From positions 372,001 through 436,000 of the forward strand of contig CP069393.1 of assembly GCA_016887505.1 (NCBI GenBank): DNA of 64,000 nt, in the 5' to 3' direction. The notes beneath the pieces are model-generated. The model worked only from the letters and a program-made list of their open reading frames with translations, was not told the origin of the DNA and searched no databases. The translations under genes were made by a program, and so were the position numbers. How positions within the stretch are numbered: the first letter of the stretch is position 1; each line of letters starts with the position of its first letter. This stretch comes from Clostridia bacterium (lineage in GTDB: Bacteria > Bacillota > TC1 > UBA5767). Of this stretch, positions 1 through 64,000 are shown piece after piece.

Positions 1-1
1 G

Positions 2-1378
2 GAGCATTCCATAAGCAATGGGTTATACTGTTTACTGCAGGGACAAAGCCGCATCAAAAAAGAAGATGTGGAACGGATGGAAAACCGCATGAAGGAACTA
101 ATCCGTCAGGATTTGCCCATTGAGCGAGAGACCGTTGATAAGAAAGAGGCAATTGAGCTTTTCACTTCGATGAACAATCTAGTTAGGGCACGCTTATTTG
201 AGAATAATCGTAGCAAAAAGACCACCTCCATTTACAAGTTGGAAGAGTATCAAGATTACATGTATGGGTATATTGTGCCCCGCACTGGCGTACTTAAACA
301 TTTTTCACTTCGTTATTATATGCCAGGATTTTTGTTGCTTCTTACCAAGAAGGACAACCCCAACCGTCTACCGCCTTTTCGGGAACAACCGAAGCTATTC
401 AATATCTTGAGGGACAGTGAACGATTCAGTCAAATCCAAGGGGTAAGCGATGCTGGCACCTTGAATCAATGTATTCGCTCGGGTGAAACGGATGAACTGG
501 TGCGCATTGCCGAAGGAATGCATGAGAAAAAGATTATGGCCATAGCCGATCAGATTACTTGTGACAGGGAAAGATTAAAGCTGATTATGATTGCGGGTCC
601 ATCTTCGTCCGGTAAGACCACCTTTGCCAAACGATTGTCAGTACAACTCATGGTAAATGGGATAGAACCAGTTTCCATTTCTTTAGATGATTATTTTGTC
701 AAAAGACAGGAAACACCGATAGATGAATTTGGAGAGGTGGATTATGAATCTATTCATGCCATTCGTTTGGACCAATTCAATGATGATTTGACCTCCCTTA
801 TACAGGGAGAAGAAGTTACACTTCCCTTGTTTGATTTTAAGAAGGGAACATACTCGGAGGGGAAAAAACTAAAGATACGGGCGGATCAGCCGATTATCAT
901 TGAAGGAATCCATGCCATTAATAATGTGTTAACAAAAGCAATACCTAGGAGTAGGAAGTTCTTTATCTACATTAGCGCCTTGACCCAATTGAATTTGGAT
1001 TGCAGCAATCGAATTAAGACGACGGATGCTAGACTGATGCGCCGTATGGTACGCGATGCTAGGGTTAGAGGAATTTCACCAGAGGATACTTTGGCTAGGT
1101 GGTCCAGCGTACGCAGGGGAGAGGATCAAAATATTTTTCCGTATCAAGAAAATGCGGATGTGATGTTCAACTCACATTTAATTTACGAATTGGCAGTTTT
1201 AAAACCCTTGGTCGAGAAACTACTGTGTGGACTTGATTCAAGTTCTCCTTACTTTGCAGAAGCCGTCAACTTACTAAACATTGTAGATTTTTTTGAACCA
1301 ATTGAGGATACTGGAGCAATACCCAACAATTCCATCATTCGAGAATTCATTGGCGACAGTGTATTCTATGACCGTTAG
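2..1378 (+). CDS. Nucleoside kinase (uridine kinase-like, threonyl-tRNA synthetase-like N-terminus), 5' partial
   Basis: The reading frame is open from the window edge, so the true start lies upstream and only the last 458 residues are visible. The first visible residues (EHSISNGLYC) match the second N-terminal module that these kinases share with threonyl-tRNA synthetase, and the TGS domain expected before it is off the window. The kinase half begins near visible residue 199 with a P-loop, GPSSSGKTTFAKRL, followed by SLDDYF, typical of the phosphoribulokinase/uridine kinase superfamily. The expected role is cytoplasmic phosphorylation of a nucleoside by ATP; the exact substrate cannot be read from sequence. 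A GTG at 68 is not the likely start because the conserved module begins before it. The stop is 13 bases before the endonuclease IV start, so the two are probably cotranscribed. Confidence 0.85.
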   Translation, partial: EHSISNGLYCLLQGQSRIKKEDVERMENRMKELIRQDLPIERETVDKKEAIELFTSMNNLVRARLFENNRSKKTTSIYKLEEYQDYMYGYIVPRTGVLKHFSLRYYMPGFLLLLTKKDNPNRLPPFREQPKLFNILRDSERFSQIQGVSDAGTLNQCIRSGETDELVRIAEGMHEKKIMAIADQITCDRERLKLIMIAGPSSSGKTTFAKRLSVQLMVNGIEPVSISLDDYFVKRQETPIDEFGEVDYESIHAIRLDQFNDDLTSLIQGEEVTLPLFDFKKGTYSEGKKLKIRADQPIIIEGIHAINNVLTKAIPRSRKFFIYISALTQLNLDCSNRIKTTDARLMRRMVRDARVRGISPEDTLARWSSVRRGEDQNIFPYQENADVMFNSHLIYELAVLKPLVEKLLCGLDSSSPYFAEAVNLLNIVDFFEPIEDTGAIPNNSIIREFIGDSVFYDR

Positions 1379-1391
1379 AAGAGGAGACAAG

Positions 1392-2219
1392 ATGATTTTA
1401 GGAAGTCACCTATCCATTGCGAAAGGATACAAGAAGGCTGGTGAAACGGCGGTAGATATTGGGGCGAATACCTTTCAGTTTTTCACGAGGAATCCTCGCG
1501 GTGGAAAGGCCAAGGAGTTAGAACCGTCCGATCTTGAAGCATTAAAGAAGATTATGGAAGAACATCATTTTGGTCCCTTACTTGCTCATGCACCCTATAC
1601 ACTGAATCTAGCATCGGGAAAAGAGGACGTACGAACCTTTGGAAAGAATATGATGCGTGAGGATCTCTTACGCATGGAGCAACTACCAGCACACTTATAT
1701 AATTTTCATCCAGGGAGCCATGTTAAAGATGGTGTGGTGGTAGGTATAGAACGCATTGTACGTGGTTTGAATGAAGTAGTAAGCGGTAGAGAAACTACGA
1801 CCATCTTGCTTGAAACGATGGCTGGAAAAGGTTCTGAAGTAGGGGCAAGATTTGAAGAATTAAGAAGTATATTATCCGAGCTTGACCATCCGGAGAAGTT
1901 TGGCATTTGCCTCGATACCTGCCATGTGTATGATGCAGGGTATGACTTGCGGGATAATATGGTAGGGGTACTAGAAGAATTTGACACTATTTTGGGCTTA
2001 GAACGACTGAAGGCTATCCATTTGAACGATAGCAAGTATGGGATGGGGAGTCATAAGGATCGTCATGCTGGTATAGGTGAAGGTGAATTGGGCATGCCAT
2101 TTTTGCTTGATATTTTGGGTCACGAACCGTTTGAAAAAATTCCGTTCTTTTTAGAAACACCATACGATGATGAAGGCCATAAAAGGGAAATTGCCTTCTT
2201 AAAGGAGCATTTAGAATGA
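1392..2219 (+). CDS. nfo: Endonuclease IV (deoxyribonuclease IV)
   Basis: AP endonuclease that cuts the DNA backbone 5' of abasic sites in base excision repair. At 275 residues it has the usual family length. The tri-zinc ligand motifs are all visible: HAPY (near residue 66), NFHPGSH, LLETMAGKG, the Asp and His of CLDTCHVYDAG, IHLNDSK followed by KDRHAGIGEG, and FFLETPYD near the end. I chose ATG 1392 because a GAGGAG site sits just before it and MILGSHLSIAKG is the canonical N-terminus; the frame is open further upstream but without a ribosome site. The stop overlaps the next start (ATGA), which couples it to endonuclease III, the glycosylase that makes AP sites. Confidence 0.95.
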   Translation: MILGSHLSIAKGYKKAGETAVDIGANTFQFFTRNPRGGKAKELEPSDLEALKKIMEEHHFGPLLAHAPYTLNLASGKEDVRTFGKNMMREDLLRMEQLPAHLYNFHPGSHVKDGVVVGIERIVRGLNEVVSGRETTTILLETMAGKGSEVGARFEELRSILSELDHPEKFGICLDTCHVYDAGYDLRDNMVGVLEEFDTILGLERLKAIHLNDSKYGMGSHKDRHAGIGEGELGMPFLLDILGHEPFEKIPFFLETPYDDEGHKREIAFLKEHLE

Positions 2220-2845
2220 GTAGTAAAACAAAAATGATTATTGACACATTGCGGGAGACCTATCAAGGGGCAGATACAGAACTAGAATTCGAAACACCAT
2301 ATCAACTACTGATTTCCACCATGATGGCCGCTCAGTCGACAGACAAGCAAGTAAACAAAGTGACTCGCTCTCTTTACTTAGACTATGGCAATCCTGAATC
2401 CATGGCTAAATTGAGTCAAGAAGAACTTGAAAAAAAGATTGGTTCTGTGGGCTTGTATCGTAATAAGGCGAAGAATATTCTTGCTACTACCAAGTTATTA
2501 CTTGAAAAGCAGGAGGGCATGGTGCCTAAGACCTTGCCTGAATTGGTGGCGCTACCCGGTGTAGGAAGGAAAACGGCCAATGTAGTTTTATCCAATGCGT
2601 TTGGAATACCAGCATTCGCGGTAGACACGCATGTGTTTAGAACTTCTAGGAGATTGGGACTTGCCAAGGGGAATACACCCGAAAAGGTGGAGCAAGAGTT
2701 GATGCAAGTTTTTGAAAGAAAAGATTGGAAGGATGCACATCATTGGTTAATTTTTCATGGGCGAAGAACTTGCCTTGCTAGAAATCCGAAATGCGCTATC
2801 TGTACATTAAAAGATTTATGCACTAGTGAAGACAAGCAAGATTAA
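2216..2845 (+). CDS. nth: Endonuclease III (HhH-GPD DNA glycosylase/AP lyase)
   Basis: Bifunctional glycosylase that removes oxidised pyrimidines and nicks the resulting abasic site. The 209 residues carry the helix-hairpin-helix LPGVGRKTANV with the catalytic Lys, the GPD-loop Asp in VDTHV, and a C-terminal 4Fe-4S cluster motif C-x6-C-x2-C-x5-C (CLARNPKCAICTLKDLC). The ATG overlaps the nfo stop by four bases, so translation is coupled. The gene ends six bases from the stop of the convergent CPBP protease gene and no hairpin terminator is visible between them. Confidence 0.95.
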   Translation: MSSKTKMIIDTLRETYQGADTELEFETPYQLLISTMMAAQSTDKQVNKVTRSLYLDYGNPESMAKLSQEELEKKIGSVGLYRNKAKNILATTKLLLEKQEGMVPKTLPELVALPGVGRKTANVVLSNAFGIPAFAVDTHVFRTSRRLGLAKGNTPEKVEQELMQVFERKDWKDAHHWLIFHGRRTCLARNPKCAICTLKDLCTSEDKQD

Positions 2846-2851
2846 TTGAGT

Positions 2852-3742
2852 CTAGAGAAATAAGAGAAATCCATTAACAGATAGAATAAAGATTAGACAA
2901 ATAGTAAAGAAGCCGTCTGTTTGAAGTAGTGTACTGAAGCTACGCAAGGCTTGACGACCAGGTTCAAGGGTCACCGGAGGGTGACTCTTTTTATATAGGC
3001 TGAATATGAGAAACCACAGTAGGGCAGCTACTAGTGTAAAGGGGATTAAGCTGAGAAGCTGATTTATATCGATGCTAAGGTATTCTGGCATTTTTTCAGA
3101 AGTAATTAAGTACTCTGAGAGTACGATGAATACGTTATAGAAAAAATGGGCATACATTGAGCTGAGTAGCGAACCCGTGAAATATACTAACCAGGCAAAG
3201 AATAGTCCTAGCATGAAGGTATTGGCGAGATTGGCTACACTCAGATGAAGTAGAGCGAATAAGAGTGCAGACGTTATCATGGCAAAGCGCTTACCTTGTT
3301 TACGGTAGGTGGCAAGTAGGATCCCTCTGTGAATTGTCTCTTCAAAAATACCTGGTAGAATAGCCATCCCGATGATGTAGGGTAAAAGAGGGAGGGTTGT
3401 ATCTATTGCGTACTGAGGGGCATATACTGGCCCATGCCAAGATGAAACCAGAAATACTATGAGTGAATTGAAAAAAGCCCCTATAAAGATGAGAGGTAGA
3501 ACGATAAACGGTATAAATATTATATCTTGCATGGAGAGTTTTTGAATAGCAAGATACTTATGGAGATGGCGTTTATTGAACAACAAGAAAATTGCTGTTG
3601 GAATCATAAGTAGGGCAATCTGCGAAAAGAACAGTTCAAAATAGGTGTTTTCATACCAGCTAGTAGGAATAAAATAACCGGAAAAAACAAAAAGGATAAG
3701 GATGATTAGGTAGTAAAGATGAACTTTGCTTTGCTGCTTCAT
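2852..3742 (-). CDS. CPBP family intramembrane glutamic endopeptidase
   Basis: Polytopic membrane protein of the CPBP (Abi/CAAX protease-like) family. About eight hydrophobic stretches are visible. The family motifs are present: EETIHRG (E-E-x-x-x-R box), an FALLHL segment with the second-motif His, and HFFYN in the third motif. The family includes prenyl-protein proteases and bacteriocin self-immunity proteins; the substrate here is unknown. I chose the ATG at 3742 because AGTGAGGAA lies just before it; an in-frame GTG four codons upstream (3754) lacks a good ribosome site. It is convergent with nth and stands alone. Confidence 0.8.
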   Translation of the reverse strand: MKQQSKVHLYYLIILILFVFSGYFIPTSWYENTYFELFFSQIALLMIPTAIFLLFNKRHLHKYLAIQKLSMQDIIFIPFIVLPLIFIGAFFNSLIVFLVSSWHGPVYAPQYAIDTTLPLLPYIIGMAILPGIFEETIHRGILLATYRKQGKRFAMITSALLFALLHLSVANLANTFMLGLFFAWLVYFTGSLLSSMYAHFFYNVFIVLSEYLITSEKMPEYLSIDINQLLSLIPFTLVAALLWFLIFSLYKKSHPPVTLEPGRQALRSFSTLLQTDGFFTICLIFILSVNGFLLFL

Positions 3743-3838
3743 AGGATTCCTCACTTGATTTGTGTTTTAGTGTATAGCAACATTATAGGCTAATTGAGGG
3801 ATGAGGCGAAGAAAAGTTGGTAAAGGAGAGAAAAAAGA

Positions 3839-3878
3839 GACTATTCAGTGTCAAACTGATTTTACACATGGAATAGTC
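3839..3878. other. Long-stem hairpin in an intergenic region
   Basis: Between the CPBP gene and the icd terminator, GACTATTC (3839-3846) is the exact reverse complement of GAATAGTC (3871-3878), with an inner GTGT/ACAC pairing. There is no T-run on either side, so this is not a clear terminator. The rest of the roughly 190-base gap shows nothing else I can name. Confidence 0.3.
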
Positions 3879-3933
3879 ATTTATTTGTCTAATATCGTGC
3901 AGTGCTACTTTTCTTAGCATATCTATTGAATAT

Positions 3934-3962
3934 AAAAAGGTCCTAAAGGATAGGACCTTTTT
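3934..3962 (-). terminator. Intrinsic terminator of icd
   Basis: Perfect stem GGTCCTA (3939-3945) and TAGGACC (3951-3957) with a five-base loop, extended by A/T pairs. On the minus strand it is followed by a T-run and lies 23 bases after the icd stop. The other strand also has a T-run, but no gene reads into it from the left. Confidence 0.85.
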
Positions 3963-3984
3963 TGTTTTCTTTTATATTTTGCAA

Positions 3985-5190
3985 CTATAGGCTGATACGT
4001 TTCGCAATCTCTTCGAGGAATTGCTTGCTGTTTAAGACTTGTTTATCCGTATTGGTGGATAGTAAGGCCAAGTCTTTGGTCATGAAACCGGATTCGATGG
4101 TTTCTAGGCTAGCCTTTTCTAAGGCTTCACCAAAAGCAATTAATTCTTTGTTGCCATCAAGCTCACCACGTTTTTTGAAGGCGCCGGACCAAGCAAAAAT
4201 CGTTGCAATGGGATTGGTAGAAGTTTCTTCACCCTTTTGGTAACGATAATAATGTCTAGTAACAGTACCGTGTGCTGCTTCAAATTCATAAATTCCATCT
4301 GGTGAAACTAGTACAGAAGTCATCATAGCAAGAGAGCCAAATGCGGTAGCAACCATATCAGACATTACATCACCATCATAGTTTTTGCAAGCCCAAATCA
4401 TGCCACCTTCAGAACGCATTACACGAGCTACAGCATCGTCAATTAAGGTATAAAAGTAAACGATACCAGCTTCTTTGAAACGTGCTTCATATTCCTCTTC
4501 AAAGATTTCTTGAAAGATATCTTTGAAGGTGTGGTCGTATTGCTTGGATATGGTATCTTTGGTGGAAAACCACAGGTCTTCTTTTACATCCAAAGCATAC
4601 TCGAAGCAGGAACGAGCAAAACTACGGATGGACTTGTTTGTGTTGTGCATGCCCATTATTACGCCTGGGCCTTCGAAATCATGAATGGTTTTGCGAGTTT
4701 CATGGCCCGTTTCGTCGGTGAATACAAGCTCAGCTTTTCCTGGCATAGTTGCAATATGTTCGACATTCTTGTATATATCACCATAGGCATGACGCGCGAT
4801 GGTGATGGGTTTGATCCAAGTTCTTACAAAAGGTTTAATACTGCTAACTTGAACGGGAGCACGGAAAACCGTTCCGTCCAAAATGGCCCGGATGGTGCCG
4901 TTGGGGCTCTTCCACATTTCTTTAAGATTGTACTCGTCAACACGCTGGGCGTTGGGGGTAATGGTGGCACATTTTACAGCTACACCATATTTCTGGGTAG
5001 CTTGGGCTGCGTCAACTGTAATCTGGTCATTCGTTTCATCTCTTTTGACCAGTCCCAAATCGTAGTACTCGGTTTTTAGATCCACGTAAGGTTTGATTAG
5101 AATATCTTTAATCCAGCCCCATAAGACATGGGTCATTTCATCTCCGTCCATTTCAACTAGTGGGACACTCATTTGTATCTTATTATGCAT
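3985..5190 (-). CDS. icd: NADP-dependent isocitrate dehydrogenase, eukaryotic-type
   Basis: Oxidative decarboxylation of isocitrate to 2-oxoglutarate with NADP, a soluble enzyme that links citrate to glutamate synthesis. At 401 residues it matches the homodimeric eukaryote-like subfamily rather than the E. coli type. Visible motifs are [12 protein letters not shown], the substrate loop [16 protein letters not shown], the metal/substrate region [13 protein letters not shown] followed by NYDGDVMSD, and the cofactor-side [10 protein letters not shown]. An AGGAGG site lies eight bases before the ATG. It is a single gene with its own terminator; no other TCA cycle gene is in the window, so a biosynthetic role is plausible but inferred. 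Confidence 0.94.
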
Positions 5191-5281
5191 TAGAACCTCC
5201 TATTAAACTCCTATTTCTTGCAAACTACCCGTATATTATCACACAACAACAAGCGAACGGCAACTATAAGCTTGCGTGTGG

Positions 5282-5310
5282 TTTCAAAATGAAGAGAACC
5301 GTGATATATT
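5282..5310 (+). promoter_or_regulatory. Possible sigma-A promoter for the lipoprotein-apgM pair
   Basis: TTTCAA (5282-5287) and TATATT (5305-5310) with a 17-base spacer lie about 35 bases before the lipoprotein start. The -35 is a poor match, so this rests mostly on the -10 and spacing. Confidence 0.35.
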
Positions 5311-5345
5311 AATTCTTGTAACAATACAAGGGAAAGGGTGAGCCT

Positions 5346-5867
5346 ATGCGTAGTAAAAGCAAGATAATAGTTCTGTGCCTATTGCTTTTATTGAGCGGAT
5401 GTACAGGCACAACAGATGATGCGCCGATTGAAGAAGAAGCATCAAATGATTTGTCTGCACCGATCGAAGAAAAACAGGCCTTGGAATATGGTCAAATACC
5501 CTATGTCTCAAATATGTTGGATGAATGGTTACTCAGCCTAAAAAATGATGATTTGCAAGCTGGCCTAAGTTATTTTGCGGATGGATGCGAAGGACGACTC
5601 ATCGGTGATGATATCGTTGAGGTGCGGGAGCCTGCTTTTTGGCGTAGTTACCTGTCTAATATGATGAACTTCTATGTAGATGCAACCATAGAAGTAGAAA
5701 ATGTGGAGCTAAACGGCAGAGGTAGTGAAGGCGAAGTAGTCTTTATTTTGGAAATTAAGGGCATAAAAGCAGACGATGATTATGTACGCCGCATAATGGC
5801 GGATGTAATCTATATTGACGAAGGTTGGAAATTCAGTCGCTTTGAAGAATTGGGAGATAAGATATGA
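5346..5867 (+). CDS. Predicted lipoprotein of unknown function
   Basis: 173 residues. Residues 1-19 form a type II signal peptide with lipobox LLSGC (Cys19), followed by an acidic linker. The remainder (about residues 50-173) alternates strands and helices and could be an NTF2-like fold of the kind found in secreted proteins, but I recognise no family. Its stop overlaps the start of the phosphoglycerate mutase gene (ATGA), so the two are cotranscribed. That pairing does not suggest a function, as one product is extracytoplasmic and the other cytosolic. Confidence 0.75.
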   Translation: MRSKSKIIVLCLLLLLSGCTGTTDDAPIEEEASNDLSAPIEEKQALEYGQIPYVSNMLDEWLLSLKNDDLQAGLSYFADGCEGRLIGDDIVEVREPAFWRSYLSNMMNFYVDATIEVENVELNGRGSEGEVVFILEIKGIKADDDYVRRIMADVIYIDEGWKFSRFEELGDKI

Positions 5868-7090
5868 AATACATAGTGATTTTAACAGATGGAATGGCAG
5901 ACGAAACATATGAAGTATTGGGCGGTAAGAGTCCCATGGAAAGTGCAGATATTCCGTTAATCGATGGTCTGGCCTCGCGAGGAGAAATTGGACTGGTAAA
6001 GACTGTTCCAGATTCAATGGCCCCAGGTAGCGATGTAGCGAATCTGTCTGTAATGGGATACGAACCAGATATTTATCATACTGGCCGTTCACCGCTAGAA
6101 GCTATTAGTATGGGAATTGAACTGAAAGAATCAGAGGCCACCATGCGTTGCAACCTAGTTAGTTTGTCGGATGAGACAGAGTACGAAGCTCGTAGTATGG
6201 TAGACTATAGCGCAGGCGAGATTACAACCGAAGAGTCAAAAGTACTGATTGGCGACCTAAAAGAGGCTTTGGATGGTGAGGGATTTACTTTTTATCCAGG
6301 CATTAGTTACCGACACGCTTTGGTTTGGGATAAGCCGGATATGAATGTGATTCTTACTCCTCCCCACGATATAAGCGGAAGACCTATTCGGAATTATCTG
6401 CCTAAAGGAGAAAAAGCAGAGTCATTATTTTCCTTGATGAAAGGGAGTGATGCTGTTTTAAGACACCACCCAATTAATTTAAGAAGAATTCGTGAAGGCA
6501 AAAATCCTGCAAATTCCGTTTGGTTTTGGGGGATGGGTAAAAAGACGGTATTGGATCCTTTTGAGGAAAGATATGGATTAAAGGGTGCGGTCATTTCAGC
6601 CGTGGATTTATTAAAAGGGATTGCTTTGGCCGCGGGCATGCAAACCATTGATGTGGAAGGAGCAACCGGAACCATCAAAACAAATTTTAGAGGGAAGTCT
6701 GAAGCTGCAATAAAAGCGCTGTCTAGTGGGGTTGATTATCTGTATCTGCATTTAGAAGCACCGGATGAGTGTTCACATCAAGGTGAGCTAAAAGAAAAAA
6801 TCCATTCACTGGAACTGATTGAACAAGAGGTTATTGCTCCAATTATTGAGAGTATGCAGGAAAAGAAAGAAGATTATCGGATGCTTATTCTTCCAGATCA
6901 TCCCACACCGGTACGGATAAGAACACATGTAAAAGACGCCGTTCCCTATGTTCTTTATGATTCTAGAAATGAGAAGCCTCTAGATTCTAATAAAGCTTAT
7001 AGCGAACGAGCAGCAGCTGAATCGGGAAATTTCTTTGCGACTGGACCAGAGCTAACAGCCTATTTTACAGAGTCCAACAAGAAAAACTAG
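5864..7090 (+). CDS. apgM: Cofactor-independent phosphoglycerate mutase, archaeal type
   Basis: 408-residue alkaline phosphatase superfamily enzyme interconverting 3- and 2-phosphoglycerate. The metal-binding start ILTDGMAD, the nucleophile region PGSDVANLSVMGY, HTGRSPLEA, DECSHQG and ILPDHPTP are all in the expected order for the archaeal ApgM group. Bacterial members of this group have also been annotated as putative homoserine kinases, and sequence alone does not exclude that. It is translationally coupled to the upstream lipoprotein gene and followed by a strong terminator. Confidence 0.85.
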   Translation: MKYIVILTDGMADETYEVLGGKSPMESADIPLIDGLASRGEIGLVKTVPDSMAPGSDVANLSVMGYEPDIYHTGRSPLEAISMGIELKESEATMRCNLVSLSDETEYEARSMVDYSAGEITTEESKVLIGDLKEALDGEGFTFYPGISYRHALVWDKPDMNVILTPPHDISGRPIRNYLPKGEKAESLFSLMKGSDAVLRHHPINLRRIREGKNPANSVWFWGMGKKTVLDPFEERYGLKGAVISAVDLLKGIALAAGMQTIDVEGATGTIKTNFRGKSEAAIKALSSGVDYLYLHLEAPDECSHQGELKEKIHSLELIEQEVIAPIIESMQEKKEDYRMLILPDHPTPVRIRTHVKDAVPYVLYDSRNEKPLDSNKAYSERAAAESGNFFATGPELTAYFTESNKKN

Positions 7091-7119
7091 TGCACCTAGG
7101 GGTACAAAACAAAATTGAG

Positions 7120-7155
7120 GAGGAATTTCAAAGGGATATGAAATTCCTCTTTTTT
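7120..7155 (+). terminator. Intrinsic terminator after apgM
   Basis: Perfect 11-base stem GAGGAATTTCA (7120-7130) and TGAAATTCCTC (7139-7149), eight-base loop, then six T. Confidence 0.92.
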
Positions 7156-7318
7156 ATGTAGCTGTCACCAATGTTTGAAATCTGAATTTTACTTGCAAAG
7201 AAAAACAAACCTATTTTTTTCAAATGAAGAATGAGAAGAGGGCGTAATGCTTTCTTTTTGAAGGGAAAAAGGGTAGTATATTATGAGCAAGCATAACATA
7301 TGGAGAGGATGGAATATT

Positions 7319-7852
7319 ATGAACAAAAGAATAATTACAGGAATACTAGTTGTACTTTTCCTATCACTTAGCGTGGTACCAGTAGCGTTGGCAGATGAGG
7401 ATACTAGCGGAAAGACACCACTAGTGCTAGAACAGTCTACACCAGCTGATAATGCATATGGGGTTGCGACAGACGCTACAATTACACTCACATTTTCGAA
7501 AAATATAGTCAATATGGCTGTTGCAGATAACAATCGTACTCAATTTACCTTAAAGGAAAATGGTGGAGATGAGCTTGCTATCGATGTTTTTTTGGCCGAT
7601 GACCAAGTTGATCGTGAAAAAAGAAATGATGCAATTATTACCCCGCTTGAGCCTCTAAAGGAGGATACCGATTACGAACTAGTTGTGAACAAAGAGCTGA
7701 GCTCTAAAAGTGGTGTAACTTTGGCAGAAGACTTGGTGATCCATTTTTCAACGAAGGAAGAAAAATCTGGACTTTCTTCTATTTCTGCTGGAACAATCGT
7801 TTTAGCTGCAGTCGCTGTGCTTGCTCTCGTGCGCAGGCGTAAGAAAGCATAA
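7319..7852 (+). CDS. Surface-anchored Ig-like (Big_5) domain protein
   Basis: 177 residues with an N-terminal signal peptide ending near ALAD, one Big_5-type Ig-like domain (about residues 35-145; STPADNAYGV and ITLTFSKNI are typical) and a C-terminal hydrophobic segment followed by VRRRKKA, which resembles a membrane or sortase-like tail without a recognisable LPxTG. I chose the ATG at 7319 because GGAGAGGA precedes it; an in-frame ATG at 7283 has no ribosome site. It sits 15 bases upstream of the FecCD permease gene and is probably the first gene of that operon, which suggests a role in presenting or capturing the transported ligand. That role is inference. Confidence 0.8.
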   Translation: MNKRIITGILVVLFLSLSVVPVALADEDTSGKTPLVLEQSTPADNAYGVATDATITLTFSKNIVNMAVADNNRTQFTLKENGGDELAIDVFLADDQVDREKRNDAIITPLEPLKEDTDYELVVNKELSSKSGVTLAEDLVIHFSTKEEKSGLSSISAGTIVLAAVAVLALVRRRKKA

Positions 7853-7867
7853 TAGGCTCGCGAGCAT

Positions 7868-8869
7868 ATGCCTCATAAGAGCTTAAAAAGAATCGGAATC
7901 ATATTGTCACTTTTTATCGCATTCAGCATCGCTATTTTGGTGGGACGGTATCCAGTGAGCCTACAGAAGGTGTTTAAAATACTATTCGATTGGGGCTCTA
8001 CAAACTATTCTGCAGTTGAAAGAGCGGTCATATTGGATGTGCGTATGCCGAGGGCTCTTTTAGCCATTTTAGTAGGAGGAGCACTGTCTGTAAGCGGTGC
8101 TGCATTCCAAGGAATGTTTCATAATCCGTTGGTGGACTCAGGTATATTGGGAGTATCCTCTGGCGCCGGTTTTGGTGCAGCGTTAGCCATCATATTGTTT
8201 AACCGTAGTTATGGAATGATCTATCTATTGTCTTTTGTCTTTAGCATTATTGCCGTTTTATCTAGTTTACTAATCGGAAGTGTCTATGACCGACACAACA
8301 AAGTAATGCTAGTATTGGGTGGCGTGATTGTTTCTTCCATTTTTAGTGCACTGCTGAGTTTTATGAAGTATGTGGCAGATCCCTATGACCAATTGCCGTC
8401 CATTGTTTTTTGGCTTATGGGTTCTTTGGCTAGTGTTTGGTATTCAGACGTACTCATCTCGTTAATTCCGATTAGCATTGGGATGCTGATTATTTTTGCT
8501 TTCCGGTGGCGCCTCAATGTACTAAGTATGGGGGATAAGGAAGCAAAATCCATGGGCGTACACGTGGGCCTTATCCGGATCATGATTATAACTGGTGCAA
8601 CCTTAGCCACGGCAGCATCTGTTGCCGTGGCGGGGGTAGTTGGATGGATTGGCCTGGTTATTCCCCACGTAGGACGTATGCTCGTAGGAAATGATAATCG
8701 CACCTTGATTCCGGTGAGTTTTGTATTAGGGGGGACTTTCCTGCTCCTGATTGACACATTGGGAAGAAGCATTACTGGGAGCGAGTTGCCATTAAGTATA
8801 TTGACAGCTCTAATCGGTGGACCCTTCTATATCTATTTGCTTCTTAGAACCAAGGGTGGTGGATGGTGA
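7868..8869 (+). CDS. FecCD-type ABC transporter permease
   Basis: 333-residue polytopic permease of the BtuC/FecCD family for import of iron complexes, haem, cobalamin or related chelates. DVRMPRALLAILVGGALSVSG and GVVGWIGLVIPHVGRMLVG are the family's signature regions, and about ten membrane segments fit the length. The start is preceded by the 10-base palindrome GCTCGCGAGC rather than a strong ribosome site. Its end overlaps the ATPase start. The substrate cannot be told from sequence. Confidence 0.93.
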   Translation: MPHKSLKRIGIILSLFIAFSIAILVGRYPVSLQKVFKILFDWGSTNYSAVERAVILDVRMPRALLAILVGGALSVSGAAFQGMFHNPLVDSGILGVSSGAGFGAALAIILFNRSYGMIYLLSFVFSIIAVLSSLLIGSVYDRHNKVMLVLGGVIVSSIFSALLSFMKYVADPYDQLPSIVFWLMGSLASVWYSDVLISLIPISIGMLIIFAFRWRLNVLSMGDKEAKSMGVHVGLIRIMIITGATLATAASVAVAGVVGWIGLVIPHVGRMLVGNDNRTLIPVSFVLGGTFLLLIDTLGRSITGSELPLSILTALIGGPFYIYLLLRTKGGGW

Positions 8870-9669
8870 TGAGCTTAATCGCGGAATCGATAGAGTTTGC
8901 TTATAAAAAGAATAAACCAATTCTAAAGGGAATCAACTTAAAGGCGGAGTATGCCCAGGTTCTAATACTATTGGGGCCGAATGGTTGTGGAAAATCCACC
9001 TTGTTGGATATATTGTTAGGCTTAAATCAACCGGATGCTGGCACTGTTCAGATTGAAGGAAAGGATATTCGGGCACTTAGCCGTAGCAAGATGGCTTCCT
9101 TGGTATCGTATGTTTCTCAAAGTAAACGTACCACCTTCCCCTATTTAGTACGGGATATGATTATGATGGGACGCACGCCTTATATTTCTCCACTGGGGGT
9201 GCCAAGCCTTGAGGATGAAAAAAAAGTTGAGCGTGCTATGGAATTAGTGGGTGTTACTAAGTTCGCGGATCGACCCTTTCCCAGCCTTTCAGGTGGTGAA
9301 GCCCAGCTGGTGCTTTTAGCAAGATCCTTGGCTCAAGAAAGCAATATACTCGTATTAGATGAGCCGACAGCACATTTGGATTTTAAAAATGAACTTGAAT
9401 TTTTGACCCTAGCTTCTACACTTGCTGTAAAAGAACATAAGTGCATTGTTATGGCCACACACTTTCCTAACCATGCTTTCTACTTTCAAAGTATGGGCGT
9501 GAAAACCAAGGTTTTACTCATGCATGATGGAAGGGATTACGCTTGTGGAAGTCCAGCTGAAGTATTGACAACAGAGAATATCAAAGAGGTATATCAGGTA
9601 CAGGCGCGTGTTATCATGACAGATCAAGATTTGGGATATATCGTTCCCCAGAATGTATGGAGAGGATAA
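8863..9669 (+). CDS. FecE-type ABC transporter ATP-binding protein
   Basis: 268 residues. Walker A GPNGCGKST, Q-loop VSQSKRTTF, signature LSGGEAQLV, Walker B ILVLDEPTAHLD and the switch His in MATHF are all present, as expected for the ATPase of a type II importer. Two start codons are possible: ATG 8863, overlapping the permease stop by seven bases, and ATG 8869, overlapping by one. The next gene starts immediately after the stop. Confidence 0.93.
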   Translation: MVMSLIAESIEFAYKKNKPILKGINLKAEYAQVLILLGPNGCGKSTLLDILLGLNQPDAGTVQIEGKDIRALSRSKMASLVSYVSQSKRTTFPYLVRDMIMMGRTPYISPLGVPSLEDEKKVERAMELVGVTKFADRPFPSLSGGEAQLVLLARSLAQESNILVLDEPTAHLDFKNELEFLTLASTLAVKEHKCIVMATHFPNHAFYFQSMGVKTKVLLMHDGRDYACGSPAEVLTTENIKEVYQVQARVIMTDQDLGYIVPQNVWRG

Positions 9670-10752
9670 ATGTTTAATAAAAATAGGATTGTTATATTAT
9701 ATATAGTGTTATTTCTAGTACTAATTTTGCCAGTTGGCTGTTCTAAGGAAGAACCGATTCCTATGCCCACCGAAGGGGTGAGCGTGACCGACTCAATCGG
9801 ACGTGAAATCATTGTTCCGGAGGATGCTCATCATTTGGGTACAATTTTTGCAGCAAGCGGACATATCGTGGGTCTACTAGGCCACGATGAGGATATTGTG
9901 TGTATCACCAATGGCTTGACTCGGGATATTCTTTTTAATCGGGCCTGCCCAGGTGTCGGAGAAAACCCTGTCGTTAAGGACTCAGGCAGATTAAACATAG
10001 AAGAGATTGTTCGGGTAGAAACAGATTTAGCATTTATTGAAAAAGAAACCTACTATGCCAAAGGAGAAAAAGAGAAGCTAGAAATGTTTGGCATACCCTA
10101 TTTTGTCGTGGATTTTACAGACATTGATTCTCAATTATTTACAATTGAATCCATGGGTGAGGCTCTTGGGGAACAAGAAAAGGCTGCTGCCTATGTAAGC
10201 TGGTATAGGGATATGGTGGAATTGGTGGAAAGTCGGGTTGCCGATATTCCAGAGTCTGAAAAACTGACCGTATACCATAGTGTAAATGAGGCAATTCGTA
10301 CAGACCCGATCGACTCATTGTCGACCGATTGGATTGAGCGGACCGGACTGATCAATGTATCGGCGCATGAAGAACTAGAGTTTACGGATAACAAGTATTA
10401 TAGTTCTCTTGAACAGATCCTATTATGGGATCCGGACCTTATTTTATGCAATGAAAGTGGAGTAGATGAATATATCCGGACTGAAAGTGCTTGGTCATCA
10501 TTGAAGGCTGTACACGATGACCGGGTATATCTTTTGCCAAATGGTATTTCTCGGTGGGGACATATGAATTCCATCGAGATCCCCTTAGCGATGTTATATA
10601 CAGGCAAGATAGCTTACCCGGAACGATTTGAAGATATAGATATAGAAGAAATTGCCGAGGACTATTACGAGCAGTTCTGGGATTACCAGTTGACGGATGA
10701 TGAACTGCAGGATATTCTGAGCGGTAAAGATATGCGTAAGAGGAAGGAATAG
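9670..10752 (+). CDS. Substrate-binding lipoprotein of the FecCD-type importer
   Basis: 360 residues with a lipoprotein signal (lipobox PVGC, Cys24) and the class III periplasmic-binding-protein layout: VTDSIGREIIVPEDA, NIEEIVRVETDLAF, the long linker helix near residues 150-190, then LLWDPDLILCNESG. It completes the three-gene importer. The ligand is unknown; no helper gene of haem, siderophore or cobalamin metabolism is adjacent. It abuts the ATPase stop with no gap. Confidence 0.9.
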   Translation: MFNKNRIVILYIVLFLVLILPVGCSKEEPIPMPTEGVSVTDSIGREIIVPEDAHHLGTIFAASGHIVGLLGHDEDIVCITNGLTRDILFNRACPGVGENPVVKDSGRLNIEEIVRVETDLAFIEKETYYAKGEKEKLEMFGIPYFVVDFTDIDSQLFTIESMGEALGEQEKAAAYVSWYRDMVELVESRVADIPESEKLTVYHSVNEAIRTDPIDSLSTDWIERTGLINVSAHEELEFTDNKYYSSLEQILLWDPDLILCNESGVDEYIRTESAWSSLKAVHDDRVYLLPNGISRWGHMNSIEIPLAMLYTGKIAYPERFEDIDIEEIAEDYYEQFWDYQLTDDELQDILSGKDMRKRKE

Positions 10753-10755
10753 TGG

Positions 10756-11487
10756 ATGAAAATCATCATAGCTTTAGACGATACGGACAACTATACATCC
10801 ATTGGCACAGGAGAATTACTAGAAGAAATGGTGGCAGAATTAGCAGATAAGGGGTGGTTTACGTCAGAAGGTGTTACCAGACATCAGTTGCCCATTATGG
10901 AAAATATCCGGTATACTTCTCATAATTCCTCAATGGCAGTTTGTGGCCTAAGTGACTTTTCAGTTTTACGTGAGATGACGGACTTCTGTGAGAATTATGT
11001 AAGGAACTATGCTGCGCAAGGGTCCGACCCGGGACTCTGTATTGTGGTTCCTGAACTTTTAGATGATAAGGACCGGCTTCTCACCTATGGTATGCGAGCT
11101 CTCAACCAATATATTGAGAAAAATGAAGCCTATGGTTTGGCAGAACGTTTGAATGGAGTACACTTATCTGAACATGGTGGAGAGGGCATCGGGGTAATTG
11201 GCGCTCTAGCTGGCGCATCACTTCGTTTGGGCGGCAACAATGGCCGATTCATAGGTTATTTCACCTTGGGGGAGTGCACTGAAACGACAGTGCAAGAATT
11301 GTTAGCACATCCTAAAATTGAAGAAGTACGTCATGTTTCAGGAGAAGCAATCACATTGACCGATGCAGTTAAATTAGGGGAGAGATTAAAAACGGCCTAT
11401 CTAAATAGCAAGTCTGTTTTGATGATTACCGGTGATCGAAGCGGGGGATACCGCACCTTGAATCGGCAAGAAATGAAGGTTTATTGA
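10756..11487 (+). CDS. TiaS-like DDTD-motif protein
   Basis: 243 residues. The N-terminal ALDDTDNYTSIGTGELL and the internal GEGIGVIGALAGASLRLGG resemble the catalytic domain of archaeal TiaS, the enzyme that attaches agmatine to the wobble cytidine of tRNA-Ile2. The tRNA-binding C-terminal domains of TiaS are absent, so this is not a full TiaS. It sits four bases after the binding-protein gene and overlaps the next small gene, so it belongs to the transporter operon. A kinase-like or nucleotide-dependent role in handling the imported ligand is possible but is inference. Confidence 0.65.
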   Translation: MKIIIALDDTDNYTSIGTGELLEEMVAELADKGWFTSEGVTRHQLPIMENIRYTSHNSSMAVCGLSDFSVLREMTDFCENYVRNYAAQGSDPGLCIVVPELLDDKDRLLTYGMRALNQYIEKNEAYGLAERLNGVHLSEHGGEGIGVIGALAGASLRLGGNNGRFIGYFTLGECTETTVQELLAHPKIEEVRHVSGEAITLTDAVKLGERLKTAYLNSKSVLMITGDRSGGYRTLNRQEMKVY

Positions 11488-11681
11488 TGCGATATATTGA
11501 ATTAGATAGTTTAGATATTCAAAGTAGGGAAACGGAATTCAACCATATGGCCGCCCAGTGTGCGTCCTTTTTGCAAGACGACGAAGAAGAATGGGCAACG
11601 GAATCGGTTGTCAATTGTCTGAATTGCAAAAGAAGACGCTGGGTCTTTGGAGGATTTCAGTGCATGAAGGAGGATTCATGA
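11487..11681 (+). CDS. Small Cys-containing protein of unknown function
   Basis: 64 residues, acidic in the middle (DDEEEW) with a C-terminal CLNCKRRRWVFGGFQC motif whose three cysteines (plus Cys in the N-terminal half) suggest a metal or Fe-S site. ATG 11487 overlaps the TiaS-like stop by one base, and the stop overlaps the aminopeptidase start (ATGA), so it is embedded in the operon and very probably real. I do not recognise the family. Confidence 0.7.
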   Translation: MRYIELDSLDIQSRETEFNHMAAQCASFLQDDEEEWATESVVNCLNCKRRRWVFGGFQCMKEDS

Positions 11682-12916
11682 GTCATATCCCAATGAATCA
11701 AAACGAATTATTCCGATTTTTGGAGCAATCTTATACACCATACCACGCGGCACAAAACTTGGCCGATATGCTTAGTGATGTTGGATTCATTCCATACCAA
11801 GGGGATCTATCAGAACCATCCTATAAGAAAAGTGGTGGCGTTCTTTGGGCCATAAGGCCTGGAACGGAACCGCTAAAAAAAAGTGGTGTGCACATTGTAA
11901 TGGCCCATCTAGATTCACCCTGCTTTGCTGTAAAACAGCAGGCAGATCAATTTGATGCCATGGCTAGACTCTCACTGGAGCGCTATGGTGGTATGAATTT
12001 GGAGAGCTTTAAAGATATCCCATTGCGCATGGCTGGGCGTGTCTTTATTGGTGGTCCTGAAAAACCAGAGGAAAGACTTTTTGTTTCAAAGCAAAAAGCA
12101 GTCATACCATCTCTAGCAGTACACTTAAAAGCTGAGAATCAAAAAGATAGTATCCAAGAAAACCTACAGGCTTTATGGTCACTAAGGAATAGACCGATTC
12201 AGGAAAGGCTTATTGAAGAGATGTCTTTGGAAAAAGAAGACATTCTTGCCTGGGAAACCTATTTGGTTTCTTCGGAAGGATGTACACTTTTGGATGAAGA
12301 CAGCGGCCTCTTTATGGCCCCAAGGCTAGATGACCTATCGGAAGCATATGTAGCGATTCGAGCCCTGATGGATTGTAAGCCTACTAAGGCTGCTCAGCTA
12401 GTACTTTTAGTGAATCATGAAGAAATTGGTAGTATGACTAGCGAAGGAGCATTTTCACCGATGTTACTGGAATTATTGGAGCGTCTCCTATTATCTCAAG
12501 GCGGAGACCGGAAGGACTATTTTAGAATGATGGATGCCTGCGACCTGGTTTCCTTGGATCTTGCGCATGGATATCATCCGAACTATGCATCTAGGTATGA
12601 CAAAAAGAACGCTCCCCTATTGGGAAAGGGACCTGCTATAAAAGTATCGGCACAGGGAAAATATGCAACAGATACATCTCAAAGAGCAAAATTGATGGGG
12701 TTGGCCAAGCAAGCAGGCATTTCAACTCAAATCTATCAAAACCATTCAGATATTAAGGGCGGCACTACGATTGGCCCACTAACTAGCGCCATGGCAGGAA
12801 TTGCTGCAGTAGATATTGGGGTACCCATCTTGGGTATGCATTCTTCTTTGGAAGTTGCCTGTCTTGAAGATATCGAATCTTGTATCCGCTGGATGACAGC
12901 ATATTACCAAGCATAG
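11678..12916 (+). CDS. M18 family aminopeptidase (aspartyl aminopeptidase-like)
   Basis: 412 residues; a tetrahedral dinuclear-zinc exopeptidase that removes N-terminal, often acidic, residues. Zinc and catalytic motifs are in family order: VMAHLDSP, PRLDDLS, VNHEEIGSMTSEGA, DLAHGYHPNY and the C-terminal GMHSSLEV. The ATG at 11678 follows AAGGAGG by four bases; the frame is open upstream through the small Cys gene but that part is not M18-like. It is coupled to the gene before it. Confidence 0.93.
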   Translation: MSHIPMNQNELFRFLEQSYTPYHAAQNLADMLSDVGFIPYQGDLSEPSYKKSGGVLWAIRPGTEPLKKSGVHIVMAHLDSPCFAVKQQADQFDAMARLSLERYGGMNLESFKDIPLRMAGRVFIGGPEKPEERLFVSKQKAVIPSLAVHLKAENQKDSIQENLQALWSLRNRPIQERLIEEMSLEKEDILAWETYLVSSEGCTLLDEDSGLFMAPRLDDLSEAYVAIRALMDCKPTKAAQLVLLVNHEEIGSMTSEGAFSPMLLELLERLLLSQGGDRKDYFRMMDACDLVSLDLAHGYHPNYASRYDKKNAPLLGKGPAIKVSAQGKYATDTSQRAKLMGLAKQAGISTQIYQNHSDIKGGTTIGPLTSAMAGIAAVDIGVPILGMHSSLEVACLEDIESCIRWMTAYYQA

Positions 12917-12934
12917 CTTTTGGAGGAAAACAGA

Positions 12935-14128
12935 TTGAACGAAATACGAAATAGTTACGAAGATAACATCGTACGCATAGAATTGGAAGACAAACAGATT
13001 ATTCTTTTGGGCACGGCCCATGTTTCCAAGGAGAGTGCTGCTCAAGTGATTGAAATTGTTGAAGCAGAGGACCCGGATACGATTGCGGTTGAGCTTTGCC
13101 AATCACGCTATAGTAGTTTGCAGCAAGAAAGCCGTTGGAAGGGCACGGATATTATCAAAATCATCAAGGAAAAGAAGTCTGGACTTCTTTTGGCAAACCT
13201 AGTTTTGGGTTCTTATCAAAGACGTATTGCAGAGCAGTTCGGTATTGAACCAGGTGAAGAAATGAAGGTGGGCATTCAGATTGCCAAAGAGAAGGATAAA
13301 AAGCTGTTGCTAGCGGATAGAAATATCCAAACTACCTTGTCTAGGGTTTGGAATATGATGAACCTAAGAGGCAAGGCCAAAGTGATGCTAGCATTAATTA
13401 TGAGTATCTTTTCTGACGAAGAAATTGCAGAAGAAGAACTAGAAGCGCTTCGTAAGGGAGATGCACTTTCTGCTGCTCTGAATGAGATGGCTGAATCCTT
13501 TCCACAATTGAAGAGAACTCTAATTGATGAGCGTGATCAATATATCGCAAACAAACTGAAAAAATCGAACGGGAAAAAGATTTTGGCAATTTTGGGTGCT
13601 GGCCATCTACCGGGTGTACAACTAGAGCTGTTTAAAGAACAGGATATGCAGAGAATATCTAGTGTACCAAAGAAGAACAAGTCTTGGCGAAAAATCGGCT
13701 GGCTGATTCCTGTACTAGTTGTAGGATTGGTGGCAACGACGTTTAGCCATGATGCCCCTTCAGGTTGGGAGGGACTCCTTGCATGGATTCTTTGGAATGG
13801 TTCATTTTCTGCGCTAGGTACCTTACTAGCTTTTGGGCATCCACTAAGCATCCTTACTGCATTCGTAGTAGCACCTATTAGCTCTCTAAATCCCTTACTA
13901 GCTGCCGGATGGTTTGCTGGTCTGGTGGAAGCATTTGTAAGAAAGCCAAAAGTTGAAGATTTTGAGAAATTATCGACAGATCTTACGGGTATTACTGGAT
14001 TTTGGAAGAATCGCGTGACTCGTGTTCTTCTGGTCGTTGTTTTTGCGAATATCGGTAGTACAATCGGAACCTTAGTAGGGGGCGGAGAAGTAATACGCGT
14101 CTTTATCAAGACGGTATTCGGAGGATAA
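12935..14128 (+). CDS. TraB/PrgY family membrane protein
   Basis: 397 residues. The conserved TraB motifs GTAHVS, AVELCQSRY, LADRNIQTTLSR and ILGAGHLPG lie in the first 230 residues, and three to four hydrophobic segments fill the C-terminal 150. The family is known from Enterococcus PrgY, which limits pheromone activity, and from mitochondrial TraB proteins; the motif pattern suggests a hydrolase, but the activity is not established. The start is most likely TTG 12935, eight bases after GGAGG; an upstream TTG at 12920 overlaps that ribosome site. Confidence 0.85.
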   Translation: MNEIRNSYEDNIVRIELEDKQIILLGTAHVSKESAAQVIEIVEAEDPDTIAVELCQSRYSSLQQESRWKGTDIIKIIKEKKSGLLLANLVLGSYQRRIAEQFGIEPGEEMKVGIQIAKEKDKKLLLADRNIQTTLSRVWNMMNLRGKAKVMLALIMSIFSDEEIAEEELEALRKGDALSAALNEMAESFPQLKRTLIDERDQYIANKLKKSNGKKILAILGAGHLPGVQLELFKEQDMQRISSVPKKNKSWRKIGWLIPVLVVGLVATTFSHDAPSGWEGLLAWILWNGSFSALGTLLAFGHPLSILTAFVVAPISSLNPLLAAGWFAGLVEAFVRKPKVEDFEKLSTDLTGITGFWKNRVTRVLLVVVFANIGSTIGTLVGGGEVIRVFIKTVFGG

Positions 14129-14130
14129 AT

Positions 14131-15057
14131 ATGGAACACAAGCGACTGCAGGCCATCCGTAGAGCTGCCATTTTAGCGATGGTGGGCAATGCAATCTTGG
14201 CAGTGATAAAATTAGCAGTAGGCATTGCTACACATACCTTGAGTGTTATCGGAGACGGCGTGGATTCGTCTGTGGACATTTTGACTTCAAGTGTCCCCCT
14301 TTTTGCATCTCGTATCATTAGCCGTGAACCCAATAAGGAGTTTCCTTTCGGCTATGGTCGAGCCGAGGCGATGGCTACTTCTTTGCTGGCCTTCGCAATT
14401 CTGTATGCTGGTCTTCAATTGGGTATTAGTAGCATTCGGCAACTACTGAATCCCGTTCTACAGGTGGAAGTTTCTTTGATCGCCATTATAGTGACCATCA
14501 TATCCATTTTTGGGAAAAGTTTTTTGGCTTTCAGTCAAATCAAAGCTGGCCGGAAGACCCAGTCCAATATGTTGGTGGCCAACGGTAAGAACATGACGGC
14601 AGATATTTTGATTTCGGTAAGTGTATTGGCAGGACTTTTGATTAGTCATTGGACTGGATTCTATGGCATAGATGCAGTCGTGACACTCCTCATTTCAATT
14701 CTTATTATCTGGACGGCTATCAGCTTGTTTATGGAGAGCAATAAAGAGTTGATGGATGGATTGGACGACACTGAAATATATAAACATATTGCAGAAACGG
14801 CTTCATCAGTAGAAGGCGTGGAAAAGCCTCATAGAATGCGCGTCAGAAAGGTAGGCGTACACTACATGGTGTATATGGATATCGAACTTCCAGCAACCAT
14901 GGATGTAGCCAGAGCTCATCAAATATCTCAAGAAGTTGAGCGTAAAATTACCGAGCAGGTGGAAGGCATTTATGATGTGCTTGTCCATATAGAACCCAGA
15001 GGAAATAAAGAGGCGGAGAGCTATGGCGTTTGCCTGGAGGATAAAGAGGAAGAGTAA
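14131..15057 (+). CDS. Cation diffusion facilitator family transporter
   Basis: 308 residues with six membrane segments and a C-terminal ferredoxin-like cytosolic domain (about residues 215-295). The metal site on helix 2 is D-x-x-x-D (GDGVDSSVD) and on helix 5 N-x-x-x-D (KNMTADI). This differs from the H-x-x-x-D of typical zinc members and is closer to what is described for Mn- or Fe-type members, so manganese or iron export is more likely than zinc. It follows the TraB-like gene by two bases. Confidence 0.9.
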   Translation: MEHKRLQAIRRAAILAMVGNAILAVIKLAVGIATHTLSVIGDGVDSSVDILTSSVPLFASRIISREPNKEFPFGYGRAEAMATSLLAFAILYAGLQLGISSIRQLLNPVLQVEVSLIAIIVTIISIFGKSFLAFSQIKAGRKTQSNMLVANGKNMTADILISVSVLAGLLISHWTGFYGIDAVVTLLISILIIWTAISLFMESNKELMDGLDDTEIYKHIAETASSVEGVEKPHRMRVRKVGVHYMVYMDIELPATMDVARAHQISQEVERKITEQVEGIYDVLVHIEPRGNKEAESYGVCLEDKEEE

Positions 15058-15060
15058 AAT

Positions 15061-16926
15061 ATGGCATTATTAAGAGTAGAGCAATTAGGAAAAGTATTTA
15101 ATGGGGAATATCTTTGGAAAGATATTTCCTTTTCCATTGAAATAGGAGAGAAAGTTGGACTTCTAGGACCGAATGGCTGTGGTAAATCGACGCTTATCAA
15201 AGCACTTTTAGGAGATATAGAATACGATGATGGGGAGATTATCTTTGCAAAAGACAAGGTGATTGCGACGGTATCTCAAAAATTAGAGTCAGAACAAGAA
15301 ACCGAAAATCTGCAGTCCTATTTATTGGAGATGTTTATGGACATCTTAAAGGCTGAAAAGGCGATGCATAAATACCAACTGCTGATGGAGAAATCTACAG
15401 ACGACCCTGAAATGCTTAAGGAGGCAATAGAACGTTATACTAGGGCAACCGATCGATATGAACGTCTGGGTGGTTATTTAATGGAAGCTCGGATTAAGGA
15501 AGTAGTGATCGGATTGGGATTCGGCGAAGAAGAATTGAAAAGGCCGATGAGCCAATTCAGCGGGGGGCAAAAGACGAGAATTTCTTTGGCAAGATCGCTT
15601 TTGCGTGAACCAGACATCCTAATTCTAGATGAGCCCAACAACTACTTGGACTTGCAGGCTCTTGCTTGGTTGGAACAGTTCCTGAGTAACTATAAGGGAG
15701 CGGTCTTAGTAGTATCACATGATAGGTATTTTTTAGATGCAGTCATTGATAGAGTGTTAGAATTTGAGCAAGGGAAAATATATAGCTATGTAGGAAACTA
15801 TAGTTCTTTTGTGGAAAAAAAAGAGCAGATTGTCGAAAACCATAATAAACTTTATGCTAAGCAACAGGAGAAGATAGCGCAGACTGAGGCCTATATTCAG
15901 AAGTACAAGGCTGGCATTAAATCCAAACAAGCAAGAGGGCGTCAAAGCCAACTTGACCGCTTGGAACGATTGGAAAAACGTGGCGAGAACCAACACATGA
16001 AAATGCACTTAGAACAAGGGGTGGTATCGGGTAAGAAGGTACTTATTCTAAAGAAAGTGTCAGTTGGATATGGGGATAAAACTATTGTAGATAATGTTAG
16101 TTTTGAGCTTATGCGTGGAGAACGTGTGGGCATAATCGGTCCCAATGGTTGTGGTAAGACGACCATGCTAAAAGCGGTGGTGGGAGAACTTCCCTTTGGG
16201 GGTAAGATCCAATATGGTGTCAATGTGGAGGTAGGTTGGTTTTCTCAAGAACATGAACTCATCCAAGATGAATTAAGTGTCCTAGATACTTTGATGGAAG
16301 AAGGTGCTCGGGATTACCAAGAAGCTAGAGAAATACTAGCTCAATATGGGTTCATTGGAGAAGAAGTATACAAGAAATGTGAACGACTTTCGGGTGGTGA
16401 AAAGTCTAGGTTGGTCATGGCCGTGTTGATGTACAAAAAACCAAATCTACTGGTACTAGATGAGCCAACCAACCATCTAGATATTTACGCAAGACAAGCC
16501 CTAGAAGATGCCCTTGAAGAATACCAAGGAACTATTTTATTCGTATCGCACGATCGCTATTTTCTTAAAAGAATGGCCCAGAGATTGCTGGTATTTGAGA
16601 ATGGAAAGTTGGATATAATACCGGATGGTTATGCCCAGTACCTGAGTTTGCAACAACAGCGTCTAGAAGCGAAGGAAAACGAAACCGCTGTGAAACCGAA
16701 GAAAGTAGGAGACAAGAAACAAGAGCGAGTCAGAAAAGCAAGAATCGGAGAAATTGAGCGCTTGATTGATTCCTTGGAACAGGGTTTGGATGAAATCCAT
16801 CAGTCGTTACTTCTGGAAGAAGTTTATTCTGATCCTTCAAAATGTAGGGAAGTGAATGAGGAACTTGAGAAGCGTGAAGAGGAATTGAATCAACTGATGC
16901 AGGAATGGGAAGAATTGATGGCCTAG
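15061..16926 (+). CDS. ABC-F family ATPase
   Basis: 621 residues with two ABC domains and no membrane segment. Walker A is GPNGCGKST in both halves, signatures are FSGGQKTR and LSGGEKSR, and Walker B regions are ILILDEPNNYLD and LLVLDEPTNHLD. The linker (about residues 235-310) and a C-terminal coiled coil rich in E/L/Q are typical of Uup/YdiF-like ABC-F proteins that act on the ribosome. Whether it is a housekeeping translation factor or an antibiotic protection protein cannot be decided here. It begins three bases after the CDF gene. Confidence 0.92.
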   Translation: MALLRVEQLGKVFNGEYLWKDISFSIEIGEKVGLLGPNGCGKSTLIKALLGDIEYDDGEIIFAKDKVIATVSQKLESEQETENLQSYLLEMFMDILKAEKAMHKYQLLMEKSTDDPEMLKEAIERYTRATDRYERLGGYLMEARIKEVVIGLGFGEEELKRPMSQFSGGQKTRISLARSLLREPDILILDEPNNYLDLQALAWLEQFLSNYKGAVLVVSHDRYFLDAVIDRVLEFEQGKIYSYVGNYSSFVEKKEQIVENHNKLYAKQQEKIAQTEAYIQKYKAGIKSKQARGRQSQLDRLERLEKRGENQHMKMHLEQGVVSGKKVLILKKVSVGYGDKTIVDNVSFELMRGERVGIIGPNGCGKTTMLKAVVGELPFGGKIQYGVNVEVGWFSQEHELIQDELSVLDTLMEEGARDYQEAREILAQYGFIGEEVYKKCERLSGGEKSRLVMAVLMYKKPNLLVLDEPTNHLDIYARQALEDALEEYQGTILFVSHDRYFLKRMAQRLLVFENGKLDIIPDGYAQYLSLQQQRLEAKENETAVKPKKVGDKKQERVRKARIGEIERLIDSLEQGLDEIHQSLLLEEVYSDPSKCREVNEELEKREEELNQLMQEWEELMA

Positions 16927-16939
16927 GAAATGATTTGCA

Positions 16940-16970
16940 CAGTATGCTCCTAAGTAAACGGAGCATACTG
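16940..16970. other. Perfect 11-bp hairpin after the ABC-F gene
   Basis: CAGTATGCTCC (16940-16950) pairs exactly with GGAGCATACTG (16960-16970). No T-run follows, so it is terminator-like only in position. A second hairpin, GTAAAGC/GCTTTAC, lies at 17018-17041 before the convergent gene. Confidence 0.5.
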
Positions 16971-17052
16971 CAGTTACTTCTAGACACCAAACCAAATACT
17001 AGATATGCAAAGAGCTAGTAAAGCGTGATGAAGTGCTTTACAGGTTTTGTAT

Positions 17053-17616
17053 CTATGGTTTAGGATATGCTTTGATGATGTTGTCATGCATTGCTTTTCG
17101 GTATTCCGAGTCCATTAAAACCAAGTCATAGATGAGAGGGTCATTCAAAAGCATGGCCCAACTGCGGTAAAGATTGTGCAGCCATTCTTCTGAAAAAGAG
17201 TCTCTAAACTTGGGGTTTTCAATTAAAGGACAGCGGTAGTTAGTCTCGAGCGTTTCTATTACAAGAATAAATTCTCCCTCTTGTGTAAGGTGGGGGGCAA
17301 CGGGATAGGTTCTACACTGCATCGGACGTTTGTCGCGGTCGCAATGTCCATTGCAGGTTAAAAAATAGACAAGACCATTCCAAGAATCTGGGAATCCTGG
17401 ATCGGATGCGTCCTGGATCTCCCAGTCCAACCAATCTTCTTCTCGGGTGAATATGCTTTCCTCTCCGGGCAATAGATAAATCCCATATGAGTCAGTATCG
17501 GAACAACATATGCTGCCACAGAGCTTACCACAGTCACATTCCCTACTTAAGGGGCTGTCTTCACGGGTCCAATTATAAATGCGTTGATAGTCTTTTTTTT
17601 TGAATTTAGGTTTCAT
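17053..17616 (-). CDS. YkgJ-type cysteine cluster protein
   Basis: 187 residues with nine cysteines, including CDCGKLCGSICC near the N-terminus and CNGHCDRDKRPMQCRTYP in the middle, matching the Fe/Zn-binding cysteine cluster family. Its function is not established. I chose ATG 17616, the start of the basic MKPKFKKKDY segment; ATG 17628 is also possible and would overlap the upstream gene's end by ten bases. It is cotranscribed with the cupin isomerase gene. Confidence 0.75.
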   Translation of the reverse strand: MKPKFKKKDYQRIYNWTREDSPLSRECDCGKLCGSICCSDTDSYGIYLLPGEESIFTREEDWLDWEIQDASDPGFPDSWNGLVYFLTCNGHCDRDKRPMQCRTYPVAPHLTQEGEFILVIETLETNYRCPLIENPKFRDSFSEEWLHNLYRSWAMLLNDPLIYDLVLMDSEYRKAMHDNIIKAYPKP

Positions 17617-17618
17617 AG

Positions 17619-18350
17619 CTATTTCCATAGTACCGAAAAATACTCGGGGTCATGCACAAAGGATTCGTAGAGACTTCCTTCAAACTGTAGCGGGTTATCT
17701 GCATAGGGAGAAGTCTGAATTTCCAGTCCTAACGCTTTTTCATAATTTGCATTTAAAATATATTCTTGATTTCCCTCATCATTCTTAATTAGATAATAAG
17801 GGCTTCCTTCCTTTGCAGAATAAGGTTGGTAGTCCTTTTCTGAATTTTTCTTGATTAAGGAAGCGATGAGGATAGGGTCTTCGCCAGTATTGATGGTTGT
17901 ATGCCCAAATCCGTTTTTTACAAAGATGTGGTCCCCTTTCACAAAGGGAATGGCAATCACTTCTTGGATTTGACCTACGGAACGGTGCTTCTGCAGTAAG
18001 AATACGCCCGAACCTTCAAGGATTTCATGAATCTCTGGATAGGTTTCTTCCGTTAAGTCATCTAAAATGTGAAAGTGAGGGATGGTCTTTAGATACTCAT
18101 TTCCAATGATGCCAGGTCGTACTAGCTTAAGATTATAGTTCAAATTATATTGTTTGAAGATGGATTCATCCTCTTCCCAATAGTTTCTTTCATAGAAGGC
18201 ATAGAGCAAGGGATTATCTTCCGTATCGGCATTCAGATAATACTCTCTAGCTGCATTTAAATAGAATAACTTGGGTTCAGCGTGCACTATATGGTCAGAA
18301 AACCGTAGTAAGCCGCTTGGGTCCATTGTCACCGCTTTATCGTAAAACAT
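17619..18350 (-). CDS. Glucose-6-phosphate isomerase, cupin type
   Basis: 243 residues of the archaeal-type cupin isomerase family, unrelated in fold to the usual bacterial PGI. The metal-site signature PHFH, then EETYPEIHEILEGSG, and the later His in NGFGHTTINTG are in family order. It is longer than the classic archaeal enzyme (about 190 residues) because of extra N- and C-terminal segments. GGAGG lies five bases before the ATG. The expected role is interconversion of glucose-6- and fructose-6-phosphate. Confidence 0.8.
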   Translation of the reverse strand: MFYDKAVTMDPSGLLRFSDHIVHAEPKLFYLNAAREYYLNADTEDNPLLYAFYERNYWEEDESIFKQYNLNYNLKLVRPGIIGNEYLKTIPHFHILDDLTEETYPEIHEILEGSGVFLLQKHRSVGQIQEVIAIPFVKGDHIFVKNGFGHTTINTGEDPILIASLIKKNSEKDYQPYSAKEGSPYYLIKNDEGNQEYILNANYEKALGLEIQTSPYADNPLQFEGSLYESFVHDPEYFSVLWK

Positions 18351-18466
18351 GGTAACCTCCTGATATTTGCCTTAGCAACATTATATACTAATGTATAGGG
18401 GATAATGCGTCAAGATTAGAAATAGTTTAAGAAGTAAATTGATGCGTACACTTATTCTGGATGTGA

Positions 18467-18495
18467 TTGACTTTAGCGTGCTAATGCAATACACT
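18467..18495 (+). promoter_or_regulatory. Sigma-A promoter of the amino acid importer operon
   Basis: TTGACT (18467-18472), 17-base spacer, TACACT (18490-18495), about 50 bases before the binding-protein start. Confidence 0.55.
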
Positions 18496-18547
18496 ATCAA
18501 AGGAATACACATGAATATTATCATAAAGAAAGGTAAGGGAAAAAAAC

Positions 18548-19348
18548 ATGAAAAAAATTGTATCTATTACCCTGATTCTGATGTTGATGCTAAGTTTGGC
18601 TGGTTGTGCAAATGCACCGGCAGAGGATGCGGAAATGAGTACTTGGGAGCGCATACAGGATGAAGGGAAAATGGTTGTTGGCCTTGATGACACCTTTGCT
18701 CCTATGGGCTATCGCGAGGAGGGAACCAATGATTTAATTGGTTTCGATATTGACATGGGCAATGAAATGGCTTCCCGCTTGGGCATTGAAATTGAATGGC
18801 AGCCTACAGAGTGGAAAGGCGTTATGGGCTCACTAAATTCCAAAAAGTTTGATGCAATCATCAATGGAATGAGCGTTACAGAAGATAGAGAAAAAGAAAT
18901 CGATTTCACGAAACCATATATTAATGCAGGTATTGGTGCGGTCGTAGTTGCAGATTCAGAAATCGATTCATTGGATGGTCTTGCTGATATGTTGGTAGGT
19001 ACCCAAACTGGAAGTTCTGGAGCAGAAGCTTGTGAGACTCTCGGTTATAAAAATGTATCTTTCTATGACCAGTACCCCAATGCATTCCAGGATCTTAGCA
19101 TTGGACGTATAGATGTAATTGTGGTTGATGCTACAACGGCTGCACATTTCATTGATACTAAGCCGGGAGAATACCGCATGATTGAAGGCCGACTGGTTGA
19201 CGATAATTATGCCATAGGCTTACGCAAAGAAGATGATCAGTTGGAAGCAGAATTCAACCGTGTGTTGCTTGAAATGAAAGAAGATGGCACTTTGGCAACG
19301 ATTTCCACTAAGTGGTTCGGTGATGATCTGATTGCCTACGAAAAGTAA
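18548..19348 (+). CDS. Polar amino acid ABC transporter substrate-binding lipoprotein
   Basis: 266 residues. Lipobox LAGC (Cys20), then the family-3 solute-binding pattern: VVGLDDTFAPMGYRE, IGFDIDMGNEMASRLG, INGMSVTEDREKEIDFTKPY and the C-terminal KWFGDD. It captures an amino acid outside the membrane for the permease and ATPase that follow. The exact amino acid is not readable; the pattern fits glutamine, cystine or histidine type binders. Confidence 0.92.
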   Translation: MKKIVSITLILMLMLSLAGCANAPAEDAEMSTWERIQDEGKMVVGLDDTFAPMGYREEGTNDLIGFDIDMGNEMASRLGIEIEWQPTEWKGVMGSLNSKKFDAIINGMSVTEDREKEIDFTKPYINAGIGAVVVADSEIDSLDGLADMLVGTQTGSSGAEACETLGYKNVSFYDQYPNAFQDLSIGRIDVIVVDATTAAHFIDTKPGEYRMIEGRLVDDNYAIGLRKEDDQLEAEFNRVLLEMKEDGTLATISTKWFGDDLIAYEK

Positions 19349-19370
19349 GTAAGAAATAAGAGGAAAGAAT

Positions 19371-20033
19371 ATGTTTTCATTTTTGGATCTGGAATTTTTG
19401 GGGATTATTTTTCCCTTGCTTATAAAAGGAGCACTGATTACGGTGGAACTAACTGTGTTGGCCATCGTGTTTGGTACCTTAATCGGATTAATGGTTGCGC
19501 TGGCTAAGCTGTCTCCTATTTGGCCCTTGCGAGCCTTTGGTAATCTGTATACTTGGGTGCTAAGAGGTGTGCCTTTGCTGGTACAACTCTACGTTCTCTA
19601 TTATGGACTAGCTCAGATTGGCGTTCTTGAACTGAATGCTTTTACGGCAGCTGTTACAGGTTTGTCACTCTGCGCTGGCGCTTACATTGCCGAAATAATC
19701 CGAGCTGGCATCCAGTCCATTGATCATGGTCAGAAAGAGGCCGCTCTTTCGTTGGGGATGAGTAGTGCGAATGCTATGAGACGTGTCATATTACCACAAG
19801 CCATGAGAAACATCCTGCCACCCCTCGGTAATGAGTTTATTACTTCGCTAAAAGATACTTCTTTGGTCTCGGTTATCACCATGATTGAGCTAATGCGTAC
19901 GGGTGTCCTTTTGGATGTTACGTATTTCCGTTCGATGGAAATTTATCTTAGTGTAGCAGTCATTTACTTGTTGCTTACTACCCTGTTCGTATATGGCATA
20001 GATTATATGGAACGCCGATTCAAGATTATCTAG
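19371..20033 (+). CDS. Amino acid ABC transporter permease (HisM/GlnP type)
   Basis: 220 residues with about five membrane helices. The coupling motif region EAALSLGMSSANAMRRVILPQAMRNILP contains the expected E-A-A loop that contacts the ATPase. One permease gene implies a homodimeric channel. It starts 22 bases after the binding protein, with AGAGGAAAG before the ATG. Confidence 0.93.
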   Translation: MFSFLDLEFLGIIFPLLIKGALITVELTVLAIVFGTLIGLMVALAKLSPIWPLRAFGNLYTWVLRGVPLLVQLYVLYYGLAQIGVLELNAFTAAVTGLSLCAGAYIAEIIRAGIQSIDHGQKEAALSLGMSSANAMRRVILPQAMRNILPPLGNEFITSLKDTSLVSVITMIELMRTGVLLDVTYFRSMEIYLSVAVIYLLLTTLFVYGIDYMERRFKII

Positions 20034-20042
20034 GAGGTTATT

Positions 20043-20795
20043 ATGATTGAACTGAAAAATATTCATAAAAGATTTGACCATCTGGAAGTTTTGAAGGGTG
20101 TAAGTCTGAACATTGAGGCAGGAGAAGTGGTGTGTATTATTGGTCCTAGTGGCTCGGGTAAGAGTACATTGCTTCGTTGCATAAATTGTCTGGAAAAAAT
20201 TGAGAAGGGGAGTATATTCTTTAACGGAGAACCGGTCGGAATGATTCAAGGTAAAAAGGGCTTGGTGGAAGATAAGAAAGAGAATATTGCTCAGCTTAGA
20301 AGCTCGTTGGGAATGGTGTTTCAAAACTTTAATCTATTCCCACATATGAGTGCACTCGATAACGTGATGGAAGGACCTCTGACAGTGAAGCGTATGAAAC
20401 GCGCAGAAGCCTCAGACTTGGCTCTGAAACTTTTGACTAAGGTCGGTTTAGATGACAAAAAAGATGTTTATCCTAATCAGCTGTCTGGTGGACAGAAACA
20501 AAGGGTGGCCATTGCAAGGGCCTTGGCTATGCAACCCCAGGCCATGCTTTTTGATGAACCCACTAGCGCCTTGGACCCAGAACTGGTTGGTGGCGTACTT
20601 TCCGTTATGCAGGAACTGGCCCGTGAGGGGATGACCATGATTGTGGTTACCCATGAAATGGGATTTGCGCGAGAAGTAGCCGATAGAGTGATTTTTATGG
20701 ATGAGGGTGTAATTGTTGAGTCAGGTCCACCTGACGAAATCTTTTCCTCACCCAAGGAAAAACGAACGATAGAATTTCTAAGTTCGATTCTTTAA
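20043..20795 (+). CDS. Amino acid ABC transporter ATP-binding protein (GlnQ type)
   Basis: 250 residues with Walker [11 protein letters not shown]-loop [12 protein letters not shown], signature LSGGQKQR, Walker [14 protein letters not shown] and switch His in VVTHEMGF. This closes the three-gene importer; AGGAGG precedes the ATG and a terminator follows. A short insertion around residues 65-85 ([11 protein letters not shown]) lengthens the usual loop after the Walker A helix. Confidence 0.94.
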
Positions 20796-20817
20796 AACTA
20801 GTAGAATGGATATGTGA

Positions 20818-20846
20818 GGGCCCGGAACAGACTCCGGGTCCTTTTT
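20818..20846 (+). terminator. Intrinsic terminator of the amino acid importer operon
   Basis: GGGCCCGGA (20818-20826) pairs with TCCGGGTCC (20833-20841), one G-T pair, six-base loop, then five T. Confidence 0.9.
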
Positions 20847-20941
20847 GTTGCTTGCACCTTATTTTGCGTTTAAAAGTGGGGCGCAGGCTGGCTTTTTATG
20901 GTAGTATAGGATTAATCTATTGCATATAGGGAGGTAGCATA

Positions 20942-22252
20942 TTGGATAATTATTGGAATCAGAAATACGAAGTGATGGAGCGCGCTGAATTGGAAAAATT
21001 GCAATTGGAACGGTTGCAAAAAACAGTGGAGCGTTGCTACCATGATGTGCCACATTACCGGAAGAAATTTCAGGAATTAGGCATAGACCCTAGCGACATC
21101 CAGTCGCTGGATGATTTAACGAAGTTACCGTTTACAGTGAAGACAGATCTTAGGGATAATTACCCGTATGGAATGTTTGCGGTACCCATGAGTGAAATCG
21201 TAAGAATTCATTCTTCTTCTGGAACCACGGGTAAGCCGACAGTGGTTGGCTATAATAGACATGATTTAAACATCTGGAGTGAGTTGATGGCGAGAAGCCT
21301 AGCTTGCGCTGGTGCGACCAAGAATGATGTGATTCACAACGCCTATGGATATGGATTATTTACCGGCGGTTTGGGTGTCCACTATGGCTGTGAAAAACTG
21401 GGTGCCTCAGTTATCCCAATTTCTGGAGGCAATTCTAAAAAGCAGGTTATGATTATGCAGGACTATGGTAGCACAGTACTTTGCTGTACACCGTCCTATG
21501 CTCTTAATTTGGCAGAAGTAATGAACGACCTGGGTGTTGCACCCACAGACCTTAAATTGAAGGTGGGCATATTCGGTGCAGAACCGTGGTCAGCTGAGAT
21601 GCGTGAAAAGATTGAAAAGCTGTTGGGCATTCAGGCGCTAGATATTTATGGTTTATCTGAAATTATTGGGCCTGGAGTTGGAATCGAATGTCCCTACAAA
21701 AAAGGACTACATATCTGGGAAGACCATTTTATTGTAGAAATTGTGGACCCAGTAACCTTACAACCAGTAGCGGAAGGCCAAAAAGGTGAACTGGTAATCA
21801 CCTCCCTCACCAAAGAAACCCTTCCCATGATTCGCTACCGTACAAGAGATATCACGACTGCACACTATGAGAAGTGTGAATGTGGTAGAACTCATGTACG
21901 TATTGATCGGATTAGTGGACGTAGTGATGATATGTTGATCATTCGTGGTGTGAATGTATTCCCCAGCCAGATTGAAAGTGCCTTACTAAATATTGGACAG
22001 GTTGAACCCCACTATCTGATTATTGTAGACCGGGTTGGAAATTTGGATACCATTGAAGTGCAAGTGGAAGTAAGCCAAGGATTATTTACAGATGATGTAA
22101 AGGGTCTTGAAGCCCTGGAAAGAACGGTTAAGAATTCGATTGAAAGCACTTTGGGTATTTCGGTCAAGGTACGTTTGGTAGAACCAAAGTCCATTGAGCG
22201 AAGCACCGGTAAAGCCAAGCGCGTCATTGATAAGAGAAAAAATAGGGAGTGA
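20942..22252 (+). CDS. paaK: Phenylacetate-CoA ligase family protein
   Basis: 436 residues, ANL superfamily adenylate-forming enzyme. The P-loop-like [15 protein letters not shown], the adenine region [11 protein letters not shown], and the hinge/C-terminal [17 protein letters not shown] are characteristic. It converts an aryl acetate to its CoA thioester. In anaerobes such genes often sit with an ACT protein, as here, and are thought to serve aromatic amino acid metabolism. The start is a TTG at 20942, six bases after GGGAGG; no in-frame ATG lies nearby. Confidence 0.92.
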
Positions 22253-22258
22253 ATACAT

Positions 22259-22690
22259 ATGAAAATCGTACAAATATCAGTCTTTATTGAGAATAAACCA
22301 GGCAGACTATCTGCAGTATCTAGTATTTTGGCAGAAAATAATATCAATATCCGCGCCCTTTCAATTGCGGATACGTCAGATTTTGGTATTCTACGCCTGA
22401 TTGTAGATAAGCCTGAGGAAGCCTATGCCAAATTGAAAGAAAATGGTTTAACTGCGAGCATCACCAATGTGCTCAGTGTAAGAATGCCCGACAAACCAGG
22501 CGGCTTATCTAATGTATTAAAAGTGCTGAATGAAAACGATATCAATGTGGAATACATGTATGCTTTTGTCAGCAAGGCTTCAGATGATGCTTTGGTGGTA
22601 TTTAAAGTAGAGAATATTGAAGATGCAGAAGTGAAGCTACAGTCTACAGACATCAAAGTTCTGAGCAGAGACGAAGTGTATGGTCTCTAA
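22259..22690 (+). CDS. ACT domain protein (tandem ACT)
   Basis: 143 residues made of two ACT domains (about 1-70 and 72-143), each opening with a strand-turn pattern (ISVFIENKPGRLSAV and LSVRMPDKPGGLSNV). ACT domains bind amino acids and give allosteric control. It is six bases after paaK, a common pairing, so it may sense an aromatic amino acid to control this pathway; that link is inferred from context. Confidence 0.9.
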   Translation: MKIVQISVFIENKPGRLSAVSSILAENNINIRALSIADTSDFGILRLIVDKPEEAYAKLKENGLTASITNVLSVRMPDKPGGLSNVLKVLNENDINVEYMYAFVSKASDDALVVFKVENIEDAEVKLQSTDIKVLSRDEVYGL

Positions 22691-22707
22691 GGGGGAAACA
22701 ATACGTA

Positions 22708-23811
22708 ATGACGAATAAATTCAATACCAAGGCCAGAAAGGCTTTGGACAATATAAAACCTTATACACCAGGCAAACCCATTGAAGAAGTAAAGCGGGAA
22801 CTTGGTATCGATGATGTAATTAAATTGGCTTCTAACGAAAATCCACTCGGCCCTTCAAAAAAAGCAGTCGAAAAGATGAAAGAAGCCATTGAAAAAGTAA
22901 ATCTCTATCCTGATGGTACTTGCTTCTATTTGAAACAGGAAATTGCTGCTGCCAAAGGTGTGAAACCATCACAGGTTATTGTGGGCAATGGGTCTGATGA
23001 AATCATAAAATTGTTGGCGGAAGCGTTTATTGAACCAGGCGATAATGCCATTATGGCAAACCCTAGTTTTTCTGAATATGACTTTGCTGTTAGTCTGATG
23101 GGTGGCTTTCTGAAAAAGGTTCCACTTACGGATACCTTTAAGCATGATCTGGATGCAATGCTGGCGGCAATAGATGAAAAAACCAAGATGATTTTCATCT
23201 GTAACCCTAATAATCCGACCGGAACTATTGTAACCAAGCAAGAAATAGATGCTTTTTTGGAAAAAGTTCCTGATAATGTAGTCGTAATATTTGATGAAGC
23301 ATATCATGAATACGCTGTTTCAAAGGAATATCCACATGGCTTAGACTATGTGAAGGCTGGCTGGGAGAATGTTGCGGTAATGTACACTTTCTCAAAGATA
23401 TATGGTTTAGCTGGTCTAAGGGTTGGCTATACGATTGCTGATGAGTCCCTTTTGTCATGGGTATACAGGGCGCGTGAGCCATTCAATGTGAACTCAGTAG
23501 CACAAGCCGGTGCTCTTGGCGCGATCCATGATGATGAACACCTTAAGATGAGCCGGAAGGTTAACAATGAAGGTGCAAGGTATATTTACGAACAGCTCTC
23601 TGGAATGGGACTTGAGTATGTTGAAACCAATACAAACTTTATTTGGATAAATATCAAACAAGATGATAATCTTGTCTTTGATAAACTGCTCCAAAAAGGT
23701 GTGATTATTCGGACCGGAAACGTATTTGGTTTCCCGAACTATATCCGGGTTACGGTAGGGACAATGGACGAAAACAAACGATTTATCAAGGCATTAAAAG
23801 AAGTATTGTAA
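22708..23811 (+). CDS. hisC: Histidinol-phosphate aminotransferase family (HisC-like)
   Basis: 367-residue fold type I PLP enzyme. SNENPLGPS, the PLP phosphate region NGSDEIIKL, CNPNNPTGTIV, IFDEAYHEY and the Schiff-base Lys in FSKIYGLAGLRVG are all visible. HisC-family enzymes also act on aromatic 2-oxo acids. With paaK and the ACT gene upstream and no other his genes, an aromatic amino acid transaminase role is at least as likely as histidine synthesis. It ends at a strong terminator. Confidence 0.87.
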   Translation: MTNKFNTKARKALDNIKPYTPGKPIEEVKRELGIDDVIKLASNENPLGPSKKAVEKMKEAIEKVNLYPDGTCFYLKQEIAAAKGVKPSQVIVGNGSDEIIKLLAEAFIEPGDNAIMANPSFSEYDFAVSLMGGFLKKVPLTDTFKHDLDAMLAAIDEKTKMIFICNPNNPTGTIVTKQEIDAFLEKVPDNVVVIFDEAYHEYAVSKEYPHGLDYVKAGWENVAVMYTFSKIYGLAGLRVGYTIADESLLSWVYRAREPFNVNSVAQAGALGAIHDDEHLKMSRKVNNEGARYIYEQLSGMGLEYVETNTNFIWINIKQDDNLVFDKLLQKGVIIRTGNVFGFPNYIRVTVGTMDENKRFIKALKEVL

Positions 23812-23820
23812 TAATTAGTA

Positions 23821-23849
23821 AAAGAGCCTATTTTTATAGGCTCTTTTTC
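23821..23849 (+). terminator. Intrinsic terminator after the HisC-like gene
   Basis: AAAGAGCCTA (23821-23830) pairs exactly with TAGGCTCTTT (23837-23846) and runs into T residues. Confidence 0.92.
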
Positions 23850-23944
23850 ACTTTGCAATAGGATTATCTTCTTTATTTACGCTTGCAAATGGGGTATCCT
23901 AATAGGAGAAAAACAGCAGTTCAAGAGCTAACAGGAGGTATAGA

Positions 23945-26299
23945 ATGCAACGTAGAACAAAGCGATGGATAATAATGATGGTGTGCGCGCTACTCATGAT
24001 TCCCGCTCAATTCGCTTGGGCTGGGGAAGTGCAATATGTAAATTTAGAGCTGGACAACCAGCCCTTGTCGATGGATGTAAAACCTTATATCGATGAGAAT
24101 CAACGTACTATCGTTCCGATTAGCTTTGTTAGTACCTCTATGGGCTATGATGTCTTATGGCATGCTGCAGAAAAGAAGGTATCTGTTAGTGGAAAGAATA
24201 CGGATATAGAACTGGAGATTGGTTCTAAAGAAACCCTGGTAAACAACCAAACCGTGATGATCGATACGAAAGCGATCATCGTTGAGGGGAGAACCATGGT
24301 CCCACTCAGATTTGTCATGGAACAGATGGGTGCTACAGTAGGTTATGAATCTTCTAGTAAAACGGTTATGCTTACTTCCCCTCAACAAGAAGAGGGAACC
24401 AAGGTTGTTGATAAGATTCGCATCCAGGTTTCCACTGTTCTGAACGTAAGGACATCTCCTAGAACAGATCAGGATAATGTGATTGGAAAAGCAGAGAATG
24501 GAAGTATATATTCAGTAGAAGATACGACAGAAGGCTGGTATGAAATCGATTTCAATGGTAAAAATGGATGGGTTTCTGCGGAATACTGTGCTATAGAAAA
24601 ATACCGCTATGTGACTACCGAAGAAACAGATGATGACGATGAACCTTCCGTTGAGGATTCTAATGATGAGGATGAAATTCCCGTGATTGATGTTAAGAAG
24701 GTTCAAGTAGATGTGTCGTATGGAAGCAGTTTGCATGTTCGGGAAAGTGCATCCATGACGGCAGATATTTTGGGAAGAGTAGTCAGGGGAGATACATTTA
24801 ACTATTTGGGAAAATCTGGAGATTGGTACAAGATTGAGTATGCCAATACGACTGGCTATGTACACCAGGACTATGCTAAATTGATTGAAGTTCAGGAAAT
24901 CGATTATGATAACATCGAAGCAAAGTACTGTAAAATCAATTCGCCAGTAGTGAATGTTCGTTCAACACCAGAAGTTATGGAAGACGACAGTAACAAAATC
25001 ACCCAGGTGCTTTTTGGCAGTACCTATGACATTGTGGACAGCACAGATGAATGGTATGCCATCGAACTAGAAAATGGTAAGACGGGTTGGCTCGTAAAAC
25101 GAGCAGTGGACCTATTGGATTCATTTGGCAATACGATTAGTTCTGATGGAATTGAACTGAAGAATTTGAGCAAGATTTTTATTATCGATACCGATGATGT
25201 AAACATCCGAAAAGGACCTGATAAAGATTACGATAAGATTACCAGCGTAGACGAAGGAGCAGCTTTCAAAATTATGGGAACCAGTGGTGACTGGTATAAG
25301 ATTTCTTTACAGGATGGGCGAATCGGCTATGTGGCCTCGTGGCTGGGGGTGGCTCGAAGTGAGATTCGTTATGCAGATCAGATTGAAGAAAGAGATCGTA
25401 AGGAATTAGCGGAGATTGAGGATATTGATATTTCGGATGCAGGGGTTGTTGTGGAAAGTAATGAAGACTTGTTGTATGAAGTGTTTGTGTTAGACAATCC
25501 TAATCGTGCTATGATTCAATTCTACGATGTAACCATAGATAAGGACTTTATAGATACGGTCCGAGTTGGTGGGGATAAGTTAGAGAAGGTAGAAATTGAT
25601 TCTTACGGAGAAAGTGGTGTTCGCATTGTACTGCACTTTGACGGAGCTGCAAGTTTGGATGTTGCTGGAGATGCCAAAAAAGGTCAGGAAGAAGTTACCT
25701 TTACAGTTAAAGAGGCCTTGCTGGCAGGAAAAACAATCGTTATTGACCCGGGTCATGGGGCGTATAAGGATAATGGAAACTTTGATGTAGGGGCAACCAG
25801 CCCAAGTGGTATCTACGAGTATATCGTCAACAATGATATTGGCATGGATGTTGCAAATCGCTTAATAGCACATGGCGCAAATGTTATTCTTACGCATGAT
25901 GATGGAAAACTAATCAACATGGACTTGGATGACAGAGTCAAGTTGGCCAACGCTGAAGATGCAGATATTTTTGTCAGCATACATTCTGATTCCTTTCCTG
26001 AAAATACGTCTGCTTGTGGTATGGCGACCTACTATTACCACGGAAACGGCAATATTGATGAGAAGATTGACTTGGCCACAGAAGTACAGAACAATTTGGC
26101 ACTCTATACAGGCCGTCCGAATAATGGCATCAAGTTAAGAAGCTTTTTTGTTATTAAAAACACGGATATGCCTTCCATCCTTGTAGAAGTTGGATTTTTA
26201 TCCAACCCTGTGGAAGAAAAATTATTACAGACTTCTTCTTTCCGCTCCTTGGCGGCAGAAGGAATTGTGAACGGCATACTGACATATTTTGAAAGATAA
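23945..26299 (+). CDS. Secreted N-acetylmuramoyl-L-alanine amidase with SH3b repeats
   Basis: 784 residues. Order: signal peptide (1-26, ending AWA), copper amine oxidase-like N-terminal domain (about 30-145), four SH3b-type domains (about 155-215, 250-310, 325-395, 415-475; each with a V-N-V-R-x-x-P or similar strand and a W-Y-x-I turn), an AMIN-like domain (about 500-585) and a C-terminal Amidase_3 catalytic domain (about 595-780). Zinc/catalytic residues are the His of IDPGHG, Glu of GIYEY, His of SIHSDSF and Glu of VEVGFLSN. It should cleave the peptide from muramic acid in the wall, in cell separation or wall turnover. It is the last host gene before the prophage. Confidence 0.93.
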   Translation: MQRRTKRWIIMMVCALLMIPAQFAWAGEVQYVNLELDNQPLSMDVKPYIDENQRTIVPISFVSTSMGYDVLWHAAEKKVSVSGKNTDIELEIGSKETLVNNQTVMIDTKAIIVEGRTMVPLRFVMEQMGATVGYESSSKTVMLTSPQQEEGTKVVDKIRIQVSTVLNVRTSPRTDQDNVIGKAENGSIYSVEDTTEGWYEIDFNGKNGWVSAEYCAIEKYRYVTTEETDDDDEPSVEDSNDEDEIPVIDVKKVQVDVSYGSSLHVRESASMTADILGRVVRGDTFNYLGKSGDWYKIEYANTTGYVHQDYAKLIEVQEIDYDNIEAKYCKINSPVVNVRSTPEVMEDDSNKITQVLFGSTYDIVDSTDEWYAIELENGKTGWLVKRAVDLLDSFGNTISSDGIELKNLSKIFIIDTDDVNIRKGPDKDYDKITSVDEGAAFKIMGTSGDWYKISLQDGRIGYVASWLGVARSEIRYADQIEERDRKELAEIEDIDISDAGVVVESNEDLLYEVFVLDNPNRAMIQFYDVTIDKDFIDTVRVGGDKLEKVEIDSYGESGVRIVLHFDGAASLDVAGDAKKGQEEVTFTVKEALLAGKTIVIDPGHGAYKDNGNFDVGATSPSGIYEYIVNNDIGMDVANRLIAHGANVILTHDDGKLINMDLDDRVKLANAEDADIFVSIHSDSFPENTSACGMATYYYHGNGNIDEKIDLATEVQNNLALYTGRPNNGIKLRSFFVIKNTDMPSILVEVGFLSNPVEEKLLQTSSFRSLAAEGIVNGILTYFER

Positions 26300-26326
26300 A
26301 GTGTCAAACAACAGAATAGTCCTAAT

Positions 26327-26366
26327 AATAAAAGGCCCCAGTTATCTAGGGCCTTTTATTATTTGC
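26327..26366 (+). terminator. Intrinsic terminator of the amidase gene
   Basis: AATAAAAGGCCC (26327-26338) pairs exactly with GGGCCTTTTATT (26349-26360). The prophage begins just after it. Confidence 0.88.
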
Positions 26367-26367
26367 T

Positions 26368-26387
26368 TATGCCGACGCTTTGCCGAC
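26368..26387 (+). repeat. Left-end pair of TTTGCCGAC repeats (candidate integrase arm sites)
   Basis: TATGCCGAC (26368-26376) and TTTGCCGAC (26379-26387) are direct repeats 11 bases apart, beside the integrase stop. A matching pair with the same spacing and orientation is at 57851-57870. Confidence 0.5.
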
Positions 26388-26411
26388 GCTTTTATTTTCA
26401 AGTAAGCAAGC

Positions 26412-27542
26412 CTAATTTGCAAGGTCTTCAAGGAAAGCTGCTGTTGTCTTTTCTAAATCACTAGTAATGTGAGAATACGTATCTAATGTCGTAGTAATTT
26501 GAGCATGTCCAAGTCGTGCTTGAATTGCTTTAATGTTAGCGCCTGCAGCAAGAAGCATAGATGCATGTGTGTGTCGTAGAAGATGAAAATGAAAACTCTT
26601 TCCGGTTTTCTTTTTAATGATACGATACATATATTTCAAAATATTCGTATTAAGAGGTCGTCCGTTTTCTTCAGTGCAAACGAAATTGGAGTGAGAGTAG
26701 TGAGGTCCATACTTTAGTGCATTCTTTTTTTGGTCTAGATAGTGATTTTTGATCTCACTAACAAGATACTTACTTATAGTGATGGTTCGCATTGAATCTG
26801 GAGTTTTAGGATCATCAAGATGGTAACCGTTGCCAGATTCGTAAACCATTATCTTATTGACACTTAACTTTTTTTCTTTCAAGTCGATTCCATCTTTGGT
26901 AAGTCCACATACTTCTGCTGCTCGCAGACCAGTGTGGTATCCAATTAATAGCGGCAAGTGGAATCTTGACCCACGAGGAAACAACTCTAATATTTGTTTG
27001 AACTCTTCAGGAGTAATTATCTCTGGATGGTCTTTCTTGGCTTTTTTTGCTGTTTTCGGAACGCTAGTGTATTGCGCTGGATTTGAGTGCAAAAACTGAT
27101 AGGGATATACTGCCATACCTAAAGCTTTTCTCATAATCCCCCGCGTTAAATCAATGGTACCGTGAGTGTATCCGTTTAAATGCATCTGATTCAATAATTC
27201 TTGGATAGCAGCTGGTTTCAAGGTCTTTAAATATTTTGAACCTAAAGCAGGCTTTATGTGATTCTTAATAGTACTCGCATAAGATACCTTGGTATTGTAT
27301 CGCAAACTGACTTCTACGTAGTTTTTTAACCAGTAATCAAAATAATCTGCAACACTCATTTTTGTTATATCTGCCACTTGACCAGCCAACTCATATTCTT
27401 CTATTGCCTTACGCATAGCCGTAAGGGCAATTTTCTTTGTGCGTCCGCCTACACGCTCAACACGTTTTCTTTTGCCGTTTATGCTAGCAAGTTCAAACGA
27501 GTAGTACCACTTATCTCCTCTTTTCCTTACTGATCCTTGCAT
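26412..27542 (-). CDS. int: Tyrosine recombinase (phage integrase)
   Basis: 376 residues. An N-terminal AP2-like arm-binding domain (VRKRGDKWYYSFEL), a SAM-like core-binding domain (about 60-160) and the catalytic domain with Arg in HTGLRAAEVCGL, His-x-x-Arg in HLLRHTHASM, second His in RLGHAQI and the nucleophile Tyr in TLDTYSHI. It would insert and excise the prophage. It is the last gene of a leftward lysogeny operon with the ImmA-like and repressor genes, an arrangement common in phages of Firmicutes. Confidence 0.95.
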   Translation of the reverse strand: MQGSVRKRGDKWYYSFELASINGKRKRVERVGGRTKKIALTAMRKAIEEYELAGQVADITKMSVADYFDYWLKNYVEVSLRYNTKVSYASTIKNHIKPALGSKYLKTLKPAAIQELLNQMHLNGYTHGTIDLTRGIMRKALGMAVYPYQFLHSNPAQYTSVPKTAKKAKKDHPEIITPEEFKQILELFPRGSRFHLPLLIGYHTGLRAAEVCGLTKDGIDLKEKKLSVNKIMVYESGNGYHLDDPKTPDSMRTITISKYLVSEIKNHYLDQKKNALKYGPHYSHSNFVCTEENGRPLNTNILKYMYRIIKKKTGKSFHFHLLRHTHASMLLAAGANIKAIQARLGHAQITTTLDTYSHITSDLEKTTAAFLEDLAN

Positions 27543-27546
27543 TTCA

Positions 27547-28011
27547 TCACACCCTCTTCATAACCCCTAAAGGGGAGAATATAATAACATATTCATTTAG
27601 CTCCAGCCTATTGCCATACTTTACAGCATAATGCTTAATGGCTTGTTTTAAAAAATCCTCCGTAACACCTAAATATTCTGAAAAATCCACACAGCTGGCG
27701 GGCTGTATTTCGTATGCTTCAATAAAACTCCCAATGGGCACAATTCGCTCATAGGCCCAACAACGGGCCAGCTTTTCTTGTTTAGCATTTACAATTGGAG
27801 ACTCATTTAAGATATCCCCCACAGTAAAATAGTGATGTCCTAGTTCCTCAGCAAGCACGCAAGTCTTTTCTTTTTCGGTTTCAAGGGAATTGTCCAATAT
27901 AATCATTCCATCACAGTACAGACCCTTTAATGCGCTTACGGGGATATCATAATTAACTACATCAATACTATTTTGTGCCGCTTCTTCAAGTAATAATTCG
28001 TGTAGTGTCAT
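27547..28011 (-). CDS. ImmA/IrrE-family metallopeptidase
   Basis: 154 residues. The motif LAEELGHHYF replaces the first His of the usual H-E-x-x-H by Glu, a variant I recall in many phage members of this family, so the zinc site may be altered. ImmA proteins cleave the neighbouring repressor to induce the element. It lies between the repressor and integrase genes with gaps of a few bases. A regulated-proteolysis role is inferred from this context. Confidence 0.8.
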   Translation of the reverse strand: MTLHELLLEEAAQNSIDVVNYDIPVSALKGLYCDGMIILDNSLETEKEKTCVLAEELGHHYFTVGDILNESPIVNAKQEKLARCWAYERIVPIGSFIEAYEIQPASCVDFSEYLGVTEDFLKQAIKHYAVKYGNRLELNEYVIIFSPLGVMKRV

Positions 28012-28014
28012 TGC

Positions 28015-28377
28015 TTATCCTTTTCTTTGGGATTTAAGAAATTTTGCAAACTCTCTAACTTTTTCCTGTTCTTCTTGTGTCAAGGTTATTCCACTATTAT
28101 GAGCAGCTATAGTATCGATTGTTTCAGGCTCGGTGTTCCATGACAACAACCAATTAGGCGTAACATCTAGAATGCTACACAACCTAGCAATCATTTCTAC
28201 ATCTGGCTGATTGTCTCCTCTTTCCCAATTTGAAATTACGTTTTTTGTACGGCCAAGTTTATCAGCTAGTTCCTTTTGGTTTAAGCCTTTTCTTTTTCTA
28301 GCTGTACGAATGTTTTCTCCTATACTACTGCTCTTTGTAGATTCCTTTCGATTGTAAACTTCCTTAATCCTATCCAT
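28015..28377 (-). CDS. CI-like prophage repressor (XRE family)
   Basis: 120 residues with an HTH at about 20-75 (ARKRKGLNQKELADKLGRTK) and a short C-terminal tail lacking a LexA-type peptidase domain. That fits repressors inactivated by an ImmA partner, which is encoded just downstream. AAGGGGG precedes the ATG. Four operator-like sites fill the divergent region in front of it. Confidence 0.9.
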   Translation of the reverse strand: MDRIKEVYNRKESTKSSSIGENIRTARKRKGLNQKELADKLGRTKNVISNWERGDNQPDVEMIARLCSILDVTPNWLLSWNTEPETIDTIAAHNSGITLTQEEQEKVREFAKFLKSQRKG

Positions 28378-28399
28378 TTTATTTCCCCCTTGTGTATGT

Positions 28400-28428
28400 A
28401 TTGTATTGAAATTCTGTATATTTGTAAA
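28400..28428 (-). promoter_or_regulatory. Leftward promoter of the repressor operon
   Basis: On the minus strand, TTTACA (28428-28423), 17-base spacer and TACAAT (28405-28400). The leftmost operator-like site overlaps its -10 and spacer. Confidence 0.65.
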
Positions 28429-28509
28429 TAGAAAATACAGAAATACTAGATTTAACTATTGAAAACACAGATATGCTGTGATAATATAACAACATACAGA
28501 ATAACTGTA
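28404..28509. promoter_or_regulatory. Lysogeny operator array: four TACAG-N5-CTGTA-like sites
   Basis: Four 15-bp inverted repeats: TATTG-N5-CTGTA (28404-28418), TACAG-N5-CTAGA (28436-28450), CACAG-N5-CTGTG (28466-28480) and TACAG-N5-CTGTA (28495-28509). Their centres are 32, 30 and 29 bases apart, about three helical turns. The third lies wholly in the spacer of the rightward promoter, the fourth at its start point, and the first over the leftward -10. This is the expected CI/Cro switch geometry. Confidence 0.7.
28459..28487 (+). promoter_or_regulatory. Rightward early promoter
   Basis: TTGAAA (28459-28464), 17-base spacer, TAATAT (28482-28487), upstream of the Cro-like gene. Confidence 0.7.
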
Positions 28510-28529
28510 CACGGAAGGGGGTGAGCTCA

Positions 28530-28751
28530 TTGGTATTTAAGAGAATATCAAAATATCTAAAAGACCAAGGAATTAAACAAAAGGCAGTAGCAGAAAAAGC
28601 AGGTTTTTCAGAACAACAATTCAGCGCAATGATGAACGGTAATAGAAAAATACTTGCTGAGGATATTGCCGATATTTGCAAAGCTCTAGGCAAAGAACCA
28701 AATGATTTTATTTTAATAAATAGTGTAAATGAAGAAGACGATAAAGAATAA
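28530..28751 (+). CDS. Cro-like XRE-family regulator
   Basis: 73 residues, essentially one HTH (KDQGIKQKAVAEKAGFSEQQ) with an acidic tail. It is the first rightward gene opposite the repressor, the position of Cro. The start is probably TTG 28530, six bases after AAGGGGGTGAG; the GTG at 28521 overlaps that ribosome site. Confidence 0.8.
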   Translation: MVFKRISKYLKDQGIKQKAVAEKAGFSEQQFSAMMNGNRKILAEDIADICKALGKEPNDFILINSVNEEDDKE

Positions 28752-28769
28752 CATGCAGGAGGAAAAAGC

Positions 28770-29000
28770 TTGGAACTTTACACAGTAAAAGAAGCAGCAA
28801 CTAAGTTAAAAACCAATCCACATATGGTATATGCGCTGATTAAATCAAAGCATATTGTTGCTTTAAAACTTGGCAGAATTAAGATTCCAGATTATGAATT
28901 GGAACGGTTTGTCAAAGAGAGCCAGGGCATGGATTTAACCGATCCAGAGAATGTTAAGGACTTGGATGGAAGCAGGTTATCTAATCAACGAGAGCCATAG
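28770..29000 (+). CDS. Excisionase-family DNA-binding protein
   Basis: 76 residues with a MerR/excisionase-type winged HTH (YTVKEAATKLKTNPHMVYALI) and KLGRIKIP in the wing. It uses a TTG start eight bases after AGGAGG. It may be the directionality factor for the integrase or an early regulator. Confidence 0.75.
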   Translation: MELYTVKEAATKLKTNPHMVYALIKSKHIVALKLGRIKIPDYELERFVKESQGMDLTDPENVKDLDGSRLSNQREP

Positions 29001-29053
29001 TTTTATAACTGACCGACGGACATCGGCTGCGTGATAAGGGAAAGAGAGAAGAA

Positions 29054-29134
29054 ATGAATAAAATACTAATTGCGATAATCGTTGTGGGGATAATTAATAT
29101 TATCTTTCAATTAATTGAAATGAACATATTGTAG
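29054..29134 (+). CDS. 26-residue single-span membrane peptide
   Basis: ATG 29054 to TAG 29132-29134 encodes 26 residues, almost entirely hydrophobic (KILIAIIVVGIINIIF). GAGAGAAGA lies just before the start. It fills an otherwise empty gap. Nothing beyond membrane insertion can be inferred. Confidence 0.45.
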   Translation: MNKILIAIIVVGIINIIFQLIEMNIL

Positions 29135-29221
29135 GCATGAAGCAACATAGAAAATAACGAATTTATTGCAATGTAGATTGCCCGCCAGTAATCGGCGGAG
29201 AAAGAGAAAAAGGTAAGAAAG

Positions 29222-29455
29222 ATGGATGAGGAAAAACGTAACATAGGTAACTTGACTGTGAAAATAACACCAGAGATTGAGCAGGAAGTGCCAAGACGAT
29301 TTTACGAGAACGAGAACATACCACTGTTGATTAACACTATCTCAGAACAGCTGATTGACGACGGGCTAACGATGGAAGAATTCGACTTCTGTGTAGCAGA
29401 GATAAAGGGTTTATATTATCGGGATGCAGTAATAGTGACTGGTCACCTGAAATAA
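29222..29455 (+). CDS. Hypothetical early phage protein
   Basis: 77 acidic residues preceded by AAAAGGTAAGAAAG. No membrane segment or known motif. It lies in the early operon and its stop abuts the hairpin shared with the convergent gene. Confidence 0.6.
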   Translation: MDEEKRNIGNLTVKITPEIEQEVPRRFYENENIPLLINTISEQLIDDGLTMEEFDFCVAEIKGLYYRDAVIVTGHLK

Positions 29456-29458
29456 AAA

Positions 29459-29483
29459 AATAGGCTGCCGGAAACAGCCTATT
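29459..29483 (-). terminator. Terminator of the convergent small gene
   Basis: AATAGGCTG (29459-29467) pairs exactly with CAGCCTATT (29475-29483). The T-run is only on the minus-strand side, so it ends the gene at 29492-29704. Confidence 0.75.
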
Positions 29484-29491
29484 AATTAAAG

Positions 29492-29704
29492 TTAACCTTT
29501 GTGACAAGGACGGCTGCAATAGTAGCAACCATCGAATTCATTGCCGGGCCATTTTGCTTTTGCTTTTCTGATTGCATCGTGGCAATCAGAAGCCAATCCG
29601 ATAAGTGCGCGATTTTCTGGTTTTGGTAGGTAAGAACAAGTAGCGGTGTGTATTTCATATCTACCATATTTGTCCTTATTGGTATTCGTGTAGTATTCAG
29701 TCAT
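29492..29704 (-). CDS. Small Cys/His-containing phage protein
   Basis: 70 residues with HTATCSYLP near the N-terminus and CYYCSRPC at the end, a pattern that could bind zinc. AGGAGG lies six bases before the ATG at 29704; the frame is open further upstream without support. It is a single-gene leftward unit inside a rightward early region, which suggests expression in the lysogen. Function unknown. Confidence 0.65.
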   Translation of the reverse strand: MTEYYTNTNKDKYGRYEIHTATCSYLPKPENRALIGLASDCHDAIRKAKAKWPGNEFDGCYYCSRPCHKG

Positions 29705-29788
29705 ATTATTTCCTCCTTTCTGCGGGACGGCAATCCGCATGATAAATAGATATCTTAAATTTATAGAATCCAAAATGAGAGGTGAATA

Positions 29789-29986
29789 ATGAAACATAAT
29801 AAAAAGCTTAAACAATACAGAGCAAGTCTTGGAATTACTCAACGTGAAGTAACAGAACGTCTTGGTACTCCAAAGAATTTTTACAGCGACATCGAAAACG
29901 GATCTAGAACACCGAGTTACAATTTTCTAAAAAAACTTAAAAGAGCATTTCCAGATATCAATATTGGAGATATTTTCTTTAGCTAA
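29789..29986 (+). CDS. XRE-family HTH protein
   Basis: 65 residues forming one HTH (RASLGITQREVTERLGTPKN) with a conserved acidic turn before the recognition helix region. GAGAGGTG precedes the ATG. It is a second Cro-like regulator, divergent from the gene at 29492-29704, and may control that gene or early transcription. Confidence 0.75.
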   Translation: MKHNKKLKQYRASLGITQREVTERLGTPKNFYSDIENGSRTPSYNFLKKLKRAFPDINIGDIFFS

Positions 29987-30077
29987 TGAATAAAATATAT
30001 AACTTATGTATTAACTATACCATTTAGCATGGTGAATATCCATACTGTATAAATTGCTGCTAAAAGGAGGGAATTAC

Positions 30078-30272
30078 ATGCAAGAAAAAATCAAAGAAGT
30101 GTCAGATGAGTGCTACCAGGATATGAGCAACACGAGTTATCCACGAGGAGTATTCTTCGTGAAAAGAAGAGGAATGTTTATCGGAGTTGATAATAAAAAT
30201 GGCCAGGTAGATGATAAACAATTTAGACATGCAGACGAATGCCTGGCGTGGTTAAGAGGGAGGTTGAAATGA
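30078..30272 (+). CDS. Hypothetical early phage protein
   Basis: 64 residues; GGAGG six bases before ATG 30078 fixes the start. The C-terminus (RHADECLAWLRGRLK) looks helical. The stop overlaps the next start. No family recognised. Confidence 0.6.
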   Translation: MQEKIKEVSDECYQDMSNTSYPRGVFFVKRRGMFIGVDNKNGQVDDKQFRHADECLAWLRGRLK

Positions 30273-30571
30273 ACGATCTAGTTAATTTATTTTTAGCAAT
30301 GGCACTTGGTGGCTGCATTACGGTATTGGTCCAAAAAATGACAAGCGGAGTAGAACCACCCAAGATGCGAAAAGAAAGCTACAAAGCTATCAAGGAAAAG
30401 CTAGAGATAGCTGAGGTAGTTATAACAGAGCAGCCGATTGCGGTACAAGAGGAATATCTCGAAAGCCTAAACACGTGGCAATTATTCAGCCCTGAAGTGT
30501 ATAACAATGTACAGTGGAAAAAAGGCCAAATTACTGACTTAGAGAAGGCCAGAAAGGAAAAAACAGCATGA
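30269..30571 (+). CDS. Membrane-anchored early phage protein
   Basis: 100 residues. A hydrophobic N-terminal helix (LVNLFLAMALGGCITVLV) is followed by a charged, helical cytoplasmic part. GGGAGG precedes ATG 30269, which overlaps the previous stop (ATGA). Function unknown. Confidence 0.6.
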   Translation: MNDLVNLFLAMALGGCITVLVQKMTSGVEPPKMRKESYKAIKEKLEIAEVVITEQPIAVQEEYLESLNTWQLFSPEVYNNVQWKKGQITDLEKARKEKTA

Positions 30572-31017
30572 TCAGTTTGTACAGTATCAATCTAGTTTCG
30601 CACGTAGAAGCGCATAAAATAATTTTGTCGAGAGAGCCACGCGGACGATTTATTGAGATATCTAATGATAGATATATCGCAATTGACAATACAACCGGAG
30701 ATGCCTGGATGGAAGACTTCGCACAACTAGAAGATGCGATTAATTATCTGAATGATGACTCAGAAGAAGATTACAAAAATCCAGTTTTTTACTTCACTTT
30801 TTGCCCTAATTATGAGACTCAACCATATAAAGACGGCTGGGTAGTCGTGGAAGCGTTGAATGAAAAAGATGCTGCACTCAAATTTTTAAAGAAATATCCG
30901 TCAACTAATGGGTGGTTACCTTGTAAAACTTGGTATACCGAAAAAGATTTTAAAACCACAGAAATGTACAAAAACAATGATAACTTTGGTGCAGGATTAC
31001 ACGAGGTGATCAAGTGA
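30568..31017 (+). CDS. Hypothetical early phage protein
   Basis: 149 residues, soluble and acidic, translationally coupled on both sides. The second half (WVVVEALNEKDAALKFLKKYP) resembles short modules seen in phage accessory proteins, but I cannot name the family. Confidence 0.6.
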   Translation: MISLYSINLVSHVEAHKIILSREPRGRFIEISNDRYIAIDNTTGDAWMEDFAQLEDAINYLNDDSEEDYKNPVFYFTFCPNYETQPYKDGWVVVEALNEKDAALKFLKKYPSTNGWLPCKTWYTEKDFKTTEMYKNNDNFGAGLHEVIK

Positions 31018-31208
31018 TGAATACATGTAAAAACTGCAATAACAGAATTGACAATGGACCACACAACTTAGGTAAATGCAGGATGACTGGTTTAGCGATT
31101 AATAACTTAGAAGAGTCATGCCTAGCTTGGACAAAAAAAGAAAGCCCCTCTGGTGCTAGAACACCGGACGAGGAGCAAACGTTAATCAACAAGGACATTA
31201 TATCATGA
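31017..31208 (+). CDS. Small zinc-ribbon-like protein
   Basis: 64 residues with CKNCNN near the start and later Cys residues in GKCRM and ESCLAW, consistent with a Cys4 zinc knuckle. ATG 31017 overlaps the preceding stop by one base. Confidence 0.6.
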   Translation: MNTCKNCNNRIDNGPHNLGKCRMTGLAINNLEESCLAWTKKESPSGARTPDEEQTLINKDIIS

Positions 31209-31248
31209 GCGAAACAAAGAATCCATATAGGGAAAGCTAGGTGTAATA

Positions 31249-32046
31249 ATGGCGAGACCAAGAAAGCAAACGGTGGACTATTTCCCACATGTTTGTGTAC
31301 ATAAAAAAACTCTATATATCATCGAACGAAGGTATGGAAATGATGGTTATGCCTTCTGGTTTAAGTTGTTAGAAATGCTTGGGAATACCGATGGACATTA
31401 CTTGGATTTGAACGAAATTGAAGTGTGGGAATTTTTGCAAGCGAAGACAATAATGGACTCCGAGAGCTGCACAAATGTATTAAATTTATTATCAAGTTTA
31501 GGCGCAATTGACAAAGAATTATGGGATAAAAAAAAGATAGTTTGGAGTCAAAACTTTGTGGATGGAATAGCAGATGTTTACAAGAAAAGGTATGCGGAAA
31601 CCCCACGCAAGCCGAGTTTTCGCACCGAAAACCTAGTTTCCGATACCGAGAATACCCAAAGTAAAGTAAAGGAAAGTAAAGTAAAGGATAAAGAGATATT
31701 GTCGGGCAAGAAAAACCCGACTCCTCCTCCTTACAAAAAAATCATCGATTACTTAAACAAAAAAACAGGCAAACAATTCAGATCAACATCGAAAGCTAGT
31801 AAACGTTTAATCCAAGCAAGGTACGCTGAAGGATTCAAGGAACAGGAGTTCATCCAGGTGATAGACAACCAAGTGGCAGCGTGGAAAGCAGAAAAGAAGA
31901 TGGTAGCTTATCTTAGGCCACAGACGTTATTCGGGAGTAAGTTCGAATCGTACTTGAATAACAGTCCCAACAACCGAATGTCAAGACCAAATTCCAAATA
32001 TGACCACTTGGTAGTGAACATGATGGAGGATGAAGATGGGAATTAA
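31249..32046 (+). CDS. Phage replisome organizer (DUF4373 N-terminus, TIGR02220-like C-terminus)
   Basis: 265 residues. The N-terminal winged-helix region (DYFPHVCVHKKT, then YGNDGYAFWFKLLEML) matches Lin1244/Lin1753-type replication initiators, and the C-terminal KYDHLV tail follows the conserved phage domain that ends in RPQTLFGSKFESYLN. The linker, SKVKESKVKD, is encoded by tandem DNA repeats. Such proteins bind the phage origin and load the host helicase; the origin is often inside the gene itself. Confidence 0.85.
   Translation: MARPRKQTVDYFPHVCVHKKTLYIIERRYGNDGYAFWFKLLEMLGNTDGHYLDLNEIEVWEFLQAKTIMDSESCTNVLNLLSSLGAIDKELWDKKKIVWSQNFVDGIADVYKKRYAETPRKPSFRTENLVSDTENTQSKVKESKVKDKEILSGKKNPTPPPYKKIIDYLNKKTGKQFRSTSKASKRLIQARYAEGFKEQEFIQVIDNQVAAWKAEKKMVAYLRPQTLFGSKFESYLNNSPNNRMSRPNSKYDHLVVNMMEDEDGN
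31659..31688 (+). repeat. Two tandem 15-bp repeats inside the replisome organizer gene
   Basis: AAGTAAAGTAAAGGA occurs twice in a row (31659-31673 and 31674-31688). It encodes the repeated SKVKE-type linker and could serve as iterons of the replication origin. Confidence 0.5.
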
Positions 32047-32170
32047 ACAAAAAGAAGCTCTAAGGTGGTATGGCTTAAAACCTAAAAAATATAAAGTTAT
32101 CAAGAAAACTGCCGAGACTTTGTACGTAAAACATAAAAGGACTGGCAAACAGTTGGAATTGAGGTGGTAG
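32036..32170 (+). CDS. 44-residue basic phage protein
   Basis: ATG 32036 to TAG 32170, overlapping the end of the replisome organizer gene, with TGGAGG before it. The product is strongly basic (KQKEALRWYGLKPKKYKVIK) and ends in LELRW. It fills the gap before the RusA gene exactly. Probably a nucleic-acid-associated helper; no family recognised. Confidence 0.55.
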   Translation: MGIKQKEALRWYGLKPKKYKVIKKTAETLYVKHKRTGKQLELRW

Positions 32171-32172
32171 GG

Positions 32173-32550
32173 ATGGAGCCGATACGATTTACGATACCAG
32201 GTGATCCCCGCACCAAGAAGAACAGCTCGCAGATCCTGAGGAACCGGAGGACAGGCAAACCATTCGTGGCACCATCGAAAGCATACGCCCAATACCAGAG
32301 AGATTGTGGCTGGCACCTAAAGTCATTGTTTATCGATGAGCCAGTAAACCTCAAGTGCACGTATTACATGCGGACACGGAGAAAGGTGGACCTCACCAAC
32401 CTCAACAGTGCCATATGTGATGTCCTGGTACATCACAAGGTTATCAAGGACGACGATTCAAAAATTATCGTAGCTATGGACGGCAGCCGGGTACGATACG
32501 ACAAAGAAAATCCAAGAGTTGAAATCGAGATTACAAGAATAGAGGATTGA
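32173..32550 (+). CDS. RusA-family Holliday junction resolvase
   Basis: 125 residues. The catalytic acidic patch is visible in RKVDLTNLNSAICDVL and the following DDDSK. RusA resolves branched DNA before packaging. I chose ATG 32173, after GAGGTGG and right after the upstream stop; a GTG three codons earlier overlaps that stop. Confidence 0.88.
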   Translation: MEPIRFTIPGDPRTKKNSSQILRNRRTGKPFVAPSKAYAQYQRDCGWHLKSLFIDEPVNLKCTYYMRTRRKVDLTNLNSAICDVLVHHKVIKDDDSKIIVAMDGSRVRYDKENPRVEIEITRIED

Positions 32551-32554
32551 AAAC

Positions 32555-32872
32555 ATGAATGAATTGAAGAATAGAATTAAAAAATTACTGATAAGCGGTA
32601 AGACGTGGACCCGTAAAGAACTCGAAGCTTACTTAGATGTGTCTGACCGCATGATTCGGTTAGCCATCCATGACTTGAGAGACAATGACCATATGCCAAT
32701 TTGTAGCAGTAGTGCAAGCGGTAAGAGAGGCTACTGGCTGGCCAAGAGTGCAGACGAATATTTGCGATTTGGGGAAAGAGAATATGGATCTAGAATTGAA
32801 TCGTCGGAGACTAGCCTGGCACATGTTAAACAGACTGCATATGAATGGGAGTTTGACGAGGTATCAAAATGA
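32555..32872 (+). CDS. Winged-helix early phage protein
   Basis: 105 residues. The first 65 form a winged HTH (KTWTRKELEAYLDVSDRMIR, then SGKRGYWLAKSADE). AGAGGATTGAAAAC precedes the ATG. It overlaps the next gene (ATGA). Likely a DNA-binding protein of the early operon. Confidence 0.65.
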   Translation: MNELKNRIKKLLISGKTWTRKELEAYLDVSDRMIRLAIHDLRDNDHMPICSSSASGKRGYWLAKSADEYLRFGEREYGSRIESSETSLAHVKQTAYEWEFDEVSK

Positions 32873-33315
32873 ATAACAATAAAATAGCAGGAGCGTCAGA
32901 ACTCGATAAGAGTGCGCATAGGGTGTTCAATTTTAGCGCAGATAAAAGGGCAAACGGTTGGAGAGAAACGGGAGTTAGGTGCTCAAGGTGTGGATATGAA
33001 TTGGAATCATCCTACTGTGAGGAACGCCTCTACATGGTGAGATGCCGAAATTGCGGAACAATAACATTGGTATCTGGAAACAGCCCAACCTATACTGCCG
33101 GAAAACTTGGTATTGTGGCTTTACCGGCAGATGAATGGACAGAAGAAGATGGTGATTGCTTGTGGTGGCATTTTCCGATTGAAGAACCTCCGTATTTAGG
33201 AAGTCCGATAACGTTTGATCGGCACGGCAAACCAACAATACCTGACTGGTGCACCCACTTTACGAGAATTTATATCCCGGAGGAAGTACAAGATGAATGC
33301 AGAAGAGCGAAATAA
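32869..33315 (+). CDS. Zinc-ribbon phage protein
   Basis: 148 residues with CSRCGYELES followed by CRNCGTI, a Cys4 zinc ribbon, then a Trp- and Pro-rich C-terminal half. Function unknown. Coupled to the genes on both sides. Confidence 0.65.
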   Translation: MNNNKIAGASELDKSAHRVFNFSADKRANGWRETGVRCSRCGYELESSYCEERLYMVRCRNCGTITLVSGNSPTYTAGKLGIVALPADEWTEEDGDCLWWHFPIEEPPYLGSPITFDRHGKPTIPDWCTHFTRIYIPEEVQDECRRAK

Positions 33316-33529
33316 ATTTTTATATGGAACACGTCTATTAAAACCATGCGATAGAAAGGAAATGGCTTTGGACTACATTGACAAAGCAAAGGCCCTGTTG
33401 GAGCAGGAAATGATTTTGAATGACATATATCGGCAAATGGACTACAAGTCTATGAGTGCATACGAATCCGGCCACTATGATAAGTCAATCAGAAAACTGG
33501 ATGAAGTATTGCTCGAAATGCCAAGGTAA
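33293..33529 (+). CDS. Hypothetical helical phage protein
   Basis: 78 residues, nearly all helical. ATG 33293 follows GGAGGAAG and overlaps the preceding gene by 23 bases; the frame is open further upstream but lacks a start signal. No family recognised. Confidence 0.6.
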   Translation: MNAEERNKFLYGTRLLKPCDRKEMALDYIDKAKALLEQEMILNDIYRQMDYKSMSAYESGHYDKSIRKLDEVLLEMPR

Positions 33530-33541
33530 AGGAGGCCGTCA

Positions 33542-33793
33542 ATGAATAGCCAAACAACAATCCAAAACCACCTACAATTGCATCACACGCTCAATATGGG
33601 ACTACCACATGCAAGAACTCAATACACGTTAAGCAATAAGTGTCTGAGGGACGCAGAGTTTTTTGAAAAGCTGGCCAAGACTGATTTAGCACCTGGCACT
33701 GTGATAGGAGTTCATCGAGGATCATTCGACATAAAAATGAAATGTGTAAGCATAGACGCTGAAACATGCGAGTGGGAGAAGGTGAGGGCGTGA
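33542..33793 (+). CDS. Hypothetical phage protein
   Basis: 83 residues with AAAGGAGG before the ATG. The second half (GTVIGVHRGSFDIKMKCV) looks like a small beta barrel. No family recognised. Confidence 0.6.
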   Translation: MNSQTTIQNHLQLHHTLNMGLPHARTQYTLSNKCLRDAEFFEKLAKTDLAPGTVIGVHRGSFDIKMKCVSIDAETCEWEKVRA

Positions 33794-33888
33794 CTGAAGA
33801 GGCTAACGTCATAGGTTATCAGCGTGACATATTTGGTGAGGAAACACCAGTAAAAGACGAGGAGGAGGAATTATGCGAAACACATTAG
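33790..33888 (+). CDS. 32-residue acidic phage peptide
   Basis: GTG 33790 overlaps the previous stop (GTGA) and GAAGGTGAGG precedes it. The peptide contains YQRDIFGEETPVKDEEEE, recalling short Q-x-D-[IL]-F-G peptides seen in many phage early regions. It overlaps the next start. Confidence 0.45.
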   Translation: MTEEANVIGYQRDIFGEETPVKDEEEELCETH

Positions 33889-34103
33889 GCGATTTAAACA
33901 ACTACCTATTCGAGCAGATAGAACGTCTAAACGACGATGAATTAGAAGGAGACAGCTTGCAAGGTGAGATAACTAGAGCCAAAGCAGTGTGTACGGTAGC
34001 TACTCAAATTGTAAATAACGGGAAACTAATACTGGATGCTAGAAAATTCAATGACAACAGAATGGATATCGATAAGGAAACTCCAAAAATGTTGGAGGGA
34101 TAA
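33873..34103 (+). CDS. Conserved small phage protein
   Basis: 76 residues, helical, opening MRNTLGDLNNYLFEQIERLN and then ITRAKAVCTVATQIVNNG. This layout is common in phages of Firmicutes, usually annotated as unknown. GAGGAGG precedes the ATG. Confidence 0.7.
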   Translation: MRNTLGDLNNYLFEQIERLNDDELEGDSLQGEITRAKAVCTVATQIVNNGKLILDARKFNDNRMDIDKETPKMLEG

Positions 34104-34694
34104 ATGAATAGAGAACAACACGAATGGATAAGAGCAAATGTAAAGGGCGTCTTGGCATCTGATTTAGTAAGAATGTTCAACGAACGATTTGGAGAAAGTT
34201 GGTCGGTAAATCAAGCAAGAGCATATAAAAAAAATCACAAGTTAAAAAGTGGGATAGATTGCCGATATCCAAAAGGCAGTGTTCCTGCCAACAAGGGAAA
34301 GAAAGTGCCAAAACATAAACAATCCATAGCTACGCAATTTAAAAAAGGAAAAATGCCACACAATCATTTACCTATTGGTTCCGAAGTACTCTCAACGGAT
34401 GGATATTTAAGAACAAAAGTGGCAGAGCCTAATAAATGGAAATTCACACATAAGCTAATATACCAGGAACATAACGGAAAAATACCTGAGGGATATGTTG
34501 TAATTTTTACAGATGGCAATCACCTGAACGTGAACATTGATAATTTAGTGGCAGTACCTAGAATGGTACTACTGACAATGAACCGTAAAGGATTATTCAA
34601 AGAAGACACTGATCTAACTAAGACAGGAATCAAAATTGCTAAGGTGATTAACAGAACTTACGAAATAGAGAAAGAAATTAAGGTGAATAAATGA
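34104..34694 (+). CDS. HNH endonuclease (homing-type) with N-terminal HTH
   Basis: 196 residues. Residues 5-45 look like a HTH (VLASDLVRMFNERFG), the middle is basic, and residues 108-155 carry an HNH-type core (THKLIYQEHNGKIPEGYVV, then DGNHLNVNIDNL). Such genes are often free-standing homing nucleases in phages. It ends overlapping a second, unrelated HNH gene. Confidence 0.75.
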   Translation: MNREQHEWIRANVKGVLASDLVRMFNERFGESWSVNQARAYKKNHKLKSGIDCRYPKGSVPANKGKKVPKHKQSIATQFKKGKMPHNHLPIGSEVLSTDGYLRTKVAEPNKWKFTHKLIYQEHNGKIPEGYVVIFTDGNHLNVNIDNLVAVPRMVLLTMNRKGLFKEDTDLTKTGIKIAKVINRTYEIEKEIKVNK

Positions 34695-34966
34695 ACTTAA
34701 CCAAAGCGAATAAGTTAGTCATAGAAAGGGACCAGCGCATCTGCCAGCTATGTGGCAAGAGAGCAACGGACGTGCATCACATAGTACCTGCCGGTATGGG
34801 CGGTAAACGTGTAAATGAGCCTTACAATATGATTTGCCTTTGCGATGAATGCCATAGACGAGCCCACAAGGACAGAACATTCAGGGTAAGCATGGAAGAT
34901 TGGAGCAGGGAACGATACGGCAACAAGGTAGATGAATTAATACTGAGAAAGCGAGGTGTCCTCTGA
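34691..34966 (+). CDS. HNH endonuclease
   Basis: 91 residues with a zinc-bound HNH core: CQLCG, DVHHIVPAG, NMICLCDECHRRAHK. It is a compact domain of the kind used in recombination or packaging. Coupled to its neighbours by one- to four-base overlaps. Confidence 0.85.
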   Translation: MNLTKANKLVIERDQRICQLCGKRATDVHHIVPAGMGGKRVNEPYNMICLCDECHRRAHKDRTFRVSMEDWSRERYGNKVDELILRKRGVL

Positions 34967-35265
34967 TGTATAACCGAATTATACTGACTGGTAACCTAAT
35001 CACGAATCCGGAAGAACGAATAGGGAACGATAAAAAGAAAAGAGCTATCTATAAGCTAGAGGTAAAAAGAATGTACCACAGAGAAGGAGACCCTGAGTCA
35101 GATACATTCAGAATCATATCGAGCTCCAAACAGGCTGAGAATGATTTAAAGTATCTCACAGAGCACGCACTAGTGATTGTCGAGGGTCGGCTAGAATTCA
35201 CGAACGAATATCCAAATGTTCTTGCGGACAATGTGCGGTACATCGCCAATGGTCAGCAGAAATGA
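34966..35265 (+). CDS. OB-fold single-stranded DNA-binding-like protein
   Basis: 99 residues. MYNRIILTGNLITNPEERI and VIVEGRLEF match the first and fourth strands of bacterial SSB, but the acidic C-terminal tail is missing (it ends in GQQK). It is one of two SSB-like proteins in this operon and may be a diverged copy with another role. Confidence 0.75.
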   Translation: MYNRIILTGNLITNPEERIGNDKKKRAIYKLEVKRMYHREGDPESDTFRIISSSKQAENDLKYLTEHALVIVEGRLEFTNEYPNVLADNVRYIANGQQK

Positions 35266-35468
35266 TAAACGTATTCAGGATGAAATCACTAGCGATAATA
35301 TCTAAGCTAATGCAATCACCAAGCTTTGCCCTTGTAAATTATCGCAACGAGGGCGATGACGGCCACTCGCTAGAAGTGATTACACCAAATGGCAGGTTTG
35401 AGTTTGTGCCAAGTGCTACGTCGTTGAAGGCAATGGATGAATTTATGGAGGAAGAACACAATGAATAA
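35262..35468 (+). CDS. Hypothetical phage protein between two SSB genes
   Basis: 68 residues overlapping both neighbours (ATGA in front, eight bases behind). No motif recognised. Confidence 0.55.
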   Translation: MINVFRMKSLAIISKLMQSPSFALVNYRNEGDDGHSLEVITPNGRFEFVPSATSLKAMDEFMEEEHNE

Positions 35469-35865
35469 TATAAGCTTAATTGGACGCTTAACACGTGATC
35501 CACAAATGAACTACACACAAAACGGTAAAGCGGTGACAAATTTCAGCTTAGCGGTTGATAGGGTAAAAAAAGTGGACGGAAAGCCAACGGCTGATTTCTT
35601 TCGAGTGACAGCCTGGGGAAAGCTGGGAGAGACCATTGCTAAGCACTGTGGAAAAGGCCAGCAAATAGGTATCACCGGTAGCTGCCATATCAACAATTAC
35701 ACAGGTAGTGATCTTGTAGAGCGTAAGAGCGTGGATGTAGTGGCTAGGGAAATGACATTCTGTGGTCCTAAAGGGAATAAAAGCAACGTGAAGGATGATT
35801 TATCTACTTCAGAAGGAGCAACGATTAATCCGGAAGATTTTAGTGATGATGGACTACCGTTTTAG
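35461..35865 (+). CDS. ssb: Single-stranded DNA-binding protein
   Basis: 134 residues. The OB fold begins MNNISLIGRLTRDPQMNYTQ and contains FFRVTAWGKLGETI, with the classic acidic tail DDGLPF at the end that recruits host replication proteins. ATG 35461 follows GGAGGAAG inside the previous gene. Confidence 0.93.
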   Translation: MNNISLIGRLTRDPQMNYTQNGKAVTNFSLAVDRVKKVDGKPTADFFRVTAWGKLGETIAKHCGKGQQIGITGSCHINNYTGSDLVERKSVDVVAREMTFCGPKGNKSNVKDDLSTSEGATINPEDFSDDGLPF

Positions 35866-35924
35866 AGAGGACCTCGTCCCTCAGGAATCAAGAGTATATC
35901 CCTCAGGACTCAAAGGAGGAATAA

Positions 35925-36278
35925 ATGAGCAACTGGAACGATAAGGCAAATGTGATAATGAGAACCAACTATGAAAGCGGAAAGACTTTCAACACAGTCC
36001 CTCAGGTCATTGATGCAGGAGGTAAGCTACCACCTAGATGGAGAGATGAAACCGGCCGGATAGTAAAGAGGGGGAAAAGAAATACTGAGATAATAAAAAG
36101 AAAACCCAAAAAGAGAGAAAGAAGAACCTGGTCGGATGGGGAACTAGAGACAGTACTTAAGATGAGAAAGAAAAACATAACATGGAAAGAGATAGCTGCA
36201 TATTACCGAATGCACGAATCGACATTGGTAAGTAAGGTCCGGAGATTAAAGAAAGCGCTGAGGGACGAGGAGGAATAA
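35925..36278 (+). CDS. Myb/SANT-like HTH phage protein A
   Basis: 117 residues. A basic linker (about 45-65) precedes a C-terminal Myb/SANT-like or resolvase-like HTH: RRTWSDGELETVLKMRKK followed by ITWKEIAAYYRM. AAAGGAGG is at the right distance from the ATG. The next gene encodes a related domain, suggesting duplication. GTCCCTCAGG-type repeats flank the pair and are candidate binding sites. Confidence 0.65.
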   Translation: MSNWNDKANVIMRTNYESGKTFNTVPQVIDAGGKLPPRWRDETGRIVKRGKRNTEIIKRKPKKRERRTWSDGELETVLKMRKKNITWKEIAAYYRMHESTLVSKVRRLKKALRDEEE

Positions 36279-36280
36279 TA

Positions 36281-36562
36281 GTGGATGGCATAATGGAAAA
36301 CTATGCAGCACTAGCTGTAGCAATTCTGTCACCAAGATTTCTGACAGTTGAGGTAGCCTTCATGGTGTATGAGAAAGGACCAAGGCCTAAGCGCGGCGGG
36401 CACCTGAGGGAGGCATGGACCGATCAGGACTGTGAGGATGTCATAAGACTCAAAGGGCAAGGGTTGACATGGCCAGAGCTTGGAGAGGTATACGGTATCA
36501 AGAGGAGCGCTATGATTAAGAGAATGCAGACATATCGCAACAGAAAAATAAAAAGTGCCTGA
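36281..36562 (+). CDS. Myb/SANT-like HTH phage protein B
   Basis: 93 residues with a C-terminal domain parallel to the previous protein: REAWTDQDCEDVIRLKGQG, then LTWPELGEVYGIKRSA. The N-terminal part (NYAALAVAILSPRFLTVEV) is hydrophobic and differs. It uses a GTG start eight bases after GAGGAGG. Confidence 0.6.
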   Translation: MDGIMENYAALAVAILSPRFLTVEVAFMVYEKGPRPKRGGHLREAWTDQDCEDVIRLKGQGLTWPELGEVYGIKRSAMIKRMQTYRNRKIKSA

Positions 36563-36600
36563 GGGACTATATTCATCCGGAGGGTACCTGAGGGACGGGG

Positions 36601-36783
36601 GTGACTATAAAAGTGAATACACAGCCATGTAAGGGTTGTACAAAACGATATGTAGGATGTCATGATACTTGCGAGAAGTATAATGCTGTAGTGGAATATT
36701 TTAAGGCTAAAAAAAAGAAGCATAGATCAGAACAACAATCATCGCCAGAGTTTATTCATAGGAGCGGAGGACGTTATAGATGA
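36601..36783 (+). CDS. Small Cys-rich phage protein
   Basis: 60 residues with CKGCTKRYVGCHDTCEKY, a C-x2-C...CH-x3-C pattern common in phage early regions and likely zinc-binding, then a basic tail. It has a GTG start right after the last GTCCCTCAGG-type repeat. Confidence 0.65.
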   Translation: MTIKVNTQPCKGCTKRYVGCHDTCEKYNAVVEYFKAKKKKHRSEQQSSPEFIHRSGGRYR

Positions 36784-37058
36784 GCTTAGATAAGAGTTAC
36801 ATGAAAATATTCAATACGTTTGGGGAAAAAACACAAATAATGAAACTACGTGAAGAAGTAGAAGAATTTATTGCAGCTATTGAAAGTGGAACTAAAAAAG
36901 AGCAAACAGAGGAATGCGCAGATGTGATGAATATGATTAATCAATTTGCTTATGCATACAAATTAAACAAACAAGACACACTGTGCATAATGACTGAGAA
37001 AGTATACAGGACTTTGAATCGTATTGATAATGGATATTACGAGGGAAAAGATAAATGA
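36780..37058 (+). CDS. MazG-like NTP pyrophosphohydrolase
   Basis: 92 residues, all-alpha. The metal-binding motifs E-E-x-x-E (REEVEEF) and E-x-x-x-D (EECADVMNM) mark the family, which hydrolyses NTPs or dNTPs. It may trim the nucleotide pool during replication. Overlaps both neighbours. Confidence 0.8.
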   Translation: MSLDKSYMKIFNTFGEKTQIMKLREEVEEFIAAIESGTKKEQTEECADVMNMINQFAYAYKLNKQDTLCIMTEKVYRTLNRIDNGYYEGKDK

Positions 37059-37342
37059 AACGTATTTATATAAGTCACCCATATGCTAAGGACCCGGAAG
37101 AAAGTAAACGTAAGGTAGATAGTATTTGCAAAGAAATACTAGAGAACGGTGAGGGTTTACCAATCAGCCCATTGCATATGTTTAGCTTTGCTGATGATAC
37201 ATACCGTCAACCAATACTATCGGCGTGTATGGAGTTGGTAGGTATAGTAGATGAGATGTGGATGTATGGGGATAGCGAGGGGTGTAATCTAGAAAAGCAA
37301 GTGGCTAATCAACTTGGCATACCTGTAGTATGGAAAGGATGA
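37055..37342 (+). CDS. DUF4406/nucleoside 2-deoxyribosyltransferase-like protein
   Basis: 95 residues. IYISHPYAKDPEESKRKV at the N-terminus, VDEMWMYGD in the middle and the final strand GIPVVW fit the nucleoside deoxyribosyltransferase-like fold common in phages. With the MazG-like gene it suggests nucleotide metabolism. Confidence 0.75.
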   Translation: MKRIYISHPYAKDPEESKRKVDSICKEILENGEGLPISPLHMFSFADDTYRQPILSACMELVGIVDEMWMYGDSEGCNLEKQVANQLGIPVVWKG

Positions 37343-37346
37343 GAAC

Positions 37347-37799
37347 ATGACGAAAGCTGAAATTTCTAAGCTCTTAAACAATCATACGTATGTCGAGGAT
37401 GAAATTAGAGAGTGCGTAGAAGAAATGCAGCTACTTGCCGAAGCAATTGACTGCGAGAGAGGCATTAAAGCGACTATCATTAGCGGTATGCCTGGCAATA
37501 CCTCAACAACGAGTGATCCAACATATCAAAAGGCTGCTAAGATATTAGAGGAATACAAAAAGGATATTGATAGGATTGAAAAACGCCAACGTGGTATATT
37601 CCGAAAAAGAGCGCTGGTCGAGTTGTTGCTCGATGTTTTGACGGTCGAAGAAAAGAAAATCATTGAGTTGCGATACTTTAAAAAATACAAATGGTGGATG
37701 GTGGCTAGCAATACACATTATGCTAGACGCCAATGCTTTAATATCCGAGATACTGCAATAGAGAAAATGATTAAAGCGACAATAGAAATGGGAATTTGA
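37347..37799 (+). CDS. ArpU/RinA-like late transcription regulator
   Basis: 150 residues. A helical N-terminal half is followed by a sigma-70 region 4-like HTH (LTVEEKKIIELRYFKKYKWW, then RRQCFNIRDTAIEKM). Such proteins sit at the end of the early region in phages of Firmicutes and switch on the late genes. The intrinsic terminator just downstream fits that role. Confidence 0.75.
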   Translation: MTKAEISKLLNNHTYVEDEIRECVEEMQLLAEAIDCERGIKATIISGMPGNTSTTSDPTYQKAAKILEEYKKDIDRIEKRQRGIFRKRALVELLLDVLTVEEKKIIELRYFKKYKWWMVASNTHYARRQCFNIRDTAIEKMIKATIEMGI

Positions 37800-37855
37800 G
37801 CATTACACTATATTGCACTTTATTTGATATAAGATAGTAGTGTGGATAATGAGTT

Positions 37856-37892
37856 AAAGAACCGAGTACTATATATAGCTTGGTTCTTTTTT
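37856..37892 (+). terminator. Intrinsic terminator between early and late regions
   Basis: AAAGAACCGAG (37856-37866) pairs with CTTGGTTCTTT (37879-37889) with one G-T pair, 12-base loop, then T residues. The rest of the 118-base gap holds a weak TTGCAC/TATAAG-like stretch near 37813-37832. Confidence 0.8.
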
Positions 37893-37917
37893 ATGGGCTG
37901 GTGGAGGTGCGTGGTAT

Positions 37918-38364
37918 ATGGCAAAATCGAAATGGCCGCGGGTCAAAGATAAACTAACACTGGTTGAGAAGTGGGCTAGAGATGGATTAGATGAGAAACA
38001 AATAGCTACAAATCTCGGAATTAGTAAAAGCACTTTGGAGTTATACAAGAAGGAGCACTCGGACTTTTCGGACTCCTTAAAAAGGGGAAGAGAACCATTT
38101 TTGGCAGAAATAGAAAACGCGCTTGCTAAAAGAGCACGAGGCTTTAAGTATGAAGAGAGTAAGACCTACATCAAAGAAGATAAAGACGGAGTAACGCGTT
38201 ATACCGAAAAAACAGAAAAGTATCAACCGCCGGATGTAGCCGCCTGTAATATAATTTTAAAGAACAAGGATAAGAAAAACTGGTGTGATAATCCACAAAA
38301 ATTAGATATCGAGCGTGAGCTATTAGAATTCAAAAAAGAAATGGAAAGGCTGAAGGTTTTCTAA
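37918..38364 (+). CDS. Terminase small subunit-like HTH protein
   Basis: 148 residues. A HTH at the N-terminus (LDEKQIATNLGISKSTLELY) and the later QPPDVAACNIILKNKDKKNW followed by an acidic coiled coil match proteins annotated as phage small terminases. A second small-terminase candidate (P27 type) lies beside the large subunit, so this one may instead be a packaging-region regulator. Confidence 0.65.
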   Translation: MAKSKWPRVKDKLTLVEKWARDGLDEKQIATNLGISKSTLELYKKEHSDFSDSLKRGREPFLAEIENALAKRARGFKYEESKTYIKEDKDGVTRYTEKTEKYQPPDVAACNIILKNKDKKNWCDNPQKLDIERELLEFKKEMERLKVF

Positions 38365-38366
38365 GT

Positions 38367-39023
38367 ATGGATAAGCGCCATAAGTTTTATACAAGCAAAG
38401 CGTGGAGGGACCTTGCATACAACTTAAAAGTAGCAGCGGAAGGTAAGTGCAATCGCTGTAACGAAACAATCATGGACTTTGGACAACTCATAGGTCACCA
38501 TATCATTGAACTTACAGAAGACAATATTAATAATCCGGATATATCGCTCAACCCGAATAACATAGAGATTATATGCCATAAGTGCCATAACCTTGAACAT
38601 GCTAGGTTTGGAGGTAAGCAACAGGTATATATCGTTTACGGTAGCCCACTAAGTGGCAAGACATCGCTGGTTAAGGAACTGATGCGACATGGTGATATAG
38701 TTCTAGATCTGGACGAGATATGGCAAGCGATCACCTACCAGACTGGATGTGTCAAACCTGACAACGTGCGATTCAATATATTTAAACTAAGAGACGAGCT
38801 GCTGGACCAGATTAAAATGAGATACGGAAACTGGTACACGGCCTATGTGATTGGTGGCTATCCTGAGAAGTACGAACGAGAACGAATAGCACAAGAGCTG
38901 GGTGCAGAGTTGATTTATTGCGAGAGCACGCTGGGTGAATGCCTGACGAGGGTGGAGCCAGCTGGCAGACCTGCAAGATGGGTTGATTACATCAATGAAT
39001 GGTGGGATAAGTACACAATATAG
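38367..39023 (+). CDS. HNH endonuclease fused to a P-loop kinase-like domain
   Basis: 218 residues. The N-terminal 80 residues form an HNH nuclease (CNRCNETI, GHHIIELT, CHKCHNLEH). The rest is a P-loop domain with Walker A YGSPLSGKTSLVKEL and VLDLDEIWQAI, resembling AAA_33/kinase-like ATPases. HNH proteins next to terminase genes take part in cos cleavage in many phages. The added NTPase is less usual. A GC-rich tract right after the stop is a cos candidate. Confidence 0.75.
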   Translation: MDKRHKFYTSKAWRDLAYNLKVAAEGKCNRCNETIMDFGQLIGHHIIELTEDNINNPDISLNPNNIEIICHKCHNLEHARFGGKQQVYIVYGSPLSGKTSLVKELMRHGDIVLDLDEIWQAITYQTGCVKPDNVRFNIFKLRDELLDQIKMRYGNWYTAYVIGGYPEKYERERIAQELGAELIYCESTLGECLTRVEPAGRPARWVDYINEWWDKYTI

Positions 39024-39024
39024 T

Positions 39025-39034
39025 CCCCCCGCCC
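39025..39034. other. Candidate cos site
   Basis: CCCCCCGCCC (39025-39034) is the only strongly GC-rich tract in an AT-rich gap between the HNH gene and the P27-type small terminase, the usual place of cos in such phages. The rest of the 130-base gap has no gene. Inference from position and composition only. Confidence 0.4.
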
Positions 39035-39153
39035 TGATTCTGAATATGAATATTAGCCATACTGTGAGCACTCTATTTTATGACACACGCTGTAGTTTTG
39101 ACTTTTCATTTTTAGATTTTGAAAATAACGCGAAAGTGGGTGAGAAAATCAAA

Positions 39154-39471
39154 ATGTCCAAGTTATCAAAAGAGATTGATAGGTTGAAGAAGGTATTTCC
39201 TGCAGCTGATGATAATAAGATTCAGGCACTTGATGCATTGATCGAGCAGGCAGCCTACGAAAGTATATATCTTAAAAAGCTTAATGAGCAGGCCATTGAA
39301 ACCGGTCTAGTGAAGTGTCATCCGGATAATCCGCAGATTCAGAAATCATTACCGGTATCTGGAGAGATTGCTAAGCACGCAGCCACGCTTACGAACATTA
39401 TGGATAAGCTGATGAAGTACCTTGCCTCGGAAGTGGTGGATGATGATGACGGCCTATCCGATTATGAATAA
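39154..39471 (+). CDS. P27-family terminase small subunit
   Basis: 105 residues, helical: a coiled N-terminus (SKEIDRLKKVFPAADDNK), IDALIEQAAYE-like helices, and PVSGEIAKHAATLTNIMDKL, the pattern seen before P27-type large subunits. ATG 39154 follows GGGTGAG; the frame is open upstream with no conserved sequence. It overlaps the large subunit gene. Confidence 0.7.
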   Translation: MSKLSKEIDRLKKVFPAADDNKIQALDALIEQAAYESIYLKKLNEQAIETGLVKCHPDNPQIQKSLPVSGEIAKHAATLTNIMDKLMKYLASEVVDDDDGLSDYE

Positions 39472-41149
39472 CAGTTATCTACTGGAATACTACGATAAGT
39501 GCAAAAAAGGTGAAATCATTATCGGCAAGGAATTGTGGATGATGTTGGATATCCTCATTGCTGACATGTCGAAACCTGAGTATAAATATGACGCGACAGA
39601 GGCTCACAAGAGGATTAAATTCATAGAAAAAGAGTGTAAACACAGCATATCTCCATATGCAGGCGACCCCTTTATCCTGGAGTTATGGCAAAAAGCGTAC
39701 CTGGAATCCAAGTACGCTTTTTATATGCTCATTGACGACAAATGGGTGCGACGGTTCAATAGGACGCTGCTGGTGATTGGGCGCAAGAATGGCAAGACAA
39801 CAATGTGTTCAGCTGATGGCTTGGCTGAGTTTTTTTGCGGTAATACCGGAACGAATGTCTTGTGTGCCTCAAACGACTACGAGCAAGCTGGACTCATCTT
39901 TGAAGAAATGAACAACATGAGAGAAGAGAGCCCCAGGTTAGAAAAAGTCAGCCGTAAGAACATCAAAGGAATCTTCATGGGCAACCCGAAGCAAAAACGA
40001 AAAAAAGGAAAATACAGCTACCAAAACAAGGCCAAGGTCAAAAAGCTGTCAGCAAAGACTGGAGCAAAAGAAGGTAAGAACGTCGATAAGGCTATCATTG
40101 ATGAAGTCCATGAAATGAAGGACAACAGTCTAGTGGCTCCTATAGTACAATCTACCTCGACAAAAGACGAATCCATGATCGATGAAATAACGACGGAGGG
40201 ATTCACCGAAGACGGCTACCTGGACAAACTACTCGTCCGAGCCAGGGAACTTATAAAGGGCGAACTGGTCAATCCTAGGTGGTTGGTCTGGTTGTACACG
40301 CAGGACAGCATACAAGAGGTTTGGCAAGACCGGTCGTCATGGGTAAAAAGCAACCCAAATCTTGGAGTGGCTAAAAAATGGCATTATCTTGATGGCATGA
40401 TTGAGGATGCCAAAACCGACAGCGCAACAAAGGCATACATGTTGGCTAAGGATTTTAATATCAAACAATCACATGCTCAAGCATGGCTTGACGCTAGCGA
40501 TATTGTGAACGTGGAGACTTTCGACCTTACCGACTTTGCTGGAGCTTTTTATATATCGGGCAATGACTTTGCCGAAACAACCGACTTGTGTGCATCAACT
40601 ATTCTGCTGAAAAAGGCAGGTGACACCAGGACATACTTGCATACTAGATACTGGATTCCAGAAAGCAAGTTGAAGGATAGTCCGGACGATGTAGATTATA
40701 GGCAATGGGAACGTGATGGATGGTTGACAATAGTGAAAGGCAACGCGGTGTCCACGGCTGATATTGCTGACTGGCACTTCCAACTCATGGAAGAATACGA
40801 TCTGAAACCATTCCGCAGCGGATACGATAACCGGTTCGCGAAAGATTTCCAAAACAGATATATTGAGTTATTTGGAGAAAAGGTGGCGCTCAATGTTCCC
40901 CAGGAGCCAAAAGTCCTTAATAATCCAATGAGAACGCTTGAGGCTGACATGCGAGACCGGCGTGTAAACTACCAAAATAATCCAATCTGTGCCTGGTGTT
41001 TTAGTAACACCGGCCTCGTGATTGATAAGGTAGGGCGCATTATGCCCGCGAAAATAAAAACGACTAGACGAATAGACGGAACAGCGAGCAAGGTGATTGC
41101 CTATGCAACTTTTGAGTGGTTTCGCTCTGAGTTTATGGCTCTAATGTAA
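39440..41149 (+). CDS. Terminase large subunit (P27/HK97-type)
   Basis: 569 residues. ATPase half: Walker A-like IGRKNGKTTM and Walker B AIIDEVHEM. Nuclease half: first acidic motif SGNDFAETTDL, then GYDNRFAKDF. It translocates and cuts DNA during packaging. I chose ATG 39440, following GGAAGTGG; TTG 39422 and ATG 39464 are alternatives. Confidence 0.93.
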   Translation: MMMTAYPIMNNSYLLEYYDKCKKGEIIIGKELWMMLDILIADMSKPEYKYDATEAHKRIKFIEKECKHSISPYAGDPFILELWQKAYLESKYAFYMLIDDKWVRRFNRTLLVIGRKNGKTTMCSADGLAEFFCGNTGTNVLCASNDYEQAGLIFEEMNNMREESPRLEKVSRKNIKGIFMGNPKQKRKKGKYSYQNKAKVKKLSAKTGAKEGKNVDKAIIDEVHEMKDNSLVAPIVQSTSTKDESMIDEITTEGFTEDGYLDKLLVRARELIKGELVNPRWLVWLYTQDSIQEVWQDRSSWVKSNPNLGVAKKWHYLDGMIEDAKTDSATKAYMLAKDFNIKQSHAQAWLDASDIVNVETFDLTDFAGAFYISGNDFAETTDLCASTILLKKAGDTRTYLHTRYWIPESKLKDSPDDVDYRQWERDGWLTIVKGNAVSTADIADWHFQLMEEYDLKPFRSGYDNRFAKDFQNRYIELFGEKVALNVPQEPKVLNNPMRTLEADMRDRRVNYQNNPICAWCFSNTGLVIDKVGRIMPAKIKTTRRIDGTASKVIAYATFEWFRSEFMALM

Positions 41150-41167
41150 GGGAAGGAGGTTGAGATA

Positions 41168-42412
41168 TTGGGAGTATTGAGTTATTTGAAAAGTATTTTA
41201 CCATCAAAACAACCAACCAACTGGGGTGGCTGGTTGAGTAATAGCCAGCCAATATTCACAAATTTCGGCCAGGACATTTATCTGTCCGATTATGTGAACA
41301 ACGCTATAGATCGAGTAGCAACTGAGATATCAAAAATTGAAATTAAAAGCATTGTCCAAACAGGTGATATGCTACAAGTCCAAAATGACGATATCACGCG
41401 GCTGTTCAGATTCAAGCCGAACCCATTGCAGACAACGAGTGACTTCTTATCTTGCGTTGAATGGTTGCGGCGAAAGAACGGGAATGCATTTATTTATCCA
41501 CAGTATGAGGTGGTGACGTTGCCCAATGGGCGACAATTCAAGCGGTTCCTGGCGTTTTATCCGTTGAACCCATCGGGGATCTACATTGGCACGATTGATG
41601 GGAAGCCCTGGGAAATACGGTTCGACTTTGCAGATGGCAGCAGCTACACATTGCCCTATGCAGATCTTATCCATTTGAAATGGCGCAGAGGTGTCAACAC
41701 TATAATTGGCGGCGGTGACGACCTTGGTATGATGAACAACAGAGATGTCATTCGAACGCTTGACGCATTAGATAAAACAATCCAGGGATTGCCGAAAAGC
41801 ATCGAGTCAAGCCTTCAAGTCAAGGGAGTATTCTCAGCCAAAACGCTTGGCGATGCAGCCAAAATGAATAAAATCAGGGACGACTTTGAAAGCCACATAA
41901 CGACCAGTAAAAACGGAATGGTCGCAACTGACTTATCCGGAGAATTCACGCCTGTAAAAATTTCGCCACCTGATATTCCAAAAGATGTGATGTCATTTCT
42001 CAAGGCGGTCATGCAAGAACGCTATGGCGTATCAGCCGCGATTCTGTCAGGTGATTATACCGGAAGTCAGCACAGTGCTTTCTACCAGACAACCATCGAA
42101 GATTTTATAGTCCAATTAGAGCAAGCCATGACGGCTTGTTCTTTTAGTATCAGGGAGCAGGATGTAGGACACCGGATCAAGTGCTATTACTCAAAAGTCA
42201 ATTACATGGACAACACTAACAAAATGGAGTTGGCAGGACTGGCCAAAGAGACTGGCATTATGACGTTGAACCAAATCAATGAAATGTTTGGGCTCGCACC
42301 ATTTTCTGGTGGAGACAGAAGGCTGCAGTCTTTGAATTTTGTCAATATTGACGAGGTTGACGATTATCAAAAAAGCAAAGCTGGTGTAAAGGAGAGTGAA
42401 CCGAATGAGTAA
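41168..42412 (+). CDS. Portal protein (HK97 family)
   Basis: 414 residues with the family's order: N-terminal LSDYVNNAIDRVATEISK, FLSCVEWLRRKNGNAFIYP, the LIHLKWR region, and the C-terminal GIMTLNQINEMFGL. It forms the dodecameric DNA gate of the head. TTG start at 41168, six bases after AAGGAGGTTGAG. Confidence 0.94.
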   Translation: MGVLSYLKSILPSKQPTNWGGWLSNSQPIFTNFGQDIYLSDYVNNAIDRVATEISKIEIKSIVQTGDMLQVQNDDITRLFRFKPNPLQTTSDFLSCVEWLRRKNGNAFIYPQYEVVTLPNGRQFKRFLAFYPLNPSGIYIGTIDGKPWEIRFDFADGSSYTLPYADLIHLKWRRGVNTIIGGGDDLGMMNNRDVIRTLDALDKTIQGLPKSIESSLQVKGVFSAKTLGDAAKMNKIRDDFESHITTSKNGMVATDLSGEFTPVKISPPDIPKDVMSFLKAVMQERYGVSAAILSGDYTGSQHSAFYQTTIEDFIVQLEQAMTACSFSIREQDVGHRIKCYYSKVNYMDNTNKMELAGLAKETGIMTLNQINEMFGLAPFSGGDRRLQSLNFVNIDEVDDYQKSKAGVKESEPNE

Positions 42413-43007
42413 AGAAAAATTTGAAAGACGGATTATTGAGATTAGAGCGTCTGATGATGGCGAAGATAAGATGTCCATCGAGGGATATGCGATTACTTTC
42501 GATAAGCCAGCGACTCATAAGACATATAACCGAAAATTTACCGAGGTTATTAAACCAAAGGCTCTTGATAAAACTGACATGAAAGATGTTCCGATGAGGT
42601 ATAACCATAACGACAATGTGATGATTATGGCCCGCACACGCAATAAGTCTTTGCGACTTATTAAAGACAAAAAAGGATTAAAGGTCGAAGCAGACCTTCT
42701 TGACACTCAGAGTAATAGAGATTTATATAAGGCTATCAATGAGGGCCTTATCGATAAAATGAGCTTTGCATTCAACGTTGCGGAAGGCGGTGACACGTGG
42801 ACCTTCAAGGACGATGAAACGATTAGAGAAGTTAACAATATTGAGAAACTGTGGGATGTATCGGTTGTGGACACACCGTTCTACGACAGTACCTCAATTT
42901 ATGCTCGCAGCTTGGAATTGCTGGATAGCGAGGAAAAGCGGCTGGATAGCTTACACGAGCGAGAACTACTGAAGCTAAGGATTAAATTGAAAGGTGAGGC
43001 TAATTAA
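42405..43007 (+). CDS. Prohead protease (HK97 U35 family)
   Basis: 200 residues. The family's catalytic His (MRYNHND) and Ser (KMSFAF) regions and the final VSVVDTPFY motif are visible. It cleaves scaffold or capsid N-termini during maturation. ATG 42405 overlaps the portal gene and follows GGAGAG. No separate scaffold gene is seen, so the delta domain is probably the N-terminal part of the capsid protein. Confidence 0.92.
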   Translation: MSKEKFERRIIEIRASDDGEDKMSIEGYAITFDKPATHKTYNRKFTEVIKPKALDKTDMKDVPMRYNHNDNVMIMARTRNKSLRLIKDKKGLKVEADLLDTQSNRDLYKAINEGLIDKMSFAFNVAEGGDTWTFKDDETIREVNNIEKLWDVSVVDTPFYDSTSIYARSLELLDSEEKRLDSLHERELLKLRIKLKGEAN

Positions 43008-43008
43008 A

Positions 43009-44214
43009 ATGAAAGATAAATTACTAAAAATGTTAGCAGCAAAAAAAGAAGCAAGAGACGCAAAGGTCGCATCTGCTGAAACTATCGAAAGCGTAGAAGA
43101 ATTACGCAGCATAAATGGTATCGTAGATGCATTGAATGTTGAAATCAGAGACCTAGAAGACATGATTGCAAAACTTCCAGAAGATGCACCTACTGTTGAG
43201 AGAACTGCAGCAGTAAACGGTACTACTCCTGGTATGGTTTCTGCACCCATCATTGAAAGAACTGCAGAAAATGGTGATATGGAATACAGAAAGGCATTCC
43301 AGCAGTTCATTACTCGTGGAACGCCCATTGCTCCGGAGCTGAGAACTGATGCGAGCACCAAGACCTCCGACGTCGGTAGCGTAATTCCTACGGCCATTGC
43401 GAATCGTATCATCGAGAAACTAGAAGCGACTGGTATGATCTTGCCACTGATCACTAAGACCAGTTTTGCTTCTGGTGTGAACATTCCAACATCCAGCGTG
43501 AAGCCGGTTGCTACTTGGGTTTCAGAAGGTGCATCTTCTGACAAACAGAAGAAGACCACATCCTTTATTAGTTTCTCTGCATTCAAACTTCGTTGCGAAA
43601 TCTCTATGTCCGCCGAAGTCGGAGCAATGGCACTTGCAATCTTCGAGGATAAGTTTGTCTCACAGGTTGTCGAAGCAATGGTTAAGAAAATTGAATCTAC
43701 GATTTTCTCTGGTGCAGATGGTACTACTTCTCCAAAAGGTATCTTCGCTGAGACTGTTGTCTCTGGCCAGAACGTTGATGTCGCCGCAAATGGCAAATTG
43801 GAATATCAAACACTGGTTGATGCAGAAGCAGCCTTGCCTTTAGCATATGAATCCGAGGCATTATGGCACATGACCAAGAAAACATTTATGGGATTCATCG
43901 GAATGAAGGATACAGCCGGACAGCCAATCGCACGCGTCAACTATGGAATCAGTGGAGCTCCTGAGAGAACACTGTTAGGACGTGGGGTTGTTCTCAACGA
44001 ATACATGGACAGCTATGCCAGCACTGTAGTCAGTGACACCATCGTTGCAGCAATCTTTAATCTGAAGGACTATGTTTTGAACACCATCTATGACATGGGC
44101 GTTCAGAAAAAGCAGGACTGGGATACTGAGGACATGTTGACTAAAGCTGTGATGTCTGTGGATGGTAAAGTCGTAGATAAAAACTCCTTGGTAACCGTGA
44201 CAAAAAAAGCGTAG
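43009..44214 (+). CDS. Major capsid protein (HK97 fold)
   Basis: 401 residues. An N-terminal coiled delta domain (about 1-100) precedes the HK97-fold part, with the N-arm/E-loop region VGSVIPTAIANRIIEKLEAT, then KPVATWVSEGASS and KTFMGFIGMKDTAGQ. The prohead protease would cut near residue 80-100. The zero-frame product ends VTVTKKA at a run of seven A followed by TAG. That run, with the stem-loop after it, should let some ribosomes shift to -1 and add an Ig-like domain (494 residues in total). Confidence 0.94.
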   Translation: MKDKLLKMLAAKKEARDAKVASAETIESVEELRSINGIVDALNVEIRDLEDMIAKLPEDAPTVERTAAVNGTTPGMVSAPIIERTAENGDMEYRKAFQQFITRGTPIAPELRTDASTKTSDVGSVIPTAIANRIIEKLEATGMILPLITKTSFASGVNIPTSSVKPVATWVSEGASSDKQKKTTSFISFSAFKLRCEISMSAEVGAMALAIFEDKFVSQVVEAMVKKIESTIFSGADGTTSPKGIFAETVVSGQNVDVAANGKLEYQTLVDAEAALPLAYESEALWHMTKKTFMGFIGMKDTAGQPIARVNYGISGAPERTLLGRGVVLNEYMDSYASTVVSDTIVAAIFNLKDYVLNTIYDMGVQKKQDWDTEDMLTKAVMSVDGKVVDKNSLVTVTKKA

Positions 44215-44246
44215 TCGATAGCTCATTATCCGGATTGACTATCGGC
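44202..44246 (+). promoter_or_regulatory. -1 programmed ribosomal frameshift signal at the capsid gene end
   Basis: Slippery heptamer A_AAA_AAA in the zero frame (44202-44208), a five-base spacer carrying most of the stop codon, then an eight-pair stem, GTCGATAG (44214-44221) with CTATCGGC (44239-44246), and a 17-base loop. All three parts of a classical -1 signal are present at normal spacing. Confidence 0.8.
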
Positions 44247-44492
44247 GCTTTAGCACTCGACCCAGTATTTGACGCTGAAACACTTGCATATGCGGTGGCA
44301 ACAACCAATGCGACCAATGTGATCACGGCAACGACGGACGACCCGTCAGCCGTGATTGATATTGATCTCAATGGCGAACCTCATGTAAATGGTGAGGCAG
44401 CAAGCTGGGAAGCCGGAGAAAACATAGTGACAATCACAGTGACAGATGGAGAATCAGAAACAGAGTACGTCGTGACTGTTACGAAGTCCTAG
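44208..44492 (+). CDS. Ig-like (cadherin-like beta-sandwich) C-terminal extension of the capsid protein
   Basis: 94 residues read in the -1 frame from the slippery site. The domain opens SSLSGLTIGALALDPVFDAE, the typical start of cadherin-like beta-sandwich modules, and ends VTITVTDGESETEYVVTVTK. The frame is open right back to the slippery site, and the residues coded before the only possible separate start (TTG 44235) are part of the conserved first strand. That makes a fusion more likely than an independent gene. Ig-like domains on phage heads are thought to bind carbohydrate or surfaces. Confidence 0.78.
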   Translation, partial: SVVDSSLSGLTIGALALDPVFDAETLAYAVATTNATNVITATTDDPSAVIDIDLNGEPHVNGEAASWEAGENIVTITVTDGESETEYVVTVTKS

Positions 44493-44504
44493 AGGTGATA
44501 CATT

Positions 44505-44774
44505 ATGGCACTAATTGATGACGTAAAGAGAAGACTCGGTATCAATTACACCGAGGAAAATAAAGAAGCAGAAATTGCTCAGATGATTAGTGCGGCTCAA
44601 GAGTATTTTGCGGGTGCTGGTTGGGACACCACCAGCGCCTCCCCTCTTGTGGTTGAGGCTATTGCACTCTTTTGCAAGATGGCACAATCAACAGACCCCG
44701 CATCACTAACTAATCATCCAGTATTACTCAGCTATATCATACAGGGTAGGACGGTGGCTGCTGATGATGATTAA
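44505..44774 (+). CDS. Head-tail connector protein (HK97 gp6-like)
   Basis: 89 helical residues (LIDDVKRRLGI, AEIAQMISAAQEYFAGAGW, VEAIALFCKMAQ) typical of the adaptor ring that sits on the portal. It directly follows the capsid gene. Overlaps the next gene. Confidence 0.8.
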   Translation: MALIDDVKRRLGINYTEENKEAEIAQMISAAQEYFAGAGWDTTSASPLVVEAIALFCKMAQSTDPASLTNHPVLLSYIIQGRTVAADDD

Positions 44775-45168
44775 ATTTAACCCCAATACGCCACTGGAAA
44801 TGTACGAAGAACAACAGGCATACATTGAGGGCAAAGGGAACGATGCCTCATGGGTTGCAATTGGTGAGACTGGAAAACTAGTTCATTTTTGTGAGTGGGG
44901 CGGGTCTTACGGAGACAGAGCGACAGCAGCAGAAGCAAAGGGCGTGAAGGATTCGGCAACACTCCGGATGGTTTACAACCCGACAGTCTATGCGGCACTT
45001 CGGACTTCTAGAGTGGTTATTGTGAAGAATTTGGATCCACTTGCAGTAGTTGATGACGTTCCCAATCAAAACAACCCCAATGTGTATGAGCTCTGGGGCG
45101 GGGTTGATAATATCAAGAATGAGAATCAATTCATGGAATTCAAGGTCAGGAGGTATGAAGGTAAATGA
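44764..45168 (+). CDS. Head closure/head-tail adaptor protein
   Basis: 134 residues in the position of the stopper protein. Beta-rich, with WVAIGETGKLVHFCEWGG and the C-terminal FMEFKVRRYEG. Assignment rests on position and length more than motif. Two adjacent ATG codons (44764, 44767) could start it. Confidence 0.65.
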   Translation: MMIKFNPNTPLEMYEEQQAYIEGKGNDASWVAIGETGKLVHFCEWGGSYGDRATAAEAKGVKDSATLRMVYNPTVYAALRTSRVVIVKNLDPLAVVDDVPNQNNPNVYELWGGVDNIKNENQFMEFKVRRYEGK

Positions 45169-45542
45169 TCAAAAACCTAGTACAAACGACGCTTGATTCA
45201 GCATTGTCTGGAAAGGACATTCTAGTTCATGACCAAACCAAAAGCGGTGATGATGCGAGCCAGTATGTTGTATATTCGCAATCGGGCGATTCCGAAGAAT
45301 CCTTTGCAGACGATGTGCCAGTGATGAAAAAGGCGAGCATATCTCTTAAGTATTATTATCGTGGCAGCCTGGTTAATACGTATGCAGGACGTCAAGCAGT
45401 TCGAGCCAATGAAGAACTGATTGAAGCATCAATGAGCGCTGCAGGTTTCGATTTGCCGTTCGGGAAATTAGACGCTGGTGACGTGGATGATATCGGGTAC
45501 TTTGTGACAGTCTTTGAATTTGAATACATGAGGGTTATCTGA
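45165..45542 (+). CDS. Tail terminator/minor capsid protein
   Basis: 125 residues. QYVVYSQSGDSEESFADD and the final YFVTVFEFEYMR strand pattern fit DUF3168-like tail terminators. In most related phages this gene follows the gp10-like gene; here it comes first. Coupled to both neighbours. Confidence 0.65.
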   Translation: MIKNLVQTTLDSALSGKDILVHDQTKSGDDASQYVVYSQSGDSEESFADDVPVMKKASISLKYYYRGSLVNTYAGRQAVRANEELIEASMSAAGFDLPFGKLDAGDVDDIGYFVTVFEFEYMRVI

Positions 45543-45922
45543 TGGCTAGTATTAAGGTAACACCAGATACCCTGGAGGCTGCGATTGCAGAAGCATTGGA
45601 ACAATACGGAGACGCTGTTTTTCATGCAACAGAAGCGGGTTTGACGGCTGCCGAAAAGATACTCATTCAAAACCTAAAAGCTGATAGTCCAGAAGGTGTG
45701 ACCAAAAGCTTCAAGAAGGGCTGGAAGGGCAAAGGCAAGAAATATAAACTCAAACGGTATGTCGGCAACACCGTCATGGTCCCTGGGAAGAAGGGATCAA
45801 TCCCTCTTTCTAATATCCTGGAGTATGCAGAAAATGGTCATCCGTTTATCCGCAAAACGTTTGAAAGAAGCATCGACCAGATGGTAAATGCTATCATCGA
45901 TGAAGTAAAGAAAGGAACATGA
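45542..45922 (+). CDS. HK97 gp10-like tail component
   Basis: 126 residues. ATEAGLTAAEKILIQNLKA, the basic strand GKGKKYKLKRYVGNTVMVPG and HPFIRKTFERS match the HK97 gp10 family, which joins head and tail. Confidence 0.85.
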   Translation: MASIKVTPDTLEAAIAEALEQYGDAVFHATEAGLTAAEKILIQNLKADSPEGVTKSFKKGWKGKGKKYKLKRYVGNTVMVPGKKGSIPLSNILEYAENGHPFIRKTFERSIDQMVNAIIDEVKKGT

Positions 45923-45923
45923 T

Positions 45924-46748
45924 ATGAGCGAAAATAAGATAAAGTATGGACTTAAAAATGTCCATTATGCACCTATTACAGAGTCGGATGGTGTCATTGC
46001 GTATGCTACCCCGGTCTTGATCCCTGGTGCAGTTAATTTGTCGCTGTCTGCATCCGGTGACAAACTGGAATTCTATGCAGACGATGTGGAGTATTACGAG
46101 GAACAAGTGAACAATGGCTATGAGGGAAGTTTGGAAATTGCTGTCATTCCAGATTCTTTCCGGGTGGACATTCTGGGTGATACTATAGACGGCAACGGTG
46201 CATTGATAGAGAACGCTAACGCGAAGCCCAATAAATTCGCTCTGATGTTTGAGTTTAATGGCGACGCTAAGAAAGTCAGACATATTGCATATTATGTAAG
46301 TGGGTCCAGACCAAACGTCGAGGGCAGCACCAAGACTAGCAGCAAAGAGCCAAAGACCGACAGTATGGATATCACCGTCAGACCTCACCCAACAAACGGC
46401 AACGTTAAGGCTAAAGTCAAAGAGGGCACTGCTGGTTATGATGATTTTTACACTGCTGTTTATGTTGAAAATGCAGCAATCAATACGCTGACTGCTATCA
46501 CAGCAGCCTTTAGCAAAGGAGCTCCAGCCGATGTTGAGGTCGATGTGACTTCCACTGATGCAACCAACGCTGTAAAGAATGTTATGCTTGACGATGCTAA
46601 TATCGGCGGCGTGTACTTGACCCCGAATGGTGTTGATGTTGATATTGACAGTGCGGTTTTTGCAACTCTTGATAATGGCGATTATATCGTGACGGTTGAA
46701 TTCGACAAAGGTAACTCAGTCATGGGCATTGTAACGGTTAGCGACTAG
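45924..46748 (+). CDS. Major tail protein with C-terminal X2/Ig-like domain
   Basis: 274 residues. The first 180 are a phi13-type tail tube protein (KYGLKNVHYAPITE, NGYEGSLEIAVIPDSF, ENANAKPNKFALMFEFNGD). The last 90 (from about residue 185; FSKGAPADVEVDVTSTDATN to GDYIVTVEFDKGN) form an X2/CBM-type Ig-like module. No slippery site separates the two, so every subunit would carry the module. This is a second decorating domain in the same particle. Confidence 0.88.
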   Translation: MSENKIKYGLKNVHYAPITESDGVIAYATPVLIPGAVNLSLSASGDKLEFYADDVEYYEEQVNNGYEGSLEIAVIPDSFRVDILGDTIDGNGALIENANAKPNKFALMFEFNGDAKKVRHIAYYVSGSRPNVEGSTKTSSKEPKTDSMDITVRPHPTNGNVKAKVKEGTAGYDDFYTAVYVENAAINTLTAITAAFSKGAPADVEVDVTSTDATNAVKNVMLDDANIGGVYLTPNGVDVDIDSAVFATLDNGDYIVTVEFDKGNSVMGIVTVSD

Positions 46749-46760
46749 GAGGTTAGGATT

Positions 46761-47123
46761 GTGGAAAAAGTAATTGAAATTGATGGTCGTCAGATACCAT
46801 TCAAAAGCACTGGTGCTTATTTAATTAGATACAAACAGCAATTCGGACGTGATGCAATTCAGGACCTTTGCAAGATTGACCAAGCAATAAAACAAGAAAC
46901 CAAAGAATCTCCAGCGAAGGTTGTTGACGTTGATGCTTTTGACATGTTGATATTTTACGACATGGTGTGGACACTGGCAAAGACCGCAGACCCTGATATA
47001 TTGCCACCAATGGAGTGGCTGGACACTTTTTCCACGTTCCCACTGACTGATCACTTGGGCGAATGGCTTGAAATGATTCGTAGCTCCTTTAGCACGGTTG
47101 TCGAAAGTAAAAAAAAACCATAG
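46761..47123 (+). CDS. Tail assembly chaperone, short form (gpG-like)
   Basis: 120 residues read from a GTG start after GAGGTTAGG. The helical protein ends SKKKP at nine consecutive A. It lies between the tail tube and tape measure genes, the standard place of the lambda G/GT chaperone pair. Frameshifting would give the 187-residue long form. Confidence 0.85.
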   Translation: MEKVIEIDGRQIPFKSTGAYLIRYKQQFGRDAIQDLCKIDQAIKQETKESPAKVVDVDAFDMLIFYDMVWTLAKTADPDILPPMEWLDTFSTFPLTDHLGEWLEMIRSSFSTVVESKKKP

Positions 47124-47323
47124 TTAACGACACCCCCTTTGAACTCACAACGGAGAAATTGCTACACAGTGCGATCAAGGGGGGCTTGTCTTTATCTGAC
47201 TTTGATAGGATGACTGTTGGAATGATTCTTGATTACTTGACAACATGTGTCAACGAGTTGTTGGAATCCGAAGAAGATGATGGCAGTAGGATGGCAGGAC
47301 AGGATGATTTCGATTCATTCTAA
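47109..47323 (+). CDS. -1 frameshift extension of the tail assembly chaperone (gpGT-like)
   Basis: Nine A (47109-47117) in the zero frame AAA AAA AAA allow a -1 slip. From 47117 the -1 frame is open for 68 codons to TAA 47321-47323 and encodes FELTTEKLLHSAIKGGLSLS, then DRMTVGMILDYLTTC and an acidic tail. There is no ribosome site or good start for it alone, and it ends just before the tape measure gene, which uses the GT extension in assembly. I see no clear stimulatory hairpin. Confidence 0.8.
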
Positions 47324-47338
47324 AGGTAGGTGAAAGAT

Positions 47339-49219
47339 ATGGCAAAGAAAATACAAGGGCTGACGCTTGAATTGGGCGGGGAAATGACCACCTTGACCAA
47401 GGCACTCGCTGGCGTCAATAAGCATTCCAGAGACTTGGCCACGGAGCTGAAACAAGTGGACCGACTGCTGAAGCTGGACCCAACCAACACCGAGCTTGTA
47501 GCCCAGAAACAGAAGATATTGGCCGAGTCGGTGGACACGACCCAAGAGAAATTGAAGGGATTAAAAGAAGCCGAGAAACAAGTCCAGGCACAATTCAAGC
47601 GCGGCGAAGTTACTGAGGAACAATACCGGGATTTGAAGCGTGAAATCGTAAAGACAGAGGCACAGGTCAAAAGTCTGAACACCTCAATTCAAAAGACATC
47701 AACGAAAACTGTGGATCTGGCCAAAAACCTAAAAACTGCGGGCGACAGTCTGAAAAACGTGGGCAGCACAATGTCAACAAAGGTTACGGCTCCCATTGTG
47801 GCAGGAGTGACCGCTGCTGTGGTTGGGACTCAAGATTTGCGGGAGGACTTGGCAAAACTAGAGACAAATGCAGACCAGGCTGGTATTTCGGCAGAAAAAA
47901 TGGAAGACCAATTCGTGAGGCTGGGTGCAGTGAGCGAAGACTCTGATTCCAATATCGAAGCACTTTCTAATTTACTAGCCACTGGATTTAGCGAAGAAGG
48001 CATCACTTCAGCTGTTGATGCCTTATCTGGTGCAGTCATTAAATTCCCGGATACTCTAAAGATTGAGGGGTTGGCTGATGGCCTTCAGGAAACATTGGCT
48101 ACTGGCTCTGCTGTAGGTAGTTTCTCTGAGCTGTTGGAACGTTCAGGTGTGAACCTCGACACATTTAATGAAGGACTTGTCGCAGCACAAGAGGCTGGAA
48201 AAGCGGAGAATTATATTCTGCAAGAATTAGCCAACACGGGTTTGGCAGAAGTGAATGAGGCATACAGAACTGCCAACGAAGGATTGGTCGAGAGCAAAGA
48301 GGGATCCAAAGAATTCGAGCTTACTATTGCTGAACTGGGTGAAACCTTACAGCCGATAGTTACCGCGGTCACTGAAGCTGTGACTGGTCTATTGCAGGAA
48401 TTCAATGCGTTGAGTCCAACAGGTAAAAAGACTGTGCTGATTATCGGTGGCATTGTAGCAGCCATTGGACCACTTTTGATGGTAATTGGCTCTATTATGA
48501 CAGGAATCGCAGCTCTAACTCCCGTATTTGCAGCTGTGGGAACCGCCGCTGGTGTAGTTGGTGGTGCGATTGGTGCGATATCATTGCCAGTAGTTGCTGT
48601 AGTTGCCGCTATTGCTGGTCTTATAGCGCTCGGCGTGGGACTCTATAAAAACTGGGACAAAGTCAAAGAGGTTGCTGGTGTGGTCTTTGAGAGCGTGAAA
48701 AACGGGATTGGCAATGCTGTCGAAGCAATCCAGTCATTCTTCTCTGGACTCATTGAAAAAGGCCAGAACCTTGTGACATCCTTCAAAGAGCTGGGCAAGA
48801 ATATCATCCAGGGATTGATTGACGGAATCACAGGTATGATTGGCAAAGTTAAAGAAAAAATCGGAGAGGTTGCTGAGAACATCAAGGGGAGCTTCAAGAA
48901 ACTACTGGGCATCAACTCTCCCTCGACTGTCTTCGCCGGTTTCGGTGAAAATACCGGGGCGGGATTTATTGAGGGTATCAAAAGCACAAAGCGGGACATC
49001 GACAAAGCGACCAGTAGCATGATCAATCTTGATGGCATGCAAACGAGTCTGAGTGGTGGCAGCCTAGCATTTGCGGGTGGTGGTACCAGTAGAGTTGACC
49101 ACAGCGGGACCATCCGGGTCGAGGGAGTAAACGACCAAGGACAACTCATGGGAGCCGTCGAGGTAGTCGTGGACCGAATCAAGAATGACCTAGCCAGACA
49201 GCAAAGGAGGAGCAAATGA
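47339..49219 (+). CDS. Tail tape measure protein
   Basis: 626 residues. A coiled-coil N-terminal third (LAGVNKHSRDLATELKQVDR, TTQEKLKGLKEAEKQV), a hydrophobic segment around 362-432 and a C-terminal amphipathic region with GLIDGITGMIGKVKEKIGE and LGINSPSTVFAGFG, a common tape-measure end motif. Its short length predicts a rather short tail, on the order of 90 nm by the usual scaling. ATG 47339 follows AAAGGTAGGTG. Confidence 0.92.
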   Translation: MAKKIQGLTLELGGEMTTLTKALAGVNKHSRDLATELKQVDRLLKLDPTNTELVAQKQKILAESVDTTQEKLKGLKEAEKQVQAQFKRGEVTEEQYRDLKREIVKTEAQVKSLNTSIQKTSTKTVDLAKNLKTAGDSLKNVGSTMSTKVTAPIVAGVTAAVVGTQDLREDLAKLETNADQAGISAEKMEDQFVRLGAVSEDSDSNIEALSNLLATGFSEEGITSAVDALSGAVIKFPDTLKIEGLADGLQETLATGSAVGSFSELLERSGVNLDTFNEGLVAAQEAGKAENYILQELANTGLAEVNEAYRTANEGLVESKEGSKEFELTIAELGETLQPIVTAVTEAVTGLLQEFNALSPTGKKTVLIIGGIVAAIGPLLMVIGSIMTGIAALTPVFAAVGTAAGVVGGAIGAISLPVVAVVAAIAGLIALGVGLYKNWDKVKEVAGVVFESVKNGIGNAVEAIQSFFSGLIEKGQNLVTSFKELGKNIIQGLIDGITGMIGKVKEKIGEVAENIKGSFKKLLGINSPSTVFAGFGENTGAGFIEGIKSTKRDIDKATSSMINLDGMQTSLSGGSLAFAGGGTSRVDHSGTIRVEGVNDQGQLMGAVEVVVDRIKNDLARQQRRSK

Positions 49220-49557
49220 ACTACCTGAAAAACTCCTCCGGAGAATTGCTTGATGTTGAAATACTCAAAGCAAGACTGGCGCATGTAAGCAGCAGTAGCA
49301 CTCAGCGGCTATTAAACGGGACCTGGCACACTCAAGTCATCGGCGAAGGCTCCCCAAAGCTAACTATGCAACTGAACTGCTCCTATGCAACAATTCAAAA
49401 GCTGATTAGTTATGCAAGTAGCAAGGAAACCTTGAGCATGGAATTCGATGGCGTTGAGTATACGGGACACATGCTAGACCAACCCACCTATGACATAATT
49501 GCTCCAAGATTGAACCAGAAATGCACGGTTGACTTCGAGCTGGCAGTGACGGGGTGA
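49216..49557 (+). CDS. Tail protein following the tape measure
   Basis: 113 residues, beta-rich (GTWHTQVIGEGSPKLTMQL, TLSMEFDGVEYTGHML). Position suggests a distal tail or hub component. It overlaps the tape measure stop. No firm family. Confidence 0.6.
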   Translation: MNYLKNSSGELLDVEILKARLAHVSSSSTQRLLNGTWHTQVIGEGSPKLTMQLNCSYATIQKLISYASSKETLSMEFDGVEYTGHMLDQPTYDIIAPRLNQKCTVDFELAVTG

Positions 49558-49561
49558 TGCG

Positions 49562-50404
49562 ATGTATTACGCAAGTGATCAACTACTATCAAAATTAAAA
49601 GAGAGCAAGCAAGCCATTAAGCCAAAGGTGTATATTACTAGACCAACTACTGCTATCTCCGCACAACGATTCTGGGAACGGCAGAAGGTAGCAGATGCCG
49701 GTACCGCGTGTAGCATTGCCGTGCGCCGGCCATTAAATAATATGTTGGCTGATCGCATTTATATGGCTCAGGTGGTAAGTGGCTCGGCGACTATCATGTA
49801 TTCAGATACCAACGATAATCTTAACGAAATGGAATGGCATACTTTAGAAACGATTTCAGATGCTGTGGAAGTGTCGCTTTGCTTTGAAAATATAATGCAA
49901 AAAGAAAACGACATTGTAGAAGCCTATACGATAGGCGAGCATCCATATGTATTTTGGATTGATAGTTCCGGAAATGTTAAGTTCAAAAATTTAGATTTAT
50001 CAGCAGAAATGACGTTAAGCTCATCGGCTAGTAAAGTTTCAACTACAGCGGGCTTGTATTCGTCAGCTGCAGATGTTGATGATGGCATATTTTGTTTTTA
50101 CATAACCAATGCAGGAACATTGTGGGAATCTCGCATTTTTGATGGCATAGTGCAAGAAACTACACAAATCACGGAATTACCCATTGGTGTGACAAATTGG
50201 TTAGACGTGTGGGCTGGCAGGACATTCGATTATCGGGTAGTTTTACAATTGAAAGGCGATGACAGTAATATTTATACACTAATGGGCAAAAGCCGTCCCG
50301 GAGGTTTCCGCCAGGACTACATAGGGGTATCTACTATCAAACTCAGTGGTTTATGGGGTAAGGAACCTCCAGAACTCTTATCGATCGAGACTGTGGGGGA
50401 GTAG
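49562..50404 (+). CDS. Tail/baseplate protein of unknown family
   Basis: 280 residues in the distal tail region. KVYITRPTTAISAQRFWERQ near the start and repeated strand patterns afterwards (VFWIDSSGNVKFKNLDLSA, DGIFCFYITNAGTLWESRIF) suggest beta-sandwich or propeller-like repeats. I recognise no family; it may contact the receptor. Confidence 0.6.
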   Translation: MYYASDQLLSKLKESKQAIKPKVYITRPTTAISAQRFWERQKVADAGTACSIAVRRPLNNMLADRIYMAQVVSGSATIMYSDTNDNLNEMEWHTLETISDAVEVSLCFENIMQKENDIVEAYTIGEHPYVFWIDSSGNVKFKNLDLSAEMTLSSSASKVSTTAGLYSSAADVDDGIFCFYITNAGTLWESRIFDGIVQETTQITELPIGVTNWLDVWAGRTFDYRVVLQLKGDDSNIYTLMGKSRPGGFRQDYIGVSTIKLSGLWGKEPPELLSIETVGE

Positions 50405-50406
50405 TT

Positions 50407-50931
50407 ATGGATTACGGAAAAAGATTGAGATTGATATACTCCGGTAAAGTGTATCATGTGTCTGATATAGAAAAAACTCAGCTAAGGATTAAAAATGCAT
50501 ACAATGAATATACATACCCGATTATGGTGACCCAAGGACCAAATGAGAATCAAGTGGATATTTTATTTGAGGACATAAACAATCTTGTGCTTCCAGCATT
50601 ATTAGAATGCCTAGGATGTATAGCAATGGGAAGCGAGCAAATACCATTTTCTGCATTTGAAAAAGAACTCCAATTGCAGGGGTTGTACCCCGTGCCGGGA
50701 GATTACGCTTATCTGGATTTAGTGACTACTAATTTGTCGGGAGAGATTAGCGAGCTATTCGATGGGAATCTTTACACCGGAGATGAGTATATGCAGCTTG
50801 CTTCGGTTGACGTCGCGGGAGAAATTAAAGAGATTGTTTTCTCTGAAGCATACCAAGAAACAGCTTACATGCAGGTGGCCAGTGTATCTTTATCAGGTCA
50901 ATATTGTGATATTAACGGAGTACCGTTATAG
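50407..50931 (+). CDS. Tail protein with three imperfect C-terminal repeats
   Basis: 174 residues. The C-terminal part holds three related strands-and-turn units: AYLDLVTTNLSGEISEL, YMQLASVDVAGEIKEI and YMQVASVSLSGQYCDI, spaced about 30-36 residues. This may be a short fibre or adaptor. No family recognised. Confidence 0.6.
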   Translation: MDYGKRLRLIYSGKVYHVSDIEKTQLRIKNAYNEYTYPIMVTQGPNENQVDILFEDINNLVLPALLECLGCIAMGSEQIPFSAFEKELQLQGLYPVPGDYAYLDLVTTNLSGEISELFDGNLYTGDEYMQLASVDVAGEIKEIVFSEAYQETAYMQVASVSLSGQYCDINGVPL

Positions 50932-50939
50932 GAGGGTGC

Positions 50940-52364
50940 ATGAAAAAAAATATTGTAGTTGGGATACATAATCACTTCGACATTGTGTCTCGCGACGTAA
51001 AAACAAACAAGGTGGTAAGGCAGGAAAGAGCCTACAATCTTATCCTTGATAATTTTTGGAATGAATTTCTGCAAAGTGATTCCGACGTGGACGAATGTTT
51101 ATCCCATATTTATTTTGGATCTGGGACTACTACACCAGCATCATCTGATACATCAATGACAGCATATGAAGGCGGAAAAAGTACGACTAACATGGCCTGG
51201 GATTACAGTAATTTCAAAACAACCGGCGTGATTAAAATAACAGGGAATATTAGGCTTGAAGCATCGGAATATGTTGGTGTATCAATATCAGAGGTTGGTT
51301 TCGGACGTACTTCAACCGAGGGATTATGTACTAAGTCGTTGATTAAAGATCAAAATGGTAATCCACTAAGCATCATAAAATTAGTGGACCAGGTTGTGGA
51401 TATTTTTGGTACGTTTTATGTGAGAATACCGCTAACCGGGGCAGTTCGTTTTACAGGATACGGTTTTACCTCTGCAAATATACTGAACAGATTGACGTTT
51501 CAAAGCAGCACATCTGATTTTAATGTTCAGTTTCGTAATATGGAAGCGAATGAAGCGGATGGTGGTGTATATGATTATAAGTCGGTGAATATAGACAACA
51601 GTGTAACCTATGATCCAACTAACAAAAAGATGACAATAACATTATCCGATTTATCTAGTAGTACAGGCAATATTGGAGGTTTGAAAGAACTGTGCTTACT
51701 TGGGGATGATTCAATGGCTGTTATGATAGCAGAACTTCCCGTTACAAATTTTTCACAACCGGCAATAATTAAAGAATCAGTTGGAACCGGAGACGGATCC
51801 AACAAAAAATTCAGTTGCGCTTTTGGAAATGTAAAAGATAATGGGACTGCAAAATTGTATGTAAATGATGTGGAGGTAGACGCTTCCTTTGTTTATTCGA
51901 TAGGGGCTCTCGACCTAGCCCAATTAGGACCGGCGCTAAAAGTAATATCATTTGACCCAGATTCAAACATACATCCGATGATTCTAGAAAACGTATGCAA
52001 TGATATGTTGTCCGTTACAGACGTCATAGGGAGACGTTATATAATGTATTCATCTGACGATTGTGAAACATGGACGCAAATTCTATATGGATCCAATACT
52101 ACAACGGGGACAAAAACTATCGACATCGAACACCAGAATAAACGCTACTATAAAATTGTTGATTCCTACACCACAGCCTACACTAGAGATATCAGTAATC
52201 TCATTGGTACAGGAAGCATATATCATGCAATTGCAGATTCTGCCCCAGCAGATGGGGATGCAGTTACTATGACATATGAACCAAACTGTATTGCGAAGGA
52301 TTCCCAACATGTCATTAAAAATGTGCAAATAGAACTGACTTTTAATGAATATACACCGAGTTAG
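50940..52364 (+). CDS. Tail fibre or receptor-binding candidate
   Basis: 474 residues. The first part (AYNLILDNFWNEFLQSD, then SHIYFGSGTTTPASSDTSM) resembles a module found in phage tail proteins; the rest is beta-rich and ends in LTFNEYTPS. Its size, place before the lysis genes and lack of a recognised enzyme motif make it the best receptor-binding candidate here. GGAGGGTGC precedes the ATG. Confidence 0.65.
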   Translation: MKKNIVVGIHNHFDIVSRDVKTNKVVRQERAYNLILDNFWNEFLQSDSDVDECLSHIYFGSGTTTPASSDTSMTAYEGGKSTTNMAWDYSNFKTTGVIKITGNIRLEASEYVGVSISEVGFGRTSTEGLCTKSLIKDQNGNPLSIIKLVDQVVDIFGTFYVRIPLTGAVRFTGYGFTSANILNRLTFQSSTSDFNVQFRNMEANEADGGVYDYKSVNIDNSVTYDPTNKKMTITLSDLSSSTGNIGGLKELCLLGDDSMAVMIAELPVTNFSQPAIIKESVGTGDGSNKKFSCAFGNVKDNGTAKLYVNDVEVDASFVYSIGALDLAQLGPALKVISFDPDSNIHPMILENVCNDMLSVTDVIGRRYIMYSSDDCETWTQILYGSNTTTGTKTIDIEHQNKRYYKIVDSYTTAYTRDISNLIGTGSIYHAIADSAPADGDAVTMTYEPNCIAKDSQHVIKNVQIELTFNEYTPS

Positions 52365-52373
52365 GAGATAATT

Positions 52374-52472
52374 ATGATACTTGGTAAAATTGAAATAACA
52401 TGTCTGATTGTTGCGGCAGCAGTGTGGATTGTAGCACTGCACCGTATTGCACAAGCACTAGCGAGGTGGTGA
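52374..52472 (+). CDS. 32-residue membrane peptide in the tail region
   Basis: ATG 52374 after GGAGATAATT. The product is ITCLIVAAAVWIVALHRIAQ with a short basic end, a single membrane span. It fills a gap exactly between two tail genes. Possibly a small spanin-like or holin-accessory peptide, but no function can be assigned. Confidence 0.5.
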   Translation: MILGKIEITCLIVAAAVWIVALHRIAQALARW

Positions 52473-52476
52473 CGAA

Positions 52477-53916
52477 ATGCCTTTGGCGTGGGATGGATTT
52501 ATAAACGATGCCAGGACTGGTGACTTGGCTGGTCTAGTGCATTACTATGATAACGCAGCGCAGCTAATAATTATTCGTGATTCGGACAATGCGTTGATAA
52601 GTACTTACGGAAAAATTGAGGAAGGAGATTGGCTTGAGAAAACGTGGGAAAATAACTCACGAATGGGTAATTTTGGACTAACAGATTTTGTGCTGCAACA
52701 TAATTTTAACGGTGAGGTTTGGGCGGCTGGCATAACTCCCATAGCAGTAGCAGCAGGCGAAGGTAGATATCCAACTCCTGCTGTTTCAGCAGGATTATAT
52801 CTATACAGATATGCCTATTACAAAGAACTGACTGACGCATTGCAATCTTTAGATACATCCGAGAGTGGAGAAAGCTCTATCAAAGATGCAAGTCTAACAA
52901 TTGCCAATCCTGGAGAAGATGCAGTTAATAAGGACAGCTCAATTTATGCGCCTGGCTCGCGGATTGTAGGGAAAATTGGCGTGGGCGATGCCGACATAAT
53001 TCCGGTCTGTACAGTCTATGTGGATAATGCGACCTGGAGTAAGACCGGGGACAGTTTACAATTGCAAGGCAGGAATGCAATCGGGTATCTACTCAAGGAA
53101 CAAACATTCGACGAGGATGTATCATATAGCGGAACACGTATCAGTGTGCTGACTGACATCCTAACAGATGCCGGCATTGATATGACTAAAGTTTTTATTG
53201 ATCCAACGGGATCAACTGCATCGAGCGTGGTATTTGAGCCTAGCCAAAAAATATCAGAAGGCCTAGCTAATATATTGCATGAGTATTGGTATTGGGACAT
53301 GATGGAGACTCCAGCTGGAGATTTGGTATTTGGTGGGGCTGATTACCTTTCTACCTTCACCCCGTTAGCAATCCATGAATTCAAAAAGGACGACGTTTTC
53401 ACCAGGTCGATAACCCAGAAGGCTGATGGCGCTTATTCTAGGCTGGCGCTGGAATCAAAGCAAGCAGACGACAGCATTGTCCGGGTATATAAAGATGTCC
53501 CTAATTTCGATGGCTGGAACCTAGGGTCCAAGAAGACGCTATACATCACGACGGTCGAGGGGTTGGACGCAACAGAACTTGGCCTCCTAGGTGACGAGTA
53601 CGTGACTGCATACCAATATATAGGAGTCAACTTGCAGGTCGAAGTCCCAATCAGGCCAGAGATACAGTCTGGAGATGTGTTCGAGGTGACTGATGCCGAA
53701 GACTATGAATACTTATCCCAGGCTGTTGTAACCTCTGTGAATCACATTATTGATGCGTTAGGCGGAAGCGCCAAGACGCTCCTTTCAGTTGATTCTGGGG
53801 GCGATATTGAGAACGATGGAGGAACGATTACAACACTGACCGCGAAAGAAATATCAGGAGACAATCGCAAACAGGAACTATATGACATTATTGCAAAGGC
53901 GGTGGCTGGAAAGTGA
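52477..53916 (+). CDS. Baseplate/tail hub-like protein
   Basis: 479 residues. The central and C-terminal region (DSLQLQGRNAIGYLLKEQTF, SQKISEGLANILHEYWYWDM, then VPIRPEIQSGDVFEVTDAED) resembles phage hub proteins of the gpD/XkdQ type. It lies just before the first holin. Confidence 0.65.
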   Translation: MPLAWDGFINDARTGDLAGLVHYYDNAAQLIIIRDSDNALISTYGKIEEGDWLEKTWENNSRMGNFGLTDFVLQHNFNGEVWAAGITPIAVAAGEGRYPTPAVSAGLYLYRYAYYKELTDALQSLDTSESGESSIKDASLTIANPGEDAVNKDSSIYAPGSRIVGKIGVGDADIIPVCTVYVDNATWSKTGDSLQLQGRNAIGYLLKEQTFDEDVSYSGTRISVLTDILTDAGIDMTKVFIDPTGSTASSVVFEPSQKISEGLANILHEYWYWDMMETPAGDLVFGGADYLSTFTPLAIHEFKKDDVFTRSITQKADGAYSRLALESKQADDSIVRVYKDVPNFDGWNLGSKKTLYITTVEGLDATELGLLGDEYVTAYQYIGVNLQVEVPIRPEIQSGDVFEVTDAEDYEYLSQAVVTSVNHIIDALGGSAKTLLSVDSGGDIENDGGTITTLTAKEISGDNRKQELYDIIAKAVAGK

Positions 53917-53927
53917 GGACATTATTA

Positions 53928-54440
53928 ATGGATTGGACAAACTACTTCGAAAAGGTATTTAGCGGTGCTAAGCCAATCATCGCTGTTGCAATCAGTATCA
54001 TTAATTATGTACTATTTCCGGATTGTGCATATTTTAACGCATTTGGTGCAGTAGGAATTGCTATTATACTAGATATATTAACGAAATATCTAGCGCTATC
54101 AAAAATTGGCGGAGGATTTAGAGCAGCAACAAAGTGTAGGATTATTGATTCTAACAAACTATGGAAGGGCACTAGCATTAAGCTGGTGTCCTATTTAGTT
54201 GTATTCATTCTTGCCGGTTTATCGTATCGAGTTACGATGCTGACGCAAGTGAGCGTATTCTTGGCTACTATTATCTATTCTGTGATATTTCTAAGGGAAG
54301 CACAAAGTATACTAGAAAACCTTTGCGACGCAGGCGCTGACATGAAATGGCTATTAGTTTGGACGAAGAAAAAAGAAAAGCAAATATTAGAGGATGATGA
54401 TATTGACAATAGCTCAGGGGACGGAGGCCCCACGATATGA
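53928..54440 (+). CDS. Holin (phage_holin_4 family)
   Basis: 170 residues with about four membrane helices (FGAVGIAIILDILTKYLALS, LVSYLVVFILAGLSYRV) and an acidic tail. The D-x-x-T-K turn after the second helix is typical. ATG 53928 after GTGAGGAC is preferred; a GTG at 53913 overlaps the preceding stop. Confidence 0.82.
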   Translation: MDWTNYFEKVFSGAKPIIAVAISIINYVLFPDCAYFNAFGAVGIAIILDILTKYLALSKIGGGFRAATKCRIIDSNKLWKGTSIKLVSYLVVFILAGLSYRVTMLTQVSVFLATIIYSVIFLREAQSILENLCDAGADMKWLLVWTKKKEKQILEDDDIDNSSGDGGPTI

Positions 54441-55060
54441 AACCATTTGCAGAATTTAGAATAACCAGTCCGTATGGACCAAGGATTCACCCAATCACGA
54501 AAAAGCAATCTTTCCATACTGGCATCGATTTGGTGGTGGGACCGCACAAGTCGCCTATCAAGGCTTTTGTTCCAGGAACCGTTGTCCATGCAAAAATGGC
54601 AGAAAGTGGAACCGGTCTTGGTGGCTATGGAATTGTAGTGGCAATTGTAGATTCCTTTGGAGCGCTACACATGTATGCACATCTTAACTCTGTAGATGTT
54701 AAAAAAGGCGACAATGTAAATGAGTTCCAAATTATTGGCCGCCAAGGTACTACTGGAATTTCAACTGGATCTCATTGCCATTACGAAGTGCGACTGAAGT
54801 CCTCGCCGTCTTTTGGATGGGGAACACACACTAATCCAGGCAAATACCTGGAAGAATTGGAGGCAAAGCACATGAGCAAACATTTCAAAGATTTGCCAGA
54901 AGACCATTGGGGAGCCGCAGAAGCCGAGTATCTAAATAGCCTAGGAATGCTTAATCCTAACAACGCGGGCAACCTCAGACCATTTGACACCATCACACGC
55001 ATTGAAACAGTTGCACTGATAGCCAGAGCTGTCAGATTGCTAAGCAAGAAAGGGGAATAA
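54437..55060 (+). CDS. Endolysin: M23 peptidase with SLH wall-binding domain
   Basis: 207 residues. Residues 1-135 form an M23/LytM domain with zinc ligands in SFHTGIDLV and the SHCHYEV motif. Residues 150-205 (KDLPEDHWGAAEAEYLNSLG, then DTITRIETVALIARAVRLL) form an S-layer homology unit. M23 enzymes cut peptide cross-bridges, and SLH domains usually bind pyruvylated secondary wall polymers, which suggests that the host wall carries them. Overlaps the holin gene by four bases. Confidence 0.88.
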   Translation: MKPFAEFRITSPYGPRIHPITKKQSFHTGIDLVVGPHKSPIKAFVPGTVVHAKMAESGTGLGGYGIVVAIVDSFGALHMYAHLNSVDVKKGDNVNEFQIIGRQGTTGISTGSHCHYEVRLKSSPSFGWGTHTNPGKYLEELEAKHMSKHFKDLPEDHWGAAEAEYLNSLGMLNPNNAGNLRPFDTITRIETVALIARAVRLLSKKGE

Positions 55061-55061
55061 C

Positions 55062-55400
55062 ATGTTTTCAAATATCGATATATTAGAGGTAATTATCCGA
55101 GTGCTGGCCATCCTGTTGATGGCGTTTGTTTTGCCCTGGATCACCAAGAAGGTTGGAGCCGAGAACTATGCCAAGCTCCTGCAAGCGATTAAGTTGGCAG
55201 TAAATGCCGCAGAGCAGGTATTCTCGGACCCTGGCAGCGGAGCCAAGAAGAAACAATGGGTGCTAGACTTTATCAACTCTAAATTTAAAATAAAAGAGGA
55301 CGATGTTGAACGGTTGCTTGAAGCTTTTGTATATGAAATAAACAAAGACAAGCTGGAGCCGCTTATCTATGAGGCGACACTAGATAATACAGTAGAGTAA
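55062..55400 (+). CDS. Holin (LL-H family)
   Basis: 112 residues. One N-terminal membrane helix (VLAILLMAFVLPWITKKVG) and an amphipathic, charged C-terminal part (AVNAAEQVFSDPGSGAKKKQ, then DDVERLLEAFVYEINK) match LL-H holins. It begins one base after the endolysin stop. Two different holin-like proteins flank the endolysin. Confidence 0.82.
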   Translation: MFSNIDILEVIIRVLAILLMAFVLPWITKKVGAENYAKLLQAIKLAVNAAEQVFSDPGSGAKKKQWVLDFINSKFKIKEDDVERLLEAFVYEINKDKLEPLIYEATLDNTVE

Positions 55401-55408
55401 ACCATAGA

Positions 55409-55430
55409 CCCCCGTGATGGGGGCCTTTTT
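55409..55430 (+). terminator. Intrinsic terminator ending the late operon
   Basis: CCCCC (55409-55413) and GGGGG (55419-55423) with loop GTGAT, then CC and five T. Confidence 0.85.
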
Positions 55431-55494
55431 AATTTTGCAGAAATGTAATGCCTGATAATTGCCACTAAGAGATACCAAATACAGCCTAATTACC

Positions 55495-55507
55495 AGTAAC
55501 GGTTACT
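55495..55507. promoter_or_regulatory. Palindrome upstream of the Panacea operon promoter
   Basis: AGTAAC-G-GTTACT, a perfect 13-base palindrome 18 bases before the -35. A candidate operator for autoregulation; inference. Confidence 0.4.
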
Positions 55508-55525
55508 ATTCGCAATTAATCATAG

Positions 55526-55553
55526 TTGACAGATATATTGGTAATAGTATACT
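55526..55553 (+). promoter_or_regulatory. Near-consensus sigma-A promoter of the Panacea operon
   Basis: TTGACA (55526-55531), 16-base spacer, TATACT (55548-55553), just after the late terminator. It gives the cargo genes transcription independent of the lytic programme. Confidence 0.8.
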
Positions 55554-55590
55554 AGAAATGTAAAAGAAGGAATGTAAGGAGGCGATAGTG

Positions 55591-56034
55591 ATGTATGATA
55601 TTATGGAAATCGCGAATTGGTTTTTGCACAAAGAGCCAATGACGCACAAAAAACTGCAGAAGCTTTGCTATTATGCATATGCTTGGTTCTACACCTTAAA
55701 GGATGTTGAGATTTTTGATGAACCATTTGAGGCTTGGGTGCATGGACCTGTCTCCAATAGCTTGTACCAAGCGTATAAATGTCACGGTTGGGAGAAAATC
55801 GATTTTGAAGGACCTCAACCTAAGATTGTTGATGAAGATATCGAATTATTAGAAAGTGTTTGGGAAACGTATGGTGACCAAACTGGGAATTCATTAGAAG
55901 CATTGTCCCACTCTGAACCACCTTGGATAGAAGCTAGAAGGGGCTTAGAGGAGTTCGAAAGAGGAAACCATTACATTAACCTGAAAACCATCAAAGAGTA
56001 TTACTCTAGTATTTACGATGGGGACGATGCTTAA
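55591..56034 (+). CDS. Panacea (DUF4065, SocA-like) domain antitoxin
   Basis: 147 residues. The domain signature is clear: THKKLQKLCYYAYAWFY, FEAWVHGPVSNSLYQAYK and LEALSHSEPPWIEAR. Panacea proteins are known as antitoxins that neutralise many unrelated toxins. ATG 55591 follows AAGGAGG by eight bases. The next gene starts directly after the stop and is the presumed toxin. The pair is expressed from its own promoter, typical of prophage addiction or anti-phage cargo. Confidence 0.85.
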   Translation: MYDIMEIANWFLHKEPMTHKKLQKLCYYAYAWFYTLKDVEIFDEPFEAWVHGPVSNSLYQAYKCHGWEKIDFEGPQPKIVDEDIELLESVWETYGDQTGNSLEALSHSEPPWIEARRGLEEFERGNHYINLKTIKEYYSSIYDGDDA

Positions 56035-56394
56035 GTGGCTAGAAAACTGACAAAAGTAAAGACAAAAGGATCTGGTAGTATACTGGCAGGTGTTGGAGAT
56101 GTAAATCGCGATTTTATAATTAGCTTCAAATTTACATTAGAGAAGGAGTATAACCTCACAAATCTTCAAATCTCTCAGATTAAGCAGTTTCAAGTTTTTC
56201 TCGATAAGGTGTCACAAATGACATGGCTACAAGTTGATAAGAAATTTAAGAGGAAACCTGATAAACAAGATACGTTTAAAGATGTTCAGGTTATACACTA
56301 TAAAGTAGCAGCCGGCTTCAGAATTCACGGAATAGTGATGAATGGCCGTTTTAAAGTATTAAGATTGGACCCAAACCATAAAGTGCATAATTAG
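56035..56394 (+). CDS. Uncharacterised partner of the Panacea protein, candidate toxin
   Basis: 119 residues, strongly basic. GTG start immediately after the antitoxin TAA, with no good ribosome site of its own, so translation must be coupled. The C-terminal strands FRIHGIVMNGRFKVLRLDPN, ending HKVHN, recall the last strands of RelE/ParE-type proteins, but the similarity is faint and the N-terminal half is unlike them. I cannot assign a known toxin family. Position makes it the likely toxin. Confidence 0.6.
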   Translation: MARKLTKVKTKGSGSILAGVGDVNRDFIISFKFTLEKEYNLTNLQISQIKQFQVFLDKVSQMTWLQVDKKFKRKPDKQDTFKDVQVIHYKVAAGFRIHGIVMNGRFKVLRLDPNHKVHN

Positions 56395-56418
56395 CCCCTC
56401 TCAGGAGGGGGCTTTTTT
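56394..56418 (+). terminator. Terminator of the Panacea operon
   Basis: GCCCCTC (56394-56400) pairs with GAGGGGGC (56405-56412), one bulge, then six T. Confidence 0.82.
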
Positions 56419-56468
56419 ATTTTGCATTAAAGGTGTAGGATGAAGGGGAGTATAATTGGAGGTAAATG

Positions 56469-57026
56469 ATGGCAAAGGATGCTAAGATTGAAATTGAACG
56501 AGATGTAAGAACGTTTGCAAATTTGTATCATGGATCACTTGTGCTTCTAGAAAGAAGCAAGGACTACCCAGAGGGTGGTTATTATGCTTTATTAGGGAGC
56601 ATGCTATTTACAGCATTTACATTTGAGGCATTTTTGAATCATTTAGGTAAGGAAAAAATAGAAGATTGGGAAAGGATTGATAGAGAACCAGTGATGAAGA
56701 AATATTCAGTGTTATGTGACAAGTTTGATATCACAAGAGATCCATCTCGTAGGCCATATCAGACGTTGAAGAACTTATTTGGTTTTCGTGATAATCTGGC
56801 GCATGGAAGAACAGAAAAATTACAAGTTAATAAAAATGTAAACATAAAAGATGATATACTTTCACATACCCCTAAAACCAAATGGGAAAAGTATTGTAAT
56901 GAGGAGAATGCGGTACGGGCGAGAGCTGATGTTGAAAGAGTTATTGTAGAACTAAATCAAGCTGCTGGAGGAGAGAAAGATCCTTTCACAATGGGAATGA
57001 CAGTGAGTACGATGTCTTCTAGATAG
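56469..57026 (+). CDS. HEPN-like protein
   Basis: 185 residues, mostly helical. FGFRDNLAHGRT contains the R-x4-H motif of HEPN domains, many of which are RNases in toxin-antitoxin, abortive infection or CRISPR systems. The preceding helices (GSLVLLERSKDYPEGGYYAL, LFTAFTFEAFLNHLGK) fit the four-helix HEPN bundle. It stands alone, with GGAGG before the ATG pair at 56466/56469, a TATAAT at 56451 and its own terminator. No partner nucleotidyltransferase (MNT) is next to it. Confidence 0.65.
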   Translation: MAKDAKIEIERDVRTFANLYHGSLVLLERSKDYPEGGYYALLGSMLFTAFTFEAFLNHLGKEKIEDWERIDREPVMKKYSVLCDKFDITRDPSRRPYQTLKNLFGFRDNLAHGRTEKLQVNKNVNIKDDILSHTPKTKWEKYCNEENAVRARADVERVIVELNQAAGGEKDPFTMGMTVSTMSSR

Positions 57027-57049
57027 CAAGGAACAAACGTTAAATACTT

Positions 57050-57075
57050 AAGCCCCTGGAGACAGGGGCTTTTTT
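57050..57075 (+). terminator. Terminator of the HEPN-like gene
   Basis: AAGCCCCTG (57050-57058) pairs exactly with CAGGGGCTT (57063-57071), then T residues. Confidence 0.9.
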
Positions 57076-57138
57076 ATGTTTAAAACGACTGTGCACTTTT
57101 TGTTCACTATTTCCACATATAACCAACAGAAATAAAAA

Positions 57139-57160
57139 GGCTCCCAAATCGTTGGGAGCC
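57139..57160 (-). terminator. Terminator downstream of the tRNA-Leu fragment
   Basis: GGCTCCCAA (57139-57147) pairs exactly with TTGGGAGCC (57152-57160). The T-run is on the minus strand, the direction of the tRNA fragment. Confidence 0.85.
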
Positions 57161-57170
57161 CTAATACGTA

Positions 57171-57240
57171 TGGTGCCGAAGGCGGGAGTCGAACCCGCAC
57201 GGGGGGTGAACCCCGCTGGATTTTGAGTCCAATGTGTTTG
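57171..57240 (-). pseudogene. 3' fragment of tRNA-Leu(CAA)
   Basis: On the minus strand the sequence has an anticodon arm with loop CTCAAAA (anticodon CAA), a long variable arm of GC pairs, a T arm GCGGG-TTCGACT-CCCGC, the acceptor 3' strand CTTCGGC and encoded ACCA. The matching 5' acceptor strand GCCGAAG and the D stem are missing: the bases at 57241-57265 do not pair. So this is an orphan 3' part, as left when an element integrates in a tRNA gene. Confidence 0.75.
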
Positions 57241-57299
57241 CACGTTGTTCCAATTTTGTGGGGAGTATAGTATAATCATCTCACGAGGGAGAGAAAGAA

Positions 57300-57821
57300 G
57301 TGGAGAATATGGTAAAAGAAGGAAAAATTAAGAAACCGTTTTATAAACGGATATGGTTTATTATCCTGATTGTACTAGGTGTGTTTAGCGCAATAGTTAG
57401 CTGTGGATCAGATGAAGAACCGGCAGCCATCCCTGCACCTGAAGAACTGGTGGCCATAGAACCAGTGGCCGAGGAAGACTACGAGCTAAGTGAGGAAACA
57501 TTAGAATCTTTGGCCTTGGGGATTTTCGAAGACAGTTTTGAGGGTATCGCGTTAGTTGCTTTGAATGGTGATATTAACACATTCTATATTACGCCGTTCG
57601 ACGAAGCGTTTGTTCTTGGCTTGACGATGGCTCTTGACGGAGATCAAGATTCAATAGCGGAGTGGGACACTTTAGTAGGTGCTATGATAGTACTTTCAGA
57701 AAATATTGCAGATATGCTACCAGGTTATACTATTGAACTTGTAAATCCCGAAAATACCGACAATACTTTACTTACGGTTATCGATGGAATTGTGACTTAT
57801 GACGTAATTAATGGAAAATGA
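57300..57821 (+). CDS. Predicted lipoprotein at the prophage right end
   Basis: 173 residues. A basic N-terminus, a hydrophobic stretch and lipobox IVSC (Cys35), then an acidic Pro/Ala/Glu linker and a globular domain (about 60-173). GTG start six bases after GAGGGAGAG, with TATAAT at 57271-57276. No family recognised. It looks like a cargo gene expressed in the lysogen that may alter the host surface, or an uncaptured host gene. Confidence 0.65.
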   Translation: MENMVKEGKIKKPFYKRIWFIILIVLGVFSAIVSCGSDEEPAAIPAPEELVAIEPVAEEDYELSEETLESLALGIFEDSFEGIALVALNGDINTFYITPFDEAFVLGLTMALDGDQDSIAEWDTLVGAMIVLSENIADMLPGYTIELVNPENTDNTLLTVIDGIVTYDVINGK

Positions 57822-57826
57822 TATCT

Positions 57827-57848
57827 GCCCCTGGAAACGGGGGCTTTT
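57827..57848 (+). terminator. Terminator after the right-end lipoprotein
   Basis: GCCCC (57827-57831) and GGGGC (57840-57844) followed by TTTT. Confidence 0.7.
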
Positions 57849-57850
57849 AA

Positions 57851-57870
57851 TTTGCCGACATTTTGCCTAC
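57851..57870 (+). repeat. Right-end pair of TTTGCCGAC-like repeats
   Basis: TTTGCCGAC (57851-57859) and TTTGCCTAC (57862-57870), spaced 11 bases, in the same orientation and spacing as the pair next to the integrase. The gap from here to murI holds TATAAT at 57902-57907 and no gene. Confidence 0.5.
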
Positions 57871-58021
57871 GTTGCAGAAGACAAATTACAAACCATTGTG
57901 ATATAATACGAGCTGATAAGTTGTTAAATACCTAATAACAATCAGTCAATAAAAGCTATTGCAACTTAACTCGCTATAAAAAAACATGCAGTACTTATAA
58001 TGAAAGATAAAGGTAAACATC

Positions 58022-58801
58022 ATGGCAATCGGAGTGTTTGACTCAGGACTGGGCGGTCTTACCATCGTTCGGTCTTTACGGGAAATATATCCTAAAGAAA
58101 AGATTATTTATTATGGCGATACTTTGCGTGTGCCGTATGGGGAAAAGAAACCAGGGGAATTAATTCATCTTGCAGACAGAATTACTGGATTCCTTATTTC
58201 GGAAGGTGCAACCTTGGTAATTGATGCTTGTAACACCACGAGTGCACTGGCTTTGGACCTTCTAAAAGAAAAATATGGTGACCGGGCAGAAATCATCGGA
58301 GTGGTTAACCCGGGGGCTAGTAAGGCAGCAAAGCTAGGGAAAAAGAAGATTGGCCTTATGGCGACCCAAGCGACTGTAAATAGTGGGGTCTACCAAAAGA
58401 AAATATTTTCCAAGCGTGAAGATGTAGACGTACACACTGTTGCCTGTTCACGTCTAGTCCCGTATATCGAGGCTGGCGATGTGGATTCATATCAGCTGAA
58501 GGATGCTCTAGGCGCTTATTTAGCCCCTCTACAAGAAGAAAAAGTGGATACCCTAGTAATGGGTTGTACGCATTATCCATTTCTCAGAGACCTCATTCAA
58601 GAGATTATGGGAGAGGACGTCCAATTGATTGACCCTGGTGTTGAAGTGGTAGGAAGTATATTGCATTACAAGGGCGGGCATGATGAACCGAGTATTTGTT
58701 ATACTTCTTTCGAAAGTGAAGCATTTTCGAAAAAGGCTTCACTGCTTTTTGCGGGCCATGGATTCTCAGAGTTTCAAACGTTGGATATTGTGGAGGTATA
58801 G
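58022..58801 (+). CDS. murI: Glutamate racemase
   Basis: 259 residues. Converts L- to D-glutamate for peptidoglycan. GVFDSGLGGLTIVRSL at the N-terminus and the two catalytic cysteines in IDACNTTSA and VMGCTHYP are diagnostic. First gene of a four-gene operon; the next start follows its stop directly. The prophage lies just upstream, so its promoter may be host sequence close to the attachment site. Confidence 0.96.
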   Translation: MAIGVFDSGLGGLTIVRSLREIYPKEKIIYYGDTLRVPYGEKKPGELIHLADRITGFLISEGATLVIDACNTTSALALDLLKEKYGDRAEIIGVVNPGASKAAKLGKKKIGLMATQATVNSGVYQKKIFSKREDVDVHTVACSRLVPYIEAGDVDSYQLKDALGAYLAPLQEEKVDTLVMGCTHYPFLRDLIQEIMGEDVQLIDPGVEVVGSILHYKGGHDEPSICYTSFESEAFSKKASLLFAGHGFSEFQTLDIVEV

Positions 58802-59521
58802 ATGGAAAGAGCCAATCGTAAAAAAGATGAACTACGTGATGTGAGCGTGGAGATAGATTTTAATGCCTTTGCGGAAGGCTCCTGCTTGTTTCGCCAAGGA
58901 AAGACGGTAGTGCTTTGTACGGCAACCGTTGAGCGTGCTGTTCCAGCTTGGAAGTCTGAAGAAGATGGTGGTTGGATTACAGCAGAGTATGCTATGTTGC
59001 CACGGGCTAATAGAAGCCGCTCTCCTCGTGAAGCAAAACAAGGAAAACAGTCTGGGCGAACAATGGAGATACAACGTTTAATAGGAAGAGCTCTAAGAGC
59101 TGCAGTAGATTTGCGTGAATTACCAGGCCTAACGGTTACCTTGGATTGTGATGTGTTGCAAGCAGATGGGGGGACAAGGTGTGCTAGTATCACGGCGGCC
59201 TATATTGCTTTTGTAAAAGCGATGGAGAAAGCAGTAAAGATGGGCTATTTGGACAAGCTACCCCCAATCCACCAGGTTGCGGCCATCAGTGTGGGAAAAA
59301 ACGAGGAAACCTTGCTCCTTGATCTTGACTATAAAGAAGATTCCTCAGCGGACGTAGATCTCAATCTAGTGATGATGTATCCCAATCAAATTGTGGAGAT
59401 TCAAGGAACTAGTGAAGGGCAGACCTTCGATCAGGAGGAATTGAATCAGATGGTTCAACTAGGGCAAAAAGGACTGAAAGAGCTTTTTGCTTTGCAAAAG
59501 GATGTGCTAGGCACATGTTGA
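58802..59521 (+). CDS. rph: Ribonuclease PH
   Basis: 239 residues. Phosphorolytic 3' exoribonuclease that trims tRNA precursors. The phosphate-site region MLPRANRSRSPREAKQGKQS, then RTMEIQRLIGRALRAAVDL, and the DCDVLQADGGTR block are all family hallmarks. No gap to murI and a seven-base overlap with the regulator gene after it. Two tRNA genes lie 1.4 kb downstream. Confidence 0.95.
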   Translation: MERANRKKDELRDVSVEIDFNAFAEGSCLFRQGKTVVLCTATVERAVPAWKSEEDGGWITAEYAMLPRANRSRSPREAKQGKQSGRTMEIQRLIGRALRAAVDLRELPGLTVTLDCDVLQADGGTRCASITAAYIAFVKAMEKAVKMGYLDKLPPIHQVAAISVGKNEETLLLDLDYKEDSSADVDLNLVMMYPNQIVEIQGTSEGQTFDQEELNQMVQLGQKGLKELFALQKDVLGTC

Positions 59522-60216
59522 GTCATATTGAAATAGCAGGCATTGTGTCCAAAAACCTTCTTTTCAATCAGATGACAAAAGAGGATATCATTTTTTTGCT
59601 AGATTGCTTTAATCCACGGGTAACGAGTCTCCAAAAGGGTGAAATATATGCCCACGATGGAGATGCAATAAATGCTGTTCATTTGGTTTTGTCTGGTAGC
59701 CTCTTGCTTTTCAAGGAAACGGCAGAGGGTGAACGTTCTGTGCGTGATTTGTTAACCCCTCCAGACTTGTTTGGGGAAGTTGCAGCCTTCGGTAGGCAAA
59801 AGAAATGGCCAGTGTATGTCCAAGCTAAAGAAGATGCAGTAGTAGTTGCGCTCCCCTTGACTAATATTATTGGACGATGTGAACGAAACTGTCACCACCA
59901 TAATCAGTTGATTCTCAACCTAATGAGTATACTAGCAGAAAAGGCAATGGGATTGCACAAACAGCTGGGTATCCTATCCTTGGGCTCTCTAAGGGAAAAA
60001 ATTGCACGACTTCTCGTGCAACGCCAGCGGGAAATGGGAAAGGAACGCTTCAAACTAAAGATGAATATTTTGGATACAGCAGACTATCTTGGAGTGGCTC
60101 GACCTAGCTTTTCTAGAGAGCTAGCCAAGATGAAGCGGGATGGATTAATTCAATCTGAAGGAAGAGTATTCTGGATAGCAGATTTTGATCGTTTGGTTGA
60201 ATTGGCAGGAGAATAA
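59515..60216 (+). CDS. Crp/Fnr family transcription regulator
   Basis: 233 residues. A cyclic-nucleotide-binding-like N-terminal domain (GEIYAHDGDAINAVHLVLSG, DLFGEVAAFGR), a dimer helix and a C-terminal winged HTH (LDTADYLGVARPSFSRELAK). No N-terminal cysteine cluster of Fnr type is seen, so the signal is unknown. It lies inside the murI-rph-rdgB operon, an unusual place for a regulator. ATG 59515 overlaps rph; TTG 59518 is also possible. Confidence 0.88.
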   Translation: MLSHIEIAGIVSKNLLFNQMTKEDIIFLLDCFNPRVTSLQKGEIYAHDGDAINAVHLVLSGSLLLFKETAEGERSVRDLLTPPDLFGEVAAFGRQKKWPVYVQAKEDAVVVALPLTNIIGRCERNCHHHNQLILNLMSILAEKAMGLHKQLGILSLGSLREKIARLLVQRQREMGKERFKLKMNILDTADYLGVARPSFSRELAKMKRDGLIQSEGRVFWIADFDRLVELAGE

Positions 60217-60219
60217 TCA

Positions 60220-60828
60220 ATGGAAAAGAAAAGAATGGAATTTGTGGTGGCTAGTGGCAATAGGGGTAAGATTGAAGACTTTAAAGTTTTACTAGCACCG
60301 CTGGGAATTGAGGTAGTACCTATTAAAACAATACTTCCCGACTTCGACCCTGAAGAGACCGGTCAGAGTTTTACGGAGAATGCAATTTTGAAAGCCAAGG
60401 TGGCTGCTATGCAAACGGGACTACCTTGTCTAGCCGATGACTCTGGCCTAGAAGTAGATGCCTTAAACGGTGCGCCAGGTATTTATTCAGCGCGGTATGC
60501 TGAAGGACTAGGAGACGCTGCGAACAATCGAAAGCTAATTCGGGAGCTTCACGGTATTCCCGCAGGGAAAAGAACAGCACGTTTTCAATCGGTAGTAGCC
60601 TTAGTCTATCCAGATGGTCGGTCTTATACTGCGAATGGTACGGTAGAAGGTGTGATTCTACATGCACCGAAAGGTGCAGGTGGATTTGGTTATGATCCAT
60701 TGTTTTTCATTTCTGAGCGGAATAAAACTATGGCGGAACTTACTATTGAAGAAAAGAATACGATTAGTCATAGAAAGAAGGCCTTTGAGGGTATAGAAAA
60801 AATCATTCGAGAATTGTATGCTCTATAA
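60220..60828 (+). CDS. rdgB: XTP/dITP diphosphatase (RdgB/HAM1 family)
   Basis: 202 residues. Removes deaminated purine nucleotides from the pool. VVASGNRGKIEDFK, ADDSGLEVDALNGAPGIYSA, GAGGFGYDPLFF and the final SHRKKAFEG are the family's blocks in order. Frequently found beside rph, as here. GGAGAATAATCA precedes the ATG; an in-frame ATG five codons later is possible. Confidence 0.95.
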   Translation: MEKKRMEFVVASGNRGKIEDFKVLLAPLGIEVVPIKTILPDFDPEETGQSFTENAILKAKVAAMQTGLPCLADDSGLEVDALNGAPGIYSARYAEGLGDAANNRKLIRELHGIPAGKRTARFQSVVALVYPDGRSYTANGTVEGVILHAPKGAGGFGYDPLFFISERNKTMAELTIEEKNTISHRKKAFEGIEKIIRELYAL

Positions 60829-60935
60829 ATGATGACAATAAGTTGAGATTAAAAAATACAAAAAATGGAAAATTTCTCTTTACATCCGCCATCTGACTCT
60901 ATATAATAAGTCTTGCGGTTGTGAAGTTATGACAT

Positions 60936-61009
<74 letters not shown>

Positions 61010-61025
61010 TTTTTTTTGTAACCAT

Positions 61026-61102
<77 letters not shown>

Positions 61103-61140
61103 AACCGAAAGCCTAAATCTTTAGGGTTTCGGTTTTTTTT
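61103..61140 (+). terminator. Terminator of the tRNA pair
   Basis: AACCGAAAGCCTAAA (61103-61117) pairs with TTTAGGGTTTCGGTT (61120-61134) with one mismatch, then a long T-run. Confidence 0.9.
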
Positions 61141-61235
61141 ATGCCTATTTGGAAACACTGAGTAATTGGCAATAATTGAAATGTGTCTAAATATTAACTT
61201 GCAATTATTAGAGAGAGGTATATACTTATTCTAAA

Positions 61236-61249
61236 GCGAACCAGTTCGC
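61236..61249. promoter_or_regulatory. TetR operator 1
   Basis: Perfect palindrome GCGAAC-CA-GTTCGC, just upstream of the TetR start. A near-identical site is in front of the efflux genes. Confidence 0.7.
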
Positions 61250-61261
61250 AATGGAGGAAAT

Positions 61262-61891
61262 ATGTCAAAGGTTACTGCTGAAGAAAAACAAGAAACAAAT
61301 ATTAGGATACAAAAGGCTGCACGAGAGATATTTTTAGAAAAAGGCATTAAAGGAGCTTCAATAAGGGATATAGCGAAGAAAGCAGGTGTTGGCGCTAGCA
61401 CCTTGTATGGTTACTATTCGTCAAAAGAACTTCTCTTCATAAATACGATTCTTCCATCGATTGAATCTAGGAATGATTTGCATGTCCACTTGGATGGTTT
61501 AGATGTTAGTAATATGGGTATTGAAGAGGTAGCGGAAGTTTTAACAGATGCAGTGTTTGCACTACCTACTTCCCTGATTGATATGGATCAAAGCATTATA
61601 AAGGAATTCCATTCTGTCCTCTTTTCCATATCTGCATCTGATGAAATCAAGAAGACGATGGAAAACTTTTTAGAAAATAACATGAAAGAAATTATTTCAA
61701 ATTTTATAAAACGACTACTGGAAGAAAATATTATGAAAGTAAGTATTGAAGCAGATGAATTCGCAATGTATGTATTGAATACAATGAGAATAGTATTCCT
61801 TGAATATATAATTATGGGAGATATGACGAAGAATGCTTGCAAGGAAAAATTAAGGAAGACAATTCGAATGTCACTGATTGGGAAAATTTAA
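61262..61891 (+). CDS. TetR family regulator
   Basis: 209 residues. N-terminal HTH (GASIRDIAKKAGVGASTLYG, then YYSSKELLF) and a helical ligand domain. It is followed by an efflux adaptor and RND pump, and matching palindromes lie before both transcription units. It most likely represses itself and the pump until an exported compound binds. GGAGG lies just before the ATG, partly next to the operator. Confidence 0.9.
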   Translation: MSKVTAEEKQETNIRIQKAAREIFLEKGIKGASIRDIAKKAGVGASTLYGYYSSKELLFINTILPSIESRNDLHVHLDGLDVSNMGIEEVAEVLTDAVFALPTSLIDMDQSIIKEFHSVLFSISASDEIKKTMENFLENNMKEIISNFIKRLLEENIMKVSIEADEFAMYVLNTMRIVFLEYIIMGDMTKNACKEKLRKTIRMSLIGKI

Positions 61892-61914
61892 GAGGGGGTT
61901 GAACCCCTCTTAAA
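61887..61914. other. Hairpin overlapping the TetR stop
   Basis: TTTAAGAGGGG (61887-61897) pairs exactly with CCCCTCTTAAA (61904-61914). There is no downstream T-run, so it is a weak or incomplete terminator between the regulator and the pump genes. Confidence 0.5.
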
Positions 61915-61926
61915 AAATCATTTAAT

Positions 61927-61940
61927 ACGAACAAATTCGC
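61927..61940. promoter_or_regulatory. TetR operator 2
   Basis: ACGAAC-AA-ATTCGC, matching operator 1 in 10 of 14 positions with the same half-site layout, about 36 bases before the adaptor start. Confidence 0.6.
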
Positions 61941-61975
61941 AAAAAAAGTAGATGGGAAAAGAAAGGCAAAAGAGT

Positions 61976-63073
61976 ATGAAAAAATGGATCATTATTGGAA
62001 CAATACTCCTTTTAGGTACAGGCATTATTGGTTGTTCTAGACAAACTGCTAATTTAGAGGAACAGCCTAGCTACAAAACAGTTGGCGTAGTTGAAATAAA
62101 AAATAGATTGGAAGATGATACCTTATCGTACACAGGTATTGTGAAGCCGAGTGTTGAAAAGAAATTGAGCTTCAAAATGGGTGGATACCTCGAACAAATC
62201 TATGTCCAGGAAGGGGACTATGTTGAGGCTGGTACAAAATTAGGTAGGATTGATACAAAGGATAATAGTCTACAAAGTGAGAGTCTTGAAAGCCAATCAC
62301 AGATAGCCCAAAAGGAAGCTTTGAAGGCCAGTGAAGCCCTTTCCTACTCGAAAACGCAATATGATAGCTATACCGCATTGTTTGAGGAAGGAGCTGTTTC
62401 CAAAGTTGCTTTGGATGCAAAAGAATTAGCCTATGAACAAGCAAAGTTAAACTATGAAATTGCGCTAGAAAATCGCAGCCGCATGACCTCAGAAGAAACA
62501 AGACTTTATGAAAACATTGCAGATGGGACAATTTATGCAGATCAAGATGGTGTCATAAATAGTATTTTATACGAAGTATCTGAATTCATTGCACCAGGAC
62601 AGCCAGTATTTTTGGTAGGCTCTAAAGAACAAAAGATCGTCATTCATGTAACAAGAGAAGATAAAAAGTTATTGGAAATAGGCCAAAAAGTCTATTACAC
62701 GATGGATACAGTAGAAAAAGAAGGAAGGATTATCTTTGTCGATGAGGTGCCTGATGCCCAGACATCAACCTACAAGGTTGAAATTGAGATTGAGGAGAAA
62801 GAATTAATGAGTGGCGCCATTGTACGTGTTGAAGTAGTAGCTGGAAGTACAGAAGGAATTTGGATTCCAATCCAGTGTATTCAGTCCACTACCATTGATT
62901 TTGTCTATGTTATACAAGACGGTAAATCATTAAAGCGGTCAATAAATGTATTAGAAATAAAAGGTGATGAAGCATGGGTGGAAGGATTGGAAGAAAATGA
63001 TAAGCTTGTTGTTTCAGGCATGAAGTCACTCGTTGAAGGTATGTTGGTAAAAACACAGGAATTTGAGGGTTAA
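61976..63073 (+). CDS. RND efflux periplasmic adaptor (HlyD/AcrA family) lipoprotein
   Basis: 365 residues. Signal peptide with lipobox IIGC (Cys20), then barrel-sandwich halves (KLSFKMGGYLEQIYVQEGDY and AEDGTIYADQDGV-like region around residue 180), an alpha hairpin (about 90-165) and beta-barrel and membrane-proximal domains. In a Gram-positive cell it would work outside the membrane with the pump. ATG 61976 opens the signal peptide; ATG 61952 upstream lacks a ribosome site. Confidence 0.9.
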   Translation: MKKWIIIGTILLLGTGIIGCSRQTANLEEQPSYKTVGVVEIKNRLEDDTLSYTGIVKPSVEKKLSFKMGGYLEQIYVQEGDYVEAGTKLGRIDTKDNSLQSESLESQSQIAQKEALKASEALSYSKTQYDSYTALFEEGAVSKVALDAKELAYEQAKLNYEIALENRSRMTSEETRLYENIADGTIYADQDGVINSILYEVSEFIAPGQPVFLVGSKEQKIVIHVTREDKKLLEIGQKVYYTMDTVEKEGRIIFVDEVPDAQTSTYKVEIEIEEKELMSGAIVRVEVVAGSTEGIWIPIQCIQSTTIDFVYVIQDGKSLKRSINVLEIKGDEAWVEGLEENDKLVVSGMKSLVEGMLVKTQEFEG

Positions 63074-63075
63074 TC

Positions 63076-64000
63076 ATGGACAAAGGAATCACGGCCAGGT
63101 CTTTAAAACACAAAAAACTAACCATATTTTTAATTTTTGTAACAATGATTGCTGGTATGTATTCGTATATTTTTCTTCCACGTCAGGAAAGCCCAGATTT
63201 AAATGCGCCAGGCGCTATTGTATTTGTTGCTTTTCCTGGTGGCTCTCCCGAGGAAATCGAGGATTATGTTGTAGGTACGATAGAAGATGGACTTACTGAA
63301 ATTACAGGTTTTGATTATGCTCAAACATATATTAAGTCCAATATGGCTTCTATTATGGTTATGCTTAAAGATGGCGTTGATATAGAAAGCTCGTGGCGTG
63401 AATTGGATGATCTTATTGAAGAACTCAAACCCAATATGCCTTCTGGTGTCACGGAGATAATAACCAATACCGAAATTATGGAAACACCAGGAATGATTTT
63501 CGGCTTGACCGGAGAAAACTATACTTACGAGGAGCTTGCAGATTACGCAGAACTTTTTAAAAAAAGGTTAGCAAAAATTGATGGGGTGACAAGGTTTGAT
63601 ATATATGGAGACCTTGAACAGGAAATTGAAATAAATATTGACCATGCTATATTAGAACAACTTACGATTTCAATGAATGAAATCGTAAATAAGATTAAAG
63701 CAGAAAACGTAACAATGCCAACGGGAAGCATCGACAATGGTGGAAGTAAAATTGAAGTAAGCTTGGATGTGAGGCTTCAAAGTATCGAGGATATACGCAA
63801 TATTGTTGTTATGACTTTTCCGGATGGACGAAATATTCGACTTGCAGATGTCGCGGATGTGCAGTTTAAGACAAATCCTGACAATCCTAGGTTGGGCATA
63901 AATGGAAAGAAAGCCGTTTATTTGGCGGGGTATTTTGAGGATGATTTAAATATTGTCATGGTTGGGGAAAATATTGAGAAGCAAATAGAAGAGCTAGCTA
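63076..64000 (+). CDS. RND family efflux permease, 3' partial
   Basis: The frame is open from ATG 63076 to the window end (308 residues). The first membrane helix (KLTIFLIFVTMIAGMYSYIF) is followed by FLPRQESPDLNAPGAIV and FPGGSPEEIEDYVVGTIEDG, the signature of HAE1/AcrB-type pumps, then porter-domain sequence including RLGINGKKAVYLAGYF. Two bases after the adaptor stop. Most of the protein is beyond the window. Confidence 0.92.
   Translation, partial: MDKGITARSLKHKKLTIFLIFVTMIAGMYSYIFLPRQESPDLNAPGAIVFVAFPGGSPEEIEDYVVGTIEDGLTEITGFDYAQTYIKSNMASIMVMLKDGVDIESSWRELDDLIEELKPNMPSGVTEIITNTEIMETPGMIFGLTGENYTYEELADYAELFKKRLAKIDGVTRFDIYGDLEQEIEINIDHAILEQLTISMNEIVNKIKAENVTMPTGSIDNGGSKIEVSLDVRLQSIEDIRNIVVMTFPDGRNIRLADVADVQFKTNPDNPRLGINGKKAVYLAGYFEDDLNIVMVGENIEKQIEELA

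Follow-up and report, generated by a model that had tools for sequence, protein, structure and literature searches.

Seven short repeats lie around and within two adjacent HTH genes, hth1 and hth2, of a prophage whose host genome, judged by the relatives of its phage genes, is Firmicute-like, and we suggest that these TCCCTCAG sites may form one iterated operator of double-stranded DNA, through which HTH1 and/or HTH2 would regulate their own operon. To this reading, which is built on sequence comparison, we give about an even chance of being right. The observations that count for it are the clustering beyond chance, the confinement of the cluster to the operon, the preference of the sites for gaps, the relatedness of the HTH genes and the mixed orientation of the sites. 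Those that count against it are the hth2-family loci without arrays, the lack of detected relatives of hth1 and the lack of a promoter-like match at the sites on the + strand. The window, that is, the whole 64-kb stretch of DNA analysed, corresponds to G000:C1:372001-436000, where G000 is the host genome, and all positions below are those of the window.

The repeat array

The array extends over positions 35876-36596 and consists of seven copies of a 10-base element, [GAC]TCCCTCAG[GC], three on the + strand followed by four on the - strand. The core TCCCTCAG is common to all seven copies. The base ahead of it varies (G, A or C), and the final base is C in the copy at 36257. The sequence-only reading had reported seven copies of CCCTCAG within 720 bases, and this is confirmed by their positions, which are 35878, 35900 and 35999 on the + strand and 36258, 36404, 36559 and 36588 on the - strand. 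Outside the cluster, the same word occurs in the window at 33644, 34486 and 3413, always on the - strand.

On the + strand, the sites s1 (35876..35885, GTCCCTCAGG) and s2 (35898..35907, ATCCCTCAGG) are located wholly within the ssb-hth1 gap, the latter 5 nt 5' of AAGGAGG, the ribosome-binding site of hth1, while s3 (35997..36006, GTCCCTCAGG) is located within hth1. On the - strand, s4 (36257..36266, GTCCCTCAGC) falls in the final hth1 codons, immediately 5' of the hth2 ribosome-binding site GAGGAGG, and s5 (36403..36412, CTCCCTCAGG) is located within hth2. The last two sites are s6 (36558..36567, GTCCCTCAGG), inside which the hth2 stop codon is found (CC-TGA-GGGAC), and s7 (36587..36596, GTCCCTCAGG), which lies in the gap 3' of hth2, immediately 5' of the ribosome-binding site of the next gene. 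The two outer pairs had been described as placed exactly in the gaps, which holds for the copies at 35876, 35898 and 36587 but not for that at 36558. Four of the seven sites are at least half outside coding sequence, compared with 10.5% of positions (P=0.003), so the sites prefer intergenic gaps. Relative to the genes the sites face both ways, which argues for the recognition of double-stranded DNA. In addition, s1 with its flank and s4 constitute a perfect inverted match of 13 nt (35872-35884 / 36258-36270).

The density of the repeats had been claimed to exceed chance, and this depends on what is counted. For the window as a whole, the number of CCCTCAG copies is ordinary (10 vs. 5.45 expected), and 9 of 100 shuffles reach 10. 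The clustering, in contrast, is not: the densest 8-mer in any 750 bases of the window is the array word with seven copies, whereas 30 full-length windows simulated with an order-2 Markov model gave a maximum of 3 or 4 copies per 750 bases. The Poisson P for seven copies in 728 bases is 4e-17, before correction for the choice of word and place. Two look-alikes outside the array, at 33643 and 34484, had also been pointed out. The copy at 34484 encodes a conserved I-P-E-G (Ile-Pro-Glu-Gly) stretch of an HNH_3 protein (HNH endonuclease), and it is regarded as coding-driven because in the related phage L094 the homologue carries this word at the corresponding codons (L094:365). The copy at 33643, which reads GTCCCTCAGA and is located inside an ORF, is doubtful.

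Based on pattern searches of the 2.56-Mb host genome, NTCCCTCAGG (as the 9-mer TCCCTCAGG) occurs at 36 sites, namely six in the 720 bases of the array, the HNH look-alike and 29 elsewhere. The copies outside the prophage are single and scattered, and a host-wide element was rejected on this ground. These searches found no second site cluster in the host genome. The paired form CCTGAGGGA-N4-34-CCTGAGGGA is present in the host genome at the array only, and it occurs once each in four of 397 other genomes of the phylum, with unrelated spacers. Among viral and genomic sequences, the pair is present in 36 viral contigs and at least 120 genome contigs, where nearly all of the matches listed are one-direction tandem repeats; the paired, inverted arrangement of the array was not found among them. 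A literature search for the motif returned only irrelevant matches. The cluster is so far unique, but familiar in kind.

Two side observations concern similar words elsewhere. Outside the prophage, CCTGAGGGA keeps to one strand per chromosome half in 28 of the 29 host cases, the word read backwards is found only 3 times, and the control word CCTGAAGGA is less polar in the same genome. This polarity could reflect coding and GC-skew bias, or else a polar chromosome-orienting sequence. Dense GTCCCT/AGGGAC repeats in both orientations occupy a non-coding, G+C-rich stretch of Sinomonas sp. ASV322 (L310, 7330-7470) in an unrelated context, and they are perhaps the end of an insertion sequence.

The two HTH genes and the prophage

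The genes hth1 (35925..36278, + strand, 117 aa) and hth2 (36281..36562, + strand, 93 aa) are co-directional, only 2 bases apart, and the same AGGAGGAATAA is found 5' of each. In profile searches, hth2 matches the phage family phrog_11376 with E 2e-15 over 87 residues, which cover the N-terminal and HTH parts, while hth1 matches the same family with E 1e-6 over the HTH only and, weakly, phrog_323, 'D5-like transcriptional regulator' (E 3e-5). The shared profile matches, together with the trihelical HTH predicted in both proteins (C-terminal in HTH1), bear out the earlier claim that the two genes are related, and by these comparisons they belong to one HTH family. The AlphaFold2 model of HTH1 has a confident C-terminal trihelical HTH (pLDDT 94-98), and that of HTH2 has a good HTH (pLDDT about 86-89) but low quality in its N-terminal half. 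Foldseek gave weak matches only, and these were HTH folds of a generic kind (sigma region 4, LuxR type and Myb), with nothing better than E 0.5 in the PDB fold search, and no Pfam family was above cut-off for either protein. Therefore, the label 'Myb-like', used in the sequence-only reading, is fair as a description of the predicted fold but not as a family assignment.

Distant relatives of hth2 (27-39% identity) occur among phages as well as in genomes from the same phylum, and no close relative of hth1 was detected in the phage and genome searches. By profile, hth2 and, more weakly, hth1 belong with members of phrog_11376 such as Tsac_2869 of Thermoanaerobacterium phage THSA-485A, a family with no function known, whose other members, unlike the pair here, are without CCCTCAGG sites. 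In THSA-485A the member is located close to a RinA-like gene, as in this prophage. By inspection, an hth2-like HTH is also found as the C-terminal part of a protein that is endonuclease-like and has LAGLIDADG-type motifs (L092:4161-5156 and L093:2873-3868).

The array region is within a tailed-phage prophage. An integrase-like gene (26412) and a repressor-like gene (28015-28377) are on the - strand, and the + strand run comprises, in order, the replication initiator, a RusA-like ORF, two HNH genes, two ssb genes, hth1, hth2, and MazG-like, RinA/sigma-like, terS-like, HNH and terminase genes. The initiator (31249-32046) is assigned by its match to the family Lin1244_N/Phg_2220_C, while the integrase, repressor, RusA and terS labels are without family match and come from sequence and position. 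The RinA/sigma-like (RinA/ArpU-like) gene is located at 37347.

Could the array be the replication origin of the prophage? Four NCGRAAACY iterons, unrelated to TCCCTCAG, are located on the + strand within 50 bases (31594..31643) inside the initiator gene, where the relatives of the initiator (L339, L343, L353-L355, L374 and L393) have iterons such as GTAGAAAC or CAGAAACC. Judged by this position, they are likely the replication origin of the prophage, and they differ from the CCCTCAGG array. The iterons known from initiator genes of phages resemble the array as short-repeat clusters in both orientations in the early region, but here a separate NCGRAAACY set exists inside the initiator gene, and the array is therefore not the canonical origin. 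Replication iterons were accordingly rejected as an identity for the array, which is located 4 kb from the initiator gene and 1.3 kb from terS, and the earlier suggestion of copy control is weakened in its replication-iteron form.

Comparison with related loci and known systems

A terminase search yielded 80 related phages, all of them without hth genes and without site clusters. Synteny is best in L094, whose terminase is 84% identical and which has in common with the prophage the HNH, ssb, mazG, sigma-like, terS and terL genes, on both sides of the array position. The stretch from ssb to mazG is taken up by other genes there, and neither hth1 nor hth2 nor any site is present, apart from the coding-driven HNH one. 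The joint absence of genes and sites may be taken as weak support for their link, since the whole ssb-mazG stretch differs there. No repeat cluster was found around the gene at 15 other hth2-family loci, nor in a count of 14 viral and 4 genomic relatives; thus the family alone does not imply the array. On these comparisons, the array appears to be tied either to this particular pair of hth1 and hth2 or, at the least, to this insertion, in a sample of one carrier.

Other repeats do occur at some of these loci. A non-coding stretch 3' of a DUF927 gene in THSA-485A (L027:3157-3450) contains some ten copies of AGGTAACCGA, facing both ways, and in the genome G056 a replication-initiator-like gene, separate from the HTH gene, has GGTAACCAAAA repeats within it. 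The two motifs are different from that of the array and lie away from the HTH gene itself, and a general link between the hth2 family and repeats was rejected. The clusters of ACAAGGGTTG (L085:7498-7693) and GTGTTACA (L082 and L083:2615-2831), 2-3 kb from hth2-family genes, are perhaps replication iterons.

Among known systems, the nearest precedent is the operator of KfrA of plasmid RA3, an HTH autorepressor for which several repeats are needed; the operator contains five 9-bp repeats, of which three point in one direction and two in the opposite one, and which occur nowhere else in the plasmid (PMC7783346). The array likewise consists of short repeats in two orientations confined to the locus of its putative regulator. 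However, the KfrA sites are confined to a short stretch where they overlap one promoter, and the protein carries a long alpha-helical tail (PMC7783346), whereas here seven 10-bp sites are spread over 720 bp, also in coding regions and without an evident promoter, and the proteins are two small HTH proteins. The stoperators of cluster A mycobacteriophages are 13-bp, asymmetric, genome-wide and oriented with transcription (PMC9283540). Leaving the repressor proteins aside, they are similar to the array as asymmetric sites of a phage-encoded regulator, many of them in short intergenic gaps within transcribed regions, but the array is confined to 720 bp and one operon and faces both ways.

Alternative explanations

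A different factor, of the prophage or of the host, might occupy the sites, such as the RinA/sigma-like protein encoded at 37347 or a host regulator, with the HTH genes as bystanders. We consider this unlikely. In its favour, the link of HTH1 and HTH2 to the sites is indirect, hth2 relatives exist without arrays, and the RinA/ArpU-like regulator is only 750 bases downstream. However, L094 keeps the RinA/sigma-like regulator at 72% identity, yet is without sites, no similar cluster exists elsewhere in the host genome, and the region before the repressor-like gene (28015-28377) is without a site even when two mismatches are allowed. Dense short two-orientation repeats adjoining ssb also recall iteron or centromere arrays, and some hth2-related phages, such as THSA-485A, have dense repeats nearby. 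The array could then be a DNA-maintenance element, namely an accessory origin, a partition-like site or a packaging site, on which the HTH proteins build a nucleoprotein complex. We hold this to be very unlikely: the initiator gene holds its own iterons where its relatives have theirs, the G056 repeats sit in a separate initiator-like gene, no ParA-like gene is among the annotated genes around the array, and the terminase relatives are without the array, which is 1.3 kb from terS.

A slight probability is likewise left to a mobile or exchange cassette, of which the outer pairs would be the inverted ends of a unit of about 720 bp carrying hth1-hth2. Multi-site ends are known from Tn7, Mu and IS21, the three left and four right sites are in inverted order, the end flanks align beyond the cores (score 46 vs. 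mean 30, P 0.0015), and the hth1-hth2 module is missing from L094. Part of the extra flank similarity (TTTTA) is nevertheless the ssb coding end, common to L094, and the flanks contain no target-site duplication, the unit no transposase between its ends and the ends no TG...CA. There is no second copy in the host genome and no inverted copy among the viral and genome-collection matches listed, which argues against a mobile cassette. The earlier proposal of a recombination element is weakened because no second copy, target-site duplication or recombinase was found with the array. Finally, control could act on the mRNA, where base pairing between the three + copies and the four - copies would conceal ribosome-binding sites, and this would suit s2, s4 and s7, which are immediately 5' of such sites, as well as s1, which with its flank is perfectly complementary to s4 over 13 nt beside the hth2 ribosome-binding site. 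With sites in both directions, one RNA motif alone cannot account for the array, whereas long-range pairing could, and the minimum-energy fold pairs s1 with s7 and s2 with s6. But inverted repeats of whatever kind will pair in a model, the stability of the fold is unexceptional (z -1.39), and an Rfam search gave no match; we rate RNA-level control as quite improbable.

Possible mechanism and implications

For an operator acting on its own operon, HTH1 and/or HTH2 would be the candidate binders of the seven sites, and several protein molecules would sit on the outer pairs (35876/35898 and 36558/36587) as well as on the three inner sites. The three sites on the left face the four on the right, so that the bound proteins might bridge the ends of the array. 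Such a complex would hold back transcription across hth1-hth2, possibly also into the gene that follows, resulting in autoregulation, presumably by repression. The sequence-only reading had also favoured a DNA-binding site, plausibly for the HTH proteins; this stands as the best reading, the cluster being found only with these genes, with the binding itself putative. A weak consensus scan detected no promoter-like sequence overlapping the sites on the + strand, and thus the array does not look like a textbook promoter operator. A bolder version, to which we assign a low probability, is a two-protein roadblock switch, in which HTH1 and HTH2 would form a bridged nucleoprotein complex across their own operon, on facing arrays outside and inside the genes, and block elongation through the prophage early region.

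If true, such a phage roadblock switch would be new, unlike promoter operators or stoperators, and the in-gene sites, if functional, would add a compact example of control through sites within coding regions. The prophage also gives a concrete candidate target sequence for two members of phrog_11376, a family of unknown function.

Follow-up and report, generated by a model that had tools for sequence, protein, structure and literature searches.

The major capsid gene of a siphophage-type prophage very probably ends in a working programmed -1 ribosomal frameshift, which is predicted to yield a 494-residue minor capsid form with a C-terminal Ig-like (Cadherin-like) domain next to the 401-residue major form. 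The gene lies in a 64,000-nt stretch (hereafter the window; contig CP069393.1, positions 372,001 to 436,000) of a 2.56-Mb bacterial genome, assembled as a single contig. What was obtained directly is the signal with its conservation, the register and the appended domain; from these we infer the slippage itself, its rate and the presence of the long form in the shell. Comparison of related loci shows such predicted substoichiometric Ig-like display on the capsid to be under selection, and to recur on at least three capsid families.

The capsid gene end and its frameshift signal

The genes of the prophage are arranged in the order terminase, S78 protease, capsid, connectors and tail tube (Table 1). 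The capsid protein is assigned to the HK97 type on two grounds, namely, I) its match to the Phage_capsid family, and II) the S78 protease gene upstream; it also matches the major head protein family phrog_10 (E 5e-45). The gene ends in ACA AAA AAA GCG TAG, with the zero-frame stop at 44212-44214. Its heptamer conforms to the X_XXY_YYZ form and lies within the frame overlap, which opens 31 nt ahead of the stop. The heptamer, five-base spacer, eight-pair stem and 94-codon -1 frame are thus all located where a sequence-only reading of this DNA had placed them.

Table 1. Features at the 3' end of the capsid gene and its neighbours (window coordinates).
Feature	Position	Strand	Basis and remarks
Prohead serine protease S78 gene	42396..43007	+	PF04586 E 7.7e-39; just 5' of capsid gene
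Major capsid protein gene, HK97 fold, 401 aa, zero-frame product	43009..44214	+	PF05065 E 1.2e-36
Slippery heptamer A_AAA_AAA, zero frame	44202..44208	+	sequence; identical in 9/9 aligned sequences
5-nt spacer GCGTA, contains first two bases of zero-frame stop	44209..44213	+	sequence
Stem-loop, 8 pairs + 1-nt bulge + 3 pairs, 10-nt loop	44214..44246	+	fold, comparison
-1 frame extension, 94 codons Cadherin-like/Ig-like + stop TAG	44208..44492	+	PF12733 E 4e-8
Next gene, neck/connector-type protein	44505..44774	+	phrog_5223 neck protein E 2e-6

The putative 3' stimulatory stem is embedded in codons for the first strand of the Ig domain. Its main part (44214-44221 with 44239-44246) contains eight pairs, one of them G-U, and an inner extension beyond a one-base bulge (44223-44225 with 44236-44238) adds three more, giving 11 in total. 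The spacer of 5 nt is conserved and falls within the range of 5-9 nt described for structures 3' of -1 sites (PMC5009743). No Shine-Dalgarno-like stimulator was seen upstream of the heptamer. Folded alone, the hairpin reaches -10.9 kcal/mol (z -2.4; 5 of 200 shuffles equally good), a modest value for single-sequence fold energy. As a sole criterion, the fold energy of the window sequence was rejected as too weak, with z ranging from -0.5 to -2.4 depending on the folding window, and a longer minimum-free-energy stem, which includes pairs with the heptamer, was discarded, its outer part being absent in three relatives (L091, L093 and L095). The hairpin rises above chance because of comparison, i.e., the recurrence of the junction in eight other contigs, the synonymous identity and the intact pairs described below.

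The -1 frame is open for 94 codons (44208-44489), and slippage would join these to 400 capsid residues, which bears out the fusion size of 494 residues against 401 given by the sequence-only reading. The predicted junction peptide, ...VTVTKKSVVDSSLSGL, spans VTKK-SVVDSS. That the extension forms a full cadherin/Ig-like module, as had also been claimed, agrees with its Pfam match to the Cadherin-like domain and with an AlphaFold2 model that forms an all-beta sandwich (pLDDT 84.2). The best PDB match of this model is a chain stretch of AgaBb, a bacterial alpha-1,3-galactosidase (TMq 0.74), and the phrog_10 profile itself includes such a domain C-terminally (positions 662-740).

In the proposed mechanism, the majority of ribosomes would terminate at the TAG at 44212 and release the major capsid protein. 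A minority would pause at the stem-loop while AAA AAA occupies the P and A sites; both tRNA-Lys would then move back by one base, and translation would go on to the end of the -1 frame, giving the minor form with its C-terminal Ig-like domain. The long form would be built into the shell, where the displayed domain may bind weakly to carbohydrates or surfaces, in line with the general proposal for phage Ig-like domains. Among the host tRNAs identified (Rfam search, and ARAGORN on loci; four long matches of leucine/serine size left untyped), lysine tRNA has the anticodon UUU only, in two copies. It is with UUU as the sole lysine anticodon that A_AAA_AAR sites are known to slip in E. coli. In that organism A_AAA_AAA is reported to shift far less readily than A_AAA_AAG (PMC5009743), and the rate at the capsid junction may therefore be low.

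Conservation in close relatives and alternative readings

A capsid search of IMG/VR returned 59 loci, and further loci were collected by using the Ig domain and the junction as queries. Besides the window, eight metagenomic phage contigs keep ACAAAAAAAGCGTAG, the stop, the -1 register, the domain and the stem, with capsids 63-76% identical to that of the window (87% for L095, a capsid fragment). The sequence-only reading would have been contradicted by related phages in which a separate gene with its own ribosome site encodes the Ig module and the A-run is not conserved; all eight relatives have the arrangement just described. Two of them (L091 and L095) had first been found by a DNA pattern that included the 5' arm, and the conservation test was rerun without them on the seven sequences (the window and six others) from the protein search. 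In these seven, synonymous codon identity is 0.90 in the 13 stem-region codons versus 0.57 across the remainder of the domain; among five representatives the values are 0.89 and 0.49, respectively (permutation p 5e-5). All 11 stem pairs are intact in all nine sequences, where one-sided changes keep a standard or a G-U pair. Of the covariation that had been suggested as a check, the joint retention of heptamer and stem was thus found, and no two-sided compensation occurs in the stem among the nine closest sequences. In a further relative (L015/L137, IMGVR_UViG_3300022177_000047), the capsid is 64% identical and GCA AAA AAA GCT TAG is kept, and what follows in the -1 frame is a different Ig-like module, CHB_HEX_C_1/Fn3-associated (PF13290, E 8e-23), that is not homologous to the Cadherin-like one; its hairpin, which is located about 20 nt from the heptamer, was not counted as a matching signal.

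Transcriptional slippage, i.e., stuttering of the polymerase on A7 that alters the number of A residues in some mRNAs and so gives rise to the fusion, is an improbable source of the long form, although it could account for part of the -1 reading. The run is uninterrupted in all nine sequences, as this explanation would have it, yet seven is short. Polymerase slippage usually takes runs of nine or more. Moreover, such slippage does not depend on RNA structure further downstream, yet synonymous sites within the stem are conserved, and sister junctions combine non-homopolymer sites, such as A_AAC_CCT and GGGGGAA, with the same hairpin at the same 5-nt spacing. Still less probable is the synthesis of the Ig module as a separate small protein via reinitiation or internal initiation. 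The sole candidate start is the -1-frame TTG at 44235 (ORF 44235-44492), and two distant relatives (L207 and L154) do contain an ATG overlapping the stop. The TTG is located within the hairpin and, as the sequence-only reading had pointed out, within the first strand, which begins before it; it is not accompanied by a ribosome site, and no ATG or GTG precedes the first strand in the window or the eight close relatives. Separate initiation would also leave unexplained the fixed heptamer and the exclusive -1 register of the 48 junctions described below. A sequencing error in an error-prone homopolymer of seven, or the decay of an in-frame fusion of the kind that occurs elsewhere (L083 and L086-L090), can be set aside as extremely improbable because the arrangement repeats in eight further contigs, which are independent assemblies with both frames conserved, and a like -1 junction is present in a second single-contig genome (L258).

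Capsid and Ig-domain junctions across capsid families

The wider family was searched with an alignment of nine Ig domains, followed by a held-out search that used an alignment of greater diversity, and loci were sorted by whether the Ig domain continues the upstream reading frame. Near-duplicates and three shadow-ORF artefacts (L302, L303 and L324) were removed, and L258, from another single-contig genome, was added. All 48 distinct out-of-frame capsid/Ig junctions that resulted are -1 and none is +1, a count that is not one of independent events, as the collections contain related sequences. Those upstream proteins that were tested belong to three families of major head protein (phrog_10, phrog_422 and phrog_544), except that of L165, which has no match. 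A tblastn search with the Ig domain in an annotated phage collection gave no matches.

Several classes of slip site were distinguished among the 48 junctions, namely, AAACCCN (14), AAAAAAAGCN (9), GGGGGAA (9), AACCCCN (6) and AAAAAAC-type (4), with few of any other kind. GGGGGAA and AACCCCN are outside the classical X_XXY_YYZ form. The former, which is followed directly by the stop, was seen in L154, L156, L157, L162, L165, L170, L211, L313 and L323, on at least three capsid types and in several cases with a stem 5 nt downstream; it is possibly an unrecognised -1 slip site. Individual loci show more elaborate arrangements. In L202 (near 3001), the capsid is followed in frame by a Cadherin-like domain just under the Pfam cut-off and then, in the -1 frame, by a second one, and in L207 (near 1298) an in-frame CHB_HEX domain precedes the -1 frameshift into a Cadherin-like domain; both would represent serial decoration of the capsid. 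In L173, capsid and Ig domain share one frame and are separated by an in-frame TGA (2998-3000), which suggests readthrough, a recoded TGA or an error.

The hairpin is a property of the frameshift loci as a group. Compared with codon-preserving shuffles, their first-strand codons have a mean z of -1.92 (n=26, 15 below -2), versus -0.42 for in-frame fusions of the Cadherin-like domain (n=22, 2 below -2; p 3e-4). In the held-out set, with the three artefacts still included, the means are -1.77 and -0.42, respectively (p 0.007). In 22 of 47 junctions the best stem starts exactly 5 nt past the slip site, which is the modal spacing, versus 8.5% under a null of synonymous recoding, and the p-value for this preference ignores relatedness. 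Example hairpins have energies of -16.8 to -23.3 kcal/mol (z -3.6 to -4.7). Two pairing registers dominate: type A, that of the window, accompanies A7, A6G and GGGGGAA sites, and type B accompanies C-containing sites, with one exception among the typed loci. Type B displays clear covariation, with two-sided changes in 6 of its 12 pairs, and its score is 0.375 versus 0.134 +/- 0.027 when shuffled and at most 0.098 when slid. In the wider type A set, 95.5% of cells are paired, and two pairs have a two-sided change.

These distributions raise the possibility, rated at slightly less than even odds, that the Cadherin-like domain moves between phage capsid genes together with its own -1 signal, as one self-contained unit. 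Such a unit would comprise the last capsid codons with the slip site, the 5-nt spacer over the stop, and the hairpin in the first-strand codons. On this view the frameshift would belong to what is transferred, as opposed to being a chance rescue of domains that landed out of frame. AAACCCN with type B is found on both phrog_10 and phrog_422 capsids, and GGGGGAA on phrog_10, phrog_422 and one capsid without PHROG assignment. The same junction class is shared by capsids without detectable similarity (L159 and L167; L156 and L157), and different classes are found on capsids that are 68-69% identical (L156 and L159; L162 and L167). In pairs of unrelated capsids, Ig identity is 54.2% within the same slip class versus 53.6% between different classes (permutation p 0.22); this test lends no support to the idea of a junction type moving along with Ig domains of close similarity. 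With junctions and capsids mixed in this way but Ig identity no higher within a slip class, transfer of the whole unit is plausible and no more than that. Taken together, the comparisons suggest a frameshift-plus-Ig module that is recurrent and perhaps transferable.

Relation to known systems and other features of the prophage

The kind of arrangement described here is already known. Frameshifting makes a share of the C-terminal Ig-like domains in diverse phages, and it has been documented for the coat proteins of T3, A2 and the Listeria phages A118 and A500 (all -1) and PSA (+1), as reviewed in 2016 (PMC5009743). The sequence-only reading was right that frameshift-appended Ig-like domains on phage structural proteins are known, T3 and A2 being examples; its emphasis on this exact capsid arrangement is weakened by T3, A2, A118 and A500, and by dozens of close parallels in IMG/VR. 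As predicted for the window, translation of the major head gene of Lactobacillus phage A2 shifts to -1 close to the end of that gene (Garcia et al. 2004, cited in PMC5009743), and a second, longer capsid component with an Ig-like domain results. Compared with the review's description of A2, the window differs in its Ig family (Cadherin-like, PF12733) and its heptamer A_AAA_AAA. Gene 10 of phage T3 likewise gives two products from one coat gene, the minor one with an Ig-like C-terminal extension, but T3 is, by the same description, a podovirus with a different capsid protein. A118, A500 and PSA, which are phages of Gram-positive hosts, also make a second coat form by frameshifting; PSA shifts +1 at proline codons with a pseudoknot, a direction with no case among the 48 junctions of the present family.

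The same Cadherin-like domain family is also present in in-frame fusions (L083, L086, L172, L174, L177 and L208), carried by the phage major capsid (phrog_10) or tail tube (phrog_88 and phrog_885). Unlike in the window, the domain there is on every subunit, and neither a slip site nor an excess of hairpins is found. Display of one domain on all subunits or on few is therefore directly comparable. The breadth of the arrangement across capsid families goes further than the known cases, and no paper describing a uniform -1 register with a domain-embedded hairpin across capsid families was found in the part of the literature covered. According to a view relayed in PMC5009743, the register of phage Ig domains reflects the chance landing of mobile domains; the strict -1 register and the embedded hairpin put this explanation in question. 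The junctions also provide natural variants of slip site, spacer and stem for studying the response of bacterial ribosomes, and they are a reminder that capsid-linked Ig domains of the frameshift kind are easily missed by gene callers.

Other parts of the prophage have related features. At its C-terminus the tail tube protein (45924-46745) carries, in frame, a domain of its own that matches CBM_X2 below threshold, and the virion may display Ig-like modules on head and tail alike. Downstream, a small gene (46761-47123) ends in AGT AAA AAA AAA CCA TAG, with an A9 run near 47107-47117, and the -1 frame after it runs on for about 75 codons (KKTIVNDTPFELTTEKLL...). The region 46761-47330 is predicted to be a probable second -1 frameshift of the same prophage, and it fits the tail-chaperone G/GT arrangement that is usual just before the tape measure gene. 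Lastly, adjoining genes for tRNA-Gly(TCC) and tRNA-Arg(TCT) are located downstream of the phage genes (60936-61102), and this pair possibly marks the prophage boundary.
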